Assembly: GCF_000355805.1 (NCBI RefSeq)
Contig: NZ_CM001837.1
Span: 2,012,155-2,076,154, forward strand
Length of the DNA: 64,000 nt
Direction of reading: 5' to 3'
Origin: Dokdonia sp. PRO95
GTDB lineage: Bacteria > Bacteroidota > Bacteroidia > Flavobacteriales > Flavobacteriaceae
The first letter of the stretch is position 1. Each line of letters begins with the position of its first letter. Positions 1-64,000 of the stretch are shown piece by piece. Under the pieces are notes generated by a model. It was not told the DNA's origin. It saw only the letters and a program-made list of their open reading frames with translations, and ran no database searches. The translations under genes were made by a program, and so were the position numbers.

Positions 1-710
1 TTAAAGATTTGGTTGTCCGCTTTCGCGAAAGCGTAACTAGACGCAATATAAGGCGCCACATCATCTATGTAGGTAAAAGCACGGGTTTGATTTCCGTCGC
101 CAAAGATGGTAAGCGGTTCGCCCTTTAATATCTGATTCATAAATATACCCACTACATTACGATACTTATCTCCGATGTTTTGCCCAGGCCCATACACATT
201 GTGCGGGCGAAAGATAATATAGTCTAGCCCAAACATTTTATGTGCATTATGCAGATCCATCTCTACCGCATATTTTGCAATACCATAAGGGTCTTCGGGT
301 TGTGGTTTTTGCGATTCTTTAAGTGGTAATTCTTGAGTACCATACACAGCAATAGAGCTTGTAAAGATGAACTTCTTTATGTTGTGATTAACCGCAGCAT
401 TAATGAGGTTGATACTCCCAATGAGGTTATTCTCGTAGTTGAACTTACGTATAAAATGGCTCAACCCTTCGGCTGCATATGCCGCTAGATGGTAGATGTA
501 ATCTATGTGATGTTGTACAAATATCTCATCTATAAGTGTGGTATCTGTAATGCTTCCCTCTATAAAAATCGCACCTTGAGGTACATTGCTTGTAAAGCCG
601 CCAGAGAGGTCGTCAAGTATGATTACTTGGTGATGTAAAGCTAGTAAATGACGAGCAACGTGGCTTCCTATAAAGCCAGCGCCACCGGTAACTAATGAGG
701 TTATTTGCAT
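1..710 (-). CDS. NAD-dependent sugar epimerase/dehydratase, 3' end outside window
   Basis: Extended short-chain dehydrogenase/reductase of the UDP-sugar 4-epimerase type. The ATG is at 710-708 and the frame stays open to the window edge, so about 236 N-terminal residues are visible. Residues 8-16 (TGGAGFIGS) are the Rossmann dinucleotide loop, YGIAK at 142-146 is the catalytic YxxxK pair with SS near 118-119, and VYGPGQNIGDKY follows. Family members act on nucleotide sugars in the cytoplasm for surface polysaccharide; the substrate cannot be read from sequence. A copy of the genome-wide palindrome lies in the last visible codons and encodes AFAKA. The C-terminus is missing because of the window edge, not through decay. 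Confidence 0.85.
   Translation of the reverse strand, partial: MQITSLVTGGAGFIGSHVARHLLALHHQVIILDDLSGGFTSNVPQGAIFIEGSITDTTLIDEIFVQHHIDYIYHLAAYAAEGLSHFIRKFNYENNLIGSINLINAAVNHNIKKFIFTSSIAVYGTQELPLKESQKPQPEDPYGIAKYAVEMDLHNAHKMFGLDYIIFRPHNVYGPGQNIGDKYRNVVGIFMNQILKGEPLTIFGDGNQTRAFTYIDDVAPYIASSYAFAKADNQIF
18..33. repeat. TTTCGCGAAA palindrome, copy 1 (inside epimerase gene)
   Basis: Full 16-bp form CGCTTTCGCGAAAGCG. It reads AFAKA in the epimerase frame. Confidence 0.9.
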
Positions 711-747
711 ACTGCAAACTTAGGAAAAGGAATTGAGAGGGGCGTTG

Positions 748-769
748 TTACGCTTTCGCGAAAGCGTAA
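748..769. repeat. TTTCGCGAAA palindrome, copy 2 (intergenic)
   Basis: The longest symmetric form, 22 bp with TTA/TAA outer arms, followed by an A-run. It lies between the epimerase start and the end of crtZ, so it could also fold as a hairpin at the end of the crt transcript. Confidence 0.9.
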
Positions 770-802
770 AAAAAAACCACCTTTTACAGTGGTCTTTATA
801 TA

Positions 803-1270
803 TTATCTCTTGCTTGCTCTCGCTTGCTTAAAATATTTTACTGGAGGAAATAGCATCCCGAAAGATTCTCCATCTTCTTTACCTAGGTGTTTGTGGTGCA
901 TTTTATGTGCTCTTCTTAATGCTTTACCGTACCATCCATTTGCATTGCGAAACAATTTAAATCGCTGATGGATAAAGATGTCGTGCACGCCAAAGTAGGC
1001 AAGGCCATAGGCAAAAATACCTAAGCCTATAGGTAAACCTATCCATACGCCTTCGTACTGCCACAATAGGAAACAGCCTATTGAAACTAGTGCATAAAAG
1101 ATAAAGAAGAGGTCATTTTTTTCCCACCAAGAGTTGTGTTTTTTATGGTGGTGGTCCTGGTGTAAAGACCATAAAAAGCCGTGCATTACATATTTATGTG
1201 TTGCCCAGGCTAGAAATTCCATAATGACAAAAGTCATAACAAAAACGAAGATCCAAAGTAATGTTTGCAT
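803..1270 (-). CDS. crtZ: beta-carotene hydroxylase (sterol desaturase/fatty acid hydroxylase fold)
   Basis: Di-iron membrane hydroxylase of 155 residues that adds 3-hydroxyl groups to the beta rings of carotenoids, giving zeaxanthin. All histidine clusters of the family are present: HKYVMH at 25-30, HQDHHH at 37-42, HDIFIHQ near 96 and HKMHHKH near 122. Hydrophobic segments at about 4-22 and 53-92 are membrane helices. It is the last gene of a tight minus-strand run regulator-crtI-crtB-crtZ, with 17 bp to crtB. No lycopene cyclase (crtY) or GGPP synthase (crtE) is in the window, so those steps must be encoded elsewhere. Confidence 0.93.
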   Translation of the reverse strand: MQTLLWIFVFVMTFVIMEFLAWATHKYVMHGFLWSLHQDHHHKKHNSWWEKNDLFFIFYALVSIGCFLLWQYEGVWIGLPIGLGIFAYGLAYFGVHDIFIHQRFKLFRNANGWYGKALRRAHKMHHKHLGKEDGESFGMLFPPVKYFKQARASKR

Positions 1271-1287
1271 TTGTATAGGGGATTCTT

Positions 1288-2127
1288 TTAAATAAGGTTT
1301 AAACGATATTTCACATAGCTACGTGCAAGAAGACTTGCCTTTACGTAGTCTGGTACGCGCACTCTTGTGTTCCTAATTTCGGCAGAGGGAACGCGTTTGA
1401 GTTTTGTGAGTAATTTTCTATAATAACGGAAAGCGGTGTACACACCAAACTTTGCTTCTATAGGTAGTCTATTTATACCTGCCAGTCCCTTTGCAAAGTC
1501 TTCTTCTATCTCTTCGATAATACGCTGCTTAGAGGCTTCATCAAGATTTACAAGATTTGTATTAGGGAAATAGGTGCGACTTAGTCCTTCAAAATCTGCC
1601 TTGAGGTCGCGTAAAAAGTTTACTTTTTGAAAGGCAGAGCCTAAACTCATCGCGCTGTCTTTAAGGCTTTCGTATTTTTCTTTGTCTCCTTTTACAAAAA
1701 CGGTAAGACACATAAGGCCTACTACATCTGCGCTTCCGTAAATGTATTCCTTATACTCTGCATCTGTGAGATAATCTAGTTTTGTGAGATCAAGGCGCAT
1801 ACTTTTCATAAACGATGCGATATGAGCAGGGTCTATATCATATTTATGCACAGTCTCTTGAAAGGCGTTGAGAATAGGGTTGAGACTTATTTTATCTGTA
1901 AGCGCGTGCTCAAGATCTTCTTCAAAACGTTTGAATAGCGTAGGCTTGTCATAGTCGTGAAAAGAATCTACAATCTCATCTGCAAATCTTACAAAGCCAT
2001 AAATGTTATAAATGTCCTGACGTATACAGGGTGCAAGCATTTTAGTCGCGCTTGCAAATGAGGTGCTATATGATTGAGTTACAACCTTTGCACAGCTTCT
2101 CGATACGGTGTCAAATAGAGATTTCAT
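1288..2127 (-). CDS. crtB: phytoene synthase
   Basis: 279-residue squalene/phytoene synthase family enzyme that condenses two geranylgeranyl diphosphates to phytoene. The first Asp-rich motif is in FVRFADEIVDS (about residues 45-55) and the second in NFLRDLKAD (about 169-177); both bind the Mg-diphosphate groups. Length is normal for the family. The ATG overlaps the crtI stop codon by one base (TAATG arrangement on the minus strand), which indicates translational coupling with the desaturase acting next in the pathway. Confidence 0.95.
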   Translation of the reverse strand: MKSLFDTVSRSCAKVVTQSYSTSFASATKMLAPCIRQDIYNIYGFVRFADEIVDSFHDYDKPTLFKRFEEDLEHALTDKISLNPILNAFQETVHKYDIDPAHIASFMKSMRLDLTKLDYLTDAEYKEYIYGSADVVGLMCLTVFVKGDKEKYESLKDSAMSLGSAFQKVNFLRDLKADFEGLSRTYFPNTNLVNLDEASKQRIIEEIEEDFAKGLAGINRLPIEAKFGVYTAFRYYRKLLTKLKRVPSAEIRNTRVRVPDYVKASLLARSYVKYRLNLI

Positions 2128-3587
2128 TATTTAATTGATTTGCTTATTAATTGTGATACAAGCTTACCAGATATGAGGGCTGGAGGTACGCCAGGTCCTG
2201 GAACCGTTAACTGTCCAGTAAAATACAAATTTTTAACTTTCTTACTTCTTAAATTAGGTCTAAGAAAAGCTGTTTGCTTTAAAGTATTTGCCATTCCGTA
2301 GGCATTTCCTTTATAACTGTTATACTCACTTACAAAGTCATCTACACAAAATGACTTCTTAAATATAATATGATTTCTAAAATTTTGACCAGATAATCGC
2401 TCTAGTCTTTCCATTATAATATCAAAATATTGATCACGTAGTGCCTGCGTATCTTCTACTCCAGGAGCTATAGGAATTAAGAAAAACCCATTTTCTTTAC
2501 CTTCTGGCGCCATTGTCTCATCTGATACCGATGGGAAATTTGCATAAAATAAAGGCTCTTCTGGCCAAGCAAGATCGTCATAAATGGTTCTTGCGTGCTG
2601 GTCAAAATCTGTATCAAAGAACAAGTTGTGATGAGCTACGTTATCAAACTTTTTATCAAAACCTACATAAAAGAGGAGTGATGACGGTGCAAACACACGG
2701 CTGTCCCAGTACTTCTCTGTGTATTGTCTATATGATGGGTCTAGCAAAGTCTCACTGTGATGATAGTCTGCTCCACTTACGACATAATCTGCAGTAATGG
2801 TTTCCCCATTAACTATAATTCCTTGTACTTTTCCTTGATCTACCAGAATTTTACTGGCACCAGCGCTTGTATGAGTTTTTACTCCTAGTGAGTGTGCAAG
2901 CTTAATCATTCCTTTGATGACCTCGTGCATACCTCCTTTAGGATGCCAAGTCCCTAAGCCAAAATCTGCATAGTTCATAAAACGATAGAATGCAGGTGTG
3001 TTATTAGGTTTAGCTCCGAGAAATAATACTGGAAATTCTAAAATAGAAACCAGCTTTTCATTTTTAAAAGCCTTGCGCACGTCATCACTTATAGTTTTAA
3101 AAAACTGATTTACGCGCACTGCCGTTTCTGGAGTTACAAGTTCAAAAGGAGAAAGTCCTGGCTTGTTTACTACATCGTTAATAGCAATATCATAATTGAC
3201 TCCAGCATTTTTTATAAACTTTTTGAGTTGAGGAGAGCTCCCTGGCTCTATACGCTCAAACTCTGTAGCTATTTTATCCAGCGTATCACCTATGGTTACA
3301 ACTTCATCTTTAAACCAAACGTAATAAGCAGGGTCCAGCTTTTCTAACTGGTAAAAGTCTGACACCTTTTTATTAAAATCTCCAAAAAACTTTTCAAAGA
3401 TATCTGGCATCCAGTACCAGCTAGGCCCCATATCAAATGTAAAGCCCTCTTCTTTAAGTTGTCTGGCACGACCACCTAGGGTTTTGTTTTTTTCATAAAG
3501 GTGCACCTCGTTACCAGCTTGAGCAAGATAACACGCAGCAGATAGGGATGAAAATCCAGATCCTATAATTACAATTTTTTTATGCAT
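2127..3587 (-). CDS. crtI: phytoene desaturase (lycopene-forming, CrtI type)
   Basis: 486-residue FAD-dependent amine-oxidase-fold desaturase. The N-terminus IVIIGSGFSSLSAACYLA (about 5-22) is the dinucleotide-binding fold, followed by the GGRA signature near 43. The C-terminal segment YFTGQLTVPGPGVPPALISG (about 458-477) is the typical bacterial CrtI closing motif. It converts phytoene to lycopene at the membrane. Its start overlaps the end of the upstream regulator gene by 8 bp and its stop overlaps crtB, so all are on one transcript. Confidence 0.95.
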   Translation of the reverse strand: MHKKIVIIGSGFSSLSAACYLAQAGNEVHLYEKNKTLGGRARQLKEEGFTFDMGPSWYWMPDIFEKFFGDFNKKVSDFYQLEKLDPAYYVWFKDEVVTIGDTLDKIATEFERIEPGSSPQLKKFIKNAGVNYDIAINDVVNKPGLSPFELVTPETAVRVNQFFKTISDDVRKAFKNEKLVSILEFPVLFLGAKPNNTPAFYRFMNYADFGLGTWHPKGGMHEVIKGMIKLAHSLGVKTHTSAGASKILVDQGKVQGIIVNGETITADYVVSGADYHHSETLLDPSYRQYTEKYWDSRVFAPSSLLFYVGFDKKFDNVAHHNLFFDTDFDQHARTIYDDLAWPEEPLFYANFPSVSDETMAPEGKENGFFLIPIAPGVEDTQALRDQYFDIIMERLERLSGQNFRNHIIFKKSFCVDDFVSEYNSYKGNAYGMANTLKQTAFLRPNLRSKKVKNLYFTGQLTVPGPGVPPALISGKLVSQLISKSIK

Positions 3588-4509
3588 ATGATGGTGTAGA
3601 CTGTTTTATAACATTTACAAACTCTCTTATGCTAAGCATAATGTGAATGTTTGAAGGAACTTTCGTTTCATCTATTTTGCTAGTCATTGCTCCTAGTACG
3701 TAGAGATTTAATTTCTGATTTTCAAAAACAGCATTAAATTCTTCAAAATATTGTGGAATCTCGCTTTCTAGAGGGTTCACGGTGAAGTAAGATGCAAATG
3801 ATAGATTAGGGTGATTTACAGAAAGGTATTTTAAGTTGGAAAGCATAATGCTTTGACCTAAATAAATAACCTTGTAGCCATGGGATACCAATTCATAATT
3901 AAGAAATAATAGCCCTAACTCATGTATCTCATTTTCAGGAAGAAAAAGTGCAAATGTCTTTTCTTTCAATGGCGGAACGTTGATCTGAGTTTTTTCAATA
4001 TTAATAAGAATCTTGTGCTTTATAAGATTAAATATAAAATGTTCATGTGATGGATTGATAGTGTCTGTTTGCCATAGCAATCCTATTTCATGTAATAATG
4101 GTATAAAAACCTCATAAAATATATTTACAAAGGGCTTAGTCTCATTAAGGGCATTATATGTTTTGTGAAATAAATTTTGATCAAAATTCATCATCGCTAT
4201 TTTGAAAGAATTGATAGCGTGGTTTTCACTAGACTCATCAGAATCAGAAATCAAACTTGCAACGAGCGCCGCAATTTCTTTAGTCGAATGACGAGCAATT
4301 TTTGAAATTTTGTATTTGTGCTCTGTTAGAAAAACAACATTAAGTAGTTTTTGTAAATCACTTAGTGCATAAGTTCTAATATTGGTATCTGTACGTTGTG
4401 GTTCAAGAAGTCCATATCTTTTCTCCCATATACGTATGGTGTGAGCCTTAATACCACTTAAGCCCTCAAGGTCCTTTATACTAAATTTTGTCTTTACAGC
4501 ATTTTTCAT
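3580..4509 (-). CDS. MerR-family regulator with B12-binding-like domain (CarH/LitR type)
   Basis: 309 residues. Residues about 8-75 form a MerR winged helix (TIRIWEKRYGL core). The C-terminal half resembles the cobalamin-binding module of CarH light sensors: a W-x9-E-H motif (W then EH in the stretch WQTDTINPSHEH) and an E-x-H-x-x-G motif (EIHELG), the residues that frame and ligate adenosylcobalamin in CarH. Known family members repress carotenoid genes in the dark and are released by light; applying that here is inference, but the position at the head of the crt operon fits. An 11-bp inverted repeat sits in its promoter region. Confidence 0.88.
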   Translation of the reverse strand: MKNAVKTKFSIKDLEGLSGIKAHTIRIWEKRYGLLEPQRTDTNIRTYALSDLQKLLNVVFLTEHKYKISKIARHSTKEIAALVASLISDSDESSENHAINSFKIAMMNFDQNLFHKTYNALNETKPFVNIFYEVFIPLLHEIGLLWQTDTINPSHEHFIFNLIKHKILINIEKTQINVPPLKEKTFALFLPENEIHELGLLFLNYELVSHGYKVIYLGQSIMLSNLKYLSVNHPNLSFASYFTVNPLESEIPQYFEEFNAVFENQKLNLYVLGAMTSKIDETKVPSNIHIMLSIREFVNVIKQSTPSYA

Positions 4510-4528
4510 AAAACTCCTTATTTATATG

Positions 4529-4587
4529 TAAAAGTAGGGAATTTAATTATTTTGTTTAACCTATGAGTATTAAAATTTAAACAAAAT
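4529..4587 (-). promoter_or_regulatory. promoter and candidate operator of the crt operon
   Basis: On the minus strand TACTTTTA (4529-4536) matches the Bacteroidota -7 box TAnnTTTG at 7 of 8 positions, 20 bp from the regulator ATG. A perfect 11-bp inverted repeat (ATTTTGTTTAA at 4549-4559, TTAAACAAAAT at 4577-4587, 17 bp between arms) covers the -33 region and upstream, a natural place for an autorepressor. The operator role is inferred from position. Confidence 0.55.
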
Positions 4588-4601
4588 TTATGAAAATAGG
4601 G

Positions 4602-4623
4602 TTACGCTTTCGCGAAAGCGTGA
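4602..4623. repeat. TTTCGCGAAA palindrome, copy 3 (intergenic)
   Basis: Full 16-bp core at 4605-4620 with one mismatch in the outer arms. It is upstream of the crt operon and downstream of the tRNA-Leu terminator. Confidence 0.9.
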
Positions 4624-4706
4624 ATATTTGAAATAAAAGGACTAGTATGATAACCTTTCTTTGTGCATAGTATCTGAGGGATCTTTATAATCAGGAAAGA
4701 ATTACA

Positions 4707-4743
4707 ATAAAAAAGAGAGTTAATCTTAAGACTAACTCTCTTT
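4707..4743 (-). terminator. intrinsic terminator after tRNA-Leu
   Basis: Stem GAGAGTTA/TAACTCTC (4715-4722, 4733-4740), followed on the minus strand by a T-run. Confidence 0.75.
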
Positions 4744-4744
4744 G

Positions 4745-4827
4745 TACCCGGGATGGGACTTGAACCCACACGCAACTAGTGCACACGGCCCTCAACCGTG
4801 CCTGTCTACCAATTTCAGCACCCGGGT
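4745..4827 (-). tRNA. tRNA-Leu (anticodon GAG)
   Basis: 83-nt class II tRNA with a variable arm. Acceptor ACCCGGG pairs with CCCGGGT, discriminator A; anticodon stem CACGG/CCGTG with loop TTGAGGG gives GAG; the T loop is GGTTCAAGTCC. The 3' CCA is not encoded. Its promoter has a perfect -7 box TATATTTG at 4857-4864 (minus), with GCACCC following, the same as the two tRNA-Lys promoters. Confidence 0.95.
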
Positions 4828-4929
4828 AGATAGGTAGCATTTTATCAATGCGGGTGCAAATATAAAATCTTCTTATGAAACTCTAGGGCGAATCTAAAAC
4901 TATTTTTAAGTGTTGTTAATTTTAGCGCA

Positions 4930-4961
4930 TAAAAAAACCTCCATCTATTGATGAAGGTTTA
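4930..4961 (-). terminator. intrinsic terminator of first tRNA-Lys
   Basis: Stem AACCTTCATC/GATGGAGGTT with one G-U pair, then seven Ts on the minus strand. Confidence 0.8.
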
Positions 4962-4972
4962 AACTCATAAAG

Positions 4973-5045
4973 TGACCTGGCTGGGGCTCGAACCCAGGAC
5001 CCTCTCCTTAAAAGGGAGATGCTCTACCAACTGAGCTACCAGGTC
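4973..5045 (-). tRNA. tRNA-Lys (anticodon TTT), copy 1
   Basis: 73-nt cloverleaf; anticodon stem TCTCC/GGAGA with loop CTTTTAA gives TTT; CCA not encoded. It carries its own promoter (TATATTTG at 5064-5071, minus) and its own terminator, so it is a complete monocistronic unit. Confidence 0.96.
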
Positions 5046-5132
5046 GTCGTTTTAACGAGGGTGCAAATATAAAGTCTTCTTTTGAAACTAAAGGCTTAAA
5101 TGTGAAAAAATTTTAAGAACATTTTTGGTCAT

Positions 5133-5162
5133 AAAAAAACCTCCATCTAGTGATGGAGGTTT
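5133..5162 (-). terminator. intrinsic terminator of second tRNA-Lys
   Basis: Perfect stem AACCTCCATC/GATGGAGGTT with loop TAGT, then seven Ts on the minus strand. Clearly a sister of the terminator at 4930-4961. Confidence 0.82.
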
Positions 5163-5174
5163 GCACTTATCAAG

Positions 5175-5247
5175 TGACCTGGCTGGGGCTCGAACCCAGG
5201 ACCCTCTCCTTAAAAGGGAGATGCTCTACCAACTGAGCTACCAGGTC
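5175..5247 (-). tRNA. tRNA-Lys (anticodon TTT), copy 2
   Basis: Identical 73-nt sequence to copy 1. The -7 box TATATTTG is at 5266-5273 (minus), with a TTTG 21 bp upstream of it as a possible -33 box. Promoter, gene and terminator are repeated together, so the whole unit was duplicated in tandem; the spacers have since diverged. Confidence 0.96.
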
Positions 5248-5340
5248 ATTGCCTTATTGCGGGTGCAAATATACACTTAATTAATTGTTGTAACCAAACG
5301 TTTTAAATAAAAATTTCAATCTTTTTTTTAGATTAATATA

Positions 5341-5348
5341 TACCTTTG
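5341..5348 (+). promoter_or_regulatory. -7 box of aroK
   Basis: TACCTTTG, a perfect TAnnTTTG, ends 18 bp before the aroK ATG. I see no convincing -33 box. Confidence 0.55.
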
Positions 5349-5366
5349 TTTTTCAATTAGTTTGCT

Positions 5367-5888
5367 ATGAATTATTTTTTGATGGGGTATATGGGTTCGG
5401 GAAAATCAACCATTGGACCACTGCTTGCTGAAGCACTTTCTTACAATTTTTTAGATTTTGACGCCTATATAGAAGAGAAAGAGGGGAGTAGCATTACCGA
5501 AATATTTGAAAATAAAGGTGAAATTTATTTTAGAAAAGCCGAGACAAGACATCTTAAAGCGCTTATTGATAATAATGATGATGATACAATAATAGCCTTG
5601 GGCGGTGGAACACCTTGCTATGGAAATAACTTGCAACTTATTAAAGATGCAAATGCAAAGACTATTTACCTTAATTGGAATTTTAAAGTACTGGCAAATA
5701 GATTATGGCAAGCAAAGGAGCAGCGTCCATTAATTGCTAGTATGCAATCGCTAGAAGATCTAGAAGACTATATAAGGAAGCACTTATTTGAGAGAGGTTT
5801 TTATTATAACCAGGCAGATATTGTGGTTAAAGTAGAAAGCCAATCAGCAGAAGAACTAACAGCCCAAATTTTAAAGAAATTACTCTAG
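5367..5888 (+). CDS. aroK: shikimate kinase
   Basis: 173 residues, the normal size. Phosphorylates shikimate at the 3-hydroxyl with ATP in the chorismate pathway, so it feeds the trp operon found further on. GYMGSGKST (about 7-15) is the Walker A loop, FLDFD (about 29-33) carries the shikimate-binding Asp, the FRKAE Arg follows, and ALGGGTP (about 78-84) is the glycine loop; EQRPL contains the lid Arg. It is transcribed away from the tRNA cluster and its last 9 bases overlap the convergent phosphoribosyltransferase gene. Confidence 0.95.
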   Translation: MNYFLMGYMGSGKSTIGPLLAEALSYNFLDFDAYIEEKEGSSITEIFENKGEIYFRKAETRHLKALIDNNDDDTIIALGGGTPCYGNNLQLIKDANAKTIYLNWNFKVLANRLWQAKEQRPLIASMQSLEDLEDYIRKHLFERGFYYNQADIVVKVESQSAEELTAQILKKLL

Positions 5889-6383
5889 AACAGCTGTGTC
5901 GTTACCTTTTCTAAAAGTGACTTTTACAGATTCATTAAGCGATGTGCTCAATGAAATGCCTTTGAAGTCTGCTTTTACGGGGTATTTTTTGTGATTTCTA
6001 TTAACTAGTACGGCAGTCTTAAATCTCTTTAATGGTACGTCTAGAAAATGTTTTACGCCATATACAAGCGTTGTACCAGAATTGAGTACATCATCTATAA
6101 GTACGATAGATTTATTTTGATACTCACTTGCAGGTAAACTTGTCTGGACCGTACCCAGCGGGTTCTTCTTGTCCATAGTTACTTTACAAAGGATTGTTTT
6201 CAGAGGAGATATTTCGGAAAGTACCGTAGCTAGGCGTTCGGCAAATTTGTAGCCATTATCTGCAATACCTGCTAGTATAACCTCTTCTTCATTTGCATTG
6301 CTTTCATAGATTTGAAAGGCAATGCGCTTTGTTTTATGGGCTATTGCTTGGTGGTCTAGTATTTTTTCAAGTTTAACTTTCAT
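5880..6383 (-). CDS. phosphoribosyltransferase family protein (PyrR-like)
   Basis: 167 residues, type I phosphoribosyltransferase fold. The PRPP-binding motif is IVLIDDVLNSGTTL (about 91-104). Overall it is closest to the PyrR/uracil phosphoribosyltransferase-like group, which is often annotated as a pyrimidine regulatory protein. No pyr genes are beside it and no PyrR-type RNA site is visible, so I do not assign a regulatory role. It overlaps the end of aroK by 9 bp. Confidence 0.8.
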   Translation of the reverse strand: MKVKLEKILDHQAIAHKTKRIAFQIYESNANEEEVILAGIADNGYKFAERLATVLSEISPLKTILCKVTMDKKNPLGTVQTSLPASEYQNKSIVLIDDVLNSGTTLVYGVKHFLDVPLKRFKTAVLVNRNHKKYPVKADFKGISLSTSLNESVKVTFRKGNDTAVLE

Positions 6384-6424
6384 GTCTGTGCTAGCTTAAG
6401 GGTTAAAGATATTCAATTAACCCA

Positions 6425-6820
6425 CTATTCCTCTTCATCACTTTTAAAAAAATCATCATTGTTGTAAATCTCATCAATGCTTCTTCTGTCTTTCTTTGTA
6501 GGACGTCCTGCACCCTTTTTACGATAGTAATCTTTAGAGTATTTAAGTAATTCTAGTTTTTCTAGATTCTCTTTTGGAGTTTTGTCTCGCACATACATGC
6601 CCACTAGTTTTGCACCCAGTCTGCTTTCGGGAAGATCAAGAACTTCTAGAACGTAAGTAACCTGATTTTTGCGCACAGTAATGGTGTCAGTAGGATAGAT
6701 GTCTCGAGAAGGTTTTACAGAGGTGTTGTTTATTTTTACTTGACCCTTCTTGCAAGCTGTAGTTGCAATAGATCTAGTCTTAAAGTAGCGCACGCACCAT
6801 AAATATTTGTCTACTCTCAT
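6425..6820 (-). CDS. S4-domain RNA-binding protein (Hsp15-like)
   Basis: 131 residues. Residues 1-60 are an S4 domain (MRVDKYLWCVRYFKTRS opening, KKGQVKIN core). The C-terminus is basic (YYRKKGAGRPTKKDRRS) and ends acidic. Hsp15 (HslR) binds 50S subunits carrying stalled nascent chains. It is minus strand, 41 bp upstream of the phosphoribosyltransferase and probably co-transcribed with it. Confidence 0.87.
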   Translation of the reverse strand: MRVDKYLWCVRYFKTRSIATTACKKGQVKINNTSVKPSRDIYPTDTITVRKNQVTYVLEVLDLPESRLGAKLVGMYVRDKTPKENLEKLELLKYSKDYYRKKGAGRPTKKDRRSIDEIYNNDDFFKSDEEE

Positions 6821-6909
6821 ATAAAATGGGATAAAACCGCGTTAATAAAGATAAAGTAATGTGCAAAAATACATCAAAATTGTATCTTGCACTCCTTAAA
6901 TTAAAATTG

Positions 6910-7932
6910 ATGAAATTAAGAAATTACCTAGGTTTAGCTATAGTTTTATTACTATGTGTTGGTTGCCCTTCTGATGATGATGGTATTGAAGCAATTGCTG
7001 CTCGCGATAGAGGAGAGCAAGCATTGGAGGATGATGCAGAAATACGAGAGTATCTAGAGACTCACTTCTACAATTATGAGGAATTTGAGAATCCTACAGC
7101 AGATTTTGATTACAAAATACGCTTTGATACAATAGCATCTGTAAATAGTGATAAAACGCCTATTATAGATAGGCCGGAATTAACGAGTATCACTTATAAT
7201 CGTGTTGACACAGATCAAACGGTTTACATTCTTACTGCAAGACAAGGGTCTAGCGAGAAGCCGGCTGCTACTTATACCGATTCTACGTTAGTAACATATA
7301 CAGGTAGAAATTTAAATAGTAGTGTTTTTGACTCTTCACCTAATCCCGTATGGTTTGATCTTACTGGGACTATAGATGGTTTTCAAAATGGTATTGCTGG
7401 TTTTAAAGGAGCAGGTGCTGGACCTCTAGAAAATGGAGATGGTACAACAACATATGAAGACTATGGAGTAGGAGCTGTTTTTATCCCTAGTGGCCTAGCT
7501 TATTTTAACTCACCTCCTGGAAGTGTTGAAATTTATAGTCCTCTTGTATTTACATTTTCAGTTTTTGATGTAATAATTACCGACCATGACGGTGATGGTA
7601 TCATATCTATTGATGAAGATCTTGATGGAAACGGCTTTCTTTTTGATGAGGCAGATAATCCAGATGATGACTTTGCATTTGCATTTCAAGATCCAGATGA
7701 TGACAATGATGGTGTGACTACGAGATTAGAAATTACGCTTGACGAAGAAGGGAATTTAGTATCATTTATCGATACAGATGGAGACGGGATCAATAATCAC
7801 TTGGATGATGATGATGATGGCGATGGTAGAAATACTATTGATGAAATCCGAATTAATAGTTCAACGGGAGTTGTGACCTATACAGATACAGACGGAGATG
7901 GTACACCTGATTATCTAGATGCAGATAGCTAG
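6910..7932 (+). CDS. FKBP-type peptidyl-prolyl isomerase lipoprotein with thrombospondin type 3-like Asp repeats
   Basis: The frame is open from 6859, but the ATG at 6910 gives a normal lipoprotein signal (LLLCVGC, Cys about residue 18), so I start there: 340 residues. An FKBP domain occupies about residues 105-215 (VTYTGRNL, VFDSS, WFDLTG, GFQNGIAGFK, FIPSGLAYFNSPPG). After it come calcium-binding-like Asp repeats (DHDGDG, DPDDDNDG, DTDGDG, DDDDDGDG, DTDGDG) to the C-terminus. Probably a surface or periplasmic folding factor. It ends at a palindrome copy and a strong terminator. Confidence 0.87.
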   Translation: MKLRNYLGLAIVLLLCVGCPSDDDGIEAIAARDRGEQALEDDAEIREYLETHFYNYEEFENPTADFDYKIRFDTIASVNSDKTPIIDRPELTSITYNRVDTDQTVYILTARQGSSEKPAATYTDSTLVTYTGRNLNSSVFDSSPNPVWFDLTGTIDGFQNGIAGFKGAGAGPLENGDGTTTYEDYGVGAVFIPSGLAYFNSPPGSVEIYSPLVFTFSVFDVIITDHDGDGIISIDEDLDGNGFLFDEADNPDDDFAFAFQDPDDDNDGVTTRLEITLDEEGNLVSFIDTDGDGINNHLDDDDDGDGRNTIDEIRINSSTGVVTYTDTDGDGTPDYLDADS

Positions 7933-7938
7933 GATGTA

Positions 7939-7962
7939 ATCACGCTTTCGCGAAAGCGTGAT
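7939..7962. repeat. TTTCGCGAAA palindrome, copy 4 (intergenic)
   Basis: Symmetric over 24 bp because of flanking ATCA/TGAT, directly after the FKBP stop codon. Confidence 0.9.
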
Positions 7963-7970
7963 ATAAATTT

Positions 7971-8007
7971 AAAAAAGTCACATTGGATAAACCAATGTGA
8001 CTTTTTT
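7971..8007 (+). terminator. intrinsic terminator after FKBP lipoprotein
   Basis: Ten-bp stem GTCACATTGG/CCAATGTGAC, loop ATAAA, T-run 8002-8007; an A-run on the other side makes it bidirectional. Confidence 0.88.
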
Positions 8008-8169
8008 ATTTTATCTATTTGTAAGGCACTAAATAATGGTCAAAACAGATGTTTAAGAAGTAAGGATATAAATAGAAAAAAAAGGTACTAGACCTTCCTA
8101 AAAGAGATTAGGAGGTGTGACATAATTGCATTTTCTAATAGCTGGTTATGGTTAATAGCCTTTAAGCTA

Positions 8170-8215
8170 TATCAAAAAAAAACCGAGTATCCTCAGAAAG
8201 GATACCCGATTTTAA
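8170..8215 (-). terminator. intrinsic terminator after outer membrane protein gene
   Basis: Stem CGAGTATCCT/AGGATACCCG with one mismatch; on the minus strand it is followed by a long T-run. Confidence 0.75.
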
Positions 8216-8233
8216 AATCTATATTTTTTAAAA

Positions 8234-8863
8234 CTAATTCCCTCCGTCAAGGGCGTAAGATAAACTAAGAATCCATTGCGTTGGTCTCGCATCTACTTTG
8301 AAGCCTACACTGTTTTCTTCGGCTTGTGATTCTGTTATAATTGTATTGTCTGTAAATGCTCCTTCATATCTTACATCAATACCAAGTCTACCAAACGAAA
8401 GTCCTGCACCTAGCTGGTAACCTACGGTAAATGAATTTTCTGGATCTTCAAAATCAATATCTATCCCATCAAATTCATCATCCAAAATGTATTGGAAAGA
8501 AGGCCCACCCTTAACATTCAAAGGCCCTACAACGTTAAACCCTATTAGCACAGGAACATCAATTTTTGACAATTCATAATCTATACTACTAGAGCCTGAA
8601 ATATTACTCTGATATTCGGTATTAATTTTAGTGTATAATAGCTCTGGTTGTATAAAAATACCAGCAAATTCTGCCTTGTAATATATACCAGCGTGAAAGC
8701 CTGACTTGTTTTCTTTGTCAAAAGTACTTTCGGCAAATTCTGATGTAAACTCAAGATCTCCTACAGAGCCATAATTGAGTCCGCCCTTGATACCGAACCC
8801 TTCGCTTTGGCTAAATGCAGTTATACTTGATAAGAGTAATACTGCTACAATGATTTTTTTCAT
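8234..8863 (-). CDS. outer membrane beta-barrel protein (PorT-like family)
   Basis: 209 residues. A cleavable signal peptide (hydrophobic about 4-17, cut after AFSQ) is followed by GIKGGLNYGSV and alternating amphipathic strands: FIQPELLYTK, IDVPVLIGF, FTVGYQLGAGLSFGRLGIDVRYEGAF and a C-terminal aromatic strand ILSLSYAL. This is the small barrel family (outer membrane beta-barrel domain) common in Bacteroidota, most members of unknown function. It is a single gene with its own terminator. Confidence 0.85.
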   Translation of the reverse strand: MKKIIVAVLLLSSITAFSQSEGFGIKGGLNYGSVGDLEFTSEFAESTFDKENKSGFHAGIYYKAEFAGIFIQPELLYTKINTEYQSNISGSSSIDYELSKIDVPVLIGFNVVGPLNVKGGPSFQYILDDEFDGIDIDFEDPENSFTVGYQLGAGLSFGRLGIDVRYEGAFTDNTIITESQAEENSVGFKVDARPTQWILSLSYALDGGN

Positions 8864-8896
8864 AATTGAAGTTTTATTGATTAATAGAGAGACAAA

Positions 8897-8928
8897 TAAA
8901 AAGGCAGTATGTTACAATCATACTGCCT
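8897..8928 (-). terminator. intrinsic terminator after transketolase operon
   Basis: Ten-bp stem AGGCAGTATG/CATACTGCCT (8902-8911, 8919-8928) with T-run on the minus strand. Confidence 0.85.
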
Positions 8929-8960
8929 ATGTCTTTTATATAAACGGTTGTGTTGTTTGA

Positions 8961-9914
8961 TTATTTTCTAGCTACTACTTTTTCTACAGCTTTTACGATG
9001 GCATCTGCATTTAGTCCGTACTTTTCCATAAGTTGAGCAGGTGTTCCACTCTCACCAAAGGTGTCTGCTGTGGCAACGTACTCTTGTGGTACAGGGTGGG
9101 TAAGAGATAGCTCTCTAGCAACACTCTCACCTAGACCTCCTAAAAAGTTATGCTCCTCTGCAGTTACCACGCATCCGGTCTTTTTTACAGACTTAATGAT
9201 TGCCTCTGCATCTAGAGGTTTTATAGTGTGTATATTGATTACATCTGCTGTGATGCCTTTTTCGTTAAGTGCTTTACAAGCCTCTAGCGCTTCCCAAACA
9301 AGGTGGCCCGTTGCAACGATGGTAACATCATTTCCTTCTTGTAATTGTACTGCTTTACCTATTTCAAATGTTTGATCTGCTGGAGTAAAGTTAGGTACTA
9401 CTGGACGGCCAAAACGTAAGTAAACCGGTCCTACGTGGTCTGCAAGTGCTATAGTAGCTGCTTTAGTCTGGTTGTAATCGCAAGTATTAATCACTGTCAT
9501 CCCTGGTAACATCTTCATAAGACCTATGTCTTCTAGAATTTGGTGTGTTGCACCATCTTCACCTAGGGTGAGACCCGCGTGAGAAGCACATATCTTCACA
9601 TTTTTACCAGAGTAGGCTATAGATTGTCTTATCTGGTCATAAACACGACCTGTAGAGAAGTTTGCAAAAGTTCCTGTAAACGGAATTTTACCTCCTATAG
9701 TAAGTCCTGCGGCGATACCCATCATATTAGCTTCGGCAATTCCTATTTGAAAAAAACGTTCAGGGTTTTCATCTATAAACGTCTGTATTTTTAGAGAACC
9801 TATAAGGTCTGCACAAAGAGATACCACATTAGGATTTGTTCTTCCTAATTCTGTCATTCCTGCGCCAAAACCTGATCTTGTATCCTTACTGCCTGTATTT
9901 TCGTATGTTTTCAT
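8961..9914 (-). CDS. transketolase, C-terminal subunit (Pyr and C domains)
   Basis: 317 residues, equal to the second half of a single-chain transketolase. It contains the pyrimidine-binding domain with the catalytic Glu in GIAEANMMGIAAGL (about 57-70) and the C-terminal domain (VTAEEHNFLGGLGESVARE). It forms the active enzyme with the N-terminal subunit encoded just upstream; together they transfer two-carbon ketol units between sugar phosphates. Splitting into two genes is known in several phyla and is not decay: each half has its own start and a complete domain set. Confidence 0.93.
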   Translation of the reverse strand: MKTYENTGSKDTRSGFGAGMTELGRTNPNVVSLCADLIGSLKIQTFIDENPERFFQIGIAEANMMGIAAGLTIGGKIPFTGTFANFSTGRVYDQIRQSIAYSGKNVKICASHAGLTLGEDGATHQILEDIGLMKMLPGMTVINTCDYNQTKAATIALADHVGPVYLRFGRPVVPNFTPADQTFEIGKAVQLQEGNDVTIVATGHLVWEALEACKALNEKGITADVINIHTIKPLDAEAIIKSVKKTGCVVTAEEHNFLGGLGESVARELSLTHPVPQEYVATADTFGESGTPAQLMEKYGLNADAIVKAVEKVVARK

Positions 9915-9929
9915 TGTAAAATTTTTTGG

Positions 9930-9952
9930 TACGCTTTCGCGAAAGCGTAATA
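9930..9952. repeat. TTTCGCGAAA palindrome, copy 5 (between transketolase halves)
   Basis: Full core 9932-9947, in the 47-bp gap between the two subunit genes, hence inside the operon transcript. Confidence 0.9.
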
Positions 9953-9961
9953 AGAAAAGGT

Positions 9962-10807
9962 TTAGTAATCGCCTAAAGTTTGTGGATTTTGCTCTAGTGC
10001 ACTAGCGAGTTGATCATCATTAGGAGCTTTACCATGCCACGCGTGGGTACCCATCATAAAGTCTACACCATTACCCATGATTGTGTGTAATAATACACAA
10101 ACTGGTTTTCCGTTTCCAGAAAGATCTTTGGCTTGATTCATTCCTTTTACAATAGCGTCTACATCATTTCCTTGTTCAATATCAAGAACAATCCACCCAA
10201 AGGCTTCAAATTTTGCACGCACGCTTCCCATGTTTAATACGTGGTCTGTACTACCATCTATCTGCTGGCCGTTAAGATCTACAGTAGCTATAATATTATC
10301 AACCTTTTTTGCCGAAGCATACATAATTGCTTCCCAGTTTTGACCTTCTTGCAATTCACCATCTCCCATTAAGGTATAGATAGTATGGTTGTCTTTGTTA
10401 AGTTTTTTTGCTTGAGCGGCACCTACTGCAACACTTAGTCCTTGACCTAGTGATCCAGAGGCGATACGCACTCCAGGAAGCCCTTCATGTGTAGTAGGGT
10501 GTCCTTGTAGTCTAGAGTTAAGTAGTCTAAAAGTATTAAGTTCTTCTACTGGGAAATATCCAGAACGAGCTAATACGCTATAAAAAACAGGTGATATGTG
10601 ACCGTTAGAAAGGAAGAAAAGGTCTTCTCCTATACCGTCCATATCAAACCCTTCTTTACGTTCCATAAGCTCTTGATAGAGAACCGAAATAAATTCGGCA
10701 CATCCTAATGATCCGCCTGGGTGTCCAGAACTTACTTTGTGTACTTGTCGTACGATATCTCTACGCACTTGTGTTACAAATGCCTCTAGCTTCTCTATGT
10801 CTGCCAT
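9962..10807 (-). CDS. transketolase, N-terminal subunit (TPP domain)
   Basis: 281 residues. HPGGSLGCAE (about 28-37) and the thiamine diphosphate motif GDGELQEGQNWEAIMYA..VDLNGQ (about 148-178) mark the PP domain. First gene of the two-gene transketolase operon, separated from its partner by 47 bp that hold a palindrome copy. Confidence 0.93.
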   Translation of the reverse strand: MADIEKLEAFVTQVRRDIVRQVHKVSSGHPGGSLGCAEFISVLYQELMERKEGFDMDGIGEDLFFLSNGHISPVFYSVLARSGYFPVEELNTFRLLNSRLQGHPTTHEGLPGVRIASGSLGQGLSVAVGAAQAKKLNKDNHTIYTLMGDGELQEGQNWEAIMYASAKKVDNIIATVDLNGQQIDGSTDHVLNMGSVRAKFEAFGWIVLDIEQGNDVDAIVKGMNQAKDLSGNGKPVCVLLHTIMGNGVDFMMGTHAWHGKAPNDDQLASALEQNPQTLGDY

Positions 10808-10840
10808 ATTATTGAATTTATTATGTAAAAATAAGCATAT

Positions 10841-10885
10841 AAAAAAGTCCTACCATCGAGATTGCTCAAGATTGTAGGACTTCTT
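10841..10885 (-). terminator. intrinsic terminator after SRPBCC gene
   Basis: Stem AGTCCTAC/GTAGGACT (10846-10853, 10873-10880) with a 19-nt loop and T-run on the minus strand. Confidence 0.65.
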
Positions 10886-10917
10886 TGATTTTTATGAAAT
10901 ATTGAATTTAAACTGCT

Positions 10918-11310
10918 TTATGCAATAACATCCATATTATCAGAAAGTGTGCCTATGAATTTTGTGATAGGTCCTTTAACCATCATAGCCATCATTGCAT
11001 TGAATTCTCCCTCAAAATGTAGTTGAACTTCACTTTTATCTGCTGCTAGTTCTTTGATGTCTGCAGTAAGTTGGAAAGGTACTTTGTCACTGGCAGCCCC
11101 TAATACTACTTTGCTATGAGGAATTCCTTCCTTAAGATCTAGTACTATTTCTGGCATTCCTTTAAGTCCAAAAAGGAAACGTGTGTCGCTTATCTTTTCA
11201 AACTTAGTATTTTCTGGCATTAATTTTTCGAAGTTCTCAATGTTCATTAAGAAATTATAAACTTCTTCTGGCGACTTGTCTAATGTCTTTACAGGACTTT
11301 CTAAATTCAT
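10918..11310 (-). CDS. SRPBCC (START/Bet v 1-like) domain protein
   Basis: 130 residues, a single helix-grip domain: SPEEVYNFLMNIENFEKLMP opening helix, then strands (FLFGLKGMPEIVLDLKE, KVVLGAAS, EVQLHFEGEF) and a C-terminal amphipathic helix (KGPITKFIGTLSDNM). The fold binds hydrophobic ligands; ligand unknown. It follows pyrE by 16 bp on the same strand and likely shares its transcript, though no functional link to pyrimidines is evident. Confidence 0.75.
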   Translation of the reverse strand: MNLESPVKTLDKSPEEVYNFLMNIENFEKLMPENTKFEKISDTRFLFGLKGMPEIVLDLKEGIPHSKVVLGAASDKVPFQLTADIKELAADKSEVQLHFEGEFNAMMAMMVKGPITKFIGTLSDNMDVIA

Positions 11311-11326
11311 TTAGGTAGTTTTAATG

Positions 11327-11968
11327 TTATTTTTCCCAGGTTGATGGGCTTTTGCGCCAGTTTTCTAGCGTTTCTTGTTGTGCTTCTGTGATAAAATTTG
11401 TGTCCCTAGCTTGCAGTAATAAATGAGAATAATCACTTAATGTATTAAGTGTAACTCCAGCTTCTTCAAAATTCTGAGTAGCGGTATCAAAACCGTAGGT
11501 AAAGATGGCGAGCATGCCTTTTACCGTCATGTTAGAATTTTTAAGAGCTTCTACTGCCATAAGGCTACTCTTACCAGTGCTTATAAGATCTTCTATTACC
11601 ACTACATTGCTGTTAGGTTCTAGGTGACCTTCTATTTGGTTTTTACGTCCGTGCTTCTTAGGCTCTGGACGTACGTAAGCAAAAGGTACGTTGAGATAAT
11701 CTGCAACAAGCATACCAATACCTATGGCTCCTGTAGCAACACCCACAATAGCATCTGGCTTGCCGTAGATACTTTCTACTTGCTTTGCCATTTCTTGATG
11801 AATGTAGTTTCTAATAGGAGGATACGATAGTGTGATGCGGTTATCACAATAAATTGGGGATTGCCAGCCAGAAGCCCATGTAAAAGGTTCTTGCGGTTGT
11901 AATTTTATTGCATTAATTTGCAAAAGCAATTCGGCAGTTTTTTTTGCCGTTTCTTTGTCTAAAATCAT
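11327..11968 (-). CDS. pyrE: orotate phosphoribosyltransferase
   Basis: 213 residues. Converts orotate and PRPP to OMP in pyrimidine synthesis. The PRPP motif is NVVVIEDLISTGKSSL (about 120-135), and VRPEPKKHGRKNQIEG (about 99-114) is the catalytic Lys-rich loop. The ATG at 11968 is only 7 bp from the divergent NUDIX start, and a perfect -7 box ends 4 bp before the ATG, so the mRNA is probably leaderless. Confidence 0.95.
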   Translation of the reverse strand: MILDKETAKKTAELLLQINAIKLQPQEPFTWASGWQSPIYCDNRITLSYPPIRNYIHQEMAKQVESIYGKPDAIVGVATGAIGIGMLVADYLNVPFAYVRPEPKKHGRKNQIEGHLEPNSNVVVIEDLISTGKSSLMAVEALKNSNMTVKGMLAIFTYGFDTATQNFEEAGVTLNTLSDYSHLLLQARDTNFITEAQQETLENWRKSPSTWEK

Positions 11969-11972
11969 ACTG

Positions 11973-11980
11973 CAAATGTA
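11973..11980 (-). promoter_or_regulatory. pyrE -7 box overlapping the NUDIX start codon
   Basis: On the minus strand TACATTTG is a perfect TAnnTTTG ending 4 bp before the pyrE ATG; the same bases contain the NUDIX ATG (11976). TTTCTTTG at 11950-11957 (plus, one mismatch) is a candidate -7 box for NUDIX, inside pyrE. Confidence 0.5.
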
Positions 11981-12599
11981 TAAAGTTTTTGTGAATGATA
12001 TTCCTATTATTCTATCTACAGAAAAGGTGATAGGTAAGAACTATAAAACCATCTCCATAAAGAAGGTCAAGATCAAGAAATTGATTAAGAAATTATATAA
12101 GGGAGAACAGTTATATATTAACCTCTACCATCCTAAGGAAGAGAAGTTACTCAAGCACCTGCGCAAGAAACTTAAACTTGTGATAGCGGGCGGCGGACTT
12201 GTATACAACGATAAAAAAGAAATTCTTTTTATCTATCGCAATGGTCGCTGGGATTTGCCTAAGGGTAAGATTGAGAAAAAGGAAGATATAGAGGACTGTG
12301 CCATTAGAGAAGTAGAGGAGGAGACAGGTGTGACGGGACTTACGATAACAAAGCCTCTAGAAATCACTTACCACGTTTTTAAACGTAATGGCGAGTTTAG
12401 GCTTAAAGAAACTTTCTGGTTTGAGATGCACACAAGCTGCACAGACGAGCTAGTACCACAAGCTAAGGAAGGTATTAAGAAGGCAAAGTGGCTTAACTTT
12501 GAAAAATCACAGAAAGCGCTTGATAAATCTTATGAAAATATCAAGCTCATCTTTCCTAAAGAATATCTAGTTAAGCATCCTAACGATAGGGTAGCGTAG
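11976..12599 (+). CDS. NUDIX hydrolase
   Basis: 207 residues from the ATG at 11976; the frame is open from 11955, but that would place the start inside the first codons of pyrE. The Nudix box GKIEKKEDIEDCAIREVEEE then TGV (about residues 93-115) has all conserved residues (G-x5-E-x7-REVEEE-x-G). The N-terminal 65 residues are a separate, Lys-rich module. These enzymes hydrolyse nucleoside diphosphates linked to another group; substrate unknown. Its end overlaps the M14 peptidase gene by 33 bp. Confidence 0.88.
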   Translation: MYKVFVNDIPIILSTEKVIGKNYKTISIKKVKIKKLIKKLYKGEQLYINLYHPKEEKLLKHLRKKLKLVIAGGGLVYNDKKEILFIYRNGRWDLPKGKIEKKEDIEDCAIREVEEETGVTGLTITKPLEITYHVFKRNGEFRLKETFWFEMHTSCTDELVPQAKEGIKKAKWLNFEKSQKALDKSYENIKLIFPKEYLVKHPNDRVA

Positions 12600-14315
12600 G
12601 TGGGCCTTCTCATAACTAGAAGATTTTTTATGAATCCAGTCTAGCTGAGCATACCAGTTATTTGCAAAATCAGAATTTAACGACTTCTTGAGATTAAATT
12701 CTATTCTAATTTTAGGGTGGGTCTCAAGAAATTGTTGTGCCTTATCTTCCCATACGTATGGTGAGAAGCCTTCCTTCTGTTGTAATATAGTGTCAAAATA
12801 GTTCCAGTTAAAGAAACTATCTGTCGCCTCTGGCTCTAGTGTTTCTAGAATGTAGCGTATTCCTTTTTGATCTGTAGGCACTATATAACCACCTTTAGGT
12901 ATGATAACTTCTTCTTCAGAAGTTTTTAAACTTGTGTTGTAATGCAAATAATGACCTTCATAAGGACTCTTACGGGTTTCATAAGTGTCTATATGATATA
13001 CTTGAGCTACAAAAGTAGTATCCTTTTTAAGCTGATCAAACTTGATTTCATTTGCCTTTAAGATAAGAGCAATATCTCTGTACCCTCTAGGAATTACATA
13101 AGCTTTTGGTATCGTTACCTCCTTAGTAGACTTAAAATAATCGTAGTAAGTCACCTTTTTAGTAAAAGGTTTATTGACATCATATTTGAGACGCTCCTTC
13201 CCGGTCACTTCACTAGGCTGCATCTTTCCTTCATATCCTAAGAAATCTAGGGTGGTGGTTTTGGTCGTGTCTAGAGCAAATTGTACGGGATAAGTTTCCG
13301 CTTTCGCGAAAGCGTTAAAAGCACCCTCGCGCATTTCTTTAATCTTTGTGCCGTTTTCGGCAGTGATTTTTAAGATGCTCTTCATTAATTCGTATGTTCC
13401 TTCTACACGTGGTTTATAAGGCTTCAGCATGTGGGTTTCTACCATGAGGCCGATAGTATTCCAGAGCGAAGTGAAACCCGTCGAGTAGCGTGGGTAATCC
13501 ATAAACTGGCTGAAACCTTTTTCTGGAGTACTGTTAAAAACGTTTACATACGGAGTAATCTCCCAGTCTTTGGCTTTAAGATCTTCCTCAAGCATAGGCT
13601 GGAATTCCTCATGGACATAATCACCTAATGCTCCTCCTAATTTGTTGTGCTGTGTAAAGAGGTGTGTAAGCGTGTATTGATAATCTGCGCCATTGCTTAC
13701 GTGATTATCTATAAAAACATCTGGCTCAATCATGTGATAAATCTCTGCAAAAGCGGCAGCATTTTTTGTGTCACGCTTTATAAAATCACGATTGAGATCA
13801 TAGTTTTGAGCATTACCGCGGAAACCATATTCCTTAGGTCCGTTTTGATTGGTTCTCGTCCCGCTATTGCGGTTAAGAGCGCCACCCACATTATAGATTG
13901 CAATCGCACTTACCCATGTGTTTTCTGGGGCCTCTATCTTTCCTTGTGCGAGGTCTCGCATAAGCATCATAGTTGCATCTATCCCGTCTGACTCCCCAGG
14001 GTGAATACCATTATTAATGAGAATTCGGCGCACATCCATATCATCAGAAAACTCACTATCAAAGCTTCGGTTGGGATTAAAAGTAACAAGTGTAAGTGGT
14101 TCGCCAATGTCTGTTGTGCCTACTTCATAGGTTTTAATAGAGCGGTACGCAAGGTCAAGTTCTTCGTAAAAAGCGATGACTTCTTGATATGTTGGGGTTT
14201 CTGTACCTCCACTTTTTTCAAAGCGTGTAGTAAAGTCTTTATTTTCTGGATTGTCTTTTGTGTCACCACAACTGATTGCAATGGCGAGTAGCGGGAGTAA
14301 AAAAAGTCTTTTCAT
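12567..14315 (-). CDS. M14-family zinc carboxypeptidase lipoprotein
   Basis: 582 residues from the ATG at 14315, chosen because it starts a lipoprotein signal (LLAIAISC); the frame continues upstream without a plausible start. The zinc motif HPGE appears in NNGIHPGESDGIDATMM (about 98-114), and the third zinc His is probably in FIDNHVSNG. Around residues 333-337 the gene carries a palindrome copy encoding AFAKA. It cleaves C-terminal residues or gamma-linked peptides outside the cytoplasm; substrate not predictable. Roughly 250 residues after the catalytic domain are unassigned. Confidence 0.87.
   Translation of the reverse strand: MKRLFLLPLLAIAISCGDTKDNPENKDFTTRFEKSGGTETPTYQEVIAFYEELDLAYRSIKTYEVGTTDIGEPLTLVTFNPNRSFDSEFSDDMDVRRILINNGIHPGESDGIDATMMLMRDLAQGKIEAPENTWVSAIAIYNVGGALNRNSGTRTNQNGPKEYGFRGNAQNYDLNRDFIKRDTKNAAAFAEIYHMIEPDVFIDNHVSNGADYQYTLTHLFTQHNKLGGALGDYVHEEFQPMLEEDLKAKDWEITPYVNVFNSTPEKGFSQFMDYPRYSTGFTSLWNTIGLMVETHMLKPYKPRVEGTYELMKSILKITAENGTKIKEMREGAFNAFAKAETYPVQFALDTTKTTTLDFLGYEGKMQPSEVTGKERLKYDVNKPFTKKVTYYDYFKSTKEVTIPKAYVIPRGYRDIALILKANEIKFDQLKKDTTFVAQVYHIDTYETRKSPYEGHYLHYNTSLKTSEEEVIIPKGGYIVPTDQKGIRYILETLEPEATDSFFNWNYFDTILQQKEGFSPYVWEDKAQQFLETHPKIRIEFNLKKSLNSDFANNWYAQLDWIHKKSSSYEKAHLRYPIVRMLN
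13299..13314. repeat. TTTCGCGAAA palindrome, copy 6 (inside M14 peptidase gene)
   Basis: Full 16-bp form; read in frame as AFAKA in the context FNAFAKAETYP. Confidence 0.9.
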
Positions 14316-14394
14316 TTGGTTGAACTTGAAGTGTGAAGATACAAATTGGTTCAAAAATAAAAAGCAAGTTGTTTTGAGCAGTATAGGTGTTAAG

Positions 14395-14416
14395 TTACGC
14401 TTTCGCGAAAGCGTAA
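14395..14416. repeat. TTTCGCGAAA palindrome, copy 7 (intergenic)
   Basis: 22-bp form with TTA/TAA arms, between the M14 peptidase start and the end of the DNA glycosylase gene, 6 bp from the latter's stop codon. Confidence 0.9.
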
Positions 14417-14421
14417 AAACC

Positions 14422-15081
14422 TTAAAAGAATGGAGCATACTGCAAGACTCTGAAGTCTATAGTATTAAATTGCGGATTTTCCTTTTTAAGTTGTTTGTAA
14501 AGAGCAAGACTGCCCACCGCTCTATTTGCAGCTCCTGATGGTGCAGTGAGAGAAACCGTTTTAATAGTGCGTCCTTGCCATTCAAACTGATGAATTCGCG
14601 GTACCTCGCTACTTATTACTTTTAACTTCACACCCTGCTCTTTACAAGCTTTCCTAAAGAAATACTCAGGACCATTTTTACTGTTTCCGCCGGTAAATAA
14701 TAATGTTTCCACCTTTGGAGACTTGCTTAAGTAGCCGAAAATATCTCTAAGCGTCACGTTAGTCATCCCAATATCTGAAGCGTCTATTTTAATGCGTTCT
14801 GAGGAAGCGACAATATCGCAAACACCGATATTGCGAGATATCAAAAAGTCTTTACGCTCTTGAATGGCTTGCTCTGTAGTTTCAAATGTAAGATTGAGAT
14901 TAAAAATCTTATTTAAAATAGGCCATAATTGCCCATCGATACTGCCATAGCAAAAGTTTACATCTCCAGGTTTAAGCGTGCCTTCTGTAAACCGAGGAGG
15001 AGGTAGTGTGCCTACAATGAGTTTTGTGGCATTCTCAATATTAAATGGCGGGTAGGGATGTGTGTGTTTGAAAATAGCCAT
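14422..15081 (-). CDS. uracil-DNA glycosylase superfamily protein
   Basis: 219 residues. IVGTLPPPRFTEG (about 22-34) replaces the water-activating motif of the superfamily, and TAPSGAANRAVG (about 184-195) matches the DNA-intercalating second motif; CYGSIDGQLWPIL lies between. The pattern is nearer the mismatch or hypoxanthine glycosylase branches than classical Ung. Likely base-excision repair. It overlaps the TPR gene upstream by one base, so both are co-translated. Confidence 0.72.
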   Translation of the reverse strand: MAIFKHTHPYPPFNIENATKLIVGTLPPPRFTEGTLKPGDVNFCYGSIDGQLWPILNKIFNLNLTFETTEQAIQERKDFLISRNIGVCDIVASSERIKIDASDIGMTNVTLRDIFGYLSKSPKVETLLFTGGNSKNGPEYFFRKACKEQGVKLKVISSEVPRIHQFEWQGRTIKTVSLTAPSGAANRAVGSLALYKQLKKENPQFNTIDFRVLQYAPFF

Positions 15082-15812
15082 TATGATTGTGTAGTAGCAA
15101 CAAGTCTATCTACCTCTATAAACGTGTTTTTGTGCAGTTTTTTATTTGGTTTGGTAAGGTTTAGATATTCGTCTTGCATTTCATGAAGTACTTCTAGAGC
15201 TTTAGATTGCATCTCGTTTTCAATATAGAATTTAGATAATGCTAATCGTTCAGGGTAATTAGAATATCGCTGGTCTATTTTTTTTAGGATAGCTTCTGCC
15301 TCGTCATCCTTACCAGTTTTTGATAGTGCGAGTCCATATTTAAATTGCGCTTGGGATTTTTCAAAATCCGAAAATTTGCTCATTTTCTCACCTATGGAAA
15401 TCACTTCGTCATACTTTTCTTGCTCAAAAAGAGCAATTAGCAACTGTGTATTGGCATAGTAATCACTAGTGTGATTTCCATGTAAGACAGCATCATATTG
15501 AACGGCTGCTTCTTTAAAGTTACCTATCGCAAGTAGCGCATCTCCCAGCTCTACGCGGTTAGAATACGTGTCAGAAAATTCTACTTTCTTTTCAAGTTGG
15601 CTGATCTTTTTGGTAGGATTAATCACGGCTGTAAATTCCTTTTGAACTACAGCAACATCTTTTTTATTAAAAATCTGAGCAATAACGTACACTAGGCAGC
15701 CTATTGCAGGCAATAGGAGGATAGCAAAATACCAGTAGAAGCTATTTTTATTCTTGTAAATATGGTAAGCACAAGCTAGTTGGAGCGCAATAAGAATATA
15801 ATATGTCATCAA
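15081..15812 (-). CDS. membrane-anchored TPR protein
   Basis: 243 residues. Two hydrophobic segments at about 3-19 and 26-48 form an N-terminal hairpin anchor; the rest is helical repeats of TPR type (VELGDALLAIGNFKEAAVQYDAVL, QFKYGLALSKTGKDDEAEAILKKI). Probably a scaffold on the cytoplasmic face of the inner membrane. No enzymatic motif. Linked by overlap to the DNA glycosylase gene. Confidence 0.72.
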   Translation of the reverse strand: MMTYYILIALQLACAYHIYKNKNSFYWYFAILLLPAIGCLVYVIAQIFNKKDVAVVQKEFTAVINPTKKISQLEKKVEFSDTYSNRVELGDALLAIGNFKEAAVQYDAVLHGNHTSDYYANTQLLIALFEQEKYDEVISIGEKMSKFSDFEKSQAQFKYGLALSKTGKDDEAEAILKKIDQRYSNYPERLALSKFYIENEMQSKALEVLHEMQDEYLNLTKPNKKLHKNTFIEVDRLVATTQS

Positions 15813-15913
15813 GGTTCTTTTATTTATAAAGATAATGTAGGCAGATGATTAACAGAATTTTAAAATAGGTTCTTTTTAAAAGTGCTACATTAAGATTAAC
15901 CAAAAATAAGGAT

Positions 15914-16036
15914 ATGGGAAGAGGAGATAAAAAATCAAGAAGAGGAAAAATAAGCCGCGGAACTTTTGGCGCAAAAAGAAGAAAAAAAGGCAGGAAGAAA
16001 GCTAAGGATGCTGCGAAAATGCAGAAGGATAAGTAG
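15914..16036 (+). CDS. 30S ribosomal protein THX
   Basis: 40 residues, very basic: starts MGRGDKKSRRGKISRGTFG and continues with a KRRKKGRKK cluster. This matches THX, the short peptide that sits in the head of the 30S subunit, which is common in Bacteroidota and Thermus. Many gene finders miss it for its size. It lies alone on the plus strand and is followed by a strong bidirectional terminator. Confidence 0.85.
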   Translation: MGRGDKKSRRGKISRGTFGAKRRKKGRKKAKDAAKMQKDK

Positions 16037-16070
16037 TTGTTCTAGTATTATAAGATATTTTCCAGAGCGT

Positions 16071-16107
16071 AAAAAACCCATCATAGATTTCTCTGTGATG
16101 GGTTTTT
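16071..16107. terminator. bidirectional terminator between THX and yaaA
   Basis: AAACCCATCA/TGATGGGTTT stem with A-run on one side and T-run on the other; serves the convergent genes on both strands. Confidence 0.85.
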
Positions 16108-16122
16108 AGTCATTTTTGACAA

Positions 16123-16887
16123 TTACCTTGTAAATACAAATTCGTTTTTATCTTCATTAGACTCTTCTGCGCTGTAGGCGTAGCCGTCATAATCAAAAGC
16201 TTTGAGACCGTCTATTGTGTTTACATCCTTATCTATAATATAACGCACCATCGAGCCACGGGCTTTTTTTGCAAAGAAAGAAATAATCTTGAGTTTCCCG
16301 TTTTTAAAATCTTTAAAGATAGGAGTGATTACGGGTACTTTGAGCTGCTTAGTCTTTATAGACTTAAAGTACTCTTGACTCGCAAGGTTTACAAAAAGCT
16401 CATCATCTTCAAGTTCTTTATTAAGCGCTTCGGTAAGGGTGTCTCCCCAGAACTCGTATAAATTTTTATTACTGTAGTACTCTAGTTTTGTACCCATCTC
16501 AAGACGGTAAGCCTGCATTAAATCTAGTGGTCGCAAGATCCCGTACATCCCACTTAAAATACGTAAAGTGTCTTGAAGTTTGTCAAGCTTTTCTGTAGGT
16601 AGGGTATAGGCATCAAGCCCTGTGTATACATCACCATCAAAGGTGTACACGGCTGGTCTCGCATTCTTTTTTGTAAACGGAGTTGTAAAATCTTGGTATC
16701 GCTGGTAGTTTAAATCTGCAAGCTTCTCACTGATGTGCATCAGGTCTTGAATCTCTTTTTTTGTCGTATTAGAAAGCTTGCTGTTAAGCTTTTCTGCTTG
16801 CTCTAAAAACTGCGGCTGTGTAGCACGCGTAGTAGGTAGCTTATCTTCAAAATTAAGTGACTTTGCTGGTGATACAACGATTTTCAT
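16123..16887 (-). CDS. yaaA: peroxide stress protein YaaA (DUF328/UPF0246)
   Basis: 254 residues, standard length. Family signatures [15 protein letters not shown] (about 6-20), [13 protein letters not shown] near 82, [25 protein letters not shown] (split by eye near 112-136) and [12 protein letters not shown] near 208 are all present. In E. coli YaaA limits free iron and DNA damage during peroxide stress. Single gene with its own promoter and terminator. Confidence 0.92.
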
Positions 16888-16906
16888 AGGTGTTTTTCTT
16901 TTGTAT

Positions 16907-16914
16907 CAAAGTTA
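16907..16914 (-). promoter_or_regulatory. -7 box of yaaA
   Basis: TAACTTTG on the minus strand, a perfect TAnnTTTG, 19 bp before the yaaA ATG. Confidence 0.55.
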
Positions 16915-17014
16915 GCAATTATGTCTTATAATTATGTGCTTGGCTATTGTTTTTGGTTATGGTGGGATTGATAGTTTAATGTGGTGTTTGATTTATAAAG
17001 ATGTAAAATTTAAT

Positions 17015-17113
17015 AATGCCAAATGTTCAGCATCCCTCTAAATCTCCCTTCAAAGGGAGACTTCTAGCTCCTTCCCTTTGAGGGGAAGGTTGAGGTAGGT
17101 GTTGAATGGCATT
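17015..17113. repeat. 99-bp inverted-repeat element
   Basis: Ends AATGCC... and ...GGCATT, with inner complementary blocks CTCCCTTCAAAGGGAG and CCTTCCCTTTGAGGGGAAGG. It has no coding capacity. The blocks resemble the CCCTCTTC/GAAGAGGG repeats at 47.5-48 kb. It fills most of the 335-bp gap between yaaA and the pseudouridine synthase gene. Confidence 0.65.
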
Positions 17114-17152
17114 TAGGGATTAATTCAAAAACTTACTTAAGCATCATAAAAC

Positions 17153-17179
17153 AAAAAAGCAACCCCAAAAGGAGTTGCT
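17153..17179 (-). terminator. intrinsic terminator after pseudouridine synthase gene
   Basis: AGCAAC/GTTGCT stem extended by CC/GG pairs, then six Ts on the minus strand. Confidence 0.7.
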
Positions 17180-17197
17180 GCTTGTTGTTATGAGTAA

Positions 17198-17211
17198 GCT
17201 TTCGCGAAAGC
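17198..17211. repeat. TTTCGCGAAA palindrome, copy 8 (intergenic)
   Basis: 14-bp form GCTTTCGCGAAAGC; 12 bp after the pseudouridine synthase stop codon and before its terminator, so within the transcript. Confidence 0.88.
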
Positions 17212-17222
17212 GTAAAAAAATC

Positions 17223-18266
17223 TTACTGCTCTTTGCTGTGTACGGCATAGGCGCGCCACTTTTCTATACAACCTGCCATATCTTCTGGGATAGGAGTTTC
17301 AAAACGTTTGTACTCGCCTGTTGTGGGGTGTACAAAACCAAGCGTTTTTGCGTGTAGTGCCTGGCGTGGTAATATTTTGAAACAGTTATCTACAAACTGC
17401 TTATACTTGGTAAATGAAGTTCCTTTTAAGATGGCATTACCGCCGTAACGCTCATCGTTAAAGAGGGTGTGGCCTATGTGCTTCATGTGCACACGTATCT
17501 GGTGTGTGCGTCCCGTCTCAAGCTTACAGCTTACGAGTGTTACATAGCCTAGACGCTCTATTACTTTATAATGAGTAACAGCTGGTTTACCTTGATCTGC
17601 TTCGTCTCCGTAAAAAACGGTGTTTTGTAATCTGTTTTTAGGGTGACGGCCTATGTTTCCTTCTATCGTTCCCTCGTCTTCTGTTACGTTACCCCATACG
17701 ATAGCAACATATTCTCTCTCTGTTGTTTTATTAAAAAACTGCTTAGAAAGGTGAGTCATTGCTTGCTCCGTTTTGGCAACTACAAGTAGTCCGCTCGTAT
17801 CTTTATCGATACGGTGTACAAGTCCTGGTCTATCACTGGAGTTGTTGGGGAGGTTATCTACGTGGTGGATAAGTGCATTAATAAGCGTTCCAGAGTAGTT
17901 ACCATGCCCTGGGTGCACTACCATTCCTGCAGGTTTGTTGACTACCATAAGTTGGTCGTCTTCATAAACCACATCAATATCAATATCTTCTGGGGTAAGT
18001 AAAAACTCGTGTGGTGGGTGCTCAAACATGGCACGTACCACGTCTCCAGCTTTTACCTTATAATTTTGTTTTACAACAATATTATTCACTTGAATGCTAC
18101 CATTTTTGGCAGCCTTCTGGATTTTATTACGGGTAGCATTTTCTACAAAATTCATTAAGAACTTATCTACACGTAATGGTTCTTGACCTTTGCTTGCAGT
18201 AAAACTGTAGTGCTCGTAAAGTTCGTCGTCTTGAGGTTCTGGACCTATGGGTTGTTCTTCGTTCAT
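17223..18266 (-). CDS. RluA-family 23S rRNA pseudouridine synthase (RluD-like)
   Basis: 347 residues. An S4 RNA-binding domain at about 28-90 (RVDKFLMNFVENATRNKIQ) is followed by the catalytic domain with GLVHRIDKDTSGLLVVAKT (about 149-167), whose Asp attacks the uridine. GRTHQIRVHMKHIGH and the closing HAKTLGFVHP are also typical. It converts uridines to pseudouridine in 23S rRNA. Three bp separate it from the PASTA gene upstream; the pair is one transcript. Confidence 0.9.
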   Translation of the reverse strand: MNEEQPIGPEPQDDELYEHYSFTASKGQEPLRVDKFLMNFVENATRNKIQKAAKNGSIQVNNIVVKQNYKVKAGDVVRAMFEHPPHEFLLTPEDIDIDVVYEDDQLMVVNKPAGMVVHPGHGNYSGTLINALIHHVDNLPNNSSDRPGLVHRIDKDTSGLLVVAKTEQAMTHLSKQFFNKTTEREYVAIVWGNVTEDEGTIEGNIGRHPKNRLQNTVFYGDEADQGKPAVTHYKVIERLGYVTLVSCKLETGRTHQIRVHMKHIGHTLFNDERYGGNAILKGTSFTKYKQFVDNCFKILPRQALHAKTLGFVHPTTGEYKRFETPIPEDMAGCIEKWRAYAVHSKEQ

Positions 18267-18269
18267 TGT

Positions 18270-18863
18270 TTAGTTTTCGTCTGATGAGTCATCAGAAATA
18301 GCGTCGCGGTAATCACCTTTACCATTACCTAGTACTAGGTCGATAACAGAAGTTTTTTCTAATCTATCTCCAGCTTTCACTCTCTTTCCTTTGTGTCTTA
18401 TATCTCTTACTTCGTCTTTTCCTATCCAGTCTACATAGGTTACTTTGCCTATCTCAAATCCTAGCGCCTTTAATGAAGGTTCTGCCTGGCGGCGTGTTTT
18501 TCCCACGATAGGAGGTATAGTCATTTTTTGATAACCAGAAGGGTTAAGTACTAAGTATATCTGTCTGTTTTCTTTTACAAATTTCCCAGCGTTAGGCTCT
18601 TGGTCTATTACAGAGTACTTAGGATAATCTGGGTTGAAATTTGCACTGTCTATAATAAAGTAACGCAGCTCTGCATTTTCTAGTTCTTGAGAGACGAGGT
18701 CTAGGGTCATCCCTTTTACATTAGGCACGGCAATACGCTCATCGTGATTTGTGGTGCTTCCTAACCACCATCGAGTGATAAATACTAATGCGATGATGAT
18801 GATGACAGCAAGTACAATTTGTTTAACAAATGCTTTGCTCACTAGAAATTTTAAAAGACTCAT
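18270..18863 (-). CDS. PASTA-domain membrane protein
   Basis: 197 residues. One N-terminal transmembrane helix at about 14-31 is followed by PASTA-like repeats: VPNVKGMTLDLVSQELENA (about 43-61), the region IDQEPNAGKFVKENRQIYLVL, and IPPIVGKTRRQAEPSLKALG (about 117-136). PASTA domains bind peptidoglycan fragments and usually sit on kinases or PBPs; here there is no kinase. The divergent neighbour is D-Ala-D-Ala ligase, which supports a cell-wall connection (inference). Confidence 0.85.
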   Translation of the reverse strand: MSLLKFLVSKAFVKQIVLAVIIIIALVFITRWWLGSTTNHDERIAVPNVKGMTLDLVSQELENAELRYFIIDSANFNPDYPKYSVIDQEPNAGKFVKENRQIYLVLNPSGYQKMTIPPIVGKTRRQAEPSLKALGFEIGKVTYVDWIGKDEVRDIRHKGKRVKAGDRLEKTSVIDLVLGNGKGDYRDAISDDSSDEN

Positions 18864-18885
18864 AGACGGGTTGTGGTTAAGGGTG

Positions 18886-18893
18886 CAAATATA
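18886..18893 (-). promoter_or_regulatory. -7 box of the PASTA/pseudouridine synthase operon
   Basis: Perfect TATATTTG followed by GCACCC, the same string as in the three tRNA promoters; 22 bp before the PASTA ATG. Confidence 0.6.
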
Positions 18894-18992
18894 TAAAATA
18901 GATAGCCTATTTGGTGTAGGTATGATTATACCTATTTTTACATTAACGTTAATGAGACAGATTTAGTTTTGTCTTTTCAAATTTTCACGAAA

Positions 18993-19988
18993 GTGCAGAA
19001 AAAAAATATCGCCGTTTTAATGGGTGGCTACAGTAGCGAGTATGAAATATCGCTTAATAGTGGTGCCACCGTAGTTGCTTCTTTAGATAAAGAAAAATAC
19101 AAAGTATATGCCGTGCACATCCTTACCGAGGGGTGGTTTTGTGTGGTAGATGGTGAGCGATTTACGATAGATAAAGGTGACTTTAGCTTTAAAGACGCTT
19201 CCGCGAAAAAGGTAACCTTTGACGCCTGTTACAATACCATACACGGAACGCCGGGCGAGGACGGAAAACTACAAGCCTACTTGGAATTGCTAGGAATCCC
19301 ACAGACAAGTTGTGGTTTTTATGAGAGTGCAATGACGTTTAATAAGCGTGACACACTAAGCGTGTTGAGTTCATACGGCGTGCCAATGGCGCAATCTGTA
19401 TACGTAAATAAGGGCGATGAGATTGATATGTCTTTTAAAAACCTGCTTGCTATAAAAGTGGGCTACCCTTGTTTTGTAAAGCCTAACCGCGCAGGTTCTA
19501 GTTATGGAGTGAGTAAGGTGTACAAAGAAGGTGATCTTATAGCGGCTCTAGATAATGCCTTTAAGGAAGATAATCAGGTTTTGATTGAGTCATTTTTGAG
19601 CGGGACAGAAGTATCTGTAGGAGTGTATGATTTTGGCAATGGGGCAGAGGTGCTTCCAGTTTGTGAGATTGTACCAGATGGAGATTTTTTTAGTCTAGAA
19701 GCAAAGTACTCTGGAAAATCACAAGAAATTGTACCAGCAAGACTAGATGAGCGTGAGACGGCAGATGTGCAGGGACTTACAAAGGGTATTTATGAATTGC
19801 TGGGTCTTAAGGGGATTTGCCGTATAGATTTTATCTTTCACGAGGGTAAACCGCATTTTGTTGAGGTAAATACTAATCCTGGTCTCTCAAAAGAGAGTAT
19901 CATCCCAAGAGAGTTTAAAGCAGCTGGATTATCACTTACAGAAGTGTTTGGCAAAGCTATAGAAGTAGCGATTAGAAATAACAGTTAA
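18993..19988 (+). CDS. ddl: D-alanine--D-alanine ligase
   Basis: ATP-grasp enzyme joining two D-Ala for peptidoglycan. The frame can start with TTG at 18969, but GTG at 18993 gives QKKNIAVLMGGYSSEYE right after the start, the usual N-terminus of flavobacterial Ddl (331 residues), and the next ATG would cut the first beta strand. Motifs: GGYSSEYEISLNSG, FVKPNRAGSSYGVSKV (ATP loop), ICRIDF and FVEVNTNPGLSKESIIP (Mg and D-Ala site). Together with the divergent PASTA gene it forms a small wall-related region. Confidence 0.92.
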   Translation: MQKKNIAVLMGGYSSEYEISLNSGATVVASLDKEKYKVYAVHILTEGWFCVVDGERFTIDKGDFSFKDASAKKVTFDACYNTIHGTPGEDGKLQAYLELLGIPQTSCGFYESAMTFNKRDTLSVLSSYGVPMAQSVYVNKGDEIDMSFKNLLAIKVGYPCFVKPNRAGSSYGVSKVYKEGDLIAALDNAFKEDNQVLIESFLSGTEVSVGVYDFGNGAEVLPVCEIVPDGDFFSLEAKYSGKSQEIVPARLDERETADVQGLTKGIYELLGLKGICRIDFIFHEGKPHFVEVNTNPGLSKESIIPREFKAAGLSLTEVFGKAIEVAIRNNS

Positions 19989-20011
19989 ATTTACAGAGGT
20001 AGTATCCTTGA

Positions 20012-20036
20012 GATTCTCGCTTTTGCGGGAATGACA
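20012..20036. repeat. dispersed TGTCATTCC hairpin repeat, copy a
   Basis: ATTCTCGC-TTTT-GCGGGAAT followed by GACA, a near-perfect hairpin between ddl and coaD. The same pattern, TGTCATTCCNGC-loop-GCNNGAAT on the complement, recurs at 21620-21643. Confidence 0.6.
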
Positions 20037-20050
20037 TTAAGATTAAGATT

Positions 20051-20548
20051 ATGAAAAGAAAGGCAGTATTTCCGGGGAGTTTTGATCCCATTACACTTGG
20101 GCATTACGATATAATAGAACGAGGTCTTACACTCTTTGACGAGATAATACTTGCTATAGGTGTCAACTCAGATAAAAAATATATGTTTTCTCTAGAGCAG
20201 CGCAAGCAGTTTCTAGAAGATACGTTTAAAGATGAGCCACGCATTAAAGTAATGACCTATAAAGGTCTCACTATAGACTTTTGTAAAGAGCAAGAAAGCG
20301 AGTTCATTTTAAGAGGACTACGTAATCCTGGAGATTTTGAGTTTGAAAAGGCAATCGCCCATACTAACAGAAAATTATCTGGTATCGAGACCGTATTCTT
20401 ACTTACGAGTTCTGGTAAGAGCTATATATCTTCTTCCATAGTACGTGATGTAATACGTAACGGTGGTGACTGCTCTGGTCTAGTACCAGATGTGGTTGAG
20501 CCTTGCGCAATTAAAATCTGGAAAGAGATACAAGCAAAAGCAAAATAA
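20051..20548 (+). CDS. coaD: phosphopantetheine adenylyltransferase
   Basis: 165 residues, standard length. Transfers AMP from ATP to 4'-phosphopantetheine, the fourth step of CoA synthesis. GSFDPITLGHYDII (about 8-21) holds the TxGH nucleotidyltransferase motif, LRGLRNPGDFEFE (about 88-100) the substrate loop, and SSSIVRDV (about 126-133) the second ATP motif. It follows ddl by 62 bp that contain a hairpin repeat. Confidence 0.95.
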   Translation: MKRKAVFPGSFDPITLGHYDIIERGLTLFDEIILAIGVNSDKKYMFSLEQRKQFLEDTFKDEPRIKVMTYKGLTIDFCKEQESEFILRGLRNPGDFEFEKAIAHTNRKLSGIETVFLLTSSGKSYISSSIVRDVIRNGGDCSGLVPDVVEPCAIKIWKEIQAKAK

Positions 20549-20567
20549 AGCTCAAAACCTTTATCCA

Positions 20568-20593
20568 TAAAAAAGCCGCCCACTGGGCGGCTT
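20568..20593 (-). terminator. intrinsic terminator
   Basis: AGCCGCCC/GGGCGGCT stem with loop ACT; the T-run is on the minus strand, so it ends the small minus-strand gene upstream of it; it may also stop coaD transcripts. Confidence 0.8.
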
Positions 20594-20624
20594 TCACCAT
20601 TTATATATATAATCTAAAACCTAA

Positions 20625-20765
20625 TTACTTCTTATTCTGCTGTTCTTTGATGGTCTTTTTATCGATATCAAAGTCGTTTGTAGTTTGATTTATATTTCCC
20701 GTTGGATTGGTCGGGTTAGTTTGCTCTACTTTTCTTTCAAATTTACGTTCCATAATCTTTTTCAT
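20625..20765 (-). CDS. small hydrophilic protein, unknown
   Basis: 46 codons from the ATG at 20765 (a second ATG at 20753 would give 42). The product begins MKKIMERKFERKVEQTNP and ends KEQQNKK: highly charged, no hydrophobic stretch, Asn/Thr-rich in the middle. It has an own strong terminator downstream on its strand and lies between coaD and trpA, 78 bp from the trpA stop, so it could be read from the trp operon. No family recognised; coding status rests on the clean frame and terminator. Confidence 0.5.
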   Translation of the reverse strand: MKKIMERKFERKVEQTNPTNPTGNINQTTNDFDIDKKTIKEQQNKK

Positions 20766-20843
20766 TTTTAAGTTGATATAAAGATAAAAATCACGGTTGT
20801 TAATTCGTCTTAAAGGCTTGTTAGTCTTAGGTTAAAGTGTTGA

Positions 20844-21605
20844 TTATCTTATGGTTTCTACAAAGCTAGCCACACTGTTTGCTCCATTCTTAGTAATATG
20901 CTTTATAAAAGCACTTCCTATAATGGCTCCTTTTTGATGGGTAGTGGCCGCGTTAAAAGTTTCCTCATTACTTATCCCAAAACCTACAATCTGCGGATTG
21001 TTAAGATTCATAGCTGCAATACGTTTAAAGTAATCTTCTGTGCTGTTACCAAAACCGCTCGTAGCGCCCGTCGTACTCGCACTACTCACCATATAGATAA
21101 ACCCATCACTCGCGGCATCTATCTGTTGTATACGCGCGTCACTAGTTTGTGGTGTGATTAGGAATACATTAATAAGTCCGTACTTTTCAAAAATCTCTTT
21201 ATACTCCGCTTCATATTCGGCAAGTGGTAAGTCTGGCATAATAATACCATCTATCCCTATTTCTTGACATCGCTTACAGAATTTCTCAACCCCATATTGT
21301 AACATCGGGTTAAAGTAACCCATCACAATAAGCGGTATATGTATGGTCTCACGAATACCGTCTAGCTGGCTAAACAACTTTTCGGTAGTCATCCCATTAT
21401 GAAGTGCAGCAGTACTTGACTCTTGAATAGTAGGCCCATCTGCCAGCGGATCTGAAAATGGTAATCCTATCTCCACCATATCTACACCACTTTCTTGAAG
21501 CTGCGTTAAGACAGAAACAGTATCATCTATGGCTGGATATCCAGCAGTGAAGTATAAGCTTAGTAGCTTTTTATCTTCTTGTAATTTTTCTTTTATTCTA
21601 TTCAT
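20844..21605 (-). CDS. trpA: tryptophan synthase alpha chain
   Basis: 253 residues, TIM barrel that releases indole from indole-3-glycerol phosphate. VEIGLPFSDPLADGPTIQ (about 45-62) includes the catalytic Glu, GIIMPDLPLAEYEAE (about 125-139) the catalytic Asp, and the phosphate loops GATSGFG and GFGISN follow. Last gene of the operon; 77 bp from trpB, a gap that contains a hairpin repeat and a palindrome copy. Confidence 0.96.
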   Translation of the reverse strand: MNRIKEKLQEDKKLLSLYFTAGYPAIDDTVSVLTQLQESGVDMVEIGLPFSDPLADGPTIQESSTAALHNGMTTEKLFSQLDGIRETIHIPLIVMGYFNPMLQYGVEKFCKRCQEIGIDGIIMPDLPLAEYEAEYKEIFEKYGLINVFLITPQTSDARIQQIDAASDGFIYMVSSASTTGATSGFGNSTEDYFKRIAAMNLNNPQIVGFGISNEETFNAATTHQKGAIIGSAFIKHITKNGANSVASFVETIR

Positions 21606-21619
21606 CTGAATAAATATTT

Positions 21620-21643
21620 TGTCATTCCTGCCTAAGCCGGAAT
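21620..21643. repeat. dispersed TGTCATTCC hairpin repeat, copy b
   Basis: TGTCATTCCTGC-CTAA-GCCGGAAT between trpB and trpA; the hairpin would form in the mRNA of either strand. Confidence 0.6.
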
Positions 21644-21661
21644 TAATATTGATGTTTATTT

Positions 21662-21677
21662 CGCTTTCGCGAAAGCG
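21662..21677. repeat. TTTCGCGAAA palindrome, copy 9 (between trpB and trpA)
   Basis: Full 16-bp form, 6 bp after the trpB stop codon, inside the trp transcript. Confidence 0.9.
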
Positions 21678-21682
21678 TAGTT

Positions 21683-22882
21683 CTATAAATTAAAATATTC
21701 TATAAACGTATTTAAATCCTTATCACCACGTCCCGAAAGATTGATCACTACGATATCGTCTTTTTTGAATTTTCTAGTTTCAAAAATGGCAAGTGCGTGA
21801 CTAGTCTCAATCGCAGGGATAATACCCTCTAGTTTACTAAGCTCTAGTCCAGCCGTCATCGCATCTGCATCTGTGACAGAGATAAACTCCCCACGCCCAG
21901 AACGGAAGAGGTTTGCGTGCATAGGTCCTACACCAGGGTAATCAAGACCAGCAGAGATAGAGTAAGGCTCTGTAATCTGCCCGTCGTCTGTTTGCATTAA
22001 TAATGTTTTACTGCCGTGTATAATTCCCTCGCGTCCTAGTGCAGAAGTTGCGGCACTCTCACCAGTATCCACTCCTTTACCAGCAGCCTCTACTGCGATA
22101 ATACCTACTTCTGGTTCATCAAGATAATGGTAATATAATCCAGCGGCGTTACTACCACCACCCACACAAGCTACTACATAATCCGGATTTTCTTTTCCTT
22201 CTTTTTCTAGCAACTGCTTCTTAGTTTCCTCAGAAATCACCGACTGAAAACGAGCCACCATATCTGGATAAGGGTGTGGTCCCACCACAGAACCTATGAT
22301 GTAATGTGTGTCTACTGGGTTATTAATCCAGTCACGTATCGCTTCGTTAGTCGCATCTTTTAAGGTTCTACTTCCAGACATTGCTGGTCGTACGGTTGCT
22401 CCTAGCATTTTCATACGAGCCACGTTAGGCGCTTGGCGCTCAATATCTATAGCACCCATATATACGATACATTCTAGTCCCATAAGTGCACACACCGTTG
22501 CTGTAGCAACACCGTGCTGTCCCGCGCCAGTCTCTGCGATAATGCGGTTCTTACCTAGTCGCTTAGCCATAAGAATCTGGCCTATGGTATTATTTACTTT
22601 ATGAGCTCCGGTATGACAGAGATCTTCCCTTTTGAGATATACCTTTGTGCCATACTTTTCGCTAAAGCGTTTTGCATAATAAAGCGGTGTAGGACGACCT
22701 ACATAATCTTTTAAGAGTTGTTTAAACTCCTCTTGAAAAGAAGGCTCCTGCATAATTTGCACATACTGAGAGCGCAGTTCTTCCACGTTAGGATAGAGCA
22801 TCTCTGGAATAAATGCTCCGCCAAAATCTCCGTAGTACCCTCTCTCGTCTGCTTGGTAACTGGTGTTATTTTCTAGTATCAT
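21683..22882 (-). CDS. trpB: tryptophan synthase beta chain
   Basis: 399 residues, the PLP enzyme joining indole and serine. [19 protein letters not shown] (about 84-102) holds the PLP Lys; [14 protein letters not shown] follows; [10 protein letters not shown] (about 230-239) is the phosphate cup; GRGDKD closes. Its ATG overlaps the trpF stop by 4 bp. The genome palindrome has left a weaker trace inside the gene near 22650 (TTTCGCTAAA). Confidence 0.97.
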
Positions 22883-23508
22883 AGCTGCAATACTTTTTTA
22901 AATTCGGTTAATTTTTCAATATTTTTTAATCCTGGTTTATCCTCAAATTTGCTATTTACGTCTAGTGCGATAATAGGCAAATCTGTTGCCAGTATTTTTT
23001 TTACTTTTTCTACTTCTTCTAGTCCTATGCCGCCACTTAAAATGATAGGCGTTTGGGATGTGTAATTTTTTAAAACACTCCAGTCAAAGGTGTAGCCGTT
23101 GCCTCCTTTTTCTTTTCCCTTTGTGTCAAAAAGGAATGCATCTACAAGGCCCTCGTAAGGTATGAGCTGCTCAAAGTCAAAACTGTCTTTGATTCCAAAA
23201 ACTTTCCAAATCTTGAGGTCTCGACTGCGCTCGACCAGACAAGCTTGAAGTTCTTTTATGTATTCAGGGGATTCGCTCCCGTGTAACTGGATTACGTTGA
23301 GGTTGTGTTGTGTTATTTTCGCTTTCGCGAAAGCAATATCAGCATCTACAAAAACTCCTACGCGGTCAATTCCCTCAGGTAATTCTGGAATCGCTAGGTC
23401 GCCAAAATCTCGTTTGCTCTTCTCATAAAATATAAAGCCAAGATAGTCTGGCTGCAACGCAGCGACCTCTTGTGTGTTATATTTCATACCGCATATTTTG
23501 ATTTTCAT
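22879..23508 (-). CDS. trpF: phosphoribosylanthranilate isomerase
   Basis: 209 residues. [12 protein letters not shown] at the start holds the catalytic Cys, and FLFDTKGK (about 128-135) the catalytic Asp. Two repeats are built into the reading frame. The palindrome encodes AFAKA in [12 protein letters not shown]; a second repeat (23217-23236) encodes VERSRDL between helix 4 and the next strand, apparently as an extra surface loop. Both keep the frame and the catalytic residues, so the enzyme should work. Confidence 0.93.
23217..23236. repeat. CTCGACTGCGCTCGA-type repeat inside trpF
   Basis: The string TCTCGACTGCGCTCGACC resembles a short hairpin repeat frequent in flavobacterial genomes (family recalled from memory). 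Here it lies in frame in trpF and adds about seven residues. Confidence 0.55.
23320..23334. repeat. TTTCGCGAAA palindrome, copy 10 (inside trpF)
   Basis: 14-15 bp form, read AFAKA. Confidence 0.9.
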
Positions 23509-23894
23509 TTTGCGTCTTTCTCTATGAGATTATCTAATATTTCTTTTGCTTGTGGAGTAAGGAACTCTCTAGTGAGGGCAACTTCCTTAGTGCCTTGAGC
23601 GAGTATATAATCTCCCGCAAAATATTTTTTCTTAGTCAGTTTTGAAAAAGCAAGCTCTTTCTTGCCGATACCTAAAAAACCTTTTATGGTAATACTTGAT
23701 TGATTTATTTGGAGCCATCCCTGACGTTTTAATATTGCATAAACTATGAGATGTAAAATTCCCCAAGGGAAAAACCAATCAAGAGCACCAAAATCACCTT
23801 CTATGATAATGGTTATAAGTCCGAGTATGGTGTAAGCCAGGCCAGTCCAGAGGTAGTAGCGTAGCTGCTTGTTAGAGTAAGGAACGTTTATCAT
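23505..23894 (-). CDS. small membrane protein in trp operon, unknown
   Basis: 129 residues. Two hydrophobic helices at about 12-31 and 38-55 are followed by a soluble part of beta character (INQSSITIKGFLGIGKKELAFSKLTK, YILAQGTKEVALTREFL) that resembles a PH-like domain of small bacterial membrane proteins. It overlaps trpF by 4 bp and trpC by one base, so it is translated with them. No link to tryptophan is evident; function unknown. Confidence 0.72.
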   Translation of the reverse strand: MINVPYSNKQLRYYLWTGLAYTILGLITIIIEGDFGALDWFFPWGILHLIVYAILKRQGWLQINQSSITIKGFLGIGKKELAFSKLTKKKYFAGDYILAQGTKEVALTREFLTPQAKEILDNLIEKDAK

Positions 23895-24673
23895 TAATCT
23901 AGCTGTTTTATGAAAGTAGCGGCACTTTCACCTGGGTTATCTGTTTTCATAAAATTTTCACCTATAAGGAAACCTTGAAAACCGTGTGGCTTTAATTCTT
24001 TGATCGCCTCTACAGAACTGATACCACTTTCTGATACTTTTACAAACTCATCTGGAATTTGCTTGATGAGTTCTTTGCTCGTCTCTAGGCTTACTTCAAA
24101 GGTCTTTAGGTTTCGGTTGTTGATGCCTAGCATATCTACAGAAGGCATAATAGACTTCTGTAATTCTTTTTCATTATGAGATTCACAAAGAACATCGAGA
24201 CCAAGACTTTTTGCAAAGGTTGAAAACTGCTCTATTTGCTTTCGCGAAAGCGTAGCTGCAATAAGTAATATCGCATCTGCACCGTAGGCTTTGGCCTCAA
24301 GAATCTGGTATTCATCTACTATAAACTCCTTACGCAATAGCGGAAACTGTGCTGCTGCTCTGGCAAGTAATAAGTCATCTAGCGAGCCACCAAAATATTT
24401 CCCATCTGTAAGTACAGACATCCCGCTCACGCCTGCCTGCTCATAACCACTTGCGACATCTTGAACGCTCAGGCTGTTGTTTATAACAGACTTGCTAGGA
24501 GATCTTCTTTTATGCTCTGCAATAATCCCAGAGCCTGTACTTACTGCTTTTGCAAGTGATGCCGTAGCTCTCTCAAAAAGCACAGATTGCTCTAGCTGGC
24601 TCACAGGGATGAGACTTTTTCTCAACGCTACTTCCTTGATTTTATCTGCTGTAATTTTATCTAGTATGGTCAT
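23894..24673 (-). CDS. trpC: indole-3-glycerol phosphate synthase
   Basis: 259 residues, TIM barrel. EHKRRSPSKSVIN (about 53-65) contains the catalytic Glu and Lys, VLTDGKYFGGSLDDL (about 86-100) and RKEFIVDEYQI (about 114-124) follow, and LGINNRNLKTFEV and VSESGI complete the site. A palindrome copy near residue 142 is read in a different frame from the others, giving LSRK. Not fused to trpF, which is a separate gene here. Confidence 0.96.
   Translation of the reverse strand: MTILDKITADKIKEVALRKSLIPVSQLEQSVLFERATASLAKAVSTGSGIIAEHKRRSPSKSVINNSLSVQDVASGYEQAGVSGMSVLTDGKYFGGSLDDLLLARAAAQFPLLRKEFIVDEYQILEAKAYGADAILLIAATLSRKQIEQFSTFAKSLGLDVLCESHNEKELQKSIMPSVDMLGINNRNLKTFEVSLETSKELIKQIPDEFVKVSESGISSVEAIKELKPHGFQGFLIGENFMKTDNPGESAATFIKQLD
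24238..24251. repeat. TTTCGCGAAA palindrome, copy 11 (inside trpC)
   Basis: 14-bp form; the only copy inside a gene read as LSRK rather than AFAKA. Confidence 0.9.
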
Positions 24674-24674
24674 C

Positions 24675-25667
24675 TTAGTTGCTTAGGGCTTGAAGTTGTT
24701 TGAGTTTTTGTGCGGCTTTACCAGAGAGTAGGCTCTCTTTTGCTTGTTCAAAACCTTGTAAAGGTGTTAGCCCTTTTACAGTCGCAATAGCCATCCCAGC
24801 GTTTGCACACACCACATTATTTTGTGCCTGGGTGCCTTTGCCAGAAATTACATTTGTAAAAATCTGCGCCGAAGACTCAACAGAGTCACCTCCATAAATA
24901 TCTTTTTGAGCGTGTGCATTTACACCAAAATCTCTAGGTGTGAGCATAAGCTCTGTCTCATTTGTAATAGCCTTTGTAGCTCCTGTAAGTGAGATCTCAT
25001 CATAACCATCTAGGGCGTGCAATATGGTAAAGTTTTTATCTCCTTTTTGATATAAATATCCATACATTCTTGCGAGTTCTAGGTTAAAAACTCCCACTAG
25101 CTGGTTGCTCGGGAATGCAGGATTAACCATAGGGCCTAGCATATTAAAAAAGGTTTTTACACCTAGCTCTCGACGTATAGGGCCTACGTTTTTCATAGCA
25201 GGGTGGAAGAGTGGTGCGTGCAGTACACACATCCCTACCTCATCCATAGAGCGCTTCAAGAAATCCTTATCGTTACTAAATTTTATGCCTAGATACTCCA
25301 TCACATTGCTACTTCCACTTACAGAGCTCACCCCATAATTACCGTGCTTAGTCACGTGCACACCAGCACCTGCTGTTACAAAGCTAGAGAGTGTTGAAAT
25401 ATTAAAAGTGTCTTTACCATCACCACCTGTACCACAAAGATCTATGGCATTATACTCAGAAAAATCTACGGCAAGGCAAAGATCTAGCAAGGCATCTCTA
25501 AAACCTTCTAGCTCCTCTACCGTAATGCTACGCATCATATAAACGGTAAGGAAAGAAGCAATCTGACTCTGGTTGTATTTACCCTCAGAGATGTTTACGA
25601 GAACTTCACGGCTTTCGGCTTTTGTGAGTTGGTCGTGGTTAATTAATCTATTAAGTATGGCTTTCAT
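24675..25667 (-). CDS. trpD: anthranilate phosphoribosyltransferase
   Basis: 330 residues, type III phosphoribosyltransferase. DLCGTGGDGKDTFNIST (about 76-92) is the PRPP/Mg loop, KHGNYGVSSVSGSSNVMEYLG (about 106-126, given here by its ends KHGNYGVSS and SGSSNVMEYLG) the anthranilate site, and GPIRRELGVKTFFNMLGP follows. One base separates it from trpC and its start touches the stop of the lipoprotein gene upstream. Confidence 0.96.
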   Translation of the reverse strand: MKAILNRLINHDQLTKAESREVLVNISEGKYNQSQIASFLTVYMMRSITVEELEGFRDALLDLCLAVDFSEYNAIDLCGTGGDGKDTFNISTLSSFVTAGAGVHVTKHGNYGVSSVSGSSNVMEYLGIKFSNDKDFLKRSMDEVGMCVLHAPLFHPAMKNVGPIRRELGVKTFFNMLGPMVNPAFPSNQLVGVFNLELARMYGYLYQKGDKNFTILHALDGYDEISLTGATKAITNETELMLTPRDFGVNAHAQKDIYGGDSVESSAQIFTNVISGKGTQAQNNVVCANAGMAIATVKGLTPLQGFEQAKESLLSGKAAQKLKQLQALSN

Positions 25668-26188
25668 TATTTAGGCGTGTTGATGTGAACAATAATAGGG
25701 TCTGCTTTATCTTTCTTTATGTTTTGCAATCCTATTGTTGCTAGTTCTTGATCTGTTGCTAGTCTTGAACTAGCTTGGTTAAGTGCTACGTAATTGTAAA
25801 CTCCCTTTGGTGTGCTTGCTATCCATCCTTTTGTAAGTGGTGACTTTCTTACAGAAGCAGACTCGCTTGTAAAGCGTTGCAAGAAATCTAATGCGCTTTT
25901 ACGCATATCTTCTTTACTCGTTCCCGTAGGGAAAATAATATAGGTTCCGTTAGAAAAAAGAACCCAGTTAGGTCGCTTAGGACTTACACCAAGTTTTGTG
26001 TTAAAAATCAGGTTTTTATAGACATCTACATTCTCATCTTCTACCACTTCTTTAAGAGGCTCAGGTTCGGCTTCTATTACGACCACGGGTGTCGCAGGTT
26101 TTTTAGTTTCTTTAGGTGTTGATTTTGTGCTCTCACAACCACCTATTAATAAAAAACAACTTGCTAGTAGAAATAATGTAAATCTCAT
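25667..26188 (-). CDS. lipoprotein of unknown function inside trp operon
   Basis: 173 residues with a lipoprotein signal (FLLIGGC, Cys at 18), then a Pro/Glu/Lys-rich linker to about residue 55. A compact domain follows (NWVLFSNGTYIIFP, ALDFLQRFTSESASV, GWIASTPKGVYNYVAL). It is targeted to the cell envelope, so it cannot be a tryptophan enzyme. It sits between trpG (12 bp) and trpD (one-base overlap), so it is produced under trp control. No known family recognised. Confidence 0.75.
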   Translation of the reverse strand: MRFTLFLLASCFLLIGGCESTKSTPKETKKPATPVVVIEAEPEPLKEVVEDENVDVYKNLIFNTKLGVSPKRPNWVLFSNGTYIIFPTGTSKEDMRKSALDFLQRFTSESASVRKSPLTKGWIASTPKGVYNYVALNQASSRLATDQELATIGLQNIKKDKADPIIVHINTPK

Positions 26189-26199
26189 CGTATATAGTA

Positions 26200-26769
26200 T
26201 TAACTAATCACCCAATTCTTAATCATTGTTTTTCCTTCTGGAGTAAGTACAGATTCTGGGTGAAACTGTACACCGCGTATGTCAAGTTCTCTGTGACGTA
26301 GTGCCATTATCTGGCCATTTTCATCTACCGCAGTAACTTCTAATGCTGGTGGAAAATCTTCTGTAGCTACCACCCACGAGTGGTAACGCCCTACGGCTAT
26401 TTCTTCACCGAGGTCTTTAAAAAGTACTGTGTCTGGCTGCGTGATACTCACTTGTGTCGCGACACCGTGAAAAACCTTATCTAGATTAATAAGCGTGCCT
26501 CCGTACACTTCACCTATGGCTTGTTGCCCAAGGCAAACGCCAAGTATAGGTTTTCTTCCTCCATAAGTTTTTATTACTTGCTTGAGCAGTCCAGCTTCTT
26601 CTGGAATGCCAGGGCCTGGAGAAAGTAATATTTTATCATACTGCTCGCACTCTTCAAGCGCAAACTGGTCATTACGTTTTACGGTAACGATGCAATCTAA
26701 TTCTTCTAGGTAGTGCACAAGGTTGTACACAAAGGAATCATAGTTGTCTATTACTAATATCTTTTTCAT
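26200..26769 (-). CDS. trpG: anthranilate synthase component II (glutamine amidotransferase)
   Basis: 189 residues, class I glutamine amidotransferase. LLSPGPGIPEEAG (about 49-61) is the oxyanion loop, LGVCLGQQAIGE (about 76-87) holds the catalytic Cys and VQFHPESVLTPEG (about 166-178) the His-Glu pair. Provides ammonia to TrpE. Only 3 bp separate it from trpE. Confidence 0.96.
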   Translation of the reverse strand: MKKILVIDNYDSFVYNLVHYLEELDCIVTVKRNDQFALEECEQYDKILLSPGPGIPEEAGLLKQVIKTYGGRKPILGVCLGQQAIGEVYGGTLINLDKVFHGVATQVSITQPDTVLFKDLGEEIAVGRYHSWVVATEDFPPALEVTAVDENGQIMALRHRELDIRGVQFHPESVLTPEGKTMIKNWVIS

Positions 26770-26772
26770 TGT

Positions 26773-28170
26773 CTAAATATCTTCTGCGATGTCAAGTGCT
26801 TTGTTAAGCGCTCCTAATTTGTTGTAAACTTCTTGTAATTCTTTAGCTGGATCACTGCCAGATACCACTCCAGCACCTGCTTGCCAGTGTAGGGTGTGAT
26901 TTTTACTTAAGAAAGAACGTATGATAATAGCGTGATTAAAATTACCGTAAAAATCCATAAAACCTATCGCTCCGCCGTAGAAGGTGCGATTGCGGTTTTC
27001 ATACTTCTCAAGTAGCTGCATTGCCATATGCTTAGGCGCACCACTGAGTGTTCCTGCTGGAAAGGTGTCTGCTACCACTTGTAAGGTATTGCTACCCTCG
27101 TGCATTTGTCCCGTTACTTTACTCACAAGGTGTATCACGTGTGAGAAAAACTGCACCTCACGATAGGTGTCTACCTTTACATTGTGACCATTGCGTGATA
27201 AGTCATTACGAGCAAGATCAACAAGCATCACGTGTTCTGAGTTTTCTTTTTCGTCTTTGGCTAGTTCTTTTGCAAGTATGGCGTCTTGCTCATCATTACC
27301 GGTACGTTTAAAAGTACCTGCAATAGGGTGAATCTCAGCGAGACCGTCTTGCACAATAATCTGAGCTTCTGGTGATGAGCCAAAGATTTTATAATCTCCG
27401 TAGTCAAAATAAAATAGATATGGCGACGGGTTAACACTGCGTAAAGCCCTGTATACATTAAACTCATCTCCCGTAAACTGCTGCGAGAAACGTTTACTAG
27501 GTACAATCTGAAAAACATCACCACGCTGGCAGTGCTTTTTACAAGTGTCTACGAGTGCTTTATAATCTGCATCTGTGATGTTGCTGGTGAGTTCGTTCTT
27601 TCGGTTGAAGTTAAACTCTGCAAAGTTTTTTGATTTTAAAAGCTGCTCAATCTCATCGATATTATTGTCTCCCGTCGTATTGTGACAAAATATATGCGCC
27701 TCATTATTAAAATGGTTAATAGCGATAATGTTTTGGTAAACGGCATAGTAAATATCTGGTATATGGAGATCTCCTTCTTTTTTGGCGATTTCTATATCTT
27801 CAAAGTACTGCACAGAATCATACGATAGGTAACCAAACAAGCCATTGTTTATGAACTTGTGAGCTGTCTTTGTAGATGAGAACGCTTTCGCGAAAGCATC
27901 TAAAACCCCTACAACATTAGTCTCTGCTGTAATTGTAATTTCCTCCTTCTTGCCATCGGGAAATTGTTGTGTGATTATACCATCGCCCACGCTTATAGAA
28001 GCAATAGGGTTGCAGCATATGTAAGAGAAGCTATTATCATTTGCGTGATAGTCACTACTCTCGAGCAGTAAACTATTAGGAAAACGATCGCGCAACCTTA
28101 AGTATACCGATACAGGAGTGATGGTATCTGCTAGGAGTCTTTTTGAAAATGTAGTTAATTGATATTTCAT
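26773..28170 (-). CDS. trpE: anthranilate synthase component I
   Basis: 465 residues, chorismate-binding enzyme. The N-terminal LLLESSDY (about 34-41) matches the LLES motif that binds feedback tryptophan, so allosteric control is likely. The C-terminal catalytic core is normal (IAGTFKRTG, ENSEHVMLVDLARND, PAGTLSGAPKHMAM, AGAGVVSGSDP). A palindrome copy at about residues 92-96 encodes AFAKA. First structural gene of the operon, 88 bp after the leader peptide stop. Confidence 0.97.
   Translation of the reverse strand: MKYQLTTFSKRLLADTITPVSVYLRLRDRFPNSLLLESSDYHANDNSFSYICCNPIASISVGDGIITQQFPDGKKEEITITAETNVVGVLDAFAKAFSSTKTAHKFINNGLFGYLSYDSVQYFEDIEIAKKEGDLHIPDIYYAVYQNIIAINHFNNEAHIFCHNTTGDNNIDEIEQLLKSKNFAEFNFNRKNELTSNITDADYKALVDTCKKHCQRGDVFQIVPSKRFSQQFTGDEFNVYRALRSVNPSPYLFYFDYGDYKIFGSSPEAQIIVQDGLAEIHPIAGTFKRTGNDEQDAILAKELAKDEKENSEHVMLVDLARNDLSRNGHNVKVDTYREVQFFSHVIHLVSKVTGQMHEGSNTLQVVADTFPAGTLSGAPKHMAMQLLEKYENRNRTFYGGAIGFMDFYGNFNHAIIIRSFLSKNHTLHWQAGAGVVSGSDPAKELQEVYNKLGALNKALDIAEDI
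27884..27897. repeat. TTTCGCGAAA palindrome, copy 12 (inside trpE)
   Basis: 14-bp form, read AFAKA in VLDAFAKAFSS. Confidence 0.9.
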
Positions 28171-28200
28171 TTGTTACATATTGTTTTCTCAAAATTGAGA

Positions 28201-28231
28201 ACAAAAAAAAAGCCTGTCGTAAAGACAGGCT
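28201..28231 (-). terminator. trp attenuator terminator
   Basis: Stem AGCCTGTC/GACAGGCT (28211-28218 and 28224-28231), loop of five, and nine Ts after it on the minus strand, 30 bp upstream of trpE. The strand TTACGACA inside it (complement at 28215-28222) can pair instead with TGTCGTAA at the end of the leader peptide gene (28259-28266): eight Watson-Crick pairs plus two G-U at the ends, which would destroy the terminator. Confidence 0.88.
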
Positions 28232-28258
28232 GTATATGAATGGTACATAGGTGCGTGC

Positions 28259-28315
28259 TTACGACAACGATTGTTGTGTAATCCACCACCAAGTATGTAC
28301 TGTATTGTTTTTCAT
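28259..28315 (-). CDS. trpL: trp operon leader peptide with Trp-Trp-Trp
   Basis: 18 codons, product MKNNTVHTWWWITQQSLS, with three consecutive TGG codons at positions 9-11. It lies directly upstream of a terminator in front of trpE. A ribosome waiting at the Trp codons would leave the antiterminator strand (the stop codon region) free to pair with the terminator; a ribosome that reads through covers it. A short 1:2 hairpin ACAAC/GTTGT also forms over codons 13-17. This is the classical ribosome-mediated attenuation layout. Confidence 0.9.
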   Translation of the reverse strand: MKNNTVHTWWWITQQSLS

Positions 28316-28345
28316 TTATGATGTAAAGATAGGGAGCGATTTTAT

Positions 28346-28385
28346 AATAAAAAAGCCCAATGGATAAAAAATATACACTGAGCTT
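28346..28385 (-). terminator. intrinsic terminator after yceI-like gene
   Basis: Stem AGCTCA/TGGGCT (one G-U) with a long AT loop, then T-run on the minus strand. It separates the MarR/YceI transcript from the trp leader. Confidence 0.55.
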
Positions 28386-28411
28386 TTTACGGGGGAATAA
28401 TTAGGAAATTA

Positions 28412-28984
28412 TTAGAGAGTCAAGCTTACTGCAAGCTCAAAATTATCTGAAATAGCATTGTCTTTTAAGTTGTCAAAAAACGATGCAGAGCCATAACGTA
28501 CACCATAATTTGTACGATCTACATTAAAAACGGTAGTGGCTACGCCATTCTCTATGGTCATATTAACCTTAGTAGGTAGTGTAGTTCCTTTTATAGTGAG
28601 GTCACCTACTACGCTGTAACCGTTACCACTTTTTGCTACTTCTTTGATAACAAATGTAGCCTCGTTATGGTTTGTAGTATCAAAGAAGTCTGCAGAGTTT
28701 AAGTGTCCTTCTAGTTTTTCTTTTCCTTCGCCAGCTTTTAAGTCTGTTACGGCAATAGTAGTCATATCTACTACAAAGTTACCACCTACTAGCTGGTCAC
28801 CATCCATTTCAAGTGTTCCAGACTTTAGGTTAATAGTACCTGTGTGTTGTCCTAGTACCTTTTTACCCGTCCAAGTAATGGTGCTTTCTTTTACGTTTAC
28901 TGTTTTTTCTACCGGTTCTGTGTTTGCAATGGCTCCAGTGGTTACGATAAGAGCTAAGAATGCTGTTGTGATTTTCTTTTTCAT
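28412..28984 (-). CDS. YceI-family periplasmic protein
   Basis: 190 residues. A signal peptide (hydrophobic about 4-19, cleavage near ANT) precedes a complete YceI lipocalin-like domain: STITWTGKKVLGQHTGTINL, FVVDMTTIAV, HLNSADFFDTTNHNEATFVI, VVGDLTIKGTTLPTKVNM and FNVDRTNYGVRYGSASFFDNL. YceI proteins bind long isoprenoid or lipid molecules in the periplasm. Four bp downstream of the MarR gene, so probably controlled by it. Confidence 0.9.
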   Translation of the reverse strand: MKKKITTAFLALIVTTGAIANTEPVEKTVNVKESTITWTGKKVLGQHTGTINLKSGTLEMDGDQLVGGNFVVDMTTIAVTDLKAGEGKEKLEGHLNSADFFDTTNHNEATFVIKEVAKSGNGYSVVGDLTIKGTTLPTKVNMTIENGVATTVFNVDRTNYGVRYGSASFFDNLKDNAISDNFELAVSLTL

Positions 28985-28988
28985 TTTT

Positions 28989-29450
28989 CTAATTTTTAGT
29001 TTCTGTTCTTAGTTTATTGAGCAAGTTATTGAGCTGCTCTATCTCAGTATTGTCTAGTTGAGTAGTTATTTTATTTTCGGCTTGAGTCACAACTTTGTCT
29101 AACTCATTAAGTAATGACAAGCCAGCCTGTGTAATTGTAATTTCAATTTTACGACGGTTTGAGGGGCACGTACTGCGATTTACAAGCTCTTTTTTGAGTA
29201 GCTTATCTACGAGGCGTGTTGTGTTACTTGCTTTTGTAACCATACGGTCATTGAGCGTAGATAGGTTTGCAGGTTTTCCTTTTTGCCCACGTAATATGCG
29301 TAATACATTAAACTGTTGTAATGATATATCATAAGGCTTTAATGCCATTAATAATATATCATTAGACCATTGTGCTGTATAGGCTAGGTTTATAATAAGC
29401 CTTTGTGAGGGCTTGAGGCTCGTGGTTTTTATGTGTTCTTCTATTGTCAT
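28989..29450 (-). CDS. MarR-family transcriptional regulator
   Basis: 153 residues from the ATG at 29450. The frame continues 13 codons further, but the promoter -7 box at 29468-29475 lies inside that extension, so the inner ATG is right. Winged helix at about 35-110 (LLMALKPYDISLQQFNVLRILRG, NLSTLNDRMVTKASNTTRLVDKL, wing RSTCPSNRRKIEITIT). Precedes the YceI gene; a perfect 16-bp palindrome in the promoter is a likely binding site for its own product. Confidence 0.9.
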   Translation of the reverse strand: MTIEEHIKTTSLKPSQRLIINLAYTAQWSNDILLMALKPYDISLQQFNVLRILRGQKGKPANLSTLNDRMVTKASNTTRLVDKLLKKELVNRSTCPSNRRKIEITITQAGLSLLNELDKVVTQAENKITTQLDNTEIEQLNNLLNKLRTETKN

Positions 29451-29456
29451 TACAAT

Positions 29457-29497
29457 ATTTGTATATACAAATGTATGTTTAAATATCAATTGTCAAA
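29457..29497 (-). promoter_or_regulatory. marR promoter with overlapping palindromic operator
   Basis: On the minus strand TTTG (29494-29497), 18 bp, TACATTTG (29468-29475): a near-ideal Bacteroidota promoter. The perfect palindrome ATTTGTATATACAAAT (29457-29472) overlaps the -7 box and the start site, where a MarR dimer would block transcription. Confidence 0.72.
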
Positions 29498-29604
29498 TAG
29501 CTTTATAGTTATTTTAACATGTTAACCTTGATAACATTCTAAAAATCCTTAACAATCCTTTCATAAAGTGTGTTAATTGAGAAATGTAAAAGACAGAATC
29601 ACAA

Positions 29605-29612
29605 TAATTTTG
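29605..29612 (+). promoter_or_regulatory. -7 box of TlpA-like lipoprotein gene
   Basis: TAATTTTG, perfect TAnnTTTG, only 4 bp before the ATG; implies a leaderless mRNA. Confidence 0.5.
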
Positions 29613-29616
29613 TTAG

Positions 29617-30120
29617 ATGAAACAAATACTAATAGTATTATTAATCATCTTAACATCCTGTCGAGGAGGGCAAAAGGATTATAAGGAAACGTTAGTAGAG
29701 GGTAGTAACATCAAAGCGCTGGATTATGATGGCCTAGAATATTATATAGAAAATCATCCTTCGGAAACTTTAGTAATTAACTTTTGGGCAACATGGTGTG
29801 CTCCATGTATCAAGGAGTTACCGGCTTTTGAGAAATTAGAAGAAGAATACAAGAGCAAAGACGTAACTGTATTATTAGTAAGTCTTGATTTTCCAGATCA
29901 ACTAGAAGCATTAAAAACTTTCGTAGACAAAAAGAAGCTACAATCTGAAGTTTTATACTTAGATGATGGAGATGCAAATAATTGGATACCCAAAGTGAGT
30001 GATTCATGGAGTGGCGCTATACCAGCAACACTTATAACTGGATCAAAAAGAAAGAAATTTTATGAGCGCTCTTTTACCTATGAAGAACTAGAGCAAGAAT
30101 TGAATACCTTAATAAATTAA
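29617..30120 (+). CDS. TlpA-like thioredoxin lipoprotein
   Basis: 167 residues. Lipoprotein signal (LLIILTSC, Cys 15), then a thioredoxin fold with the active site FWATWCAPCIKELPAFEKL (WCAPC, about 57-75). Members reduce disulfides in the periplasm or maintain haem and thiol proteins. It is 2 bp upstream of a second thioredoxin-fold gene and leads a cluster of sulfur-related genes. Confidence 0.9.
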   Translation: MKQILIVLLIILTSCRGGQKDYKETLVEGSNIKALDYDGLEYYIENHPSETLVINFWATWCAPCIKELPAFEKLEEEYKSKDVTVLLVSLDFPDQLEALKTFVDKKKLQSEVLYLDDGDANNWIPKVSDSWSGAIPATLITGSKRKKFYERSFTYEELEQELNTLIN

Positions 30121-30122
30121 TA

Positions 30123-30746
30123 ATGAAAACGTTTAAAACCTTAACGCTACTTGCCTTAGTGGTTGTCATATCTGCTTTTGCTGCAAATGCTGTCATTAAA
30201 AAGGATAGAAGTGGTTATGATATAGGAGATGCAGCAGGAGATTTTTATCTGCGTAATGTAGATAATGCGATGATTTCTTTGAGAGATTTTGAGGATGCAA
30301 AGGGTTTTATAGTAGTATTTACATGCAATACTTGTCCTTTCTCTATAGCAAATGAAGACAGAATTATCGCATTAGATAAAAAGTACAAGTCACAAGGCTA
30401 CCCTGTGATAGCGATTAACCCTAATGATCCACACATTAAACCTGGAGATAGTTTTAAGGCTATGCAGCAGCGAGCACGAGAAAAAGGATTTACATTCCCT
30501 TATTTACTTGACGACGGACAAGAGGTATATCCAAAATATGGAGCTACAAAGACTCCACATGTTTATGTACTGCAACGCGTTCAAGAAAAAAATATAGTTA
30601 AGTATATAGGTGCTATCGATAATAGTAGTCGAGATGAAAAGGCTGTGACCGAAAAATATCTCGAAAATGCTCTTGATGAGATTTTGTCAGGCAAAGAAGT
30701 TACAATTAAGGAGACAAAAGCTATAGGTTGCGCGATAAAATCATAG
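30123..30746 (+). CDS. thioredoxin-family (AhpC/TSA-like) exported protein
   Basis: 207 residues. Signal peptide (hydrophobic about 8-22), then a peroxiredoxin/thioredoxin fold with the CxxC motif CNTC in FTCNTCPFSIANEDRI (about 60-75) and KTPHVYVL as cis-Pro strand. Redox partner or peroxidase role; exact substrate unknown. The pair ends at a strong terminator. Confidence 0.85.
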   Translation: MKTFKTLTLLALVVVISAFAANAVIKKDRSGYDIGDAAGDFYLRNVDNAMISLRDFEDAKGFIVVFTCNTCPFSIANEDRIIALDKKYKSQGYPVIAINPNDPHIKPGDSFKAMQQRAREKGFTFPYLLDDGQEVYPKYGATKTPHVYVLQRVQEKNIVKYIGAIDNSSRDEKAVTEKYLENALDEILSGKEVTIKETKAIGCAIKS

Positions 30747-30770
30747 ATTTAATTAGACGAGTCAAAATAA

Positions 30771-30799
30771 AAATGAGCTTATTTGAGCTCATTTTTTTT
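30771..30799 (+). terminator. intrinsic terminator after thioredoxin pair
   Basis: AATGAGCT/AGCTCATT stem with eight Ts. Confidence 0.85.
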
Positions 30800-30825
30800 G
30801 TATAATCTCATCTGTGAGTATTTTG

Positions 30826-30833
30826 TAAATTTG
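30826..30833 (+). promoter_or_regulatory. -7 box of MBL-rhodanese gene
   Basis: TAAATTTG, perfect TAnnTTTG, followed by GCACTC, 16 bp before the ATG. Confidence 0.5.
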
Positions 30834-30849
30834 CACTCAAAATCCCAGA

Positions 30850-32238
30850 ATGATATTACAGCAATTATATACTAAATGTCTAGCTCAAGGAGCTTATTTT
30901 ATAAGTTCAAATGGAGAAGGAGCTATCATAGATCCTTTGCGAGAGGTACAACCGTATCTTGACCTTGCTGAGGAACATAAGACGACTATTAAGTATATTT
31001 TTCTTACTCATTTTCATGCAGATTTTGTGAGTGGTCAAGTGGATCTAGCAAAGGCTACTGGAGCAACCGTGATTTTAGGTCCTATGGCAAAAGCTGGATA
31101 TGACTATCACAGCGCTATTGATGGAGAGGTGTTCACAATAGGAGATTTGTCTATGACCACGATACATACACCAGGGCATACTATGGAGTCTACGTGTTAT
31201 CTTCTTAAGGATAATCAAGAGAAAGAAGAAGCTCTTTTTACTGGAGATACCCTTTTTATAGGTGACGTAGGAAGGCCAGATCTTGCTGCAAAAACTGACC
31301 TAACCACTCAAGATCTTGCAGGTTATCTGTACGACTCATTACACCATAAAATTGCCCCTTTATCAGATGATATTATCATTTACCCTGCGCACGGAGCAGG
31401 ATCTGCTTGTGGTAAAAACATGAGTAGTGAGACTAGTGATACGCTAGGTAATCAGAAACAAAATAACTACGCATTTAAACTCAATAAAGAAGATTTTATT
31501 AAAGAGCTCACAGATGGCTTGACACTACCGCCGGCTTATTTTCCACATAATGTGGCTATGAATAAGAAGGCAAATACAGATTTTGACACGATTGTCAAGA
31601 GAGGAACTACGGCTTTGACACCTGATCAATTTGAAAAGCTAGCAAATGAAAATGATATACTCGTACTTGATACTAGAAGTGTTTCCGCTTTCGCGAAAGC
31701 GTCATTACCTCAAGCTTGGTTTGTAGGATTACAAGGGCAGTTTGCACCATGGATAGGAGCGCTCATCAAAGATATTCACCAGAAAATAGTCTTTATTGCC
31801 GAAGAAGGTACTGAAGAGGAAGTAGTAACCAGACTTGCGAGAGTAGGTTATGATAATAGTTTGGGATTCTTAACTGGAGGAGTAGAGGCTTGGCAACAAT
31901 CTGGTAGAGATGTAGTTGCTACAGCAGAAATAACTGCGCAAGAGTTTGTAGATGGTATTGCTACTGGCGATATTAAACATCCTCTGGATGTACGTAAAGC
32001 TGGAGAATATGCAACAAGTCATATAGCAGGAGTGCCACATATGGGGCTAGATGAAGTACACGTAAATGCTCGCACTCTAGAAGCAGATAATACCTATCAC
32101 ATACATTGTGCAGGTGGTTATAGGTCTCTTATTTATGGATCTATAGCAAGATCATATGGCATAAATAATGTAGTGAATGTGCTAGGTGGATATGGAGCCA
32201 TAAAAAAGGCAGATACTTCTAGTATTAAATTGACATAA
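30850..32238 (+). CDS. metallo-beta-lactamase fold persulfide dioxygenase-like protein with two rhodanese domains
   Basis: 462 residues. Residues 1-240: MBL fold with THFHADFVSG (about 53-62), PGHTMES (about 109-115) and ALFTGDTLFIGDVGRPDL, the pattern of ETHE1-type persulfide dioxygenases. Residues about 265-355: rhodanese domain without an active Cys (FIAEEGTEEE at the Cys site) and carrying a palindrome copy (AFAKA). Residues about 370-458: rhodanese with an active Cys (HCAGGYRS). This order matches CstB-type enzymes that turn persulfide into sulfite and thiosulfate. Two free rhodanese genes follow. Confidence 0.88.
   Translation: MILQQLYTKCLAQGAYFISSNGEGAIIDPLREVQPYLDLAEEHKTTIKYIFLTHFHADFVSGQVDLAKATGATVILGPMAKAGYDYHSAIDGEVFTIGDLSMTTIHTPGHTMESTCYLLKDNQEKEEALFTGDTLFIGDVGRPDLAAKTDLTTQDLAGYLYDSLHHKIAPLSDDIIIYPAHGAGSACGKNMSSETSDTLGNQKQNNYAFKLNKEDFIKELTDGLTLPPAYFPHNVAMNKKANTDFDTIVKRGTTALTPDQFEKLANENDILVLDTRSVSAFAKASLPQAWFVGLQGQFAPWIGALIKDIHQKIVFIAEEGTEEEVVTRLARVGYDNSLGFLTGGVEAWQQSGRDVVATAEITAQEFVDGIATGDIKHPLDVRKAGEYATSHIAGVPHMGLDEVHVNARTLEADNTYHIHCAGGYRSLIYGSIARSYGINNVVNVLGGYGAIKKADTSSIKLT
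31686..31701. repeat. TTTCGCGAAA palindrome, copy 13 (inside MBL-rhodanese gene)
   Basis: Full 16-bp form, read AFAKA in SVSAFAKASLP, within the catalytically silent rhodanese domain. Confidence 0.9.
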
Positions 32239-32310
32239 TTCATCTAATTTTAAACAAATACTAATTGCGACAGCTCATAGAGATAGTAGCTGTTGCACAA
32301 ATATTAAACA

Positions 32311-32616
32311 ATGACAGATTTAACAATCCCACAATGGGAAGAAAAAATTGCTCAAGATAAAGATGCTGTAATTCTAGACGTACGTACGGAAGAAGAGGTA
32401 GAAAACGGAATGATAGAAGGAGCAAAACATATTGATATTTATTTAGGTCAAGGTTTTCTTGATGAGATAGAAAAGCTTGATAAGAGTAAAAACTATTATG
32501 TGTATTGTCGTTCAGGAGTAAGAAGTGTACAAGCGTGCGCTCTTATGGGACAAAAAGGATTAAACAACACTTACAACTTATTAGGTGGTTATAATGCTTG
32601 GGATGCAGCGCATTAA
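32311..32616 (+). CDS. rhodanese-like sulfurtransferase, cytoplasmic
   Basis: 101 residues, a single rhodanese domain: VILDVRTEEEVENGMIEGAKHI and active-site loop YVYCRSGVRSVQA (Cys near 67). No signal peptide. Carries sulfane sulfur as a Cys persulfide, probably for the MBL enzyme upstream. Overlaps the next rhodanese gene by 14 bp. Confidence 0.9.
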   Translation: MTDLTIPQWEEKIAQDKDAVILDVRTEEEVENGMIEGAKHIDIYLGQGFLDEIEKLDKSKNYYVYCRSGVRSVQACALMGQKGLNNTYNLLGGYNAWDAAH

Positions 32617-33049
32617 GAATAGCAAAAAGCGTTTGAGATATACGCTTGTTGCGATGGTCTTTTGTTTAGCTCTGTCAAGTTGTAATGAAGCCACATCTCA
32701 AAAAGAATCAAGCAGTATCACTACTACTCAAGAAGTAATCACAGTGATTGATGTTGAGACTTTTGAAAAGGAGGCAACGGTTGCAGGAGCACAACTTGTA
32801 GATGTACGCAGAGATAATGAGTGGGAGCGTGGTCACCTTAAAAATGCTAAACATTTTGAGATGGGTAACCCAAACTGGCAATCTCAAATAGAAACGCTAG
32901 ATAAGAATAAGCCGGTGTATGTGTATTGTGCAAAAGGCGGTAGAAGTGCAAAATGTGCACAACAACTTAAAGAGGCAGGATTTACAACTATTTATGATCT
33001 TGAAGGAGGTATAAATAACTGGAAAGCCGTAGGAAAACCAATTGAGTAA
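32603..33049 (+). CDS. rhodanese-like lipoprotein
   Basis: 148 residues from the ATG at 32603, chosen because it gives a basic n-region, a hydrophobic core and the lipobox LALSSC; codons from 32585 on would only lengthen the signal. Rhodanese domain with LVDVRRDNEWERGHLKNAKHF and active loop YVYCAKGGRSAKCAQQL. Same chemistry as its neighbour but anchored on the outside of the inner membrane or in the outer membrane, so the pair covers two compartments. Confidence 0.88.
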   Translation: MQRIKNSKKRLRYTLVAMVFCLALSSCNEATSQKESSSITTTQEVITVIDVETFEKEATVAGAQLVDVRRDNEWERGHLKNAKHFEMGNPNWQSQIETLDKNKPVYVYCAKGGRSAKCAQQLKEAGFTTIYDLEGGINNWKAVGKPIE

Positions 33050-33066
33050 ACCTCAGTTTTGAATAA

Positions 33067-33099
33067 TAAAAAAGCCCATCGATACGATGGGCTTTTTTA
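33067..33099. terminator. bidirectional terminator
   Basis: AAAAAAGCCCATCG/CGATGGGCTTTTTT (by halves), loop ATA; between the rhodanese genes and the convergent peroxidase gene. Confidence 0.9.
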
Positions 33100-33128
33100 T
33101 TATAGGTTGAGATTTTCTATTGTTAACG

Positions 33129-34958
33129 CTAGTAATTATCTACAATCTCAGTAGCTGTAAGTGTTTTTACAAATGCCGTGAGAGAAGCTAGTTCCTCTTC
33201 AGTGAGTTCAAGGTTATCAAATGGCAAGGTTTGATGCGGAAGGTCAAACCCAAGTCCGTCGCCACCACCTTTATTGTAAAAGTCCATTACTTGCTCTAGT
33301 GTTGTGTAAACACCATTGTGCATATATGGAGCTGTAAGTGCAGCGTTGCGCACCGTTGGAGTTTTGAACATTCCTTTGTGTTGCTCAACTTCAAAACGCC
33401 AGTAGTAGCCAGTGTCATCATCAAGGTCTTTATTTTCTGCTGTTTCTGGAACGCCTATCACCTCGCGCTCAGTCTCTGCAAAAAATGGAGGTACTGTTCC
33501 ATTTGTTAGAGGCATAAAGTGACACGTTGCACATAAAGCTTTACCCATAAACAAGTTCATACCTTGTTGTTCTTCTTTTGTAAAGGTATCTTCATCACCT
33601 CGCATATTACGGTCAAACTTTGAATCAAAGCTATTGAGCGTGCTTACGTATGAAGAGATTGCCTTGACAACATCTGTATTACGTGTAGATACTCCTCCAT
33701 AAGCTTTTTCAAACATTTCTAGGTAACTAGAGTCTTCTAGAATCCTTTTAGAAAATTTATGCACATTAGTATCAAACTCCTTCTTATTCGTAAATACTGA
33801 AGAGACTTGATCAATGATGGAACCAGAACGACCATCTGCAAAAAAGTTTTGTTGGAATATTGTGTTGAGTAGTGTGGGTGTATTTCTCTGTAGCGCTTCG
33901 CCAGTATTGCTTTTATTTGTCACGAGGCCGTCTGTATAAGCTTTTTCTGGGTCGTGACAAGTTGCACACGCCATCGTACCGCTAGTGGATAGCTTTTTAT
34001 CAAAAAATAATTTCTTCCCTAATGTGATTTGATCCTCTGTAGGGTTCTTGTTGATGCTTGGAGTAAAAAAGCTTACATTAAAACTATCATCCTCAAAGAA
34101 AGTAGGTGCGTCAAAGTTAAATGGAGTACTCTGGTTTCCTTCCCATAGTTCGCTAGCTTTCCTTATAGCTACCCAGCTGCGTGTGATGGGAGTAAGGTGA
34201 TTTCTTGTAAAGGAATAGCGATCAAATGAATTATAGTCACTATTTTCATTTATAAAAGCGATAGCCTCTTTAAGTTGTGATGTGAATTTTTTATCAAGTG
34301 CTTCATCCTTGGCAATAACAATTGATTGAATACTTGCGCGATATGTATCATTAAGATTTTGAAGTGATACAGCACCTTCTGCAATACCTAGCTGACTCAC
34401 AGGAGTGTCAAAACCTGCAATTGAGAAGCTCAATATCCTTAGTAACTGCTGGTGAGTGGCAGTAAAGTATCTAGGTGCATTAAGTTCTCTTTTTTGAATA
34501 TTTTTTTTGAGATTTTGTAAAAGACCATACGTGACCGTAAGCTCCTTGTCATACTGTCCTTGAGAAGTTTCCCCCTCATAAATACTTTCTTCTATTTTTT
34601 GTAAACCTACAGGATTCATTGTTTTTCCATTATCCTCCTTGTAAATAGGTAGTGCTGGTCCATTCACTCGGTGTCCTACTGCAGGGTTGAGATAGGAGGC
34701 ATATGGTTCTGCCTTTTTAAAAGCAATACGTAATGTTTTAAAAACTTCTTTAGCTTTTGGGTCTGTTACAGGGAGTTGTTTTAATGTATCTATCCCAGCA
34801 ATAGCCTTATTTAGTTCGTTTAAATAGATTTCCCTTGATGCTTCCCAGTTTGCTTCAGGTGTTGAGGTGTATTTTTCCGTATCACCATTGCAACTATAGA
34901 GTAGTGCGACTGAAATTAGTAGGAGTAAAAGAAGTTGTTTTATTACTATATTTTTCAT
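33129..34958 (-). CDS. di-haem cytochrome c peroxidase/MauG-family lipoprotein with N-terminal helical domain
   Basis: 609 residues from the ATG at 34958, which opens a lipoprotein signal (LLYSC). The N-terminal 270 residues are mainly helical and resemble imelysin-like domains (AVGHRVNGPALP region). The C-terminal half is a bacterial di-haem peroxidase with two CATCH motifs (about 333 and 478), MACATCHDPEKAYTDG and ALCATCHFMPL, plus the closing TPTVRNAALTAPYMHNG. Periplasmic reduction of peroxide, or oxidation of a partner protein. Next to the PhoX-like gene on the same strand. Confidence 0.87.
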   Translation of the reverse strand: MKNIVIKQLLLLLLISVALLYSCNGDTEKYTSTPEANWEASREIYLNELNKAIAGIDTLKQLPVTDPKAKEVFKTLRIAFKKAEPYASYLNPAVGHRVNGPALPIYKEDNGKTMNPVGLQKIEESIYEGETSQGQYDKELTVTYGLLQNLKKNIQKRELNAPRYFTATHQQLLRILSFSIAGFDTPVSQLGIAEGAVSLQNLNDTYRASIQSIVIAKDEALDKKFTSQLKEAIAFINENSDYNSFDRYSFTRNHLTPITRSWVAIRKASELWEGNQSTPFNFDAPTFFEDDSFNVSFFTPSINKNPTEDQITLGKKLFFDKKLSTSGTMACATCHDPEKAYTDGLVTNKSNTGEALQRNTPTLLNTIFQQNFFADGRSGSIIDQVSSVFTNKKEFDTNVHKFSKRILEDSSYLEMFEKAYGGVSTRNTDVVKAISSYVSTLNSFDSKFDRNMRGDEDTFTKEEQQGMNLFMGKALCATCHFMPLTNGTVPPFFAETEREVIGVPETAENKDLDDDTGYYWRFEVEQHKGMFKTPTVRNAALTAPYMHNGVYTTLEQVMDFYNKGGGDGLGFDLPHQTLPFDNLELTEEELASLTAFVKTLTATEIVDNY

Positions 34959-35031
34959 GTAAATGTATTCATTGTAAAAGCGCAATCCCAAAAATGAGAT
35001 TGCGCTTTATTAAAATAAAATTGGCTTATAT

Positions 35032-36604
35032 CTACCTAGGTAAACCTTTTAGCAATACAACTTGTGATGCTTGGTTGTCCTCATAGGCACTGTTAGTATG
35101 ACCATCTAGTGCTTTAAAATCTTCACTTCTCCAGTAGTGAGGTTGTATGTTTAATAGGAAAGTATTTGGCTCTCCTACTTTATCAGAGATATCTATAAGT
35201 GCACCAAATTCTCCACTTAAACCAGTACTGTTATCGTCTGCTAGGTCTTGACGTACTACTAGCTCAAGTACTTGCTGTACATTTGTACCGCTTAAGTCTG
35301 ATTGGTAAATGTATGCAGCATGACCTCTTGAAAAAGAGTTAGGATCTTCTTGTACGTATACAAAGTTCTCTGTAACACAGATGTTATCTGGACTTTGTAA
35401 AGCAGCTAGATTACCATCTGCGTTATTTGTATCTGTATTTCCACTTATGATTTGTGTAAGCTTTCCTTCTAGTGGATTGTTTTCATCAAGAGCAAGTTTA
35501 TATACTGTTCCCCAGTCATTATAAGTTCCTCTTCCTGGACCACGACCAGTTACTGCAAAGAATACATTTCTTCCATTTGCATCAGATCCTGTTCTGGTAA
35601 TCCACATCTTCTACACGCATAAATTGTGCAGCAAATACGTCATTACAAGCAGTTTCCATTTCGTTCTTAGTAAGTGCAGCACCATTAGGGATTTCTACAA
35701 ATTCTACATCGTATTCTACTTGCAAGTCTAAAGAAGACTCATTGTAAGAAGTGTCAGGCATAACGTCTTGTACACCTCCCATTCCATCAGATACTTGCTT
35801 AAAACGTAATACGTAGATAGAACCTCCAGTAAAATCTGCATCTCCAGCAGTAGAGTAATACATTGATACTTGACCTTCTGAGTTACTTGAGTCATCATCA
35901 CCACCCATAATTACAGTAGCTCCAGAATAAGCATCTTTAGGTAGCGGAGTTGCATTTTCCCAAGAAAATTCTCCTAGTGCATCTAGTCCAAAATCTGCTT
36001 GTGGTGTTGGAGTAGAAGTTCGTGGGTCTATAGCTTTTACATCATAAGCAATACTTTCTGACGCAGATAAGAAGATATCTTCATCACCTCCATGAATATC
36101 TGCTTCCCACATAGTAGCGCTACATTGTCTTGCAAAGTCAGCCACTCCAGAATCCAGTAAGTAATCTCCAGAGATAGGTACTAGATTTTGATCAAAGCGT
36201 ATACGAGCAACTGCATAACTATCTTCACAGTTAGTCACATATATGTAATCTTCACCATCTACTAAAAAGCCAGCACCATCTGCAGATCCTGCAAGTTGAA
36301 AATCTCCACCTATAACATCAGGAGTAGATACTAGTGAGTATGCTTCTACGTAGTTAAATTGCGGTGACATTGCAACTAGTGGTGGTGTTGCAGATTTATC
36401 TGAAAATATTGTAGTTCCCATTTCAAAATCTTCTCCGTCTTCTCCGTCTTGCCCATCTGCACCGTCTGCACCATCTTGGCCATCTATTCCGTCTACACCA
36501 TTTATACCGTCCATTCCATCTTCGGCATCATCACAGCTTGTAAAAAGAACACCTGTTCCTGCTATAAATAGCATTGTTAAAAAAATTGACTTTACTTGTT
36601 TCAT
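35032..36604 (-). pseudogene. PhoX-like (DUF839) lipoprotein, interrupted by one frameshift
   Basis: Two overlapping frames, 35582-36604 (340 residues, lipoprotein signal FTSC, collagen-like DGxDGx repeats at about 30-58) and 35032-35607 (191 residues), join into one PhoX-like protein of about 523 residues if one base is skipped in 35582-35607, for instance one of the two Cs in TACCAG. That gives FMRVEDVDYRTGSDANGRN, then VFFAVTGRGPGRG, as expected for this beta-propeller phosphatase family. The downstream frame lacks its own plausible start. Possible causes are decay, a sequencing error or recoding; I favour the first two. Confidence 0.7.
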
Positions 36605-36958
36605 TTTTGTTGAATAATTAGTTGATTATTAGAATGGTTTAAAAGTAGTCTCAGAGTAAAGGTGTAAACGTTACCTAATCGTAGCCTTTCTATTAAAAAA
36701 GAGTTTATTTTATGTAAAGCCTTAACTGTTTAGTAAAACGAGATTTTACATTAAGTTAAAATGCATTATCAATAAATCTTATATTTTTTAAAGGAAAATG
36801 AGAGGTACGCTTTCGCGAAAGCAAAACTAAAGACATTGATATTCAGTTGAAAAGAGGGTGGTGGTGGTAGTTGTGAAAAGCAGAAGTACACAATTTTTGT
36901 ACCTGCTATTAACATTTTATCTCAACCACAACTATTAACTTTATAGTAAAAACTAGCG
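36605..36958. other. 354-bp intergenic region between divergent genes
   Basis: AT-rich. Holds palindrome copy 14, an imperfect dyad GTACACAATTTTTGTAC (36888-36904), and TAACTTTA about 15 bp before the next gene as a candidate -7 box. No small gene recognised. Confidence 0.6.
36809..36822. repeat. TTTCGCGAAA palindrome, copy 14 (intergenic)
   Basis: 14-bp form; left outer arm TAC kept, right outer arm lost. Confidence 0.88.
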
Positions 36959-37417
36959 ATGACGACTATACTTCCAAACAGACTTGAACGAGCCTTGTCA
37001 AGATTATATGCTGCTTTTTCTGATGGCAGCCTCCATCCAGGTTGCTGCACAGCTTGTGCAGTAGGAACTATTTGTGACAATAAAGATATGTGGAAGCATA
37101 TGACAGATGCTCACGGTTCACTTGTACTCAATTATGTAGGGAGGGTAAATGAAGCCTTTGGCAAACGTTTTTATGGGTATTTGCCTAGTGAGTTACTTCA
37201 GATTGAAGCTGTATTTTTACGAGCTTGTGGTTATGAGTTACCTATAAGCCGCCGCAGTATGAAACCAACAAATCCACAAGGCGATGAGGTAATGTTTAAT
37301 GGGATGCGTGCCGTTATTCATTACTTATGCGAGCTCGATGGAGTGCAAGACGTAATGGATATTCAAAAGCAATTTTTTCTTGCTACTGCAGTAAAAAAGG
37401 CGTTAAGTGATGTTTAG
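36959..37417 (+). CDS. Cys-rich conserved protein of Bacteroidota, unknown
   Basis: 152 residues, soluble and without signal peptide. A dense Cys motif CCTACAVGTIC (about 29-39, pattern CCx2Cx5C) suggests a metal or Fe-S site; HGSLVLNYVG and FYGYLPSELLQIE are other conserved blocks. Homologues are often labelled Na+-translocating NADH-quinone reductase subunit F, but NqrF needs a ferredoxin domain plus FAD and NAD domains (over 400 residues), none of which is here. I treat that name as a propagated error. Its 3' end is 11 bp from the convergent PepSY gene. Confidence 0.75.
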   Translation: MTTILPNRLERALSRLYAAFSDGSLHPGCCTACAVGTICDNKDMWKHMTDAHGSLVLNYVGRVNEAFGKRFYGYLPSELLQIEAVFLRACGYELPISRRSMKPTNPQGDEVMFNGMRAVIHYLCELDGVQDVMDIQKQFFLATAVKKALSDV

Positions 37418-37428
37418 TAAGCTTGCGT

Positions 37429-37944
37429 TTAGACAAATAGTAATATAAGCGCTAGTGCAATTCCTCCAGCAACAAAGAGCATTCCTTTTCTATAAATAGG
37501 ACTTGATGGAATAAACATCCAGAATGAGGATACTACAAAGAATAGTAAACTTAGACCAAAAAAGATGTTTAAAAAATACAAAGGGTCTCCAGATTTAGCT
37601 TTATGAAAATGGGTGAGCTTATCAAGAATAAAAGGCAATTCTTTTTTAGAATAGACAACCGCTCCCGTGGCGCTATTATACGTACCTTCTTTAAAGTAAA
37701 GGATACCGCTTTCTTCTTTAGTAACCTTGAGTCTCTTATTATTTACAGCCTTGGCAAGTGATTGAGCAGAGAGGTTTGGATCAAGCGTTTTTTCTATCAC
37801 AACCGTATTCTTAAAAGTATCTGAGTCTCTAAAGATTAATACAATTCCGCTTATCGCATAAACCGCCATGATTCCTGCTAAAAAGAAGCCTAGGTATCTG
37901 TGAAGAATACGCATTTTAAGTGAAGTAGATTTTTTACGAGCCAT
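37429..37944 (-). CDS. PepSY-associated membrane protein
   Basis: 171 residues. Transmembrane helices at about 14-34, 122-142 and 150-170, with a PepSY-like soluble loop between the first two (VNNKRLKVTKEESGILYFKEGTYNSA by ends VNNKRLKV and YNSA). Small PepSY membrane proteins often assist iron uptake or reduction; the function here is not determined. Single gene. Confidence 0.75.
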   Translation of the reverse strand: MARKKSTSLKMRILHRYLGFFLAGIMAVYAISGIVLIFRDSDTFKNTVVIEKTLDPNLSAQSLAKAVNNKRLKVTKEESGILYFKEGTYNSATGAVVYSKKELPFILDKLTHFHKAKSGDPLYFLNIFFGLSLLFFVVSSFWMFIPSSPIYRKGMLFVAGGIALALILLFV

Positions 37945-38066
37945 GTATCTTTATTTAGGAGCGAAAGGTATAAAAAACTAATGCCGTGTAAAAGCAGAAG
38001 ACTTGTAAAAGTGTTAAAAACACTGATTACTATTTATAATGTGTTTTGTAGAAAACTACACTAGTT

Positions 38067-38840
38067 TTAGTCTGCTATGTTTTTCATTTTCTCAACATCA
38101 TTTGCCTTGCGTTGCTCTTCTTTTTCTACAAATTTCTTATGTTCGAGATGTGCATAATGATCCTTCTTACGACTATATATGCTTTTGATACCGTCAGACT
38201 TGCCATAAAGTGTTACTTCGTCATGTGGTAACATTTTAAAACTACCTGATGGAGATCCAAAGTAACCAGCGCCTTCACGCTCCACACCTAGCACAGTGAT
38301 TCCTTCTTCTCGTAAGTCTAGTTCTTGTAATGTACGATTGCACATCCAGCCATCTGTATCCACAGTAGCCTTTACAATTTTAAAATTATCTTTTAGGTGT
38401 AATACAGCAGCATAATCTTGAACTTCTAGGTCTGTATACTTTTTCAGCATCCTATTAATTATTTTAGATAAGCCACGGTTAACATACTTACTTCGTATTC
38501 CAAACCATAACAATAGAATACCGCCCACAATAATTAAAAACCCATAAAATCGACTAGCATTAGAATCTGGTAGTACGAAGGTGAGGATCAATGAAGACAT
38601 GGCAGTAACGATACCTGCATTACCTATGAGCATTAAATTATAAATAATTTTACGGCGCACAGGGTGGTTCATAATATTTTCAGTTTCCTCTGTGCTTAAT
38701 CCTGTACCAGTATAAGCAGATCGTGATTGAAACTTGGCACTTTCTTCTGAGAGCCCTGTGTGTACTAATGCAATAGTAGAAATCTTTGTGATTAATACAG
38801 AGATAGTAATAATAAGGAATAGAGAAACAGCTGCGATCAT
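38067..38840 (-). CDS. membrane protein with TrkA-C (RCK C-terminal) domain
   Basis: 257 residues. N-terminal helix at about 2-24, two more at about 69-89 and 95-112, then a cytoplasmic TrkA-C domain (about 140-225: VQDYAAVLHL, DGWMCNRTLQELDLREEGITVLGVEREGAGYFG by ends, LPHDEVTLYG). The C-terminal 35 residues are charged and helical. TrkA-C domains bind small ligands such as c-di-AMP or cations and gate transport; no pore is encoded here. Neighbours are cation transporters. Confidence 0.8.
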   Translation of the reverse strand: MIAAVSLFLIITISVLITKISTIALVHTGLSEESAKFQSRSAYTGTGLSTEETENIMNHPVRRKIIYNLMLIGNAGIVTAMSSLILTFVLPDSNASRFYGFLIIVGGILLLWFGIRSKYVNRGLSKIINRMLKKYTDLEVQDYAAVLHLKDNFKIVKATVDTDGWMCNRTLQELDLREEGITVLGVEREGAGYFGSPSGSFKMLPHDEVTLYGKSDGIKSIYSRKKDHYAHLEHKKFVEKEEQRKANDVEKMKNIAD

Positions 38841-38918
38841 ATGTGGTGATTCTAGAAGCTACAAAGCTAGTTATTAATCATAATCTTCTTAAAAAATTTG
38901 CGTTCATTCAGGCGCTAT

Positions 38919-39620
38919 TTATGCCAGACTATTAAGGTAAAAGGCAATGACCAGACCTAGAGCAGTTGCAATACCAGTCCAGTATTTATCTTCTTTAAAA
39001 GCCTTTGGAAATACTTCAATGGCGAGTGAGGCTACGACAGCACCTCCTGCAAAGCATCGTATGTTATTGAGAATATCTTTAGAAACATTTTCTAGAAAGA
39101 AGTAGCCTATTAGCGCAGCTGCAGAAAGTAGTAAGGCTGTTCCCGTCCATAATATGAGAATTGTCTTTTTTGACCTACCATCTTCTTTCATTTCTTTTGC
39201 TCCACCTGCGGCTTCGGGAAGGTTTGATAATAAAATAGATCCTGAGAGTGCTGCCACAGCAAGTGGGTCTGCGCTTATAAGAGCTACACCTAACGCTAGG
39301 TTTTCGGGAAGACCGTCTAAGGTTATGGCTGCTAGAAGACCCGCGCCTCCGCTTTTTGAACTCCACTTTTCTTTTACATAAAAATCTAAACCAGTAAATA
39401 CCAAAGCCCCTATAAAAACAAATAGCAGCGGTAGCAGTACATCACCATCCTCCATAGCTGGTTCTATAAGCTCTAATACTGCAGATACGATGAGTGCTCC
39501 TCCAGCAAGTGCAATGAGAAATCCCTCTGTTTTTTTCGATAGTTTGCCATATAATCCCCACATTGCACCAGCAACTAGAGATATTGAAACAACAAATACA
39601 ACGAGAATGGTAATAAGCAT
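38919..39620 (-). CDS. ZIP-family metal transporter-like protein
   Basis: 233 residues, about seven transmembrane helices. ITLDGLPENLALGVALISADPLAVAA (by ends) corresponds to ZIP helix IV, with the usual HxxxEG His replaced by DGLPEN; SNLPEAAGGAKEMKEDG corresponds to helix V (SNLPEA). The loss of the His suggests the altered ZIP branch annotated as zinc permease or membrane protein; the metal is uncertain. Confidence 0.78.
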   Translation of the reverse strand: MLITILVVFVVSISLVAGAMWGLYGKLSKKTEGFLIALAGGALIVSAVLELIEPAMEDGDVLLPLLFVFIGALVFTGLDFYVKEKWSSKSGGAGLLAAITLDGLPENLALGVALISADPLAVAALSGSILLSNLPEAAGGAKEMKEDGRSKKTILILWTGTALLLSAAALIGYFFLENVSKDILNNIRCFAGGAVVASLAIEVFPKAFKEDKYWTGIATALGLVIAFYLNSLA

Positions 39621-39686
39621 AATGAAAAAGATATTTTGGCTTTAAGCCAACTAAAAATTTTTAAATCTATGTACGCTAGTGTGCGA

Positions 39687-40952
39687 TTATGAGGCTGTTT
39701 TATTAGTTCGCTTAAAATAATCGATTACGTGAAGGCTCGTGAGTCCGTGAATGAGAATGCTAAAGAGAACTACATAGCTCACAATCCCGAATAGCTCGTC
39801 ATACTCTGTAAAATCGCCATGTATCAAAGCATAACTAAGATAAAAGAAACTCCCTATACCGCGTATTCCAAAGAAACTAATAGCCCATTTTTTTGCCCTT
39901 GAAAAGCTTGTAGTAAGCATAGCGAGGTACCCAAAAATAGGTCGCAACACGAGTACAATAACTAGACTAGCTATGATACCGTCTACATCTGTATATGATA
40001 AAATACCTGATACTAGTGCGCCACCAAAAAAGATAGTCCACAGTGCGACGAGTAATTTTTCTGTCTCCTCTGCAAAGTGCAGCATGGAGGTGTTTACATT
40101 ATCATCTGCAGATTTGCCGCAGTGATATTGCATAAAAACGCCGGTAGCAAACACACTTAAAAAGCCGTAGGTGCTCAGTATTTCCCCTAGGCCATAGGAA
40201 AAGAACGTGAGTGCGACCGCAATAAAACCATTGAGTATATATTTTTGATGTTCTTTACTGTGATAGTGTACCACCCAGCTGTATATAAACCCTATCAAGG
40301 CGCCTACTAGTAGACCGCCTATAATTTTAAATAAGAAATAATAACTTATAAAGTGTAACCAGTCTATTTCTTGAAAACTACTAGCCTCGCTCCATAATAT
40401 AGCTAAGAAAACAAATGGAAATGCAAACCCGTCATTGATTCCAGCCTCTGCAGTAAGTGTGTATCGCAAACCTGTATTTCTTTCTTCTAAATCCTGGCGC
40501 TCTTCTAGTTGTAACTCACTAGCGAGCACAGGATCTGTAGGAGCAAGCACTGCTGCGAGAAGTAAAGAAACTGGGCCATTGAGTCCTAGTAAATAGTGAG
40601 CAATGGCAAAGATGGCAATCATGCATAAGGGCATTGTAATCGCTACGAGCGATAAAGGTTTTTTCCAATCACTCCACTTATAACTCGTGCCTATTTTGAG
40701 CCCAGCCGTCATAAGGCTTATAATCACAATAACTTCACTTACAATCTTACCTGTTTCTAACTCCCATAGCGGATCTGGCCAAGGTAAAGGAGCACCCGCA
40801 AAAAATAATATCATACCTAATAGTAGTAGTGGTATGATATAAGTGATTTTTATTTTTTTTGAATACACGGGAATAAACGCCATAAGCGAGATGGCAAAAC
40901 CGGTGCATGCTAGCGCAACAAAATAAGGAGGGGTTTCTACGATTAACGCCAT
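39687..40952 (-). CDS. Na+(K+)/H+ antiporter, CPA1 (NhaP-like)
   Basis: 421 residues with about 12-13 transmembrane helices. The two ion-site motifs are LAPTDPVLAS (about 136-145) and TAEAGINDGFAFPF (about 164-177). Exchanges cytoplasmic Na+ or K+ for H+, as expected in a marine bacterium. The gene ends with a short Lys/Thr-rich cytoplasmic tail. Four bp from the small secreted protein gene upstream. Confidence 0.9.
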   Translation of the reverse strand: MALIVETPPYFVALACTGFAISLMAFIPVYSKKIKITYIIPLLLLGMILFFAGAPLPWPDPLWELETGKIVSEVIVIISLMTAGLKIGTSYKWSDWKKPLSLVAITMPLCMIAIFAIAHYLLGLNGPVSLLLAAVLAPTDPVLASELQLEERQDLEERNTGLRYTLTAEAGINDGFAFPFVFLAILWSEASSFQEIDWLHFISYYFLFKIIGGLLVGALIGFIYSWVVHYHSKEHQKYILNGFIAVALTFFSYGLGEILSTYGFLSVFATGVFMQYHCGKSADDNVNTSMLHFAEETEKLLVALWTIFFGGALVSGILSYTDVDGIIASLVIVLVLRPIFGYLAMLTTSFSRAKKWAISFFGIRGIGSFFYLSYALIHGDFTEYDELFGIVSYVVLFSILIHGLTSLHVIDYFKRTNKTAS

Positions 40953-40956
40953 AAAG

Positions 40957-41469
40957 CTAGTTGTTTTTATTATTTACTCTAACTCTTTCCTCAAGAATCG
41001 CAGGAGGAGGTATAGGTGCCAGTCTACTTTCTTTAATCTCCTTTTCGTTCACATTTATTTTTATCTGGAGTTCTTTGATTTTAATGGCGAGATACTCTTG
41101 ATATGCATTTATCACCTCTTCTTTTGTTTTATAAACCTTTCCTTGATGTCCTTCAATTCTCAAAAAATCATGTTCATCTACAGAGATCTTAGAAGCGAAA
41201 TGTTGCTTTATCTCTTTTAAACTATTGATAAGAAATTGCCTTTCTAGTTGGTCTATGGTGGTATCGCAATCATTACACGGAGCATCCAATACCCGTGTTA
41301 AACGATCTTGATCTTCAAAATAATCAAGCACATTATTGAGTTTCTCAGATGGTCGAGGGACAGCTTCTGTAGATATCTTAAATGAAACGCCTGGTTTTTT
41401 TGTTTTCTCACGCTGAGAAAAAGCTGTGGTAGCGATACATAGTACTAAGAGAGTAGTTGTTATTTTCAT
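40957..41469 (-). CDS. exported protein of unknown function
   Basis: 170 residues. Signal peptide with cleavage after TAFSQ (about residue 18). The mature part is helical and charged, has a Cys pair CNDCDTT (about 60-66), and contains EGHQGKVYKTKEEVINAYQEYLAIKIKELQ-type helix (about 105-135 by ends). No known domain recognised. It shares a transcript with the antiporter (4 bp gap). Confidence 0.6.
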   Translation of the reverse strand: MKITTTLLVLCIATTAFSQREKTKKPGVSFKISTEAVPRPSEKLNNVLDYFEDQDRLTRVLDAPCNDCDTTIDQLERQFLINSLKEIKQHFASKISVDEHDFLRIEGHQGKVYKTKEEVINAYQEYLAIKIKELQIKINVNEKEIKESRLAPIPPPAILEERVRVNNKNN

Positions 41470-41630
41470 AATAATGCAATAGTCAAATGAGTGCTTTTAG
41501 AATATCAAGTACGCTCAAGAAGCATATAATATGGAAAGAAGATACTACTTTTCTGCTTTATCGTTCGTTTTTTTAATAATCAGAATGCGTGATAGCCATT
41601 GTTTAAGACTTGGTCAGTAACTCACGGCAG

Positions 41631-42512
41631 TCAGTTTTGCTCTATTTCGGTTTCAATAGTGATATTAAAGGTTGCACCTGGTGAAAGCGTTTTATAAGAA
41701 CCTTTTTTAGTGATATCGATACTTTCATCTTCACTATCTGGAAGTCCTAACCAGGGTTCAATACACACATAGTCTGCACCAGGTTTTGACCATAATGCCA
41801 GGTTTGGATAATCCTTAAAGCGCACGATAACACCTTTCTTTTTATCTTTTTTACGCAGTCGTACCCAGTCATAATTAATGTCTGTAAAGATGAGCGCATC
41901 TTCATTAAAGATCGTTTCTGAGAGTGGTAATTGGCCGTTATCAGTTTTAATAGGTCGTGTTGTAGGAGATAATAATCCACTATCTCCTAGTGTGCGAGAC
42001 TCAAGATTAAGTGGCTCTGGAAACTCAATGACATAATCAGATAGTGCAGTATGCTCATCAAGCGGGCAAGCATAAGCAGTGTGACCACCACATGCAAAAT
42101 GCATAGGCACGGTATCATTATTTGTAACCGTATAGGTCATTAACAACCGATACTCAACAAGGGTAAAGCTTACGCGAAAATGGAACGTATATGGATACTG
42201 TCGTAATGTTTCATCAGAACTTGTGAGCGTAAAAGAACAACTAGACGCGTCGTGTTGCTGAAATTCAAGCTGCTCATTATTTCTTATAATTCCATGCTTA
42301 GTCATAGCATAGTCTTCTCCATTAAAAACAATCTTGTTCTCCTTGATATTACCAATAGCAGGAAACAACACCGGCGAACTACTTCCCCAAACTGAAGGAT
42401 CAATTTGCCAGATGTATTCTTCACCAGTCTCCTTATTAATTAAAGAACGTATTTCTGCCCCTTTTGAAGTAATGGTACAGATGAGGTTTTCGTTTTGTAT
42501 GGTGTGGAGCAT
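41631..42512 (-). CDS. aldose 1-epimerase family protein (LacX-like)
   Basis: 293 residues, galactose mutarotase fold. KHGIIRNNEQLEF (His near 74), CGGHTAYACPL (His near 143, the usual catalytic pair) and YVCIEPWLGLPD with the catalytic Glu (near 253) are present. Interconverts alpha and beta anomers of a sugar or sugar phosphate; substrate not deduced. Two bp from the downstream end of an unrelated membrane protein gene. Confidence 0.87.
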   Translation of the reverse strand: MLHTIQNENLICTITSKGAEIRSLINKETGEEYIWQIDPSVWGSSSPVLFPAIGNIKENKIVFNGEDYAMTKHGIIRNNEQLEFQQHDASSCSFTLTSSDETLRQYPYTFHFRVSFTLVEYRLLMTYTVTNNDTVPMHFACGGHTAYACPLDEHTALSDYVIEFPEPLNLESRTLGDSGLLSPTTRPIKTDNGQLPLSETIFNEDALIFTDINYDWVRLRKKDKKKGVIVRFKDYPNLALWSKPGADYVCIEPWLGLPDSEDESIDITKKGSYKTLSPGATFNITIETEIEQN

Positions 42513-42514
42513 GG

Positions 42515-43072
42515 TTATGTATTTTTTGTTGGTCCATTTATTAGATTATCGTCACGTTTTCTTATTTCCCATATTAAAACTATAACTACAATTATATATC
42601 TAAGTATAGGTATGAATGCCAAATTTGCAAGAAGTTGTAAATTTTCTTTTTTTAGTTCATAAAAGTTGTCAAACTCAGTTGGAAAAGTACTAATCAAAAA
42701 TCCAGTGCCGAAGAAGGATGATAGAAACTGTAGTGTGATAATTATAAAAAAGATGGAAATAAAACTAAATAACCATTTCTTACTATTTATGATAATGGAT
42801 AATTTGACATACTTCGCACATACTACTATAGCGATTGTAAAAATAACAGTACCCGTTATTTCAGGCACCCATAAAGAGCTTATCGAATTAGAATTGAAAA
42901 TTATTAGCAATTGTTCTATCACATATTTAATTAAGTGAGAGAATTCTAAAATTGAGAATAGACCAAATGCTCCTATTCCTAAAAGGCTTATAAGTGTGTG
43001 TTTATTTATTTCCAAAGTAGTCTTTTTTATAAATCTACGTGCTTTCTTTAGGATTTCAACTTTTATGCACAA
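42515..43072 (-). CDS. four-helix membrane protein, unknown
   Basis: 185 residues, strongly AT-rich codons. Transmembrane helices at about 27-47, 70-88, 96-118 and 146-168; basic ends. No family recognised. It is upstream of the aldose epimerase gene with a 2-bp gap, so one transcript is likely. Lower GC than its neighbours might mean recent acquisition, but the gene is too short to be sure. Confidence 0.6.
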   Translation of the reverse strand: MCIKVEILKKARRFIKKTTLEINKHTLISLLGIGAFGLFSILEFSHLIKYVIEQLLIIFNSNSISSLWVPEITGTVIFTIAIVVCAKYVKLSIIINSKKWLFSFISIFFIIITLQFLSSFFGTGFLISTFPTEFDNFYELKKENLQLLANLAFIPILRYIIVVIVLIWEIRKRDDNLINGPTKNT

Positions 43073-43130
43073 TTTAAATCGGCTGTATCCTCTGTTTATA
43101 TGAATGGAGTAGGTGTTTGAGGAATCAAGT

Positions 43131-43144
43131 TTTCGCGAAAGCGT
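43131..43144. repeat. TTTCGCGAAA palindrome, copy 15 (decayed)
   Basis: Ten-bp core with the right arm GCGTAA intact and the left arm mutated; intergenic, upstream of TldD. Confidence 0.75.
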
Positions 43145-43273
43145 AAAATTTTAAGATATAATTAGCATTTATACTACAAGACACCTTAACATAAATTCTG
43201 ATATTATACTGCTTTTAATAATTATATGTTAAAAACGCAATAAAACAAACAATTCAATAAAACCTAAGACCTT

Positions 43274-44908
43274 ATGAAAAGACGAAATTTTGTCCAACTC
43301 GCTGGTATGGGAGCAGGTGCCTTAATGGTGCCATCGATGATGCTGGGAAACAATATCCCAACAGAAGCACTGCTCGAACCAGGAATGGACGTACTGCTTA
43401 AAAAACAAATGGCAGATGTCGCCCTTAATACGGCAAAAGGTTTAGGTGCTTCATATGCAGATGCTAGAATAGGGAGATACCTAAACCAGTTTGTGCGCAC
43501 GCGTGAAGATAAAGTGCAAGGCGTTGTAAATACCGAATCTTTTGGGATAGGGATACGCGTGATTGCAAATGGTACTTGGGGTTTTGCATCTACTAATGAT
43601 GTGACGCCAGATGGTATCCAGAAGGCAACAGAGCAGGCAGTAGCAATTGCTAAGGCTAACTCAAAATTTCAAACCAACCCAGTAGTGCTAGCTCCAGAAG
43701 CTTCTTACGGAGAGGTGAGCTGGAAAACGCCTATTAAAAAAGACTTTAAAGAAGTACCGGTATCTGAGAAGGTAGAGCTGTTGCTTACGGCAAATGCTGC
43801 TGCGCAGTCTAATGGTGCAAACTTTGTAAACTCTGCGCTCTTTATGGTAAATGAGCAAAAGTATTTTGCCTCTACCGAAGGGTCATATATTGATCAAGAT
43901 GTGCACCGTATCTGGCCTACATTTGGCGTGACGGCTGTAGGTGGTGGTAAGTTTAAAACCCGCCAGGCTATGAGTGCTCCTATGGGACTTGGGTATGAAT
44001 ACCTAGATGGTCTTGAGTCAGAAAAACTTGAAGGTCCGCAAGGATTGAAGTTATATAGAAATAGCTACGATATTATAGAAGATGCTGCCATGGCGGCAAA
44101 GCAGGCTAAAGAAATGCTTACGGCAAAATCTGTAGATGCTGGTAAATATGATCTTGTACTAGAGCCTAACCACTTAGGTCTTACCATTCACGAGTCTGTA
44201 GGTCACCCTACGGAGCTTGATCGTGTACTTGGGTATGAGGCAAACTATGCAGGAACAAGTTTTGCAACCATAGATAAGTGGAAGTCTAAAAACTTTAAAT
44301 ATGGTAGTGACCTTGTAAACATTGTAGCAGATAAGCAACAAGTGGGATCACTAGGAGCTGTAGGCTGGGATGATGAAGGTGTAAAAACCAAGCAATGGGA
44401 TATCATACGTAATGGTGTGCTGGTAAATTACCAGGCAATACGTGACCAAGTACAAATGATAGACCAGAACGAATCTCATGGATGTTGTTATGCGCAAAGT
44501 TGGAACGATGTACAGTTCCAGCGTATGCCTAATATCTCGCTAGAGCCAGGTAAGGAGCCGTATTCTATTAACGATATGATTAAGGATGTAGAAAAAGGAA
44601 TCTACATTGCAGGGCGTGGATCTTATTCTATTGACCAGCAGCGATATAACTTCCAGTTTGGTGGTACCATGTATTACGAGATTAAGGATGGAAAAATAGT
44701 TGGGATGCTCAATGATGTAGCATACCAGTCTAATACACAAGAGTTCTGGAATTCTTGTGCAAAAATATGTGATCAGAGTGACTACCGTCTCTTTGGATCA
44801 TTCTTCGACGGGAAAGGGCAGCCTTCACAAGTGAGCGCAGTATCACATGGAAGTGCCACGACACGATTTAATGATATTAATGTTATCAACACGGGTCGTA
44901 ACGTTTAA
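43274..44908 (+). CDS. tldD: TldD-family metalloprotease subunit with Tat signal
   Basis: 544 residues. MKRRNFVQLAGMGAGALMVP at the N-terminus has the twin-arginine signal pattern (RR, then a hydrophobic core), so this copy should be exported folded. HESVGHPTELDRV (about 306-318) is the zinc HExxxH motif of TldD; DVQFQRMPNISLEPG is also typical. TldD/TldE degrade unfolded peptides or mature peptide natural products. TldE follows 26 bp downstream without any signal peptide, a compartment mismatch. Confidence 0.92.
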   Translation: MKRRNFVQLAGMGAGALMVPSMMLGNNIPTEALLEPGMDVLLKKQMADVALNTAKGLGASYADARIGRYLNQFVRTREDKVQGVVNTESFGIGIRVIANGTWGFASTNDVTPDGIQKATEQAVAIAKANSKFQTNPVVLAPEASYGEVSWKTPIKKDFKEVPVSEKVELLLTANAAAQSNGANFVNSALFMVNEQKYFASTEGSYIDQDVHRIWPTFGVTAVGGGKFKTRQAMSAPMGLGYEYLDGLESEKLEGPQGLKLYRNSYDIIEDAAMAAKQAKEMLTAKSVDAGKYDLVLEPNHLGLTIHESVGHPTELDRVLGYEANYAGTSFATIDKWKSKNFKYGSDLVNIVADKQQVGSLGAVGWDDEGVKTKQWDIIRNGVLVNYQAIRDQVQMIDQNESHGCCYAQSWNDVQFQRMPNISLEPGKEPYSINDMIKDVEKGIYIAGRGSYSIDQQRYNFQFGGTMYYEIKDGKIVGMLNDVAYQSNTQEFWNSCAKICDQSDYRLFGSFFDGKGQPSQVSAVSHGSATTRFNDINVINTGRNV

Positions 44909-44934
44909 TCGTCAATTTTTAAAGAAGAAACACA

Positions 44935-46251
44935 ATGGGAATATTTTCAAAAGAAGAGGCAAAAAAAGTAATGGAGAAAGCAATGAGCTTCTCTACTGCA
45001 GATGCCTGCGTTATAAATTTAGGCGGTAGCGAGAGTGGTAACATCCGTTATGCACGTAACTCTGTTTCTACCTCAGGACACCAGTCTAACCAGAGTCTTG
45101 CGGTCACTGCAAGTTTTGGTAAAAAATCAGGCACAGCAACCATAGACGAGTTTGATGATGCGTCACTTGAAAAAGTGGTAAAACGTGCAGAAGAACTTGC
45201 AAAGCTTGCTCCAGAAAACCCTGAATTTATGGAGCCATTAGGACCGCAAACGTATGACGAGTCAAAAACGTATGTAGAGGCAACGGCAAACATGACTCCA
45301 GAGTATAGAGCACAGGTAGCGGAGAGCAGTATACAACCAGCCAAAGCAAATGATGTAACCGCAGCTGGTTTTCTAGATGGTGGTGCAGGCTTTAGCGCGA
45401 TGATGAATTCTAACGGACTGTTTGCTTATAACAAGTCGACTAACGTTGAGTTTACAGTAACCATGCGATCTAACGATGGTACGGGTTCTGGATGGGTAAC
45501 AAGAGATTTTAATGATGTGTCAAAATTTGACGCAGCAGAAGCTTCAAAAGTTGCTATTGATAAGGCAGTAATGTCTCGTGAAGCAAAAGCAATCGAGCCA
45601 GGTAAGTACACCGTAATTCTTGAACCGTCTGCCGGATTGGGATTACTTCAAGGACTCGGTCGTTCTATAAGTGCACGATCTGCAGATGAGGGAAGAAGCT
45701 TTATGTCTAAAGAAGGTGGAGGAACAAAATTAGGAGTCAAAATTGTAGATGAGCGTGTAAACCTATGGTCAGATCCTCTTAATGAAGAAGTGCCAGCAGG
45801 TACTTGGAACGGAGAAGGACAACCGCTTAAAAAGACGAGCTGGATAGAAAACGGAGTGGTAAAAAACCTTGCATACGATCGTTTCTGGGCAAAAGAAAAG
45901 GGTGTAAAGCCAGTACCGTTTCCTAGTAATTTTATCATGGGCGGTGGTGATGCATCTCTAGAAGATCTCATCAAGTCTACAAAGAAAGGGATCCTCGTTA
46001 CAAGACTATGGTACATACGTTCTGTAGATCCTCAAACATTACTGTACACAGGTCTTACCCGCGACGGAACTTTTTACATTGAGAACGGAAAAATCAAGTA
46101 TCCTGTAAAGAACTTCCGCTTTAATGAGAGTCCTATTATTATGCTTAATAATCTGGAAACTCTAGGCAAGCAAGTACGCGTAGATGGTAGTTTAATCCCG
46201 TATATGAAAATACGCGATTTTACATTTACCAGTCTTTCAGATGCTGTATAA
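44935..46251 (+). CDS. tldE: TldE/PmbA-family metalloprotease subunit
   Basis: 438 residues, the non-metal partner of TldD: no HExxxH motif. GIFSKEEAKKVMEKAMSFS start, NNxGxFxY-type NSNGLFAYNKSTNVEF block, VILEPSAGLGLLQGLG, and the glycine-rich GGGDASLEDLIKSTKKGILVTR (by ends) match PmbA/TldE. No export signal is visible, unlike TldD. It is followed by a terminator, so the pair forms its own transcript. Confidence 0.92.
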   Translation: MGIFSKEEAKKVMEKAMSFSTADACVINLGGSESGNIRYARNSVSTSGHQSNQSLAVTASFGKKSGTATIDEFDDASLEKVVKRAEELAKLAPENPEFMEPLGPQTYDESKTYVEATANMTPEYRAQVAESSIQPAKANDVTAAGFLDGGAGFSAMMNSNGLFAYNKSTNVEFTVTMRSNDGTGSGWVTRDFNDVSKFDAAEASKVAIDKAVMSREAKAIEPGKYTVILEPSAGLGLLQGLGRSISARSADEGRSFMSKEGGGTKLGVKIVDERVNLWSDPLNEEVPAGTWNGEGQPLKKTSWIENGVVKNLAYDRFWAKEKGVKPVPFPSNFIMGGGDASLEDLIKSTKKGILVTRLWYIRSVDPQTLLYTGLTRDGTFYIENGKIKYPVKNFRFNESPIIMLNNLETLGKQVRVDGSLIPYMKIRDFTFTSLSDAV

Positions 46252-46271
46252 AATCATATAAATTATATAAG

Positions 46272-46304
46272 ACTGGTTATCACAAAAGTGGTAGCCAGTT
46301 TTTA
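46272..46304 (+). terminator. intrinsic terminator after tldD-tldE
   Basis: ACTGGTTATCAC/GTGGTAGCCAGT stem with two G-U pairs, loop AAAA, then T-run. Confidence 0.75.
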
Positions 46305-46316
46305 TTTTAGGTTCGC

Positions 46317-46326
46317 TTTCGCGAAA
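46317..46326. repeat. TTTCGCGAAA palindrome, copy 16 (decayed)
   Basis: Core plus left arm CGC; right arm lost. Intergenic. Confidence 0.7.
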
Positions 46327-46353
46327 ATATTATTAATCTGAGATATCATTACA

Positions 46354-46902
46354 TTGAAAATAGTTCCATTTTCGTTATTAGTAGTATGTTTTTTAATCAT
46401 ATCCTGTCAAGAAAAATCTGCTTTTTTAACTAATTGTCTGTGTAAACAGATAGATGTGAAAGAAGGGATTAGAGTAGATGATAATATTGGACGATTTAGT
46501 TTTGAGGTTCCAAATGAAGATTGGGTGCCATATTTTCATACAGATCATTTAAGTAATGGCGTCACAGTAGGCTTAATTGATGGGGATAATTTTAAAACCT
46601 TTAGTATTACTGAACTAACGAAAGCTGAGAATTGGAAGAGTAAAGAAAATACTCAAGCTGATGTTGAAGCAAATTTTAATATTATCGAATCGGGGCGCAT
46701 TGTTATTGACGGTCAGGAATCTCTTTGGAATTTAGTAGATTTTAATACTGATTCGATACCATCTTTATCTCTTTACGTGACTGTTGAGCATCCTACAGAA
46801 AACTGGTTTTACACGTTAAACCTTTCTGTGAGTACAGATAAATATGGTAAAAAAGATTTGTGTGAACTTGAAAATCTAATTTTAAGATTTAGAACAAACT
46901 AA
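46354..46902 (+). CDS. lipoprotein of unknown function (TTG start)
   Basis: 182 residues, start TTG at 46354 because it opens a clean lipoprotein signal (FLIISC) and no ATG is available in frame. The mature part has FSFEVPNEDWVPYFHTDHLSN and a beta-rich segment with SLSLYVTVEHPTENWFYTLNLSV (by ends); a small PsbP-like or DUF-type domain is possible, but I do not recognise the family. Overlaps the next gene by one base. Confidence 0.68.
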   Translation: MKIVPFSLLVVCFLIISCQEKSAFLTNCLCKQIDVKEGIRVDDNIGRFSFEVPNEDWVPYFHTDHLSNGVTVGLIDGDNFKTFSITELTKAENWKSKENTQADVEANFNIIESGRIVIDGQESLWNLVDFNTDSIPSLSLYVTVEHPTENWFYTLNLSVSTDKYGKKDLCELENLILRFRTN

Positions 46903-47522
46903 TGCCAAACAAATTCTTCTTTACGCGCTTGCAATACGAATCTGGAGACTGGGACGTAGATCAGCGTATGCCTTCTAATTTGCTCAACTCACTGGTAGAG
47001 TATACCACCCTTGCGGTAGATACTACAGAGAACATTATCTCACTAGCGAGCGATGAGATTTTTAAATGTCCGTTTTGTTATATCTCAGGACATAAGCTCG
47101 TACAGTTCACAAAGAAGGAAAAAGAGAATTTTAAAAAATATATAGAAAACGGAGGTTTTGTTTTTGCAGATGACTGCAATCACGACATCGACGGATTATT
47201 TGCCAAATCATTTGAGCGCCAGATGGAAGAGATTTTTGGTCAAGATGCATTAAAAAAGATTCCCAACGATCACGAGATTTATAACGTCTTTTTTGAATTT
47301 GAAGACGGTCCACCCACCACAAGTCAAGAACTAAACGGCTGGGGAGATGATCTCGTACATGAGTACCTAAAAGCCATTGAGGTTAATGGAAGAATAGGAG
47401 TACTGTACAGCAACAAAGATTACGGCTGCGAGTGGGATTATGATTTCAGAAACAAACGTTGGTATAAAATTGATAACACAAAATTTGGAGTGAATATCGT
47501 GATGTATGCATTGACATCATAA
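46902..47522 (+). CDS. DUF4159 domain protein
   Basis: 206 residues, one DUF4159 domain: FFFTRLQYESGDWDVDQ start, FKCPFCYISGHKLVQFTKKEKENF (by ends), GGFVFADDCNHDIDGLF with a conserved acidic patch, and a C-terminal GVNIVMYALTS. The fold resembles a class I glutamine amidotransferase-like sheet without catalytic residues. DUF4159 genes accompany MoxR/DUF58 gene sets, as here; the role in that complex is unknown. Confidence 0.85.
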   Translation: MPNKFFFTRLQYESGDWDVDQRMPSNLLNSLVEYTTLAVDTTENIISLASDEIFKCPFCYISGHKLVQFTKKEKENFKKYIENGGFVFADDCNHDIDGLFAKSFERQMEEIFGQDALKKIPNDHEIYNVFFEFEDGPPTTSQELNGWGDDLVHEYLKAIEVNGRIGVLYSNKDYGCEWDYDFRNKRWYKIDNTKFGVNIVMYALTS

Positions 47523-47528
47523 ATCGCC

Positions 47529-47740
47529 AACATCTCCCTGACTCCCTCTTCAAAGAGGGACACTGTTGCGATAAGAGTTTGCTTTTGCTTCGCAAAAGCA
47601 ACTTAAAAAGTTCCCCTCTTCGAAGAGGGGCTAGGGGAGATGTTTTACAGGAGAAGCTAAGAGGAGAGTAATATTGATAAGATGAACCCAAACATAGAAT
47701 TTTCCCACCCTTCAGGGCGGGGAGAGGAAAATTCAGAAAG
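47529..47740. repeat. composite dispersed repeat, copy A
   Basis: Outer inverted repeat CATCTCCCTGACTCCCTC with GAGGGGCTAGGGGAGATG at 47531-47548 and about 47625-47642, inner hairpin TTTGCTTTTGC-TTCG-CAAAAGCAA, then TTTTACAGGAGAAGCTAAG and, near 47706, CCCTTCAGGGCGGGGAGAGG. The same parts in the same order recur in copy B. No coding potential: the open frames across it are repeat translations. Confidence 0.85.
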
Positions 47741-47753
47741 AGAAAGTAAACAG

Positions 47754-48010
47754 CCAACATCTCCCTGACTCCCTCTTCAAAGAGGGACACTGTTGCGAGA
47801 AGAGTTTGCTTTTGCTTTTGCTTTGCAAAAAGCAACTTAAAAGTTCTCCTCTTCGAAGAGGGGTTAGGGGAGATGTTTTACAGGAGAAGCTAAGAGGAAG
47901 AAAATGATGTTTTACAGGAGTAACTAAGAGAAAGAGTACAATATTGAAAAGAACAACCAAGTCCAGAATTTTCTACCCTTCAGGGTTGGGGAGAGAAAAT
48001 TTGGAACAGA
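47754..48010. repeat. composite dispersed repeat, copy B
   Basis: Same order of parts as copy A (about 90% alike over the first 100 bp). The inner hairpin is lengthened by one CTTTTG, the TTTTACAGGAG..CTAAGAG block is doubled (47876 and about 47909), and it ends with CCCTTCAGGGTTGGGGAGAG just before the MoxR gene. Together A and B fill the whole 507-bp gap. Confidence 0.85.
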
Positions 48011-48029
48011 GATTTAATAAGGTAAAACT

Positions 48030-49028
48030 ATGAATAACACACTAACCGAATTACAACAAGAAGTAACCACACTCACTGGGAAGCTTAAAGATCTTAAGAA
48101 AGAGATTGCAAAGGTGATTATTGGTCAAGAGGAAACGGTAGAGCAATTGCTTATTACGTTTCTTGCTGGTGGTCACGCCTTGTTAGAAGGAGTTCCTGGG
48201 CTTGCAAAAACTTTGATGATTCGCACCTTGTCACAGGCGATAGACTTGGATTTTAAACGTATCCAATTTACGCCAGATTTAATGCCTTCAGATATTATTG
48301 GGACAGAGATTCTGGAGGAAGATCAGGCTACGGGTAAAAAGTTTTTCGAATTCAAGAAGGGACCTATTTTTGCAAATATCATCCTAGCCGATGAGATTAA
48401 CCGTACACCGCCAAAAACACAAGCTGCATTACTGGAAGCGATGCAAGAATTTGAGGTGACCTATTCTGGTAAAACTTATAGTCTTGAGCGTCCATTTTTT
48501 ATACTCGCAACTCAAAATCCTATTGAGCAATCGGGTACATTTCCATTACCAGAGGCGCAGCAAGATCGTTTTTTGTTCTATATCAAAATAGGATATCCTA
48601 CAGCAGCAGAGGAAACTCATATTTTAAAAAGTACTACGAGTGGCGTTAAGCAGACAGTGCATTCTGTACTCACAGGAGCAGATATTTTACGACTACAGCA
48701 ACTTGTAAGAGAGGTGCCTATAAGCGATAATCTCATTGATTTTGTAAGTACGATAGTACGTGCGACCAGACCAGAAACTACCACAAATGACTATGTAAAA
48801 CAATGGGTAGGCTGGGGCGCAGGCCCAAGAGCGGGGCAGGCAATGATTCTTACAGCAAAAGCGAGAGCGCTCTCACAAGGTAGAATGGCAGTAACACTAG
48901 AAGACATTAAAAATGTGGCCTTACCAGTATTGCGTCATAGAGTGATTGTCAACTTCAAGGCAGAGGCAGAAGGGATTACATCAGACCAAGTAACCACTCA
49001 CTTACTTAAAGAAATAAACTTAGCCTAA
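48030..49028 (+). CDS. MoxR-family AAA+ ATPase
   Basis: 332 residues. Walker A GVPGLAKT (about 55-62), Walker B and sensor region LADEINRTPPKTQAALLEAM (about 119-138), sensor 1 in ILATQNP (about 156-162) and the pore and C-terminal lid blocks are all present. MoxR ATPases assist assembly or cofactor insertion of proteins with VWA domains; DUF58 and BatA-like products downstream are the usual clients. First gene of the operon after the repeats. Confidence 0.94.
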   Translation: MNNTLTELQQEVTTLTGKLKDLKKEIAKVIIGQEETVEQLLITFLAGGHALLEGVPGLAKTLMIRTLSQAIDLDFKRIQFTPDLMPSDIIGTEILEEDQATGKKFFEFKKGPIFANIILADEINRTPPKTQAALLEAMQEFEVTYSGKTYSLERPFFILATQNPIEQSGTFPLPEAQQDRFLFYIKIGYPTAAEETHILKSTTSGVKQTVHSVLTGADILRLQQLVREVPISDNLIDFVSTIVRATRPETTTNDYVKQWVGWGAGPRAGQAMILTAKARALSQGRMAVTLEDIKNVALPVLRHRVIVNFKAEAEGITSDQVTTHLLKEINLA

Positions 49029-49055
49029 TCAGCATAATAGCAGCAAAGAATAAAT

Positions 49056-49952
49056 ATGCCAAAAGACGATTATAAATCGCTACTTAAACCCGAAGTGATA
49101 AACAGAGTTTCTGGATTATCACTTATTTCGCGCGTTATCGTAGACGGTTATCTGTCTGGACTTAATAAAAGTAGGCGAGTAGGGGCTGGGTTAGAATTTA
49201 GTCAATATCGAGGCTATGAACCTGGTGATGACCTCAGGTTACTAGACTGGAAAATGCTTGCTCGTTCCGGTAGATATTACATCAAGCAGTCAGAGATAGA
49301 TACTCATATCTCTGTGAGATTTATAGTAGACGCAAGCATGTCTATGCTTCATAAGGAAGGTGATATTTCAAAAATAGAATATGCAAATGTGCTCGTGGCA
49401 AGTCTTGCACATCTAGCACAAACGCAAGGTGATGCGATAGGTTTACTTACGGTAAATAATCAAAAGTTAGAAGCATTGCAGCCGGCTATTGGGAAGCAGC
49501 ATTTTAATAGATTCTTGTACCAATTATTGCAATTAAAAAATCAAGGCACTTGGCCTAAGCAGTTGGCAAGTGAGAAGCTACATAATCGTAGTCATAAAGA
49601 ACTTATATTTTTCATTACAGATTTTTATGAAAAGGACGAAGAAATTATAACAATGATTAAACAGCTTAAAACTGCCAGAAACGAAGTCGCAGTGTTGCAT
49701 TTGCTAGGTAAGAGCGAACTAGAATTTGATTACAAAGGACAAGTTATTTTTGAAGATCTTGAAACTGGTGCTAAGGTCAAGGTAAACGCAAAGTTTGCAA
49801 AAGCTACTTATTTACAAGCGCTAGAGCAATCTATGAGTAATACCAAGGAAGCGTTACTTACTAGCGGTATAGACTATGAGTTATTTTCACTAGAAGACCA
49901 TATTGGCGAAGCATTGCATTTATTCTTAAAAAAGCGAAGCGCTATTTTTTGA
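49056..49952 (+). CDS. DUF58 (VWA-like) protein
   Basis: 298 residues. SQYRGYEPGDDLRLLDWKMLARSGRYYIKQSE (about 48-80, by ends SQYRGYEPGDDLRLLDWK and YYIKQSE) is the DUF58 signature, followed by a VWA-like fold with the metal site DASMSMLHK (about 91-99) and TDFYEKDEEI later. Works with MoxR. No membrane segment, so it is cytosolic. One base separates it from the next gene (stop TGA then ATG). Confidence 0.92.
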   Translation: MPKDDYKSLLKPEVINRVSGLSLISRVIVDGYLSGLNKSRRVGAGLEFSQYRGYEPGDDLRLLDWKMLARSGRYYIKQSEIDTHISVRFIVDASMSMLHKEGDISKIEYANVLVASLAHLAQTQGDAIGLLTVNNQKLEALQPAIGKQHFNRFLYQLLQLKNQGTWPKQLASEKLHNRSHKELIFFITDFYEKDEEIITMIKQLKTARNEVAVLHLLGKSELEFDYKGQVIFEDLETGAKVKVNAKFAKATYLQALEQSMSNTKEALLTSGIDYELFSLEDHIGEALHLFLKKRSAIF

Positions 49953-49953
49953 T

Positions 49954-51240
49954 ATGACACTACTACAGCCATCATATCTCTGGGGACTACTCGCACTCGC
50001 AATCCCAATTATCATCCACTTGTGGAGTCGCAAGAAAGTGCGCACCATCAAAGTGGGCAGTATACAATTTATCGCGCCTACAAAATCTAAAGAGAGTAAT
50101 AGTATCCAGCTTAATGAATGGTGGCTGCTACTATTGCGTTGCTTGATTATTAGCACGCTGGTTGTGATTCTTGCAGAACCTCATATTACAAAAGCTCCCG
50201 ATAAGGAGGAGGTTGCTTACCTCTTTGAGCCTTCGCTACTTTCCACAGCAGATGGTCTAGCGAGGTTTGAACAAATACCGCTGGAAGGAAGGCGATTATT
50301 ACAAGAAGATTTTCCACTGTGGGAGACTGGAGATGTAATAGCAAATAAAGAGGTGGTGCCTAATTATTGGCAGCTCGCTAGAGAGATGGAAGAGTTAGCT
50401 ACAGATAGTATTGTGGTTTTTACACACGCTTTCGCGAAAGCGTTACAAGGCAAAAGGCCTACTATAAAAAAGAACATCACTTGGATTCTTGTGGAAACTA
50501 ATAAGCAGGATGAGCAGTCACTAGTTGCAATTGCTCGTAAGGATAGTTTAGAAATCATTAATGTGTTAAGCGAGGCACAACTACTTGGTATAAATAAAGA
50601 GAAAATAGCAGTACGTGATGCAGCATTAAATCTTGCAAAAGACAGCGTCGAGATCAGAACGAATGGTAATTCTAGAACCATTGCTATAAAAGAGTATTAT
50701 CCTATTGAGATTACAATTATCTATAATAAAAAACATGATGCCGAACGTAGTTATCTAGAGGCTGCCTTACGTGCGATTAGTCAGTTTACTCAGAGAGAGA
50801 TTACAATTACTACAATATTAGACGGTGAAGAAATAGATACGACGACTATTGATTATTTGATTGACTTGAGTGATAAATCTATGGTAGCTCGCGAGATGCC
50901 TACGCTATATTATCGACCGAATGAAATTGCAAATTCGCTTATTGTTACAGGACCTACAGCAACTACCTCGATACTTACTAAGAAACTAACGCCCAAACTC
51001 ATAACCGAAGAGCCGCTAGTAACACAATTACTTACATGGCTCCATCTTGACCAAGAATTGAATACAAAAATAACAGACCTTGATAATCGAGTGATGAGTT
51101 TAGAGCAACTACAAACCATTAATAGTCCCGCTACCACAATGAAAAAAGAGGTAGAAGCAGATATGTCAAGTATCTTCTGGATACTGCTTTTAGTACTCCT
51201 CGTAACCGAGCGCATACTCTCTAGAATACGTAAACAATAA
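49954..51240 (+). CDS. BatA/aerotolerance-type membrane protein
   Basis: 428 residues. Two N-terminal transmembrane helices (about 6-24 and 51-69) with LLQPSYLWGLLALAIPIIIH at the start, typical of BatA-type N-termini; a large extracytoplasmic part follows and one C-terminal helix (about 404-422). A palindrome copy encodes AFAKA near residues 158-162. The VWA core is weak, with no clear DxSxS, so a structural role with MoxR and DUF58 is more likely than metal binding. Confidence 0.8.
   Translation: MTLLQPSYLWGLLALAIPIIIHLWSRKKVRTIKVGSIQFIAPTKSKESNSIQLNEWWLLLLRCLIISTLVVILAEPHITKAPDKEEVAYLFEPSLLSTADGLARFEQIPLEGRRLLQEDFPLWETGDVIANKEVVPNYWQLAREMEELATDSIVVFTHAFAKALQGKRPTIKKNITWILVETNKQDEQSLVAIARKDSLEIINVLSEAQLLGINKEKIAVRDAALNLAKDSVEIRTNGNSRTIAIKEYYPIEITIIYNKKHDAERSYLEAALRAISQFTQREITITTILDGEEIDTTTIDYLIDLSDKSMVAREMPTLYYRPNEIANSLIVTGPTATTSILTKKLTPKLITEEPLVTQLLTWLHLDQELNTKITDLDNRVMSLEQLQTINSPATTMKKEVEADMSSIFWILLLVLLVTERILSRIRKQ
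50427..50442. repeat. TTTCGCGAAA palindrome, copy 17 (inside BatA-type gene)
   Basis: Full 16-bp form, read AFAKA in FTHAFAKALQG. Confidence 0.9.
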
Positions 51241-53459
51241 TGCAAGAAGGGATAAAACTCATACAGAAGTACATGAAGCGCTGGCAGTTATTGCGAAGCT
51301 TAGAAGCCGTGCTTTATGGTGTCGGAGCTGGACTTTGTAGTGCACTGATTACCACAAATCTCTCAATAGGTGTTGTCGCTTTTATAGTAGTAACTGCAAT
51401 AGCAGTGCTCATGATTAAACCTTGGAGAATCAATCTAAGTACAGTGAGTGCGTACATTGATAAACATCTCGATAATGCCGAATATAGTAGTAGTTTATTG
51501 TTGGCCTCATCAGAGGGAATGTCAGGGCTTGCACAATTACAACAACAGAAAATTACCACACTCTTATCAAAGGAAATTACCACTGTCAAACCTAAAACGA
51601 GATTGCGATATGCTGCGATTACAGCAAGCGCATTAATACTGGTGGGTGTTATAGTTTTTTATGCATTAGGAAAGAGCATAAATCGTACTAATGGAACTAC
51701 ACCTGAGCGGGAGATTATCACATTTTCTGTGACAGATTCTGTTGCTCTGGCATATAAGCCGCCTATGCTCATTAATCAGAAGCTTACCATTCGTTATCCA
51801 GCTTACACAAAACTTGGTTCACGTACTTCTAGTTTGATGAACACAAAAGCTGTTGAGGGATCACAGCTATATTGGCAATTAGATTTTGACAGTAAGGTGA
51901 GTGAGGTTATGGTGGAAGGAATAGGAGTTAATGATCAGATGAGGGGTGATGGTACCGCTTTCGCGAAAGCGTACAAACCCACACAATCTGGTTACTATAA
52001 TTTTAAATTTACAGATACGCTTGGGGCTAGTTACGCATCAGATATTTATGCGATTGAAGTGGTGAAAGACAAGGCACCATTAGTAGAAATTAAAAACATC
52101 CCACAGTTCACTTCATTTGATCATGCGGATAATAAAAAGCTCTCATTTACTGCCGAAATAAGTGACGATTATGGAGTGGCAGCAGCACACATTATTGCCA
52201 CGGTAAGTAAAGGAGAAGGAGAGTCTGTAAAATTTAGAGAGGAAAAGTTGGCTTTTAATCAGTCGGTTCAAGTAGGTGAGAAATCCATGCGATTATCTAA
52301 AAATATTAATTTAGATCAGCTGAAGATGGAGCTAGGAGATGAGTTGTATTTTTATGTTGAGGTAAGTGATCAAAAAACACCAAGACCTAATATCACACGT
52401 AGCGAGACATACTTTGCAGTAATAAAAGATACGGTGAGCGATGGTTTTGGAGTAGAGGGAACCCTAGGAGCCGATTTGATGCCAGATTACTTTAGGAGCC
52501 AGCGACAGTTGATTATCGATACGGAGAAACTCATAAAAGAACAACCACAACTCACAGAAGAAGAGTTTAAAAAGCGAAGTAATGATTTAGGTTTTGATCA
52601 GAAAGCATTACGATTAAAGTACGGTCAGTTTATGGGTGATGAGGCAGATTCTGGTATCGCGGTAACTCCAGAAATCTCTCACGAAGATTTTGATGCAGAT
52701 GATCCCACGGCAGGTTTTAGACATGATCACGATAGTGAGAATGAGCATAATCTTGTTCCAGAAGAACATGATCATGAAGAAAGCGGTGAGGAAGAAGGTG
52801 AAAAATCTATACTTGAGGGATATGTGCACAATCACGATGACCCTGAAGAATCAACCCTTTTTACAGAATCCTTGCGCGGCAAACTCAAACAAGCCATGGC
52901 CGAAATGTGGGATGCAGAGCTACACCTTCGTCTTGCAGATCCTAAGAAGTCCTTACCTTATCAATACAAGGCATTGACATTAATACAAGACATAAAAAAC
53001 AGTGCGCGTATCTATGTGCATCGCATAGGATTTGATCCGCCGCCTATTAAGGAAGACAAGCGACTTTCTGGAGATCTCAAGGAGATTGAAAATTTTTACA
53101 AAACCGAACAAATAGCGGCTAATAATCCCTATGTAAATATGGAGGAAAGTATTGCGCTTCTTGAAAATCATATTGCTGAACAGACGCCTTTGACAGCTTC
53201 AGATAAGACGATACTTGCTAATGCAGGAGAAGAGCTAGCAATAATTGCAATACAAGAACCTGCACGACATCTTAACACCTTGCAACAACTCAAAAGACTC
53301 ACAGAGGAAAAGCAACAACCAGCAACTACACTGCGACAAGTACAACGCGGTTTGTTACAAGCATTGCCAGTAAATGATGCAATGCCAATTACTCCTAAGC
53401 CATACAGAGGAAAACTAGAAGATATATTCATTAAAGAACTACAGACGGGTGATCGATAA
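51240..53459 (+). CDS. large membrane protein, DUF4175-like
   Basis: 739 residues. Two helices at about 23-58 and one at 122-143 are followed by extracytoplasmic beta domains (PPMLINQKLTIRYPAYT opening) and long helices. An acidic, His-rich stretch at about 480-545 (DHDSENEHN, EEHDHEESGEEEGE, HNHDDPEE) may bind cations. Start overlaps the stop of the BatA-type gene. A palindrome copy encodes AFAKA near 240-244. Known only by association with MoxR operons; function open. Confidence 0.82.
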   Translation: MQEGIKLIQKYMKRWQLLRSLEAVLYGVGAGLCSALITTNLSIGVVAFIVVTAIAVLMIKPWRINLSTVSAYIDKHLDNAEYSSSLLLASSEGMSGLAQLQQQKITTLLSKEITTVKPKTRLRYAAITASALILVGVIVFYALGKSINRTNGTTPEREIITFSVTDSVALAYKPPMLINQKLTIRYPAYTKLGSRTSSLMNTKAVEGSQLYWQLDFDSKVSEVMVEGIGVNDQMRGDGTAFAKAYKPTQSGYYNFKFTDTLGASYASDIYAIEVVKDKAPLVEIKNIPQFTSFDHADNKKLSFTAEISDDYGVAAAHIIATVSKGEGESVKFREEKLAFNQSVQVGEKSMRLSKNINLDQLKMELGDELYFYVEVSDQKTPRPNITRSETYFAVIKDTVSDGFGVEGTLGADLMPDYFRSQRQLIIDTEKLIKEQPQLTEEEFKKRSNDLGFDQKALRLKYGQFMGDEADSGIAVTPEISHEDFDADDPTAGFRHDHDSENEHNLVPEEHDHEESGEEEGEKSILEGYVHNHDDPEESTLFTESLRGKLKQAMAEMWDAELHLRLADPKKSLPYQYKALTLIQDIKNSARIYVHRIGFDPPPIKEDKRLSGDLKEIENFYKTEQIAANNPYVNMEESIALLENHIAEQTPLTASDKTILANAGEELAIIAIQEPARHLNTLQQLKRLTEEKQQPATTLRQVQRGLLQALPVNDAMPITPKPYRGKLEDIFIKELQTGDR
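51956..51971. repeat. TTTCGCGAAA palindrome, copy 18 (inside DUF4175-like gene)
   Basis: Full 16-bp form, flanked by GTAC/GTAC-type bases; read AFAKA in DGTAFAKAYKP. Confidence 0.9.
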
Positions 53460-55200
53460 TATATCATTTATACATGAAGAGTGGATGTTGCCTGTAATTG
53501 CTGGCGCCGCAGTATTGTGGGGTCTTTTTATATGGAAAGAACTCCGCGTTACAGGCATTAAATACGTGTTTTTAAAGGCAATAGTAGCTATTATTGCAGT
53601 AGCTAGTCTTGCATTGATGTTACTGCAGCCAGTAAAAGCTGTGCCACGTACAATGGGCGTTGGTATAATTCTCACAGAAGCTTATAAACAACAGCAGGTA
53701 GATAGCTTACAGGGACTCTACAAGGACATAGAAATTATCAATTATGATGGTGATGGTTTTAATCCCTCACAACTTGAGGCTATAAGTACTGCTTATATAC
53801 TCGGGAATGGTATTGCTTCTTATGATATTTGGCAATTACGACCTATGGCAACTACCTATTTAACAGGTGAAAGATTGAGCGGTATTACAAAACTTGCTTA
53901 TAATAAATCTGCAACCGTAGGAGATTCCCTTTCAGTTCGCGGGATTTATTCATTACCTGCAAAAGGGCATCGCTTGTTACTAGAAGATGCTGGAGGAAAT
54001 ACTCTTGATTCGGTAACGGTTTCTGGAGGTGATGCATTTGATTTTGAGTTACAAGCCACAACTTCAGTAAGTGGAAGGTATGTGTATAAACTTATTGAAA
54101 AAGACAGTCTGGGTTCAATTATTACTGAAAATCCATTACCTCTAATTATCAAAGAAAAAGAACGCTTAAGTGTTTTAATTATAAATGGTTTCCCCACGTT
54201 TGAAACTAAGTACTTAAAAAATTACCTAGCAGACGAAGGGCACGAAGTGCTAGTACGCAGTCAGCTTACCAAGGAACGGTACAAATTTGAGAATTTTAAT
54301 AGGAAGCAAGGGACTATTTATGGATTTACGAGCGCAAATCTTTCAGCGTTTGATGTGGTGATTATGGACGCTAGTTCTTATAATGGTCTGTCTAGCGGTT
54401 CTCGCAGAGCACTTAATAATCAAGTATCGCGTGAAGGTCTTGGTGTATTTATACAGCCAGATTTGGCAGTAGTAAATAATGGTAAACAATTTGGTTTTCG
54501 CTTTAAGCGAAACAATAAAAAAGAAGCCTCACTCTCAGCCTGGCCAAAGGTTAAGATGGCTACCCTGGAACATAGTTTTGACGCAGGAGCACTAGTACAA
54601 CCTATTATTTCAAAAAATGGAAATGTGTGGGCAGCTTATGCTCAGCGAGGTGCTGGCAGATGGGGAAGTACTACACTTACAGATACCTACCAGCTCGTAC
54701 TTGATGGTAATGAGGCTGCTTACAATTACTTATGGTCTTCTATATTGAGCGCAATAAGCCAGAGAGAATTACCCGTTTTACACTGGGAGTTTCAAGAAGA
54801 GCTAGGGGTAAAGAATGCACCTTTTCGCTTTAAGCTACGCACAGCAATACCTGCTCCAAAGGTTCTAGATAGTAAGCAGGTTGCTATATTATTGCGACAA
54901 GATCTTTTACTAGAAGATCAATGGGAGGGAACGGTCTACCCATCACAAACAGGCTGGAATGAATTACATCTAGAGAAAGACACCACGGCAATAAGAAACT
55001 ATTATATTCCTCTTGATACTGACTGGAAAACGCTAAAAGCGTCTACTCAAATTGCGCATAATAAGCGCACATTTACCGAAAAGCAAGAAAGTGTAGCCAC
55101 TCAATCAGTCTTGAAACCTGTGGAACGTTTATGGTTATTTATCATATTTATTTTAGCTATGGGCTATTTATGGCTAGCACCTAGACTAGAAGGTGGGTGA
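53449..55200 (+). CDS. membrane-anchored protein of the MoxR operon, unknown fold
   Basis: 583 residues. N-terminal helices at about 14-31 and 42-62 and a C-terminal helix at about 562-578 bracket an extracytoplasmic part with VLIINGFPTFETKYLKNYL (about 243-261) and FDVVIMDASSYNGLSSGSRRAL (by ends), a segment typical of glutamine amidotransferase-like domains in large VWA operon proteins. Overlaps the gene before it by 11 bp. Final gene of the operon. Confidence 0.78.
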   Translation: MIDNISFIHEEWMLPVIAGAAVLWGLFIWKELRVTGIKYVFLKAIVAIIAVASLALMLLQPVKAVPRTMGVGIILTEAYKQQQVDSLQGLYKDIEIINYDGDGFNPSQLEAISTAYILGNGIASYDIWQLRPMATTYLTGERLSGITKLAYNKSATVGDSLSVRGIYSLPAKGHRLLLEDAGGNTLDSVTVSGGDAFDFELQATTSVSGRYVYKLIEKDSLGSIITENPLPLIIKEKERLSVLIINGFPTFETKYLKNYLADEGHEVLVRSQLTKERYKFENFNRKQGTIYGFTSANLSAFDVVIMDASSYNGLSSGSRRALNNQVSREGLGVFIQPDLAVVNNGKQFGFRFKRNNKKEASLSAWPKVKMATLEHSFDAGALVQPIISKNGNVWAAYAQRGAGRWGSTTLTDTYQLVLDGNEAAYNYLWSSILSAISQRELPVLHWEFQEELGVKNAPFRFKLRTAIPAPKVLDSKQVAILLRQDLLLEDQWEGTVYPSQTGWNELHLEKDTTAIRNYYIPLDTDWKTLKASTQIAHNKRTFTEKQESVATQSVLKPVERLWLFIIFILAMGYLWLAPRLEGG

Positions 55201-55252
55201 GACTACTTGCCTTTTTTGAGTGATTATTTAATCTCTAACAAAACATCAATTT

Positions 55253-55657
55253 ATGAGTTCGAAAATTATTTCTAAGCTTTTTGTAATGGCTGGCTTCTCT
55301 AATGTGCTAGGTGTTTTACTATTATCTAGAGGGTTAACAAATCAAGTTATGATGGATGCACAGCCAGAAGTAATGGGCTACTTTGGACTTATAGCTATCG
55401 TTTTATGGGGACTTGCGTATATAGCAGTAGCAAAAAGTTATGCAGCTGTGCCATGGCTCATAGCGGTATTTGCTGTAGAGAAGTTGGCTTACGTTATTGT
55501 ATATCTGCAGTGGTTTACAAGTCATTCAATCTCTACAGTATATGAGCGGGACGCCTTTGCAGGAGTGTTTTATAGCATTTATGGTCTTAATGATTTTATC
55601 TTTATGCTCTTTTTTGGATGGGTATTTATACGCGTGTTTAGAAAAACTAAGACATAA
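55253..55657 (+). CDS. four-helix membrane protein, unknown
   Basis: 134 residues, almost entirely hydrophobic: helices at about 7-26, 42-62, 67-90 and 108-127. Resembles small uncharacterised integral membrane proteins of Bacteroidota. 52 bp after the MoxR operon and followed, 47 bp later, by a symmetrical hairpin that may end its transcript. Confidence 0.65.
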   Translation: MSSKIISKLFVMAGFSNVLGVLLLSRGLTNQVMMDAQPEVMGYFGLIAIVLWGLAYIAVAKSYAAVPWLIAVFAVEKLAYVIVYLQWFTSHSISTVYERDAFAGVFYSIYGLNDFIFMLFFGWVFIRVFRKTKT

Positions 55658-55699
55658 TTATTACTCTTATAATTAAATTGATTTACGATTATCTATAAA

Positions 55700-55810
55700 T
55701 CGCAAAAGGCTATCCATATGGATAGCCTTTGCAAAACAATCAGGTTAAATTAAGTATGGTAACAAATCATTACTCAAAACCAAATTGAAAATTTGGGGGA
55801 ATTCAATCTA
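55700..55810 (-). ncRNA. possible fourth, divergent small RNA unit
   Basis: Minus-strand reading gives a hairpin CCAAATT/AATTTGG, the linker GATTGTTTTGCAAAGG (close to the linker GATTGTTTGTAGAGG of the three main units) and a perfect 13-bp-arm terminator (55705-55730) with four Ts. It lacks the 5' ACGnCTTA hairpin and the upstream dyad, so membership is uncertain. The hairpin may instead only end the plus-strand membrane protein gene. Confidence 0.35.
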
Positions 55811-56098
55811 ATAAACAATCTATAAAAACATCTTTTCTGCAGGGATAATCAAACTCCTTTTTCTATTCTAGTGTCGAGTAATACTCGATATGCTAGGTGA
55901 GTAAGTCATTCTGCACTGCTAAATTACCTATACATGATCTTCTCCATCATTTTTAAAATAACAAGTCGTATGTATTCTATGAAATACCTAATTAATCGAC
56001 AAAATGCATAAAATAAGAGTGTGGAGCTTCTAAGTTTTGAGCTTGATCATTTTATGAAAGAATAGGAAAGATTGAAAAAGCGGGTTGTTGAGGTTCGC

Positions 56099-56108
56099 TT
56101 TCGCGAAA
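56099..56108. repeat. TTTCGCGAAA palindrome, copy 19 (decayed)
   Basis: Core with left arm CGC kept; right arm lost. Confidence 0.7.
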
Positions 56109-56202
56109 ATTGGATAGATTTTAAACTAATTATGATGAAAAAAACCATGATAATTAATCTTAGGTAGATGCTATGTCGTAGAATAGTGGTCTGAATGTAA
56201 TG

Positions 56203-56490
56203 TTAATTACTTAATGCCTCGAAAATTTCGGCTATAGTAAAATCATTTTCCATTGCGTAAGGATAAATAAATAGAAAGGAGTAATGCTCGTCCTTCAACA
56301 CTATTTCATATTTATCTAGAACGCCATTAACGGAGGACGAAAACATACTTTTAATACGACGATAACTTACGTTACTATCTAGAGCTACTAACCCATCGAG
56401 GTAAGAATAAGATGTAGCTACATCAGTTACTATAACTGGATGTTCTGCTGTGAGACCGTAGGTTTGATTTTTGCTTTGGATAGTATTAAT
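56203..56490 (-). pseudogene. open frame without start codon, probable gene remnant
   Basis: About 95 codons open on the minus strand, ending at 56203; protein-like composition (HPVIVTDVATSYSYLDGLVA, YEIVLKDEHYSFLFIYPYA, DFTIAEIFEALSN). The first ATG is about halfway in; an in-frame stop lies at 56491-56493. It looks like the C-terminal part of a larger protein cut off on its 5' side, or a gene with a non-standard start. No family recognised. Confidence 0.4.
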
Positions 56491-56610
56491 TTAAGCTAGA
56501 TACTAAAGTTAAAAAAAGAATTGAAATTTAATAAGCATACACTTTCTAAGGTGTATTCACATTCTGGAAAATTCATTAGATTTTTGAGTATTTTACAGAT
56601 TGCGTAAAGC

Positions 56611-56680
56611 AAAAAAGGGTCTCCAAATGGAAACCCTCTACAAACAATCCCGACTTAGAAACCCCTAGCAACTAAGCCGT
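56611..56680 (-). ncRNA. tandem small RNA unit 1
   Basis: About 70 nt. 5' hairpin CGGCTTAG/CTAAGTCG with 13-nt loop containing GGGG, linker GGGATTGTTTGTAGA, terminator AGGGTTTCC/GGAGACCCT plus six Ts. It is preceded by a -7-like box TATCCTTG (56683-56690) and, 24 bp further, the dyad CGGTTTCCCG (56715-56724). The predicted 5' end is set by the -7 box and may be off by a few nt. Confidence 0.72.
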
Positions 56681-56682
56681 GA

Positions 56683-56724
56683 CAAGGATACGAACTTTAC
56701 AAAAAGATGGCGTACGGGAAACCG
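56683..56724 (-). promoter_or_regulatory. promoter of RNA unit 1: dyad CGG-N4-CCG, N24, TATCCTTG
   Basis: The dyad is centred about 32 bp upstream of the -7 box end, i.e. near -41, replacing the -33 element. Same arrangement at units 2 and 3. Confidence 0.65.
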
Positions 56725-56804
56725 CATTGAGTTCATTTTTATTTTTTTTAGTCAATAGATAGTCTTAAGAAAACTATAAATGAACTAGGTTTCGTTTTGT
56801 TTTT

Positions 56805-56816
56805 CTTTCGCGAAAG
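56805..56816. repeat. TTTCGCGAAA palindrome, copy 20 (partly decayed)
   Basis: CTTTCGCGAAAG with right arm extended to AAAGCG; between RNA units 1 and 2. Confidence 0.8.
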
Positions 56817-56843
56817 CGGACTTCTTAGGTGTGTATTTAAAAC

Positions 56844-56911
56844 AAAAAGGCACCCAAGTGGGTGCCCAATGCAAATAATCTTGACCTAGAAACCCCTAGC
56901 AACTAAGCCGT
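56844..56911 (-). ncRNA. tandem small RNA unit 2
   Basis: About 68 nt. 5' hairpin GGCTTAG/CTAGGTC with the same loop TTGCTAGGGGTTT as unit 1, linker AAGATTATTTGCATT, terminator GGCACCC/GGGTGCC with loop ACTT and five Ts. First 25 nt identical to unit 1; the terminator has a different sequence with the same shape. Confidence 0.75.
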
Positions 56912-56913
56912 CA

Positions 56914-56955
56914 CAAGGATACGAGATTTTCTTATAGGTCTTTTACGGATTTCCT
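56914..56955 (-). promoter_or_regulatory. promoter of RNA unit 2: dyad AGG-N4-CCG, N24, TATCCTTG
   Basis: Dyad AGGAAATCCG (56946-56955), exactly 24 bp from the -7-like box (56914-56921). The left arm deviates at one base from CGG. Confidence 0.6.
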
Positions 56956-57024
56956 TTATTTGGGCGTTTTTTATTTTTTTTTAACATTTTTATATTTGGT
57001 GATATTTGATTGTTAGGTCTTTAT

Positions 57025-57103
57025 AAAAAAAAATAGAGGATGCCCGAATGAACATCCTCTACAAACAATCCTTGACTTAAATTCCCCCATGATTTTAAGT
57101 CGT
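57025..57103 (-). ncRNA. tandem small RNA unit 3
   Basis: About 79 nt. 5' hairpin GACTTAAA/TTTAAGTC (8 bp, perfect) with loop ATCATGGGGGAA, linker AAGGATTGTTTGTAG, terminator AGAGGATG/CATCCTCT plus a run of nine Ts. The stem sequence differs from units 1-2 in both arms while pairing is kept, which argues for a selected RNA structure. Starts 74 bp after the response regulator stop codon. Confidence 0.75.
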
Positions 57104-57105
57104 AG

Positions 57106-57147
57106 TAAGATTACAAGATTTTTTAATGATTAGCTTACGGTAAACCG
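57106..57147 (-). promoter_or_regulatory. promoter of RNA unit 3: dyad CGG-N4-CCG, N24, TAATCTTA
   Basis: Dyad CGGTTTACCG (57138-57147, arms CGGT/ACCG), then 24 bp to TAATCTTA (57106-57113). The flanks AATGCGGTTT and CCGTA are shared with unit 1. Confidence 0.65.
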
Positions 57148-57176
57148 CATTAGGGGTATTTTTCTTAGGGATATTT

Positions 57177-57842
57177 CTAAATTAGACCTAAATCTTTTAC
57201 TAATGCAACGAGATGGACAGCATTATTAGCTCTAAACTTTACTTTTAATTTGCTCATCTTTTTTTCAATAGCGCTTAGACTCGAGGGAGACACGTTGAGA
57301 GCAACGAGTTCTTTACTTATTTCATCATGAGAGTACCCGTAAGAAAGTAACCGCATGAGGGTAATGTCGTATTCATCTATTTCTAAATCTGCATTATTAG
57401 ACATTGCCATTGCAACGCGTGGAGAAACATAACGTTCTCCATTAAAAACAGTGTTAATAGCCTCTTTAAGATCTGAGATTCCTTCTCGTCCTTTGCATAC
57501 AAAGGCATCTACCCCCGTATCATTATATAGCTGCCTCACACGCTGGAAGCGATCTTCTACAGAATAAATGATAATATTGAGCTCAGGGTGTTCTTTCTTT
57601 AAAGTAGCTGCAAGATCATCTCCAGATGCAAATTGTTGCTTGCGGTGGTCTGCTACAAATGAGAGATCAGAAATTATGAGGTCATAAGGTTTACCATCCA
57701 TTTCTGCTTTTTTAATGAGTTTATATGCCTCATCACAATATTGAACCTGCTTTATGTAGGGAACTTGATAGGTAGTAAGAATGTGTTGTACACCTTCATT
57801 AACGCTTCCTAAATCGTCTGCTATAATTACTTTTTGAAACAT
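57177..57842 (-). CDS. LuxR/NarL-type response regulator
   Basis: 221 residues. Receiver domain 1-125 with acidic pair ADD (about 8-10), phosphorylation Asp in LIISDLSF (about 60), YSVED switch region and Lys in VCKGREG (about 117). HTH domain about 150-215, with SYGYSHDEISKELVALNVSPSSLSAIEKKMSKLKVKF (by ends) corresponding to the DNA-reading helix pair; it is an unusual, Lys-rich version of the LuxR helix. Its start overlaps the kinase stop by one base. The three RNA units begin 74 bp after its stop. Confidence 0.9.
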   Translation of the reverse strand: MFQKVIIADDLGSVNEGVQHILTTYQVPYIKQVQYCDEAYKLIKKAEMDGKPYDLIISDLSFVADHRKQQFASGDDLAATLKKEHPELNIIIYSVEDRFQRVRQLYNDTGVDAFVCKGREGISDLKEAINTVFNGERYVSPRVAMAMSNNADLEIDEYDITLMRLLSYGYSHDEISKELVALNVSPSSLSAIEKKMSKLKVKFRANNAVHLVALVKDLGLI

Positions 57843-59482
57843 TATATCTTGATCTGTGCTTTAAAACCTTGGTTAGACTTACTTTCAAAAGTAATTGTTC
57901 CTTTTAGAGCTTCTATACGGGATTCCGCATTAAGCAAACCATTTTTAGAATTTATAGCGCCGCCTATACCATTATCCTTATATAGAATATGCAATTTTTT
58001 ACCTTCCTTTGAAATCTCAACAAAGGCTATAGTTGCTTTACTATGTTTCTTAGTGTTAGTAATGAGTTCTTGCAATACCCTATAAATAGTGGTCTTGTGG
58101 GCTTTTGGAATTTGATTCCAATCTATCTTGTCGATACCTTTTGTAATGATATTGAGAGAGGGAGTTTTATAACCCACTAACAAATCATTTAAGGATGTTT
58201 GGAAAGATTCTTCTGTCTCAATAAAACTATTTTCTCTAGATATATCTCGAGTTCGACTATAAATGTGCTCTAGATTGTCTAGTAAGTGACTTTCATTGTG
58301 CGTATTAGTTTGCACTTGTGAGATTAGTTTATACACATCATTTGCAACTTCGTCGTGTAATCTCTTTGAGATTTTTGTTTCTGTAATATATACTTGTTCA
58401 AGTCGCTTTCTCCTATGGCGAGATGAAAGAAAAATGATAATAACTACAGTAGTTACTGCAATAAACAAGGCTAAATATTGGTAGCGTGTTTTGTTGATTT
58501 TCTCCTGCTGCGCTATAAGCTCGCTTTCTTTTGCTTGCGTTTGGAAAGTGTCGTATTCATATTTTTGAGCTACATATTTATATTCTTGAAGAGTTTCTAC
58601 TCTGTCTAAGCTGTCCGAGAGTTTTTTAAATACAACGGCGTTTGTTGTAGCACCTATATCAATTGCCAGTCCGAGGGCTTCTAGTTGATATCTAGGGTTG
58701 TTAAGGCTGTAAGCAATATTTCTTGCTATCAGGGCATGTTTTCTAGCTAGTGCTTCTTTGCCTTGCTGATGGTAGTAGTACGATAGATGTCTATTTGTAG
58801 AAAAACTTCCCGTGATATTGTTTTCTTTTTCATTAATGGTAAGGGCTTCTAGCATCAATGTCTCACCTATTGAGTCACCTAACTGCGTAATACTATACCC
58901 ATAGTTGTCATATATAGTAGTCAGTGTGTTGTTATCTTCTATGCGCTCTTTATCCTTCATAAATGGACTTAAGACTTGAGCAGCTTTCTCATAAGATGAG
59001 CGCTCCATATAAATGGTGGCGATATTATTTGAAATGGTAATACTATCTTCTTTTTTTGTGGCCATTGCCAGCGCTTGCTGGTAATTTTCTAGGGCTAGTG
59101 GTAGGTTATTAAGACTTCTATGCAACCTACCCAGCCTATTTCTAAGACGAACGATAGTTTGTGTATCTGTTACAGGAATATCTTTTAAGAGGTTAATGGT
59201 GGTTTTTTCACTCTCAAAAATGTCACCATTATTGAAATATCCTAAGGATATAAGCTCAGAGTAATAGTTGTTACGGGCTGTATCGTTATTAGGGTTTTCA
59301 AGTTGGCGCTTGAAGTAATTAATTCCTGCTGTCACATTCTCTGTGTTTTTTGGATATGCAATAACTCTATAGTAGTGCTGGGTGCTATCTATAGGTGTCT
59401 GTGCCGAAAGTGGTGTTGTCCAAATACCACAAAGCGCGAGCACTAGAAATACAAGTAGGGTTGTAATAGTAGATTTCTGCAT
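57842..59482 (-). CDS. sensor histidine kinase with periplasmic TPR domain
   Basis: 546 residues. Signal peptide 1-27, TPR repeats to about 320 (LGRLHRSLNNLPLALENYQQAL, LGDSIGETLMLEALTINEKE), one transmembrane helix at about 330-349, then a HisKA_3-like helix with RLHDEVANDVYKL (His near 373) and an ATPase domain (N box NTKKHSKA, DNGIGGAINSKNGLLN). This is the two-component architecture common in Bacteroidota whose signal is unknown. The partner regulator follows directly. Confidence 0.9.
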   Translation of the reverse strand: MQKSTITTLLVFLVLALCGIWTTPLSAQTPIDSTQHYYRVIAYPKNTENVTAGINYFKRQLENPNNDTARNNYYSELISLGYFNNGDIFESEKTTINLLKDIPVTDTQTIVRLRNRLGRLHRSLNNLPLALENYQQALAMATKKEDSITISNNIATIYMERSSYEKAAQVLSPFMKDKERIEDNNTLTTIYDNYGYSITQLGDSIGETLMLEALTINEKENNITGSFSTNRHLSYYYHQQGKEALARKHALIARNIAYSLNNPRYQLEALGLAIDIGATTNAVVFKKLSDSLDRVETLQEYKYVAQKYEYDTFQTQAKESELIAQQEKINKTRYQYLALFIAVTTVVIIIFLSSRHRRKRLEQVYITETKISKRLHDEVANDVYKLISQVQTNTHNESHLLDNLEHIYSRTRDISRENSFIETEESFQTSLNDLLVGYKTPSLNIITKGIDKIDWNQIPKAHKTTIYRVLQELITNTKKHSKATIAFVEISKEGKKLHILYKDNGIGGAINSKNGLLNAESRIEALKGTITFESKSNQGFKAQIKI

Positions 59483-59486
59483 CCCT

Positions 59487-59494
59487 CAAAGATA
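59487..59494 (-). promoter_or_regulatory. -7 box of the two-component operon
   Basis: TATCTTTG, perfect TAnnTTTG, 4 bp before the kinase ATG; the ATG must be the start because it opens the signal peptide, so the mRNA is leaderless or nearly so. Confidence 0.5.
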
Positions 59495-59554
59495 TTATAT
59501 TTTGTAAGTGAGAAATAACGAGGTCGTAAGTAATGAAGTATTGATGTGTATAGT

Positions 59555-59573
59555 TACGCTTTCGCGAAAGCGT
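59555..59573. repeat. TTTCGCGAAA palindrome, copy 21 (intergenic)
   Basis: Full core 59557-59572 with TA outer bases. Confidence 0.9.
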
Positions 59574-59833
59574 ATACTTACAACTTGTATATCAATAGCA
59601 GTATAATTTAATGCCAAAACCTTGTCTATCTAGATGAGAGGTTTTAAAAATTGCAAAATATGTTGAGAAAGTGTAGTGTTATAATTATTAATGAAACTTT
59701 AATTTGATGAGGTTAGGCTTACCTAGAAATTAAATAGAAATGTTATGTAGTTTAAAAATCAGACTCTTTACTCTTTTCTATTTAATAGCGCCAATTAACT
59801 GTTCAATTACAATAGTAATTTGTTAAATCAATA

Positions 59834-59841
59834 TAACTTTG
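59834..59841 (+). promoter_or_regulatory. -7 box of lactone oxidase gene
   Basis: TAACTTTG, perfect, 10 bp before the TTG start; leaves a leader of only about 5 nt and supports that start. Confidence 0.5.
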
Positions 59842-59851
59842 CAATAAAAAA

Positions 59852-61153
59852 TTGAAGAAAGAAAATACTTGGATTAGCTGGAATGAAAATGTAAAGCATC
59901 CATTCATAAATAGTTACGACGTAACTACAGAAGAAGAGTTTGCAGAAGCTATTAAAAACGCTGACAGTGTTAGGTTTTACGGTTCCAAACAATCATCATC
60001 AGACATTGCTGCTGGGACTGACTCACTTATTAATATCAAAAATTATAATCAGATAATTGGTATTGATAAAGCTTCTAAAAAAATAACTGTCCAATCTGGA
60101 ATTGAACTTAAAGACCTTCTAGAAAAAATAGAGAGTTTAGACTGGTGTATTCCTTGTTTACCAGACATCAACACTATTACATTAGGTGGAGCCTTAGCAA
60201 CTGGAACACATGGTACTAATGGAGGACTTATCTCTTCGTATATGACGAGTTGTAGGCTCATTCAAGCAGATGGTTCAATCCAGGTGATTGATGAAAAGGA
60301 TATGCTCATGGATGCTGTGAGAGTATCTCTGGGAGTTCTAGGTGCTTTCTCTACAATTACACTGCAATGTGAGGATTCATACACACTACATTTAATTGAA
60401 GAACCTGAGAGTGATGCTACGTGGACAAAGAATCTAAGTAGCTATTTATCTAATCATGATTTCTTAAGAATATTATGGCTTCCTCATACAGGGATGGGTT
60501 ATGTGATAAAAGGAAAAAAGATTTCAAAAGATCAACACGTTGAGGAAGATCTAGGACCTGCATATTTGAAAAATAGGAGAAAGGCCTCAAAATTTTTATA
60601 TCAGCTTACTAAGACAGCCCCTTGGACCATCTATTTTGCAAATAAAATTCTTTACCAGCGGTTTTTTAAAAGTAGAAAAGAACATAAAGGAAGTTTATAT
60701 CAGGCGACAGTTACAAAATCTAGAGGATCAACGCTTGAACTTGCGGAGTGGACAGTTGATTTTGAAAAATTCCCTTCATTACTTAAAGAACTGTCAGAAA
60801 CTATAAATAGTTTTAAAAATAAATCATTCATTCACATACCTATGGATGTGCGTTTTGTAGATAGTGATGATAGCTGGTTAAGTAATGCTTACAAAAGAAA
60901 AACGGTAACGATGGGTTGCGTTTCAAGAGATGCATCAAGTGCAAATAGTTATGAAGCATTTAAAACAGTGGAGGATATTTTTCTTAAATACGGAGGAAGA
61001 CCACATTGGGGAAAGCGCTTTGCTGCAAAAGACCCTGAGCTAACTAAACTCTACCCAAAGTGGAATGATTTTAAAGATTTACGTAAGTCTATGGATCCTA
61101 CGAATAAGTTTTTAAACAAGTATTTAGCTTCTATTTTTTCAGAAAAATTATAA
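59852..61153 (+). CDS. FAD-binding D-arabinono-1,4-lactone oxidase-like protein
   Basis: 433 residues with a TTG start (no ATG in frame before the FAD domain; promoter spacing agrees). N-terminal PCMH-type FAD domain: VRFYGSKQSSSDIAAG (about 36-51) and ALATGTHGTNGGLISSYM (about 112-129). C-terminal ALO domain closes with GGRPHWGKRF (about 383-392) and the DPTNKFLNKYL end. Oxidises sugar lactones or polyols; exact substrate unknown. A HAD phosphatase gene follows 3 bp later, consistent with sugar metabolism. Confidence 0.88.
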   Translation: MKKENTWISWNENVKHPFINSYDVTTEEEFAEAIKNADSVRFYGSKQSSSDIAAGTDSLINIKNYNQIIGIDKASKKITVQSGIELKDLLEKIESLDWCIPCLPDINTITLGGALATGTHGTNGGLISSYMTSCRLIQADGSIQVIDEKDMLMDAVRVSLGVLGAFSTITLQCEDSYTLHLIEEPESDATWTKNLSSYLSNHDFLRILWLPHTGMGYVIKGKKISKDQHVEEDLGPAYLKNRRKASKFLYQLTKTAPWTIYFANKILYQRFFKSRKEHKGSLYQATVTKSRGSTLELAEWTVDFEKFPSLLKELSETINSFKNKSFIHIPMDVRFVDSDDSWLSNAYKRKTVTMGCVSRDASSANSYEAFKTVEDIFLKYGGRPHWGKRFAAKDPELTKLYPKWNDFKDLRKSMDPTNKFLNKYLASIFSEKL

Positions 61154-61156
61154 TCT

Positions 61157-61816
61157 ATGGTTAAAGGAGTATTGTTTGATTTTGATGGAGTAATAGCTCA
61201 TAGTAAGCACATACATTTTGCCTCTTGGCAGTTTGCTGTAAATGAGGTGCTGGATGCTACTGTAGTAATAACTTCTGGGGATATTAAATCTGGCGCATCA
61301 CCAATAATTATATCAGAGATATTGTGTGAAAAATTTGGAAGTAATTCTGAAGCCGAGGAACTACTAAAAGTTAAGAACAATTACCTAACTGAGCATATAG
61401 ATGAAGTAGAGCACTATAAGGGTGTTGAAAAGCTCTTTGAATATCTAAAAAAGCACAATATACCTTATGGTATAGCCAGTAACGCGAGCAGTGATTTTGT
61501 AAAAGACTGTATAAAATTCTGGAAGTTTGAAGTACCCGTGATGTATGGCTATGAAGATTACGTAAATCCAAAACCTAACCCAGAACCTTATTTAAAGTTG
61601 GCAAATAGTTTAAATATAAAACCCGCTGATTTTAAAGATGTGTACATCTTTGAGGATAGTGCGCTAGGCTTACAAGCAGCTTTAAATTCTGGTATGAAAT
61701 CTGTTTACATACAATCACATTGTGTAGTTACTGAAAATATCATAAGTCAAACTAATTATCAATTTAATTCGCTGTTTGATGCCATGGGAACTATTGATAA
61801 GCTTATAGCTTCTTAG
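61157..61816 (+). CDS. HAD-superfamily hydrolase (phosphoglycolate/beta-phosphoglucomutase-like)
   Basis: 219 residues, HAD subfamily I with helical cap. Motif I DFDGVIAHSK (about 8-17, DxDGV), motif II GIASNAS (about 111-117), motif III KPNPEPYLKLA with Lys (about 138-148) and motif IV IFEDSALGLQAA (about 167-178). Acts on a small sugar phosphate, probably linked to the lactone oxidase upstream (same transcript). Confidence 0.88.
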   Translation: MVKGVLFDFDGVIAHSKHIHFASWQFAVNEVLDATVVITSGDIKSGASPIIISEILCEKFGSNSEAEELLKVKNNYLTEHIDEVEHYKGVEKLFEYLKKHNIPYGIASNASSDFVKDCIKFWKFEVPVMYGYEDYVNPKPNPEPYLKLANSLNIKPADFKDVYIFEDSALGLQAALNSGMKSVYIQSHCVVTENIISQTNYQFNSLFDAMGTIDKLIAS

Positions 61817-62024
61817 TTAATAATAGCTCTTTTCTTGAGCATTTGAATATTTGATGGTCTTCAGTTCAGGTCGTTATTATTACTCATTCTTTAGTAAAAC
61901 TTAAAATATCACCATTGTAGGTGAATCATTTATAGGTATTTAACGGTTGCTAGTTAAAATGTCATAATCCAGCTTAAAATATATTAGTGTCCAATTAAAT
62001 TTATGTGAAACTAAAATAGATCAC

Positions 62025-62165
62025 ATGAAATTAGTAGGTAAAATATTCAGAATAGTGACAGTCGCTCAACTAGGTTATTATACCTACGACTGGATAAAGA
62101 ACAAACGATCTTTTAATGATGAGTTTGTTCCAAATTTGAAGAAAATAAAAAGAAAACTAATATAA
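62025..62165 (+). CDS. small basic protein, unknown
   Basis: 46 residues, MKLVGKIFRIVTVAQLGYY start, basic and moderately hydrophobic in the first half, then TYDWIKNKRSFNDEF and a Lys-rich end. 8 bp upstream of the next small gene and probably co-transcribed. No family recognised. Confidence 0.5.
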   Translation: MKLVGKIFRIVTVAQLGYYTYDWIKNKRSFNDEFVPNLKKIKRKLI

Positions 62166-62173
62166 TAAGCATT

Positions 62174-62392
62174 ATGGACGATACTAAAAGAGCAGCAGAT
62201 CTTGATAATAAGGAGCACGGTGTACATAAGGATAAGCACATAAATCAATACGGAGATCAAAACAAGGACTCATCGCAACCTAAAAGGGATGCTGGAGAGA
62301 CTGATAAAGCTGGAAGCAATACACTTTCTAATAAAGAAAATGCAGTGCAAGACAATGCTCATAAGGACGCAAAACAAAAATCAAAACAATAA
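62174..62392 (+). CDS. small hydrophilic protein (hydrophilin-like)
   Basis: 72 residues with no hydrophobic segment; rich in Asp, Lys, Asn, Gln, His and Gly (DNKEHGVHKDKHINQYGDQN). This composition suggests a disordered protein, as in stress-related hydrophilins. Follows the 46-residue protein gene by 8 bp and ends about 110 bp before a strong terminator. Confidence 0.55.
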   Translation: MDDTKRAADLDNKEHGVHKDKHINQYGDQNKDSSQPKRDAGETDKAGSNTLSNKENAVQDNAHKDAKQKSKQ

Positions 62393-62502
62393 GATTACTG
62401 ACTAAATTATTTCAAAATACTACAGTAGAAATTTATAATCAATACTGTAAAAAATGATTTGAGATTTCATCTCGACGATGTTAACAGATATTCATTAAAG
62501 CG

Positions 62503-62537
62503 AAAAACCCCGCAAACTATATAGTTTGCGGGGTTTG
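62503..62537. terminator. bidirectional terminator
   Basis: Perfect 32-bp palindrome (arms AAACCCCGCAAACTAT), between converging genes, with an A-run on its left flank that gives five Ts on the minus strand. Confidence 0.85.
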
Positions 62538-62621
62538 TATTATAAATATATAAATTCAATCCAACCTTAGCTCCACAGATAATAATTAATAGTTCTCACA
62601 CTTGTTAAGTGTGGATTTATA

Positions 62622-63131
62622 CTAGTTCATCTTCCTAGTGGCAGGGACATCCCAAACATCAACATATTTAAACTTTCTAATAATTTTACCTTTGGTGTTA
62701 ATTACGCCCCACTTACGTTTATATTTTACAGCACACTGGTCATCCTTATATCCTTGTGCACCTCCAAAACCGTACAACAAGTCATCATATTTATAGTCAA
62801 TGACAAGCTCTCCTTTAGTATTGATGAAGCCATATTTCTTGTTTAATTTTACAGAAAACAATCCTTGGCATCTCTCGCCTAGTTCTTTATAGATTATAGG
62901 GATAACAACTTCGTTGGCTTTGTTAATAACACCGTATTTACCCTCATATTTTACTATGGCTAGCGGTTCTTCACCTTGAAAGGTTGGTTCGTCTTCAAAG
63001 CAATCATAAAAAAAATCTAGAACTTTATCATACTCATAAACCTTTCCTATCATTTCTTTTCCGTCTTGAGCATTCAAGAGTTGTACTGCACATAGAATTA
63101 CTGTTGTCAAAATTAATTTTACTGTTTTCAT
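62622..63131 (-). CDS. exported WG-repeat protein
   Basis: 169 residues. Signal peptide to about 21 (LLNAQ), then WG repeats: YGVINKANEVVIPIIYKEL (about 66-84), YGFINTKGELVIDYKYDDL (about 99-117), WGVINTKGKIIRKFKYVDV (about 142-160). WG (KWG) repeats form beta structures of unknown binding partner. It is 18 bp downstream of the LRR gene on the same strand, so the two are probably co-expressed. Confidence 0.85.
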   Translation of the reverse strand: MKTVKLILTTVILCAVQLLNAQDGKEMIGKVYEYDKVLDFFYDCFEDEPTFQGEEPLAIVKYEGKYGVINKANEVVIPIIYKELGERCQGLFSVKLNKKYGFINTKGELVIDYKYDDLLYGFGGAQGYKDDQCAVKYKRKWGVINTKGKIIRKFKYVDVWDVPATRKMN

Positions 63132-63149
63132 ATTATAGTTATTAGGTTG

Positions 63150-64000
63150 TTAATCACACTTCTTTCCAAAAATTGGCTTCGTGCCATCTTGAAATTTTAC
63201 TACTAAGCATGTCTTGCTTTTGATATATTTTAAATCTTTTTTTAATTGGTCATTATTTGCATTTTTTCTATTCTTTGGATGATAATAGAGTTCGATTTTT
63301 TCAACATATTCACTGTCTAGTAAACTTTGAGGTAGTGATTTGAGATATTTAGAGTACACAGAAAACGTTTCTAGGTTATCTAATTCTTCAAAAACAGAAG
63401 AGTCAACATTTATGTGGGTTAAGTAACCATTTCCAATAAATGTGATATCATTAAGATTACTTAACTCTTTAATCTCTGAGTTTAGGGTAAAAGACCCTCC
63501 ATTTAATAGATCTGAAGTTAAATCTCCTGTAGAGTACAAGTCTAAGGTTAGGCTTTCTAGGTTTACTAATTTTTCAATGTCTTTAGGTAAACTTTTACTC
63601 TTATAGTTTCTTAGTGTGAGACGCCTTAAATTTATGAGGTTATTAATGTTTTGGCTAAGCTTATAAGAATTCCAATTAGCAAACTCGGCTTTTTTTAGAC
63701 TAGCCATTTTCTCATCAGTAATAAGGCTTTGTTTTTTTGCTATTGCGGCTATATCATTATCTCTTTTTGCAACAGCGTTTTGATATGCTCTTTCTTTTTT
63801 TTCGCTCTCTATAGCTTTTCTTCTATCTCTTTCTTGTAGTCCAGAAACTATACTGTTTGAGATTTGGCTTACAGCATTCCCTAGTTGTTGAGAAGAAGTC
63901 TTAATGCTAGCGACACGATCTTGTGTTTCTTGCATAATTTCGGCTCCTCGCTCTCTATCTAGTCGAGCTGCCTTTTCTGCTGGAGATTCTTTTACGCTAA
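63150..64000 (-). CDS. leucine-rich-repeat protein, 5' end outside window
   Basis: The minus-strand frame is open to the window edge, so the ATG at 63935 is internal and the N-terminus is missing; about 283 residues are visible. From the N-terminal side: a charged helical stretch (AEKAARLDRERGAE, QERDRRKAIESEKKERAYQ), then LRRs (LRRLTLRNYKSKSLPKDIEKL, LESLTLDLYSTGDL, LETFSVYSKYLKSLPQSLLD), ending with a Cys-containing tail CLVVKFQDGTKPIFGKKCD. Probably a protein-binding scaffold; partner unknown. It lies 18 bp before the WG-repeat gene. Confidence 0.78.
   Translation of the reverse strand, partial: SVKESPAEKAARLDRERGAEIMQETQDRVASIKTSSQQLGNAVSQISNSIVSGLQERDRRKAIESEKKERAYQNAVAKRDNDIAAIAKKQSLITDEKMASLKKAEFANWNSYKLSQNINNLINLRRLTLRNYKSKSLPKDIEKLVNLESLTLDLYSTGDLTSDLLNGGSFTLNSEIKELSNLNDITFIGNGYLTHINVDSSVFEELDNLETFSVYSKYLKSLPQSLLDSEYVEKIELYYHPKNRKNANNDQLKKDLKYIKSKTCLVVKFQDGTKPIFGKKCD

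Follow-up and report, generated by a model that had tools for sequence, protein, structure and literature searches.

A two-component system of Dokdonia with an operator nested in its kinase gene and a multi-copy small RNA family as predicted output

The sensor kinase and response regulator (RR) encoded in a 64-kb stretch of the Dokdonia sp. PRO95 genome (the window, meaning the whole stretch of DNA analyzed) most likely constitute a self-amplifying two-component system whose RR activates a multi-copy family of small RNAs (sRNAs). This reading, drawn from sequence comparisons, is carried by three RNA units beside the RR gene, a fixed distance between operator and promoter, a further operator nested in the kinase gene and held by synonymous codon choice, covariation within the RNAs, and co-occurrence of operator and regulator across the family Flavobacteriaceae. 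The minus-strand order is a TPR sensor kinase, the RR and then three short RNA units, with the following features.

57842..59482, minus strand: sensor histidine kinase gene, 546 aa, with HATPase_c at the cut-off and TPR just under the cut-offs (Pfam).
57886-57926, minus strand: nested operator-promoter, GGAATCCCG-N24-TACTTTTG, within the 3'-terminal part of the kinase reading frame.
57177..57842, minus strand: RR gene, 221 aa, a receiver and a C-terminal domain with remote NarL-type/DUF5932 similarity.
57106..57146, minus strand: operator-promoter of unit 1, GGTTTACCG-N24-TAATCTTA, subtype A.
57025..57101, minus strand: sRNA unit 1, hairpin GACTTAAA/TTTAAGTC with loop GGGGG, linker and terminator; about 77 nt from a predicted 5' end; 43.5 bits with the covariance model R1.
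56914..56954, minus strand: operator-promoter of unit 2, GGAAATCCG-N24-TATCCTTG, subtype B, resembling the operator of a paralogous system.
56844..56909, minus strand: sRNA unit 2, hairpin GGCTTAG/CTAGGTC with loop TTGCTAGGGGTTT, and terminator; about 66 nt from a predicted 5' end; found by R1.
56683..56723, minus strand: operator-promoter of unit 3, GGTTTCCCG-N24-TATCCTTG, subtype A.
56611..56678, minus strand: sRNA unit 3, hairpin GGCTTAG/CTAAGTC with the loop of unit 2, and terminator; about 68 nt from a predicted 5' end; found by R1.

The mechanism we propose is that the TPR-type sensor kinase and the RR form a self-amplifying switch. The phosphorylated RR would bind a (T)(T)ACGGN4CCGTA(A)-like dyad centered at a predicted -41.5 and, from there, would activate TAnnnTTG promoters by replacing the -33 element (class-II activation). 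At the promoter that lies within the final part of the kinase gene, this would boost the RR's own gene; at further promoters the RR would turn on tandem, duplicating sRNAs of 66-77 nt, each consisting of a 5' hairpin that presents a G-run, followed by a short linker and then a terminator. Within this Dokdonia clade the sRNAs would be the chief local output, and in other genera genes for small proteins and lipoproteins would come under the same operators as well. Trans action through the G-run is the probable role of the RNAs, either on C-rich mRNA sites or on an RNA-binding protein.

The closest named relatives of the RR come from Dokdonia MAGs (99% and 94%). Its receiver scored 30.6 bits with PF00072 against a cut-off of 30.2, and D10, D59 and K117 are invariant among 18 RR sequences; we take them to be the acidic residues, phospho-acceptor Asp and Lys of the receiver. 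An earlier sequence-only reading of this DNA had likened the RR to the LuxR/NarL regulators. That relationship stands as a remote one, since a profile of 18 RR relatives matches NarL-family structures such as RcsB and VraR, and also 4zmr, along the receiver and into the C-terminal domain, but the C-terminal region reaches only 20.9 bits with Pfam DUF5932, under the cut-off of 23.7. DUF5932 was matched by 12 of the 18 RR family members, and the GerE (LuxR) helix-turn-helix was absent from the Pfam families matched by these 18.

The same reading had described three units in which a dyad is followed after 24 bp by a -7 box and then by a hairpin, linker and terminator, and all of these elements are present where it placed them. 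The 24-bp distance from dyad to -7 box is exact in all three units and is also conserved near related RR genes. Every unit has the 5' hairpin, the linker (G/A)GATT(G/A)TTTG(T/C)A and an intrinsic terminator. The unit positions hold and the 5' starts move: if the -7 box spans -12 to -5, its position in F. psychrophilum (PMC9723704), +1 would be the G that opens the hairpin (57101, 56909 and 56678), 2 nt inside the starts given earlier, and the dyad center would be -41.5. Folding z-scores are -6.00, -3.02 and -4.76 for units 1, 2 and 3. A dyad centered at -41.5 occupies the position of a class-II activator; a predicted regulator site thus stands at activating distance before the sRNA promoters, as in RR-activated sRNA genes. 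The pattern GGN4CCG-N24-TAnnnTTR occurs four times in the 64-kb window against 0.10 expected (100 dinucleotide shuffles, maximum 2; four sites attained in 0/100), and with N23 it occurs 0 times against 0.09 expected. Three of the four sites precede the RNA units; the fourth lies within the kinase gene, ahead of the RR gene. A slightly different operator pattern searched in the whole own genome gave 8 matches, compared with 2 for the backward control: the three units, the kinase-internal site, one after a paralogous RR, and three others, one of which (L044) resembles a degraded subtype-B site. A short palindrome, CTTTCGCGAAAG, is also present at about 56806-56817 of the window and recurs in L002-L008 (this and related genomes), and repeat matches fall there.

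The geometry is kept in relatives. A search for the RR gene covered 18 genomes of the genus and 299 of the family Flavobacteriaceae, and 117 of the latter had it at E up to 1e-30. The set of 151 loci comprises 25 from the genus search and all 129 family rows at E<=1e-30, 3 being common to both; genus rows left out are L025, L026, L036-L038, one 40% row of G008 without a locus, and weaker rows without a locus. Downstream of these 151 loci, distances of 10-44 bp between GGN4CCG and TAnnnTT(A/G) were scanned, and 126 matches fell at 24, 0 at 23 and 1 at 25. The second commonest spacing was 18 (11 matches), and both 18-bp matches in the subset used for array size share the dyad of a 24-bp match. 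At least one match at spacing 24 was present in 87 of the 151 loci. The other 64 had no GGN4CCG-24 box within 1.5 kb downstream; among them, L020 and L188 are without downstream sequence, a few others break off early, and an ACG or GCG variant is present in L028, L029 and L032. Arrays number three or four units in the closest genomes (3 in the window and L010; 4 in L011-L013) and one in relatives at 70-71% and 59% (1 in L014, L015, L027 and L016). Genomes G001 and G016 and the MAG G008 have an extra unit with the same promoter, distant from the RR genes or on another contig.

The kinase-internal operator was overlooked in the earlier reading. Its dyad begins 84 nt upstream of the RR start codon in the window, and the nested promoter is predicted to drive the RR gene with a 5' UTR of about 39 nt, which would amount to autoregulation. 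A site at spacing 24 was found at this position, 73-127 nt upstream of the RR start, in 117 of 149 loci (the 151 minus 2 without enough upstream sequence or usable RR length); the only other spacing there was 18, with 5 matches. The site overlaps the kinase stretch (A/V/T/M)-E-(N/S/T)-R-...-G-x-(I/L/V)-x-F. We located this stretch by protein and compared its codon choice with that of the RR genes of the same loci as expectation, for 142 kinase genes (7 of the 149 loci having no recognizable kinase motif). G is the third base of the codon preceding E in 127 of 142 against 31.0 expected; Met, whose ATG allows no codon choice, accounts for 14 of both, and where choice exists the figures are 113 of 128 against 17.0. 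The codon after E ends in C in 123 of 142 (41.8 expected), Arg is CGT in 124 of 142 (24.3 expected), and the I/L/V position ends in T in 134 of 142 (69.7 expected). The third base stays constant even where the amino acid varies, a constancy that the protein itself does not call for; the operator is held by synonymous codon choice. Kinases of seven paralogue loci at 39-41% (L028-L033, L019) lack the nested site, and it is present in other genus loci at 39-48% RR identity (L017, L018, L020, L034).

A strict box, TACGGN4CCGTA-N22-TANNNTTG, was searched in the 299 family genomes and found in 86, namely 81 of the 117 that have the RR and 5 of the 182 that lack it (Fisher p 7e-38), a co-occurrence that is partly circular, many strict matches being the kinase-internal site itself and the genomes being related and not independent. 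The backward control of this box gave one match each in 3 of the 299 genomes. The own genome has no strict match because its boxes read GCGG or AAGG. The earlier proposal that the adjacent RR activates the array through the dyad is strongly supported as a prediction by the fixed 24-bp spacing, by the operator in the RR's own operon and by this partly circular co-occurrence.

It is unlikely that the boxes serve another regulator, or both paralogous regulators, with RR adjacency incidental. In 117 of 149 loci the kinase-RR operon itself contains the box, under synonymous constraint, and few genomes without the RR have a strict box; what speaks for that alternative is the strict box in the 5 RR-negative genomes and the fact that unit 2 and three unlinked copies have operators of the paralogous system's type. 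Subtype A, AATGCGGn4CCGTA, is common to units 1 and 3 and the kinase-internal site, the outer units reading AATGCGGTTTnCCGTA. Subtype B, which reads AAATAAAGGAAATCCGTAAAA in unit 2, is a AAGGAAATCCGTAAAA-like form common to unit 2, the middle units of relatives and the unlinked copies. Along 32 bases the unit 2 site is identical to the operator that follows the paralogous RR in G001 (L031), and it differs once within AAATAAAGGAAATCCGTAAAA from that of the own-genome paralogue (L032); this operator is closer to the paralogous system's than to its neighbor's. Because of this match, two sensors may feed one RNA family. The paralogous two-component system is seen in L032 (G000:C1:891569-892231 and downstream), L028-L031 and L019, where a box-24 promoter and an RNA with CCCC(C) runs come after it.

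A covariance model built from seven units (R1) retrieved the close-clade units, the lone units of more distant members and also the unlinked copies, and matched at E up to 0.01 in 13 of 18 genus genomes. In five of these 13 (G005, G007, G009, G013 and G017) the sole R1 matches are weak (26-30 bits), without a box and terminator-like. Among 27 R1 matches (23 distinct), both-sided changes were found in 13 of 15 pairs, and in 5 of 7 pairs of the 5' hairpin. Paired cells amount to 99.1%, against at most 55.1% with partners slid, in an alignment of the 27 matches that was fitted to the structure, a bias in favor. These 27 include two that are probably terminator only (window 55702-55770 and L010 25-93). 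The former, on the minus strand, is a weak match of 28.5 bits, and the one in L010 is similar. Base changes in the hairpin are visible directly in the alignment of close-clade units. The suggestion that structure is under selection thus finds strong covariation behind it, with the 13 of 15 pairs read from an alignment fitted to that structure. None of the RNA units reached a gathering threshold in an Rfam scan of the 64-kb window, which three tRNAs alone did.

We regard it as very improbable that the units, in place of being trans-acting sRNAs, serve as terminators or attenuators or are left over from decay of the RR mRNA 3' UTR. In favor of that view, the RR mRNA would extend into unit 1, the distance from the RR stop to the unit 1 dyad being about 30 nt with no terminator between by eye, and short ORFs of 25 (ATG), 29 and 31 aa (TTG) begin within the three units and extend beyond the terminators. 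Against this, each unit has its own conserved promoter, and the unlinked copies, which lie over 700 kb off or on different contigs, retain promoter and hairpin (L055, L056 and L073 with the same promoter).

Beyond the close clade, the promoters of relatives precede either G-run RNAs or small-protein and lipoprotein genes. A GGG ahead of the terminator was found in 19 of 24 units (RR identity <70%, terminator start before position 75, no long ORF; L016 and L031 excluded) against 11.2 in dinucleotide-shuffled sequences (maximum 17, 500 rounds), a moderate enrichment in that 5 of the 24 lack it and two of the 19, L030 and L019, belong to the paralogous system and have C-runs too. Stems differ in other genera, and the unpaired probability of the G-run is about 0.6 on average in both groups. 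Sorted automatically by a rough rule, the 128 promoter units close to RR genes divide into 59 before ORFs, 50 before an sRNA-like unit and 19 before neither, and with 59 of 128 preceding ORFs the sRNA output is not universal. Several ORFs behind the promoters recur by eye, and among eight scanned one is a DUF6567 lipoprotein, one a small protein of DUF1508, and six have no Pfam match. The DUF6567 lipoprotein gene follows the last unit, behind a fifth box, in L012 and L013, and L084 is alike by eye. For other genera (L101, L120, L126, L132, L133, L167 and others) the promoter stands before recurring small proteins, which are DUF1508 by Pfam for L167 and alike by eye for others; scanned families of 49-68 aa had no Pfam match. 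These ORF outputs suggest an envelope or stress response.

The G-run is the candidate for trans action. The sequence-only reading had it exposed, which agrees with unit 1 (mean unpaired probability 0.80) and only in part with units 2 and 3 (0.55). The complement of the unit 2 and 3 loop, CCCCTAGC, occurs 40 times in the genome compared with 3 for its backward control. Inspected by eye, 2 of the 40 fall on the opposite strand of units 2 and 3, a scattered repeat accounts for at least 9, and the majority of the rest look coding or antisense. Repeats of the kind CTCCCCTAGCCCCTCTTCAAAGAGGGG were seen by eye in the own genome at L210, L213, L222-L224, L226, L249 and L254. One clear start-codon site is found among the 40 places, before an orphan single-domain response regulator.

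L236 1414-1845, minus strand: orphan single-domain response regulator, possible target; site G000:C1:960370-960377.

Here CCCCTAGCAA, ten bases complementary to the loop of units 2 and 3, lies at -14 to -5 before the start codon. CCCCTAG before this start is kept in 5 of 5 genomes with a long match (18 genus genomes searched) and is absent from two orthologues of other genera at 58-60% identity (L259, L260). Loop-target duplex energies were ordinary, 7 to 110 of 300 shuffles being as low (11 pairs). The orphan RR is a weak lead as an mRNA target. A target search for unit 1 with CCCCCATG gave 7 matches, one of them unit 1, against 13 for the control, and an extended match at an apparent start codon was rejected as antisense within a glycosyltransferase-like gene. 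The C-runs in the RNA of the paralogous system (L028-L032, L019) are complementary to the G-runs. An antagonist C-run RNA was rejected as well: its duplex energies are unexceptional (13 to 219 of 300 shuffles as low; 12 pairs, 4 genomes), and G007 has the C-run RNA without a boxed unit of this family.

The sRNAs might instead titrate an RNA-binding protein through their G-run hairpins, as Rsm-like decoys, and not act by base pairing, which we hold possible and the less favored course. The G-run is the main primary-sequence feature across genera while stems vary, the copies are tandem, and the own genome has just the 8 operator-pattern matches. On the other side, none of the 18 genus genomes, 13 being at least 90% complete, yielded CsrA (PF02599; control 3/14), no candidate protein was identified, and the close-clade loop TTGCTAGGGGTTT of units 2 and 3 is invariant save one base in L010, which fits base pairing. 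Hfq was likewise found in 0 of the 18 (13 at least 90% complete; control 5/14). A fuller reading, which we offer tentatively and think doubtful as a whole, is that a single sRNA family receives input from two two-component systems that are paralogous: the adjacent RR would control units 1 and 3 and itself, via the codon-choice operator in the kinase, the paralogous RR would control unit 2 and the unlinked copies via subtype B, and the G-run hairpins would form a flavobacterial post-transcriptional hub without Hfq or CsrA, one target being the orphan RR with CCCCTAG just upstream of its start codon.

Few regulated sRNA circuits in Flavobacteriaceae are described in the literature examined, and no description of this system was found by title or start of abstract in the open-licence literature among the matches listed. 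A conserved regulator family, together with its predicted operator, promoter geometry and RNA output, is readable from sequence and directly testable. An operator in the frame of a kinase, kept by codon choice in more than 100 gene copies, is a clear overlap of regulatory site and protein code, and the predicted autoregulation from such a nested site would be invisible to gene annotation. The rigid 24-bp rule offers a one-line search to map the regulon in flavobacterial genomes.

The known systems that resemble this one do so in part. LuxO in Vibrio is one RR that drives several sibling sRNAs, Qrr1-5, as proposed here for Dokdonia, and the Qrr sRNAs are sigma-54- and Hfq-dependent. The Dokdonia -7 boxes are unlike these, being TAnnnTTR, with Hfq in none of the 18 genus genomes; the earlier comparison with Qrr is therefore apt for the logic of one RR and several sRNAs and does not extend to Hfq or the promoters. 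The Rsm RNAs have G-rich hairpin loops, as here, and their palindrome differs from the Dokdonia dyad. The GacS/GacA-RsmX/Y/Z system of Pseudomonas likewise joins a regulator to a few duplicated sRNA genes with a common palindromic upstream element (PMC2375449, PMC7911923). Unlike it, the Dokdonia system has no CsrA/RsmA found (18 genus genomes), an operator nested in the kinase gene, sRNAs that adjoin the regulator, and protein-coding targets in other genera. Rfp18 of Flavobacterium psychrophilum is likewise a structured sRNA of Flavobacteriaceae, and its third stem-loop is the predicted site of pairing with protease mRNAs (PMC9723704). The GibS Rfam model gave 21.3 bits against a gathering threshold of 115. 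FopS/GibS of Bacteroides thetaiotaomicron is a multi-copy sRNA family of about 65-70 nt, and FopS has a single-stranded 5' seed, canonical sigma-ABfr promoters and several genomic loci (PMC11697453). The same 2025 paper speaks of a possible further regulator of FopS, still unknown. FopS/GibS and the Dokdonia units are alike as multi-copy sRNA families of similar length in Bacteroidota, and the Dokdonia units differ from FopS in their 5' hairpin and in a predicted dedicated operator.
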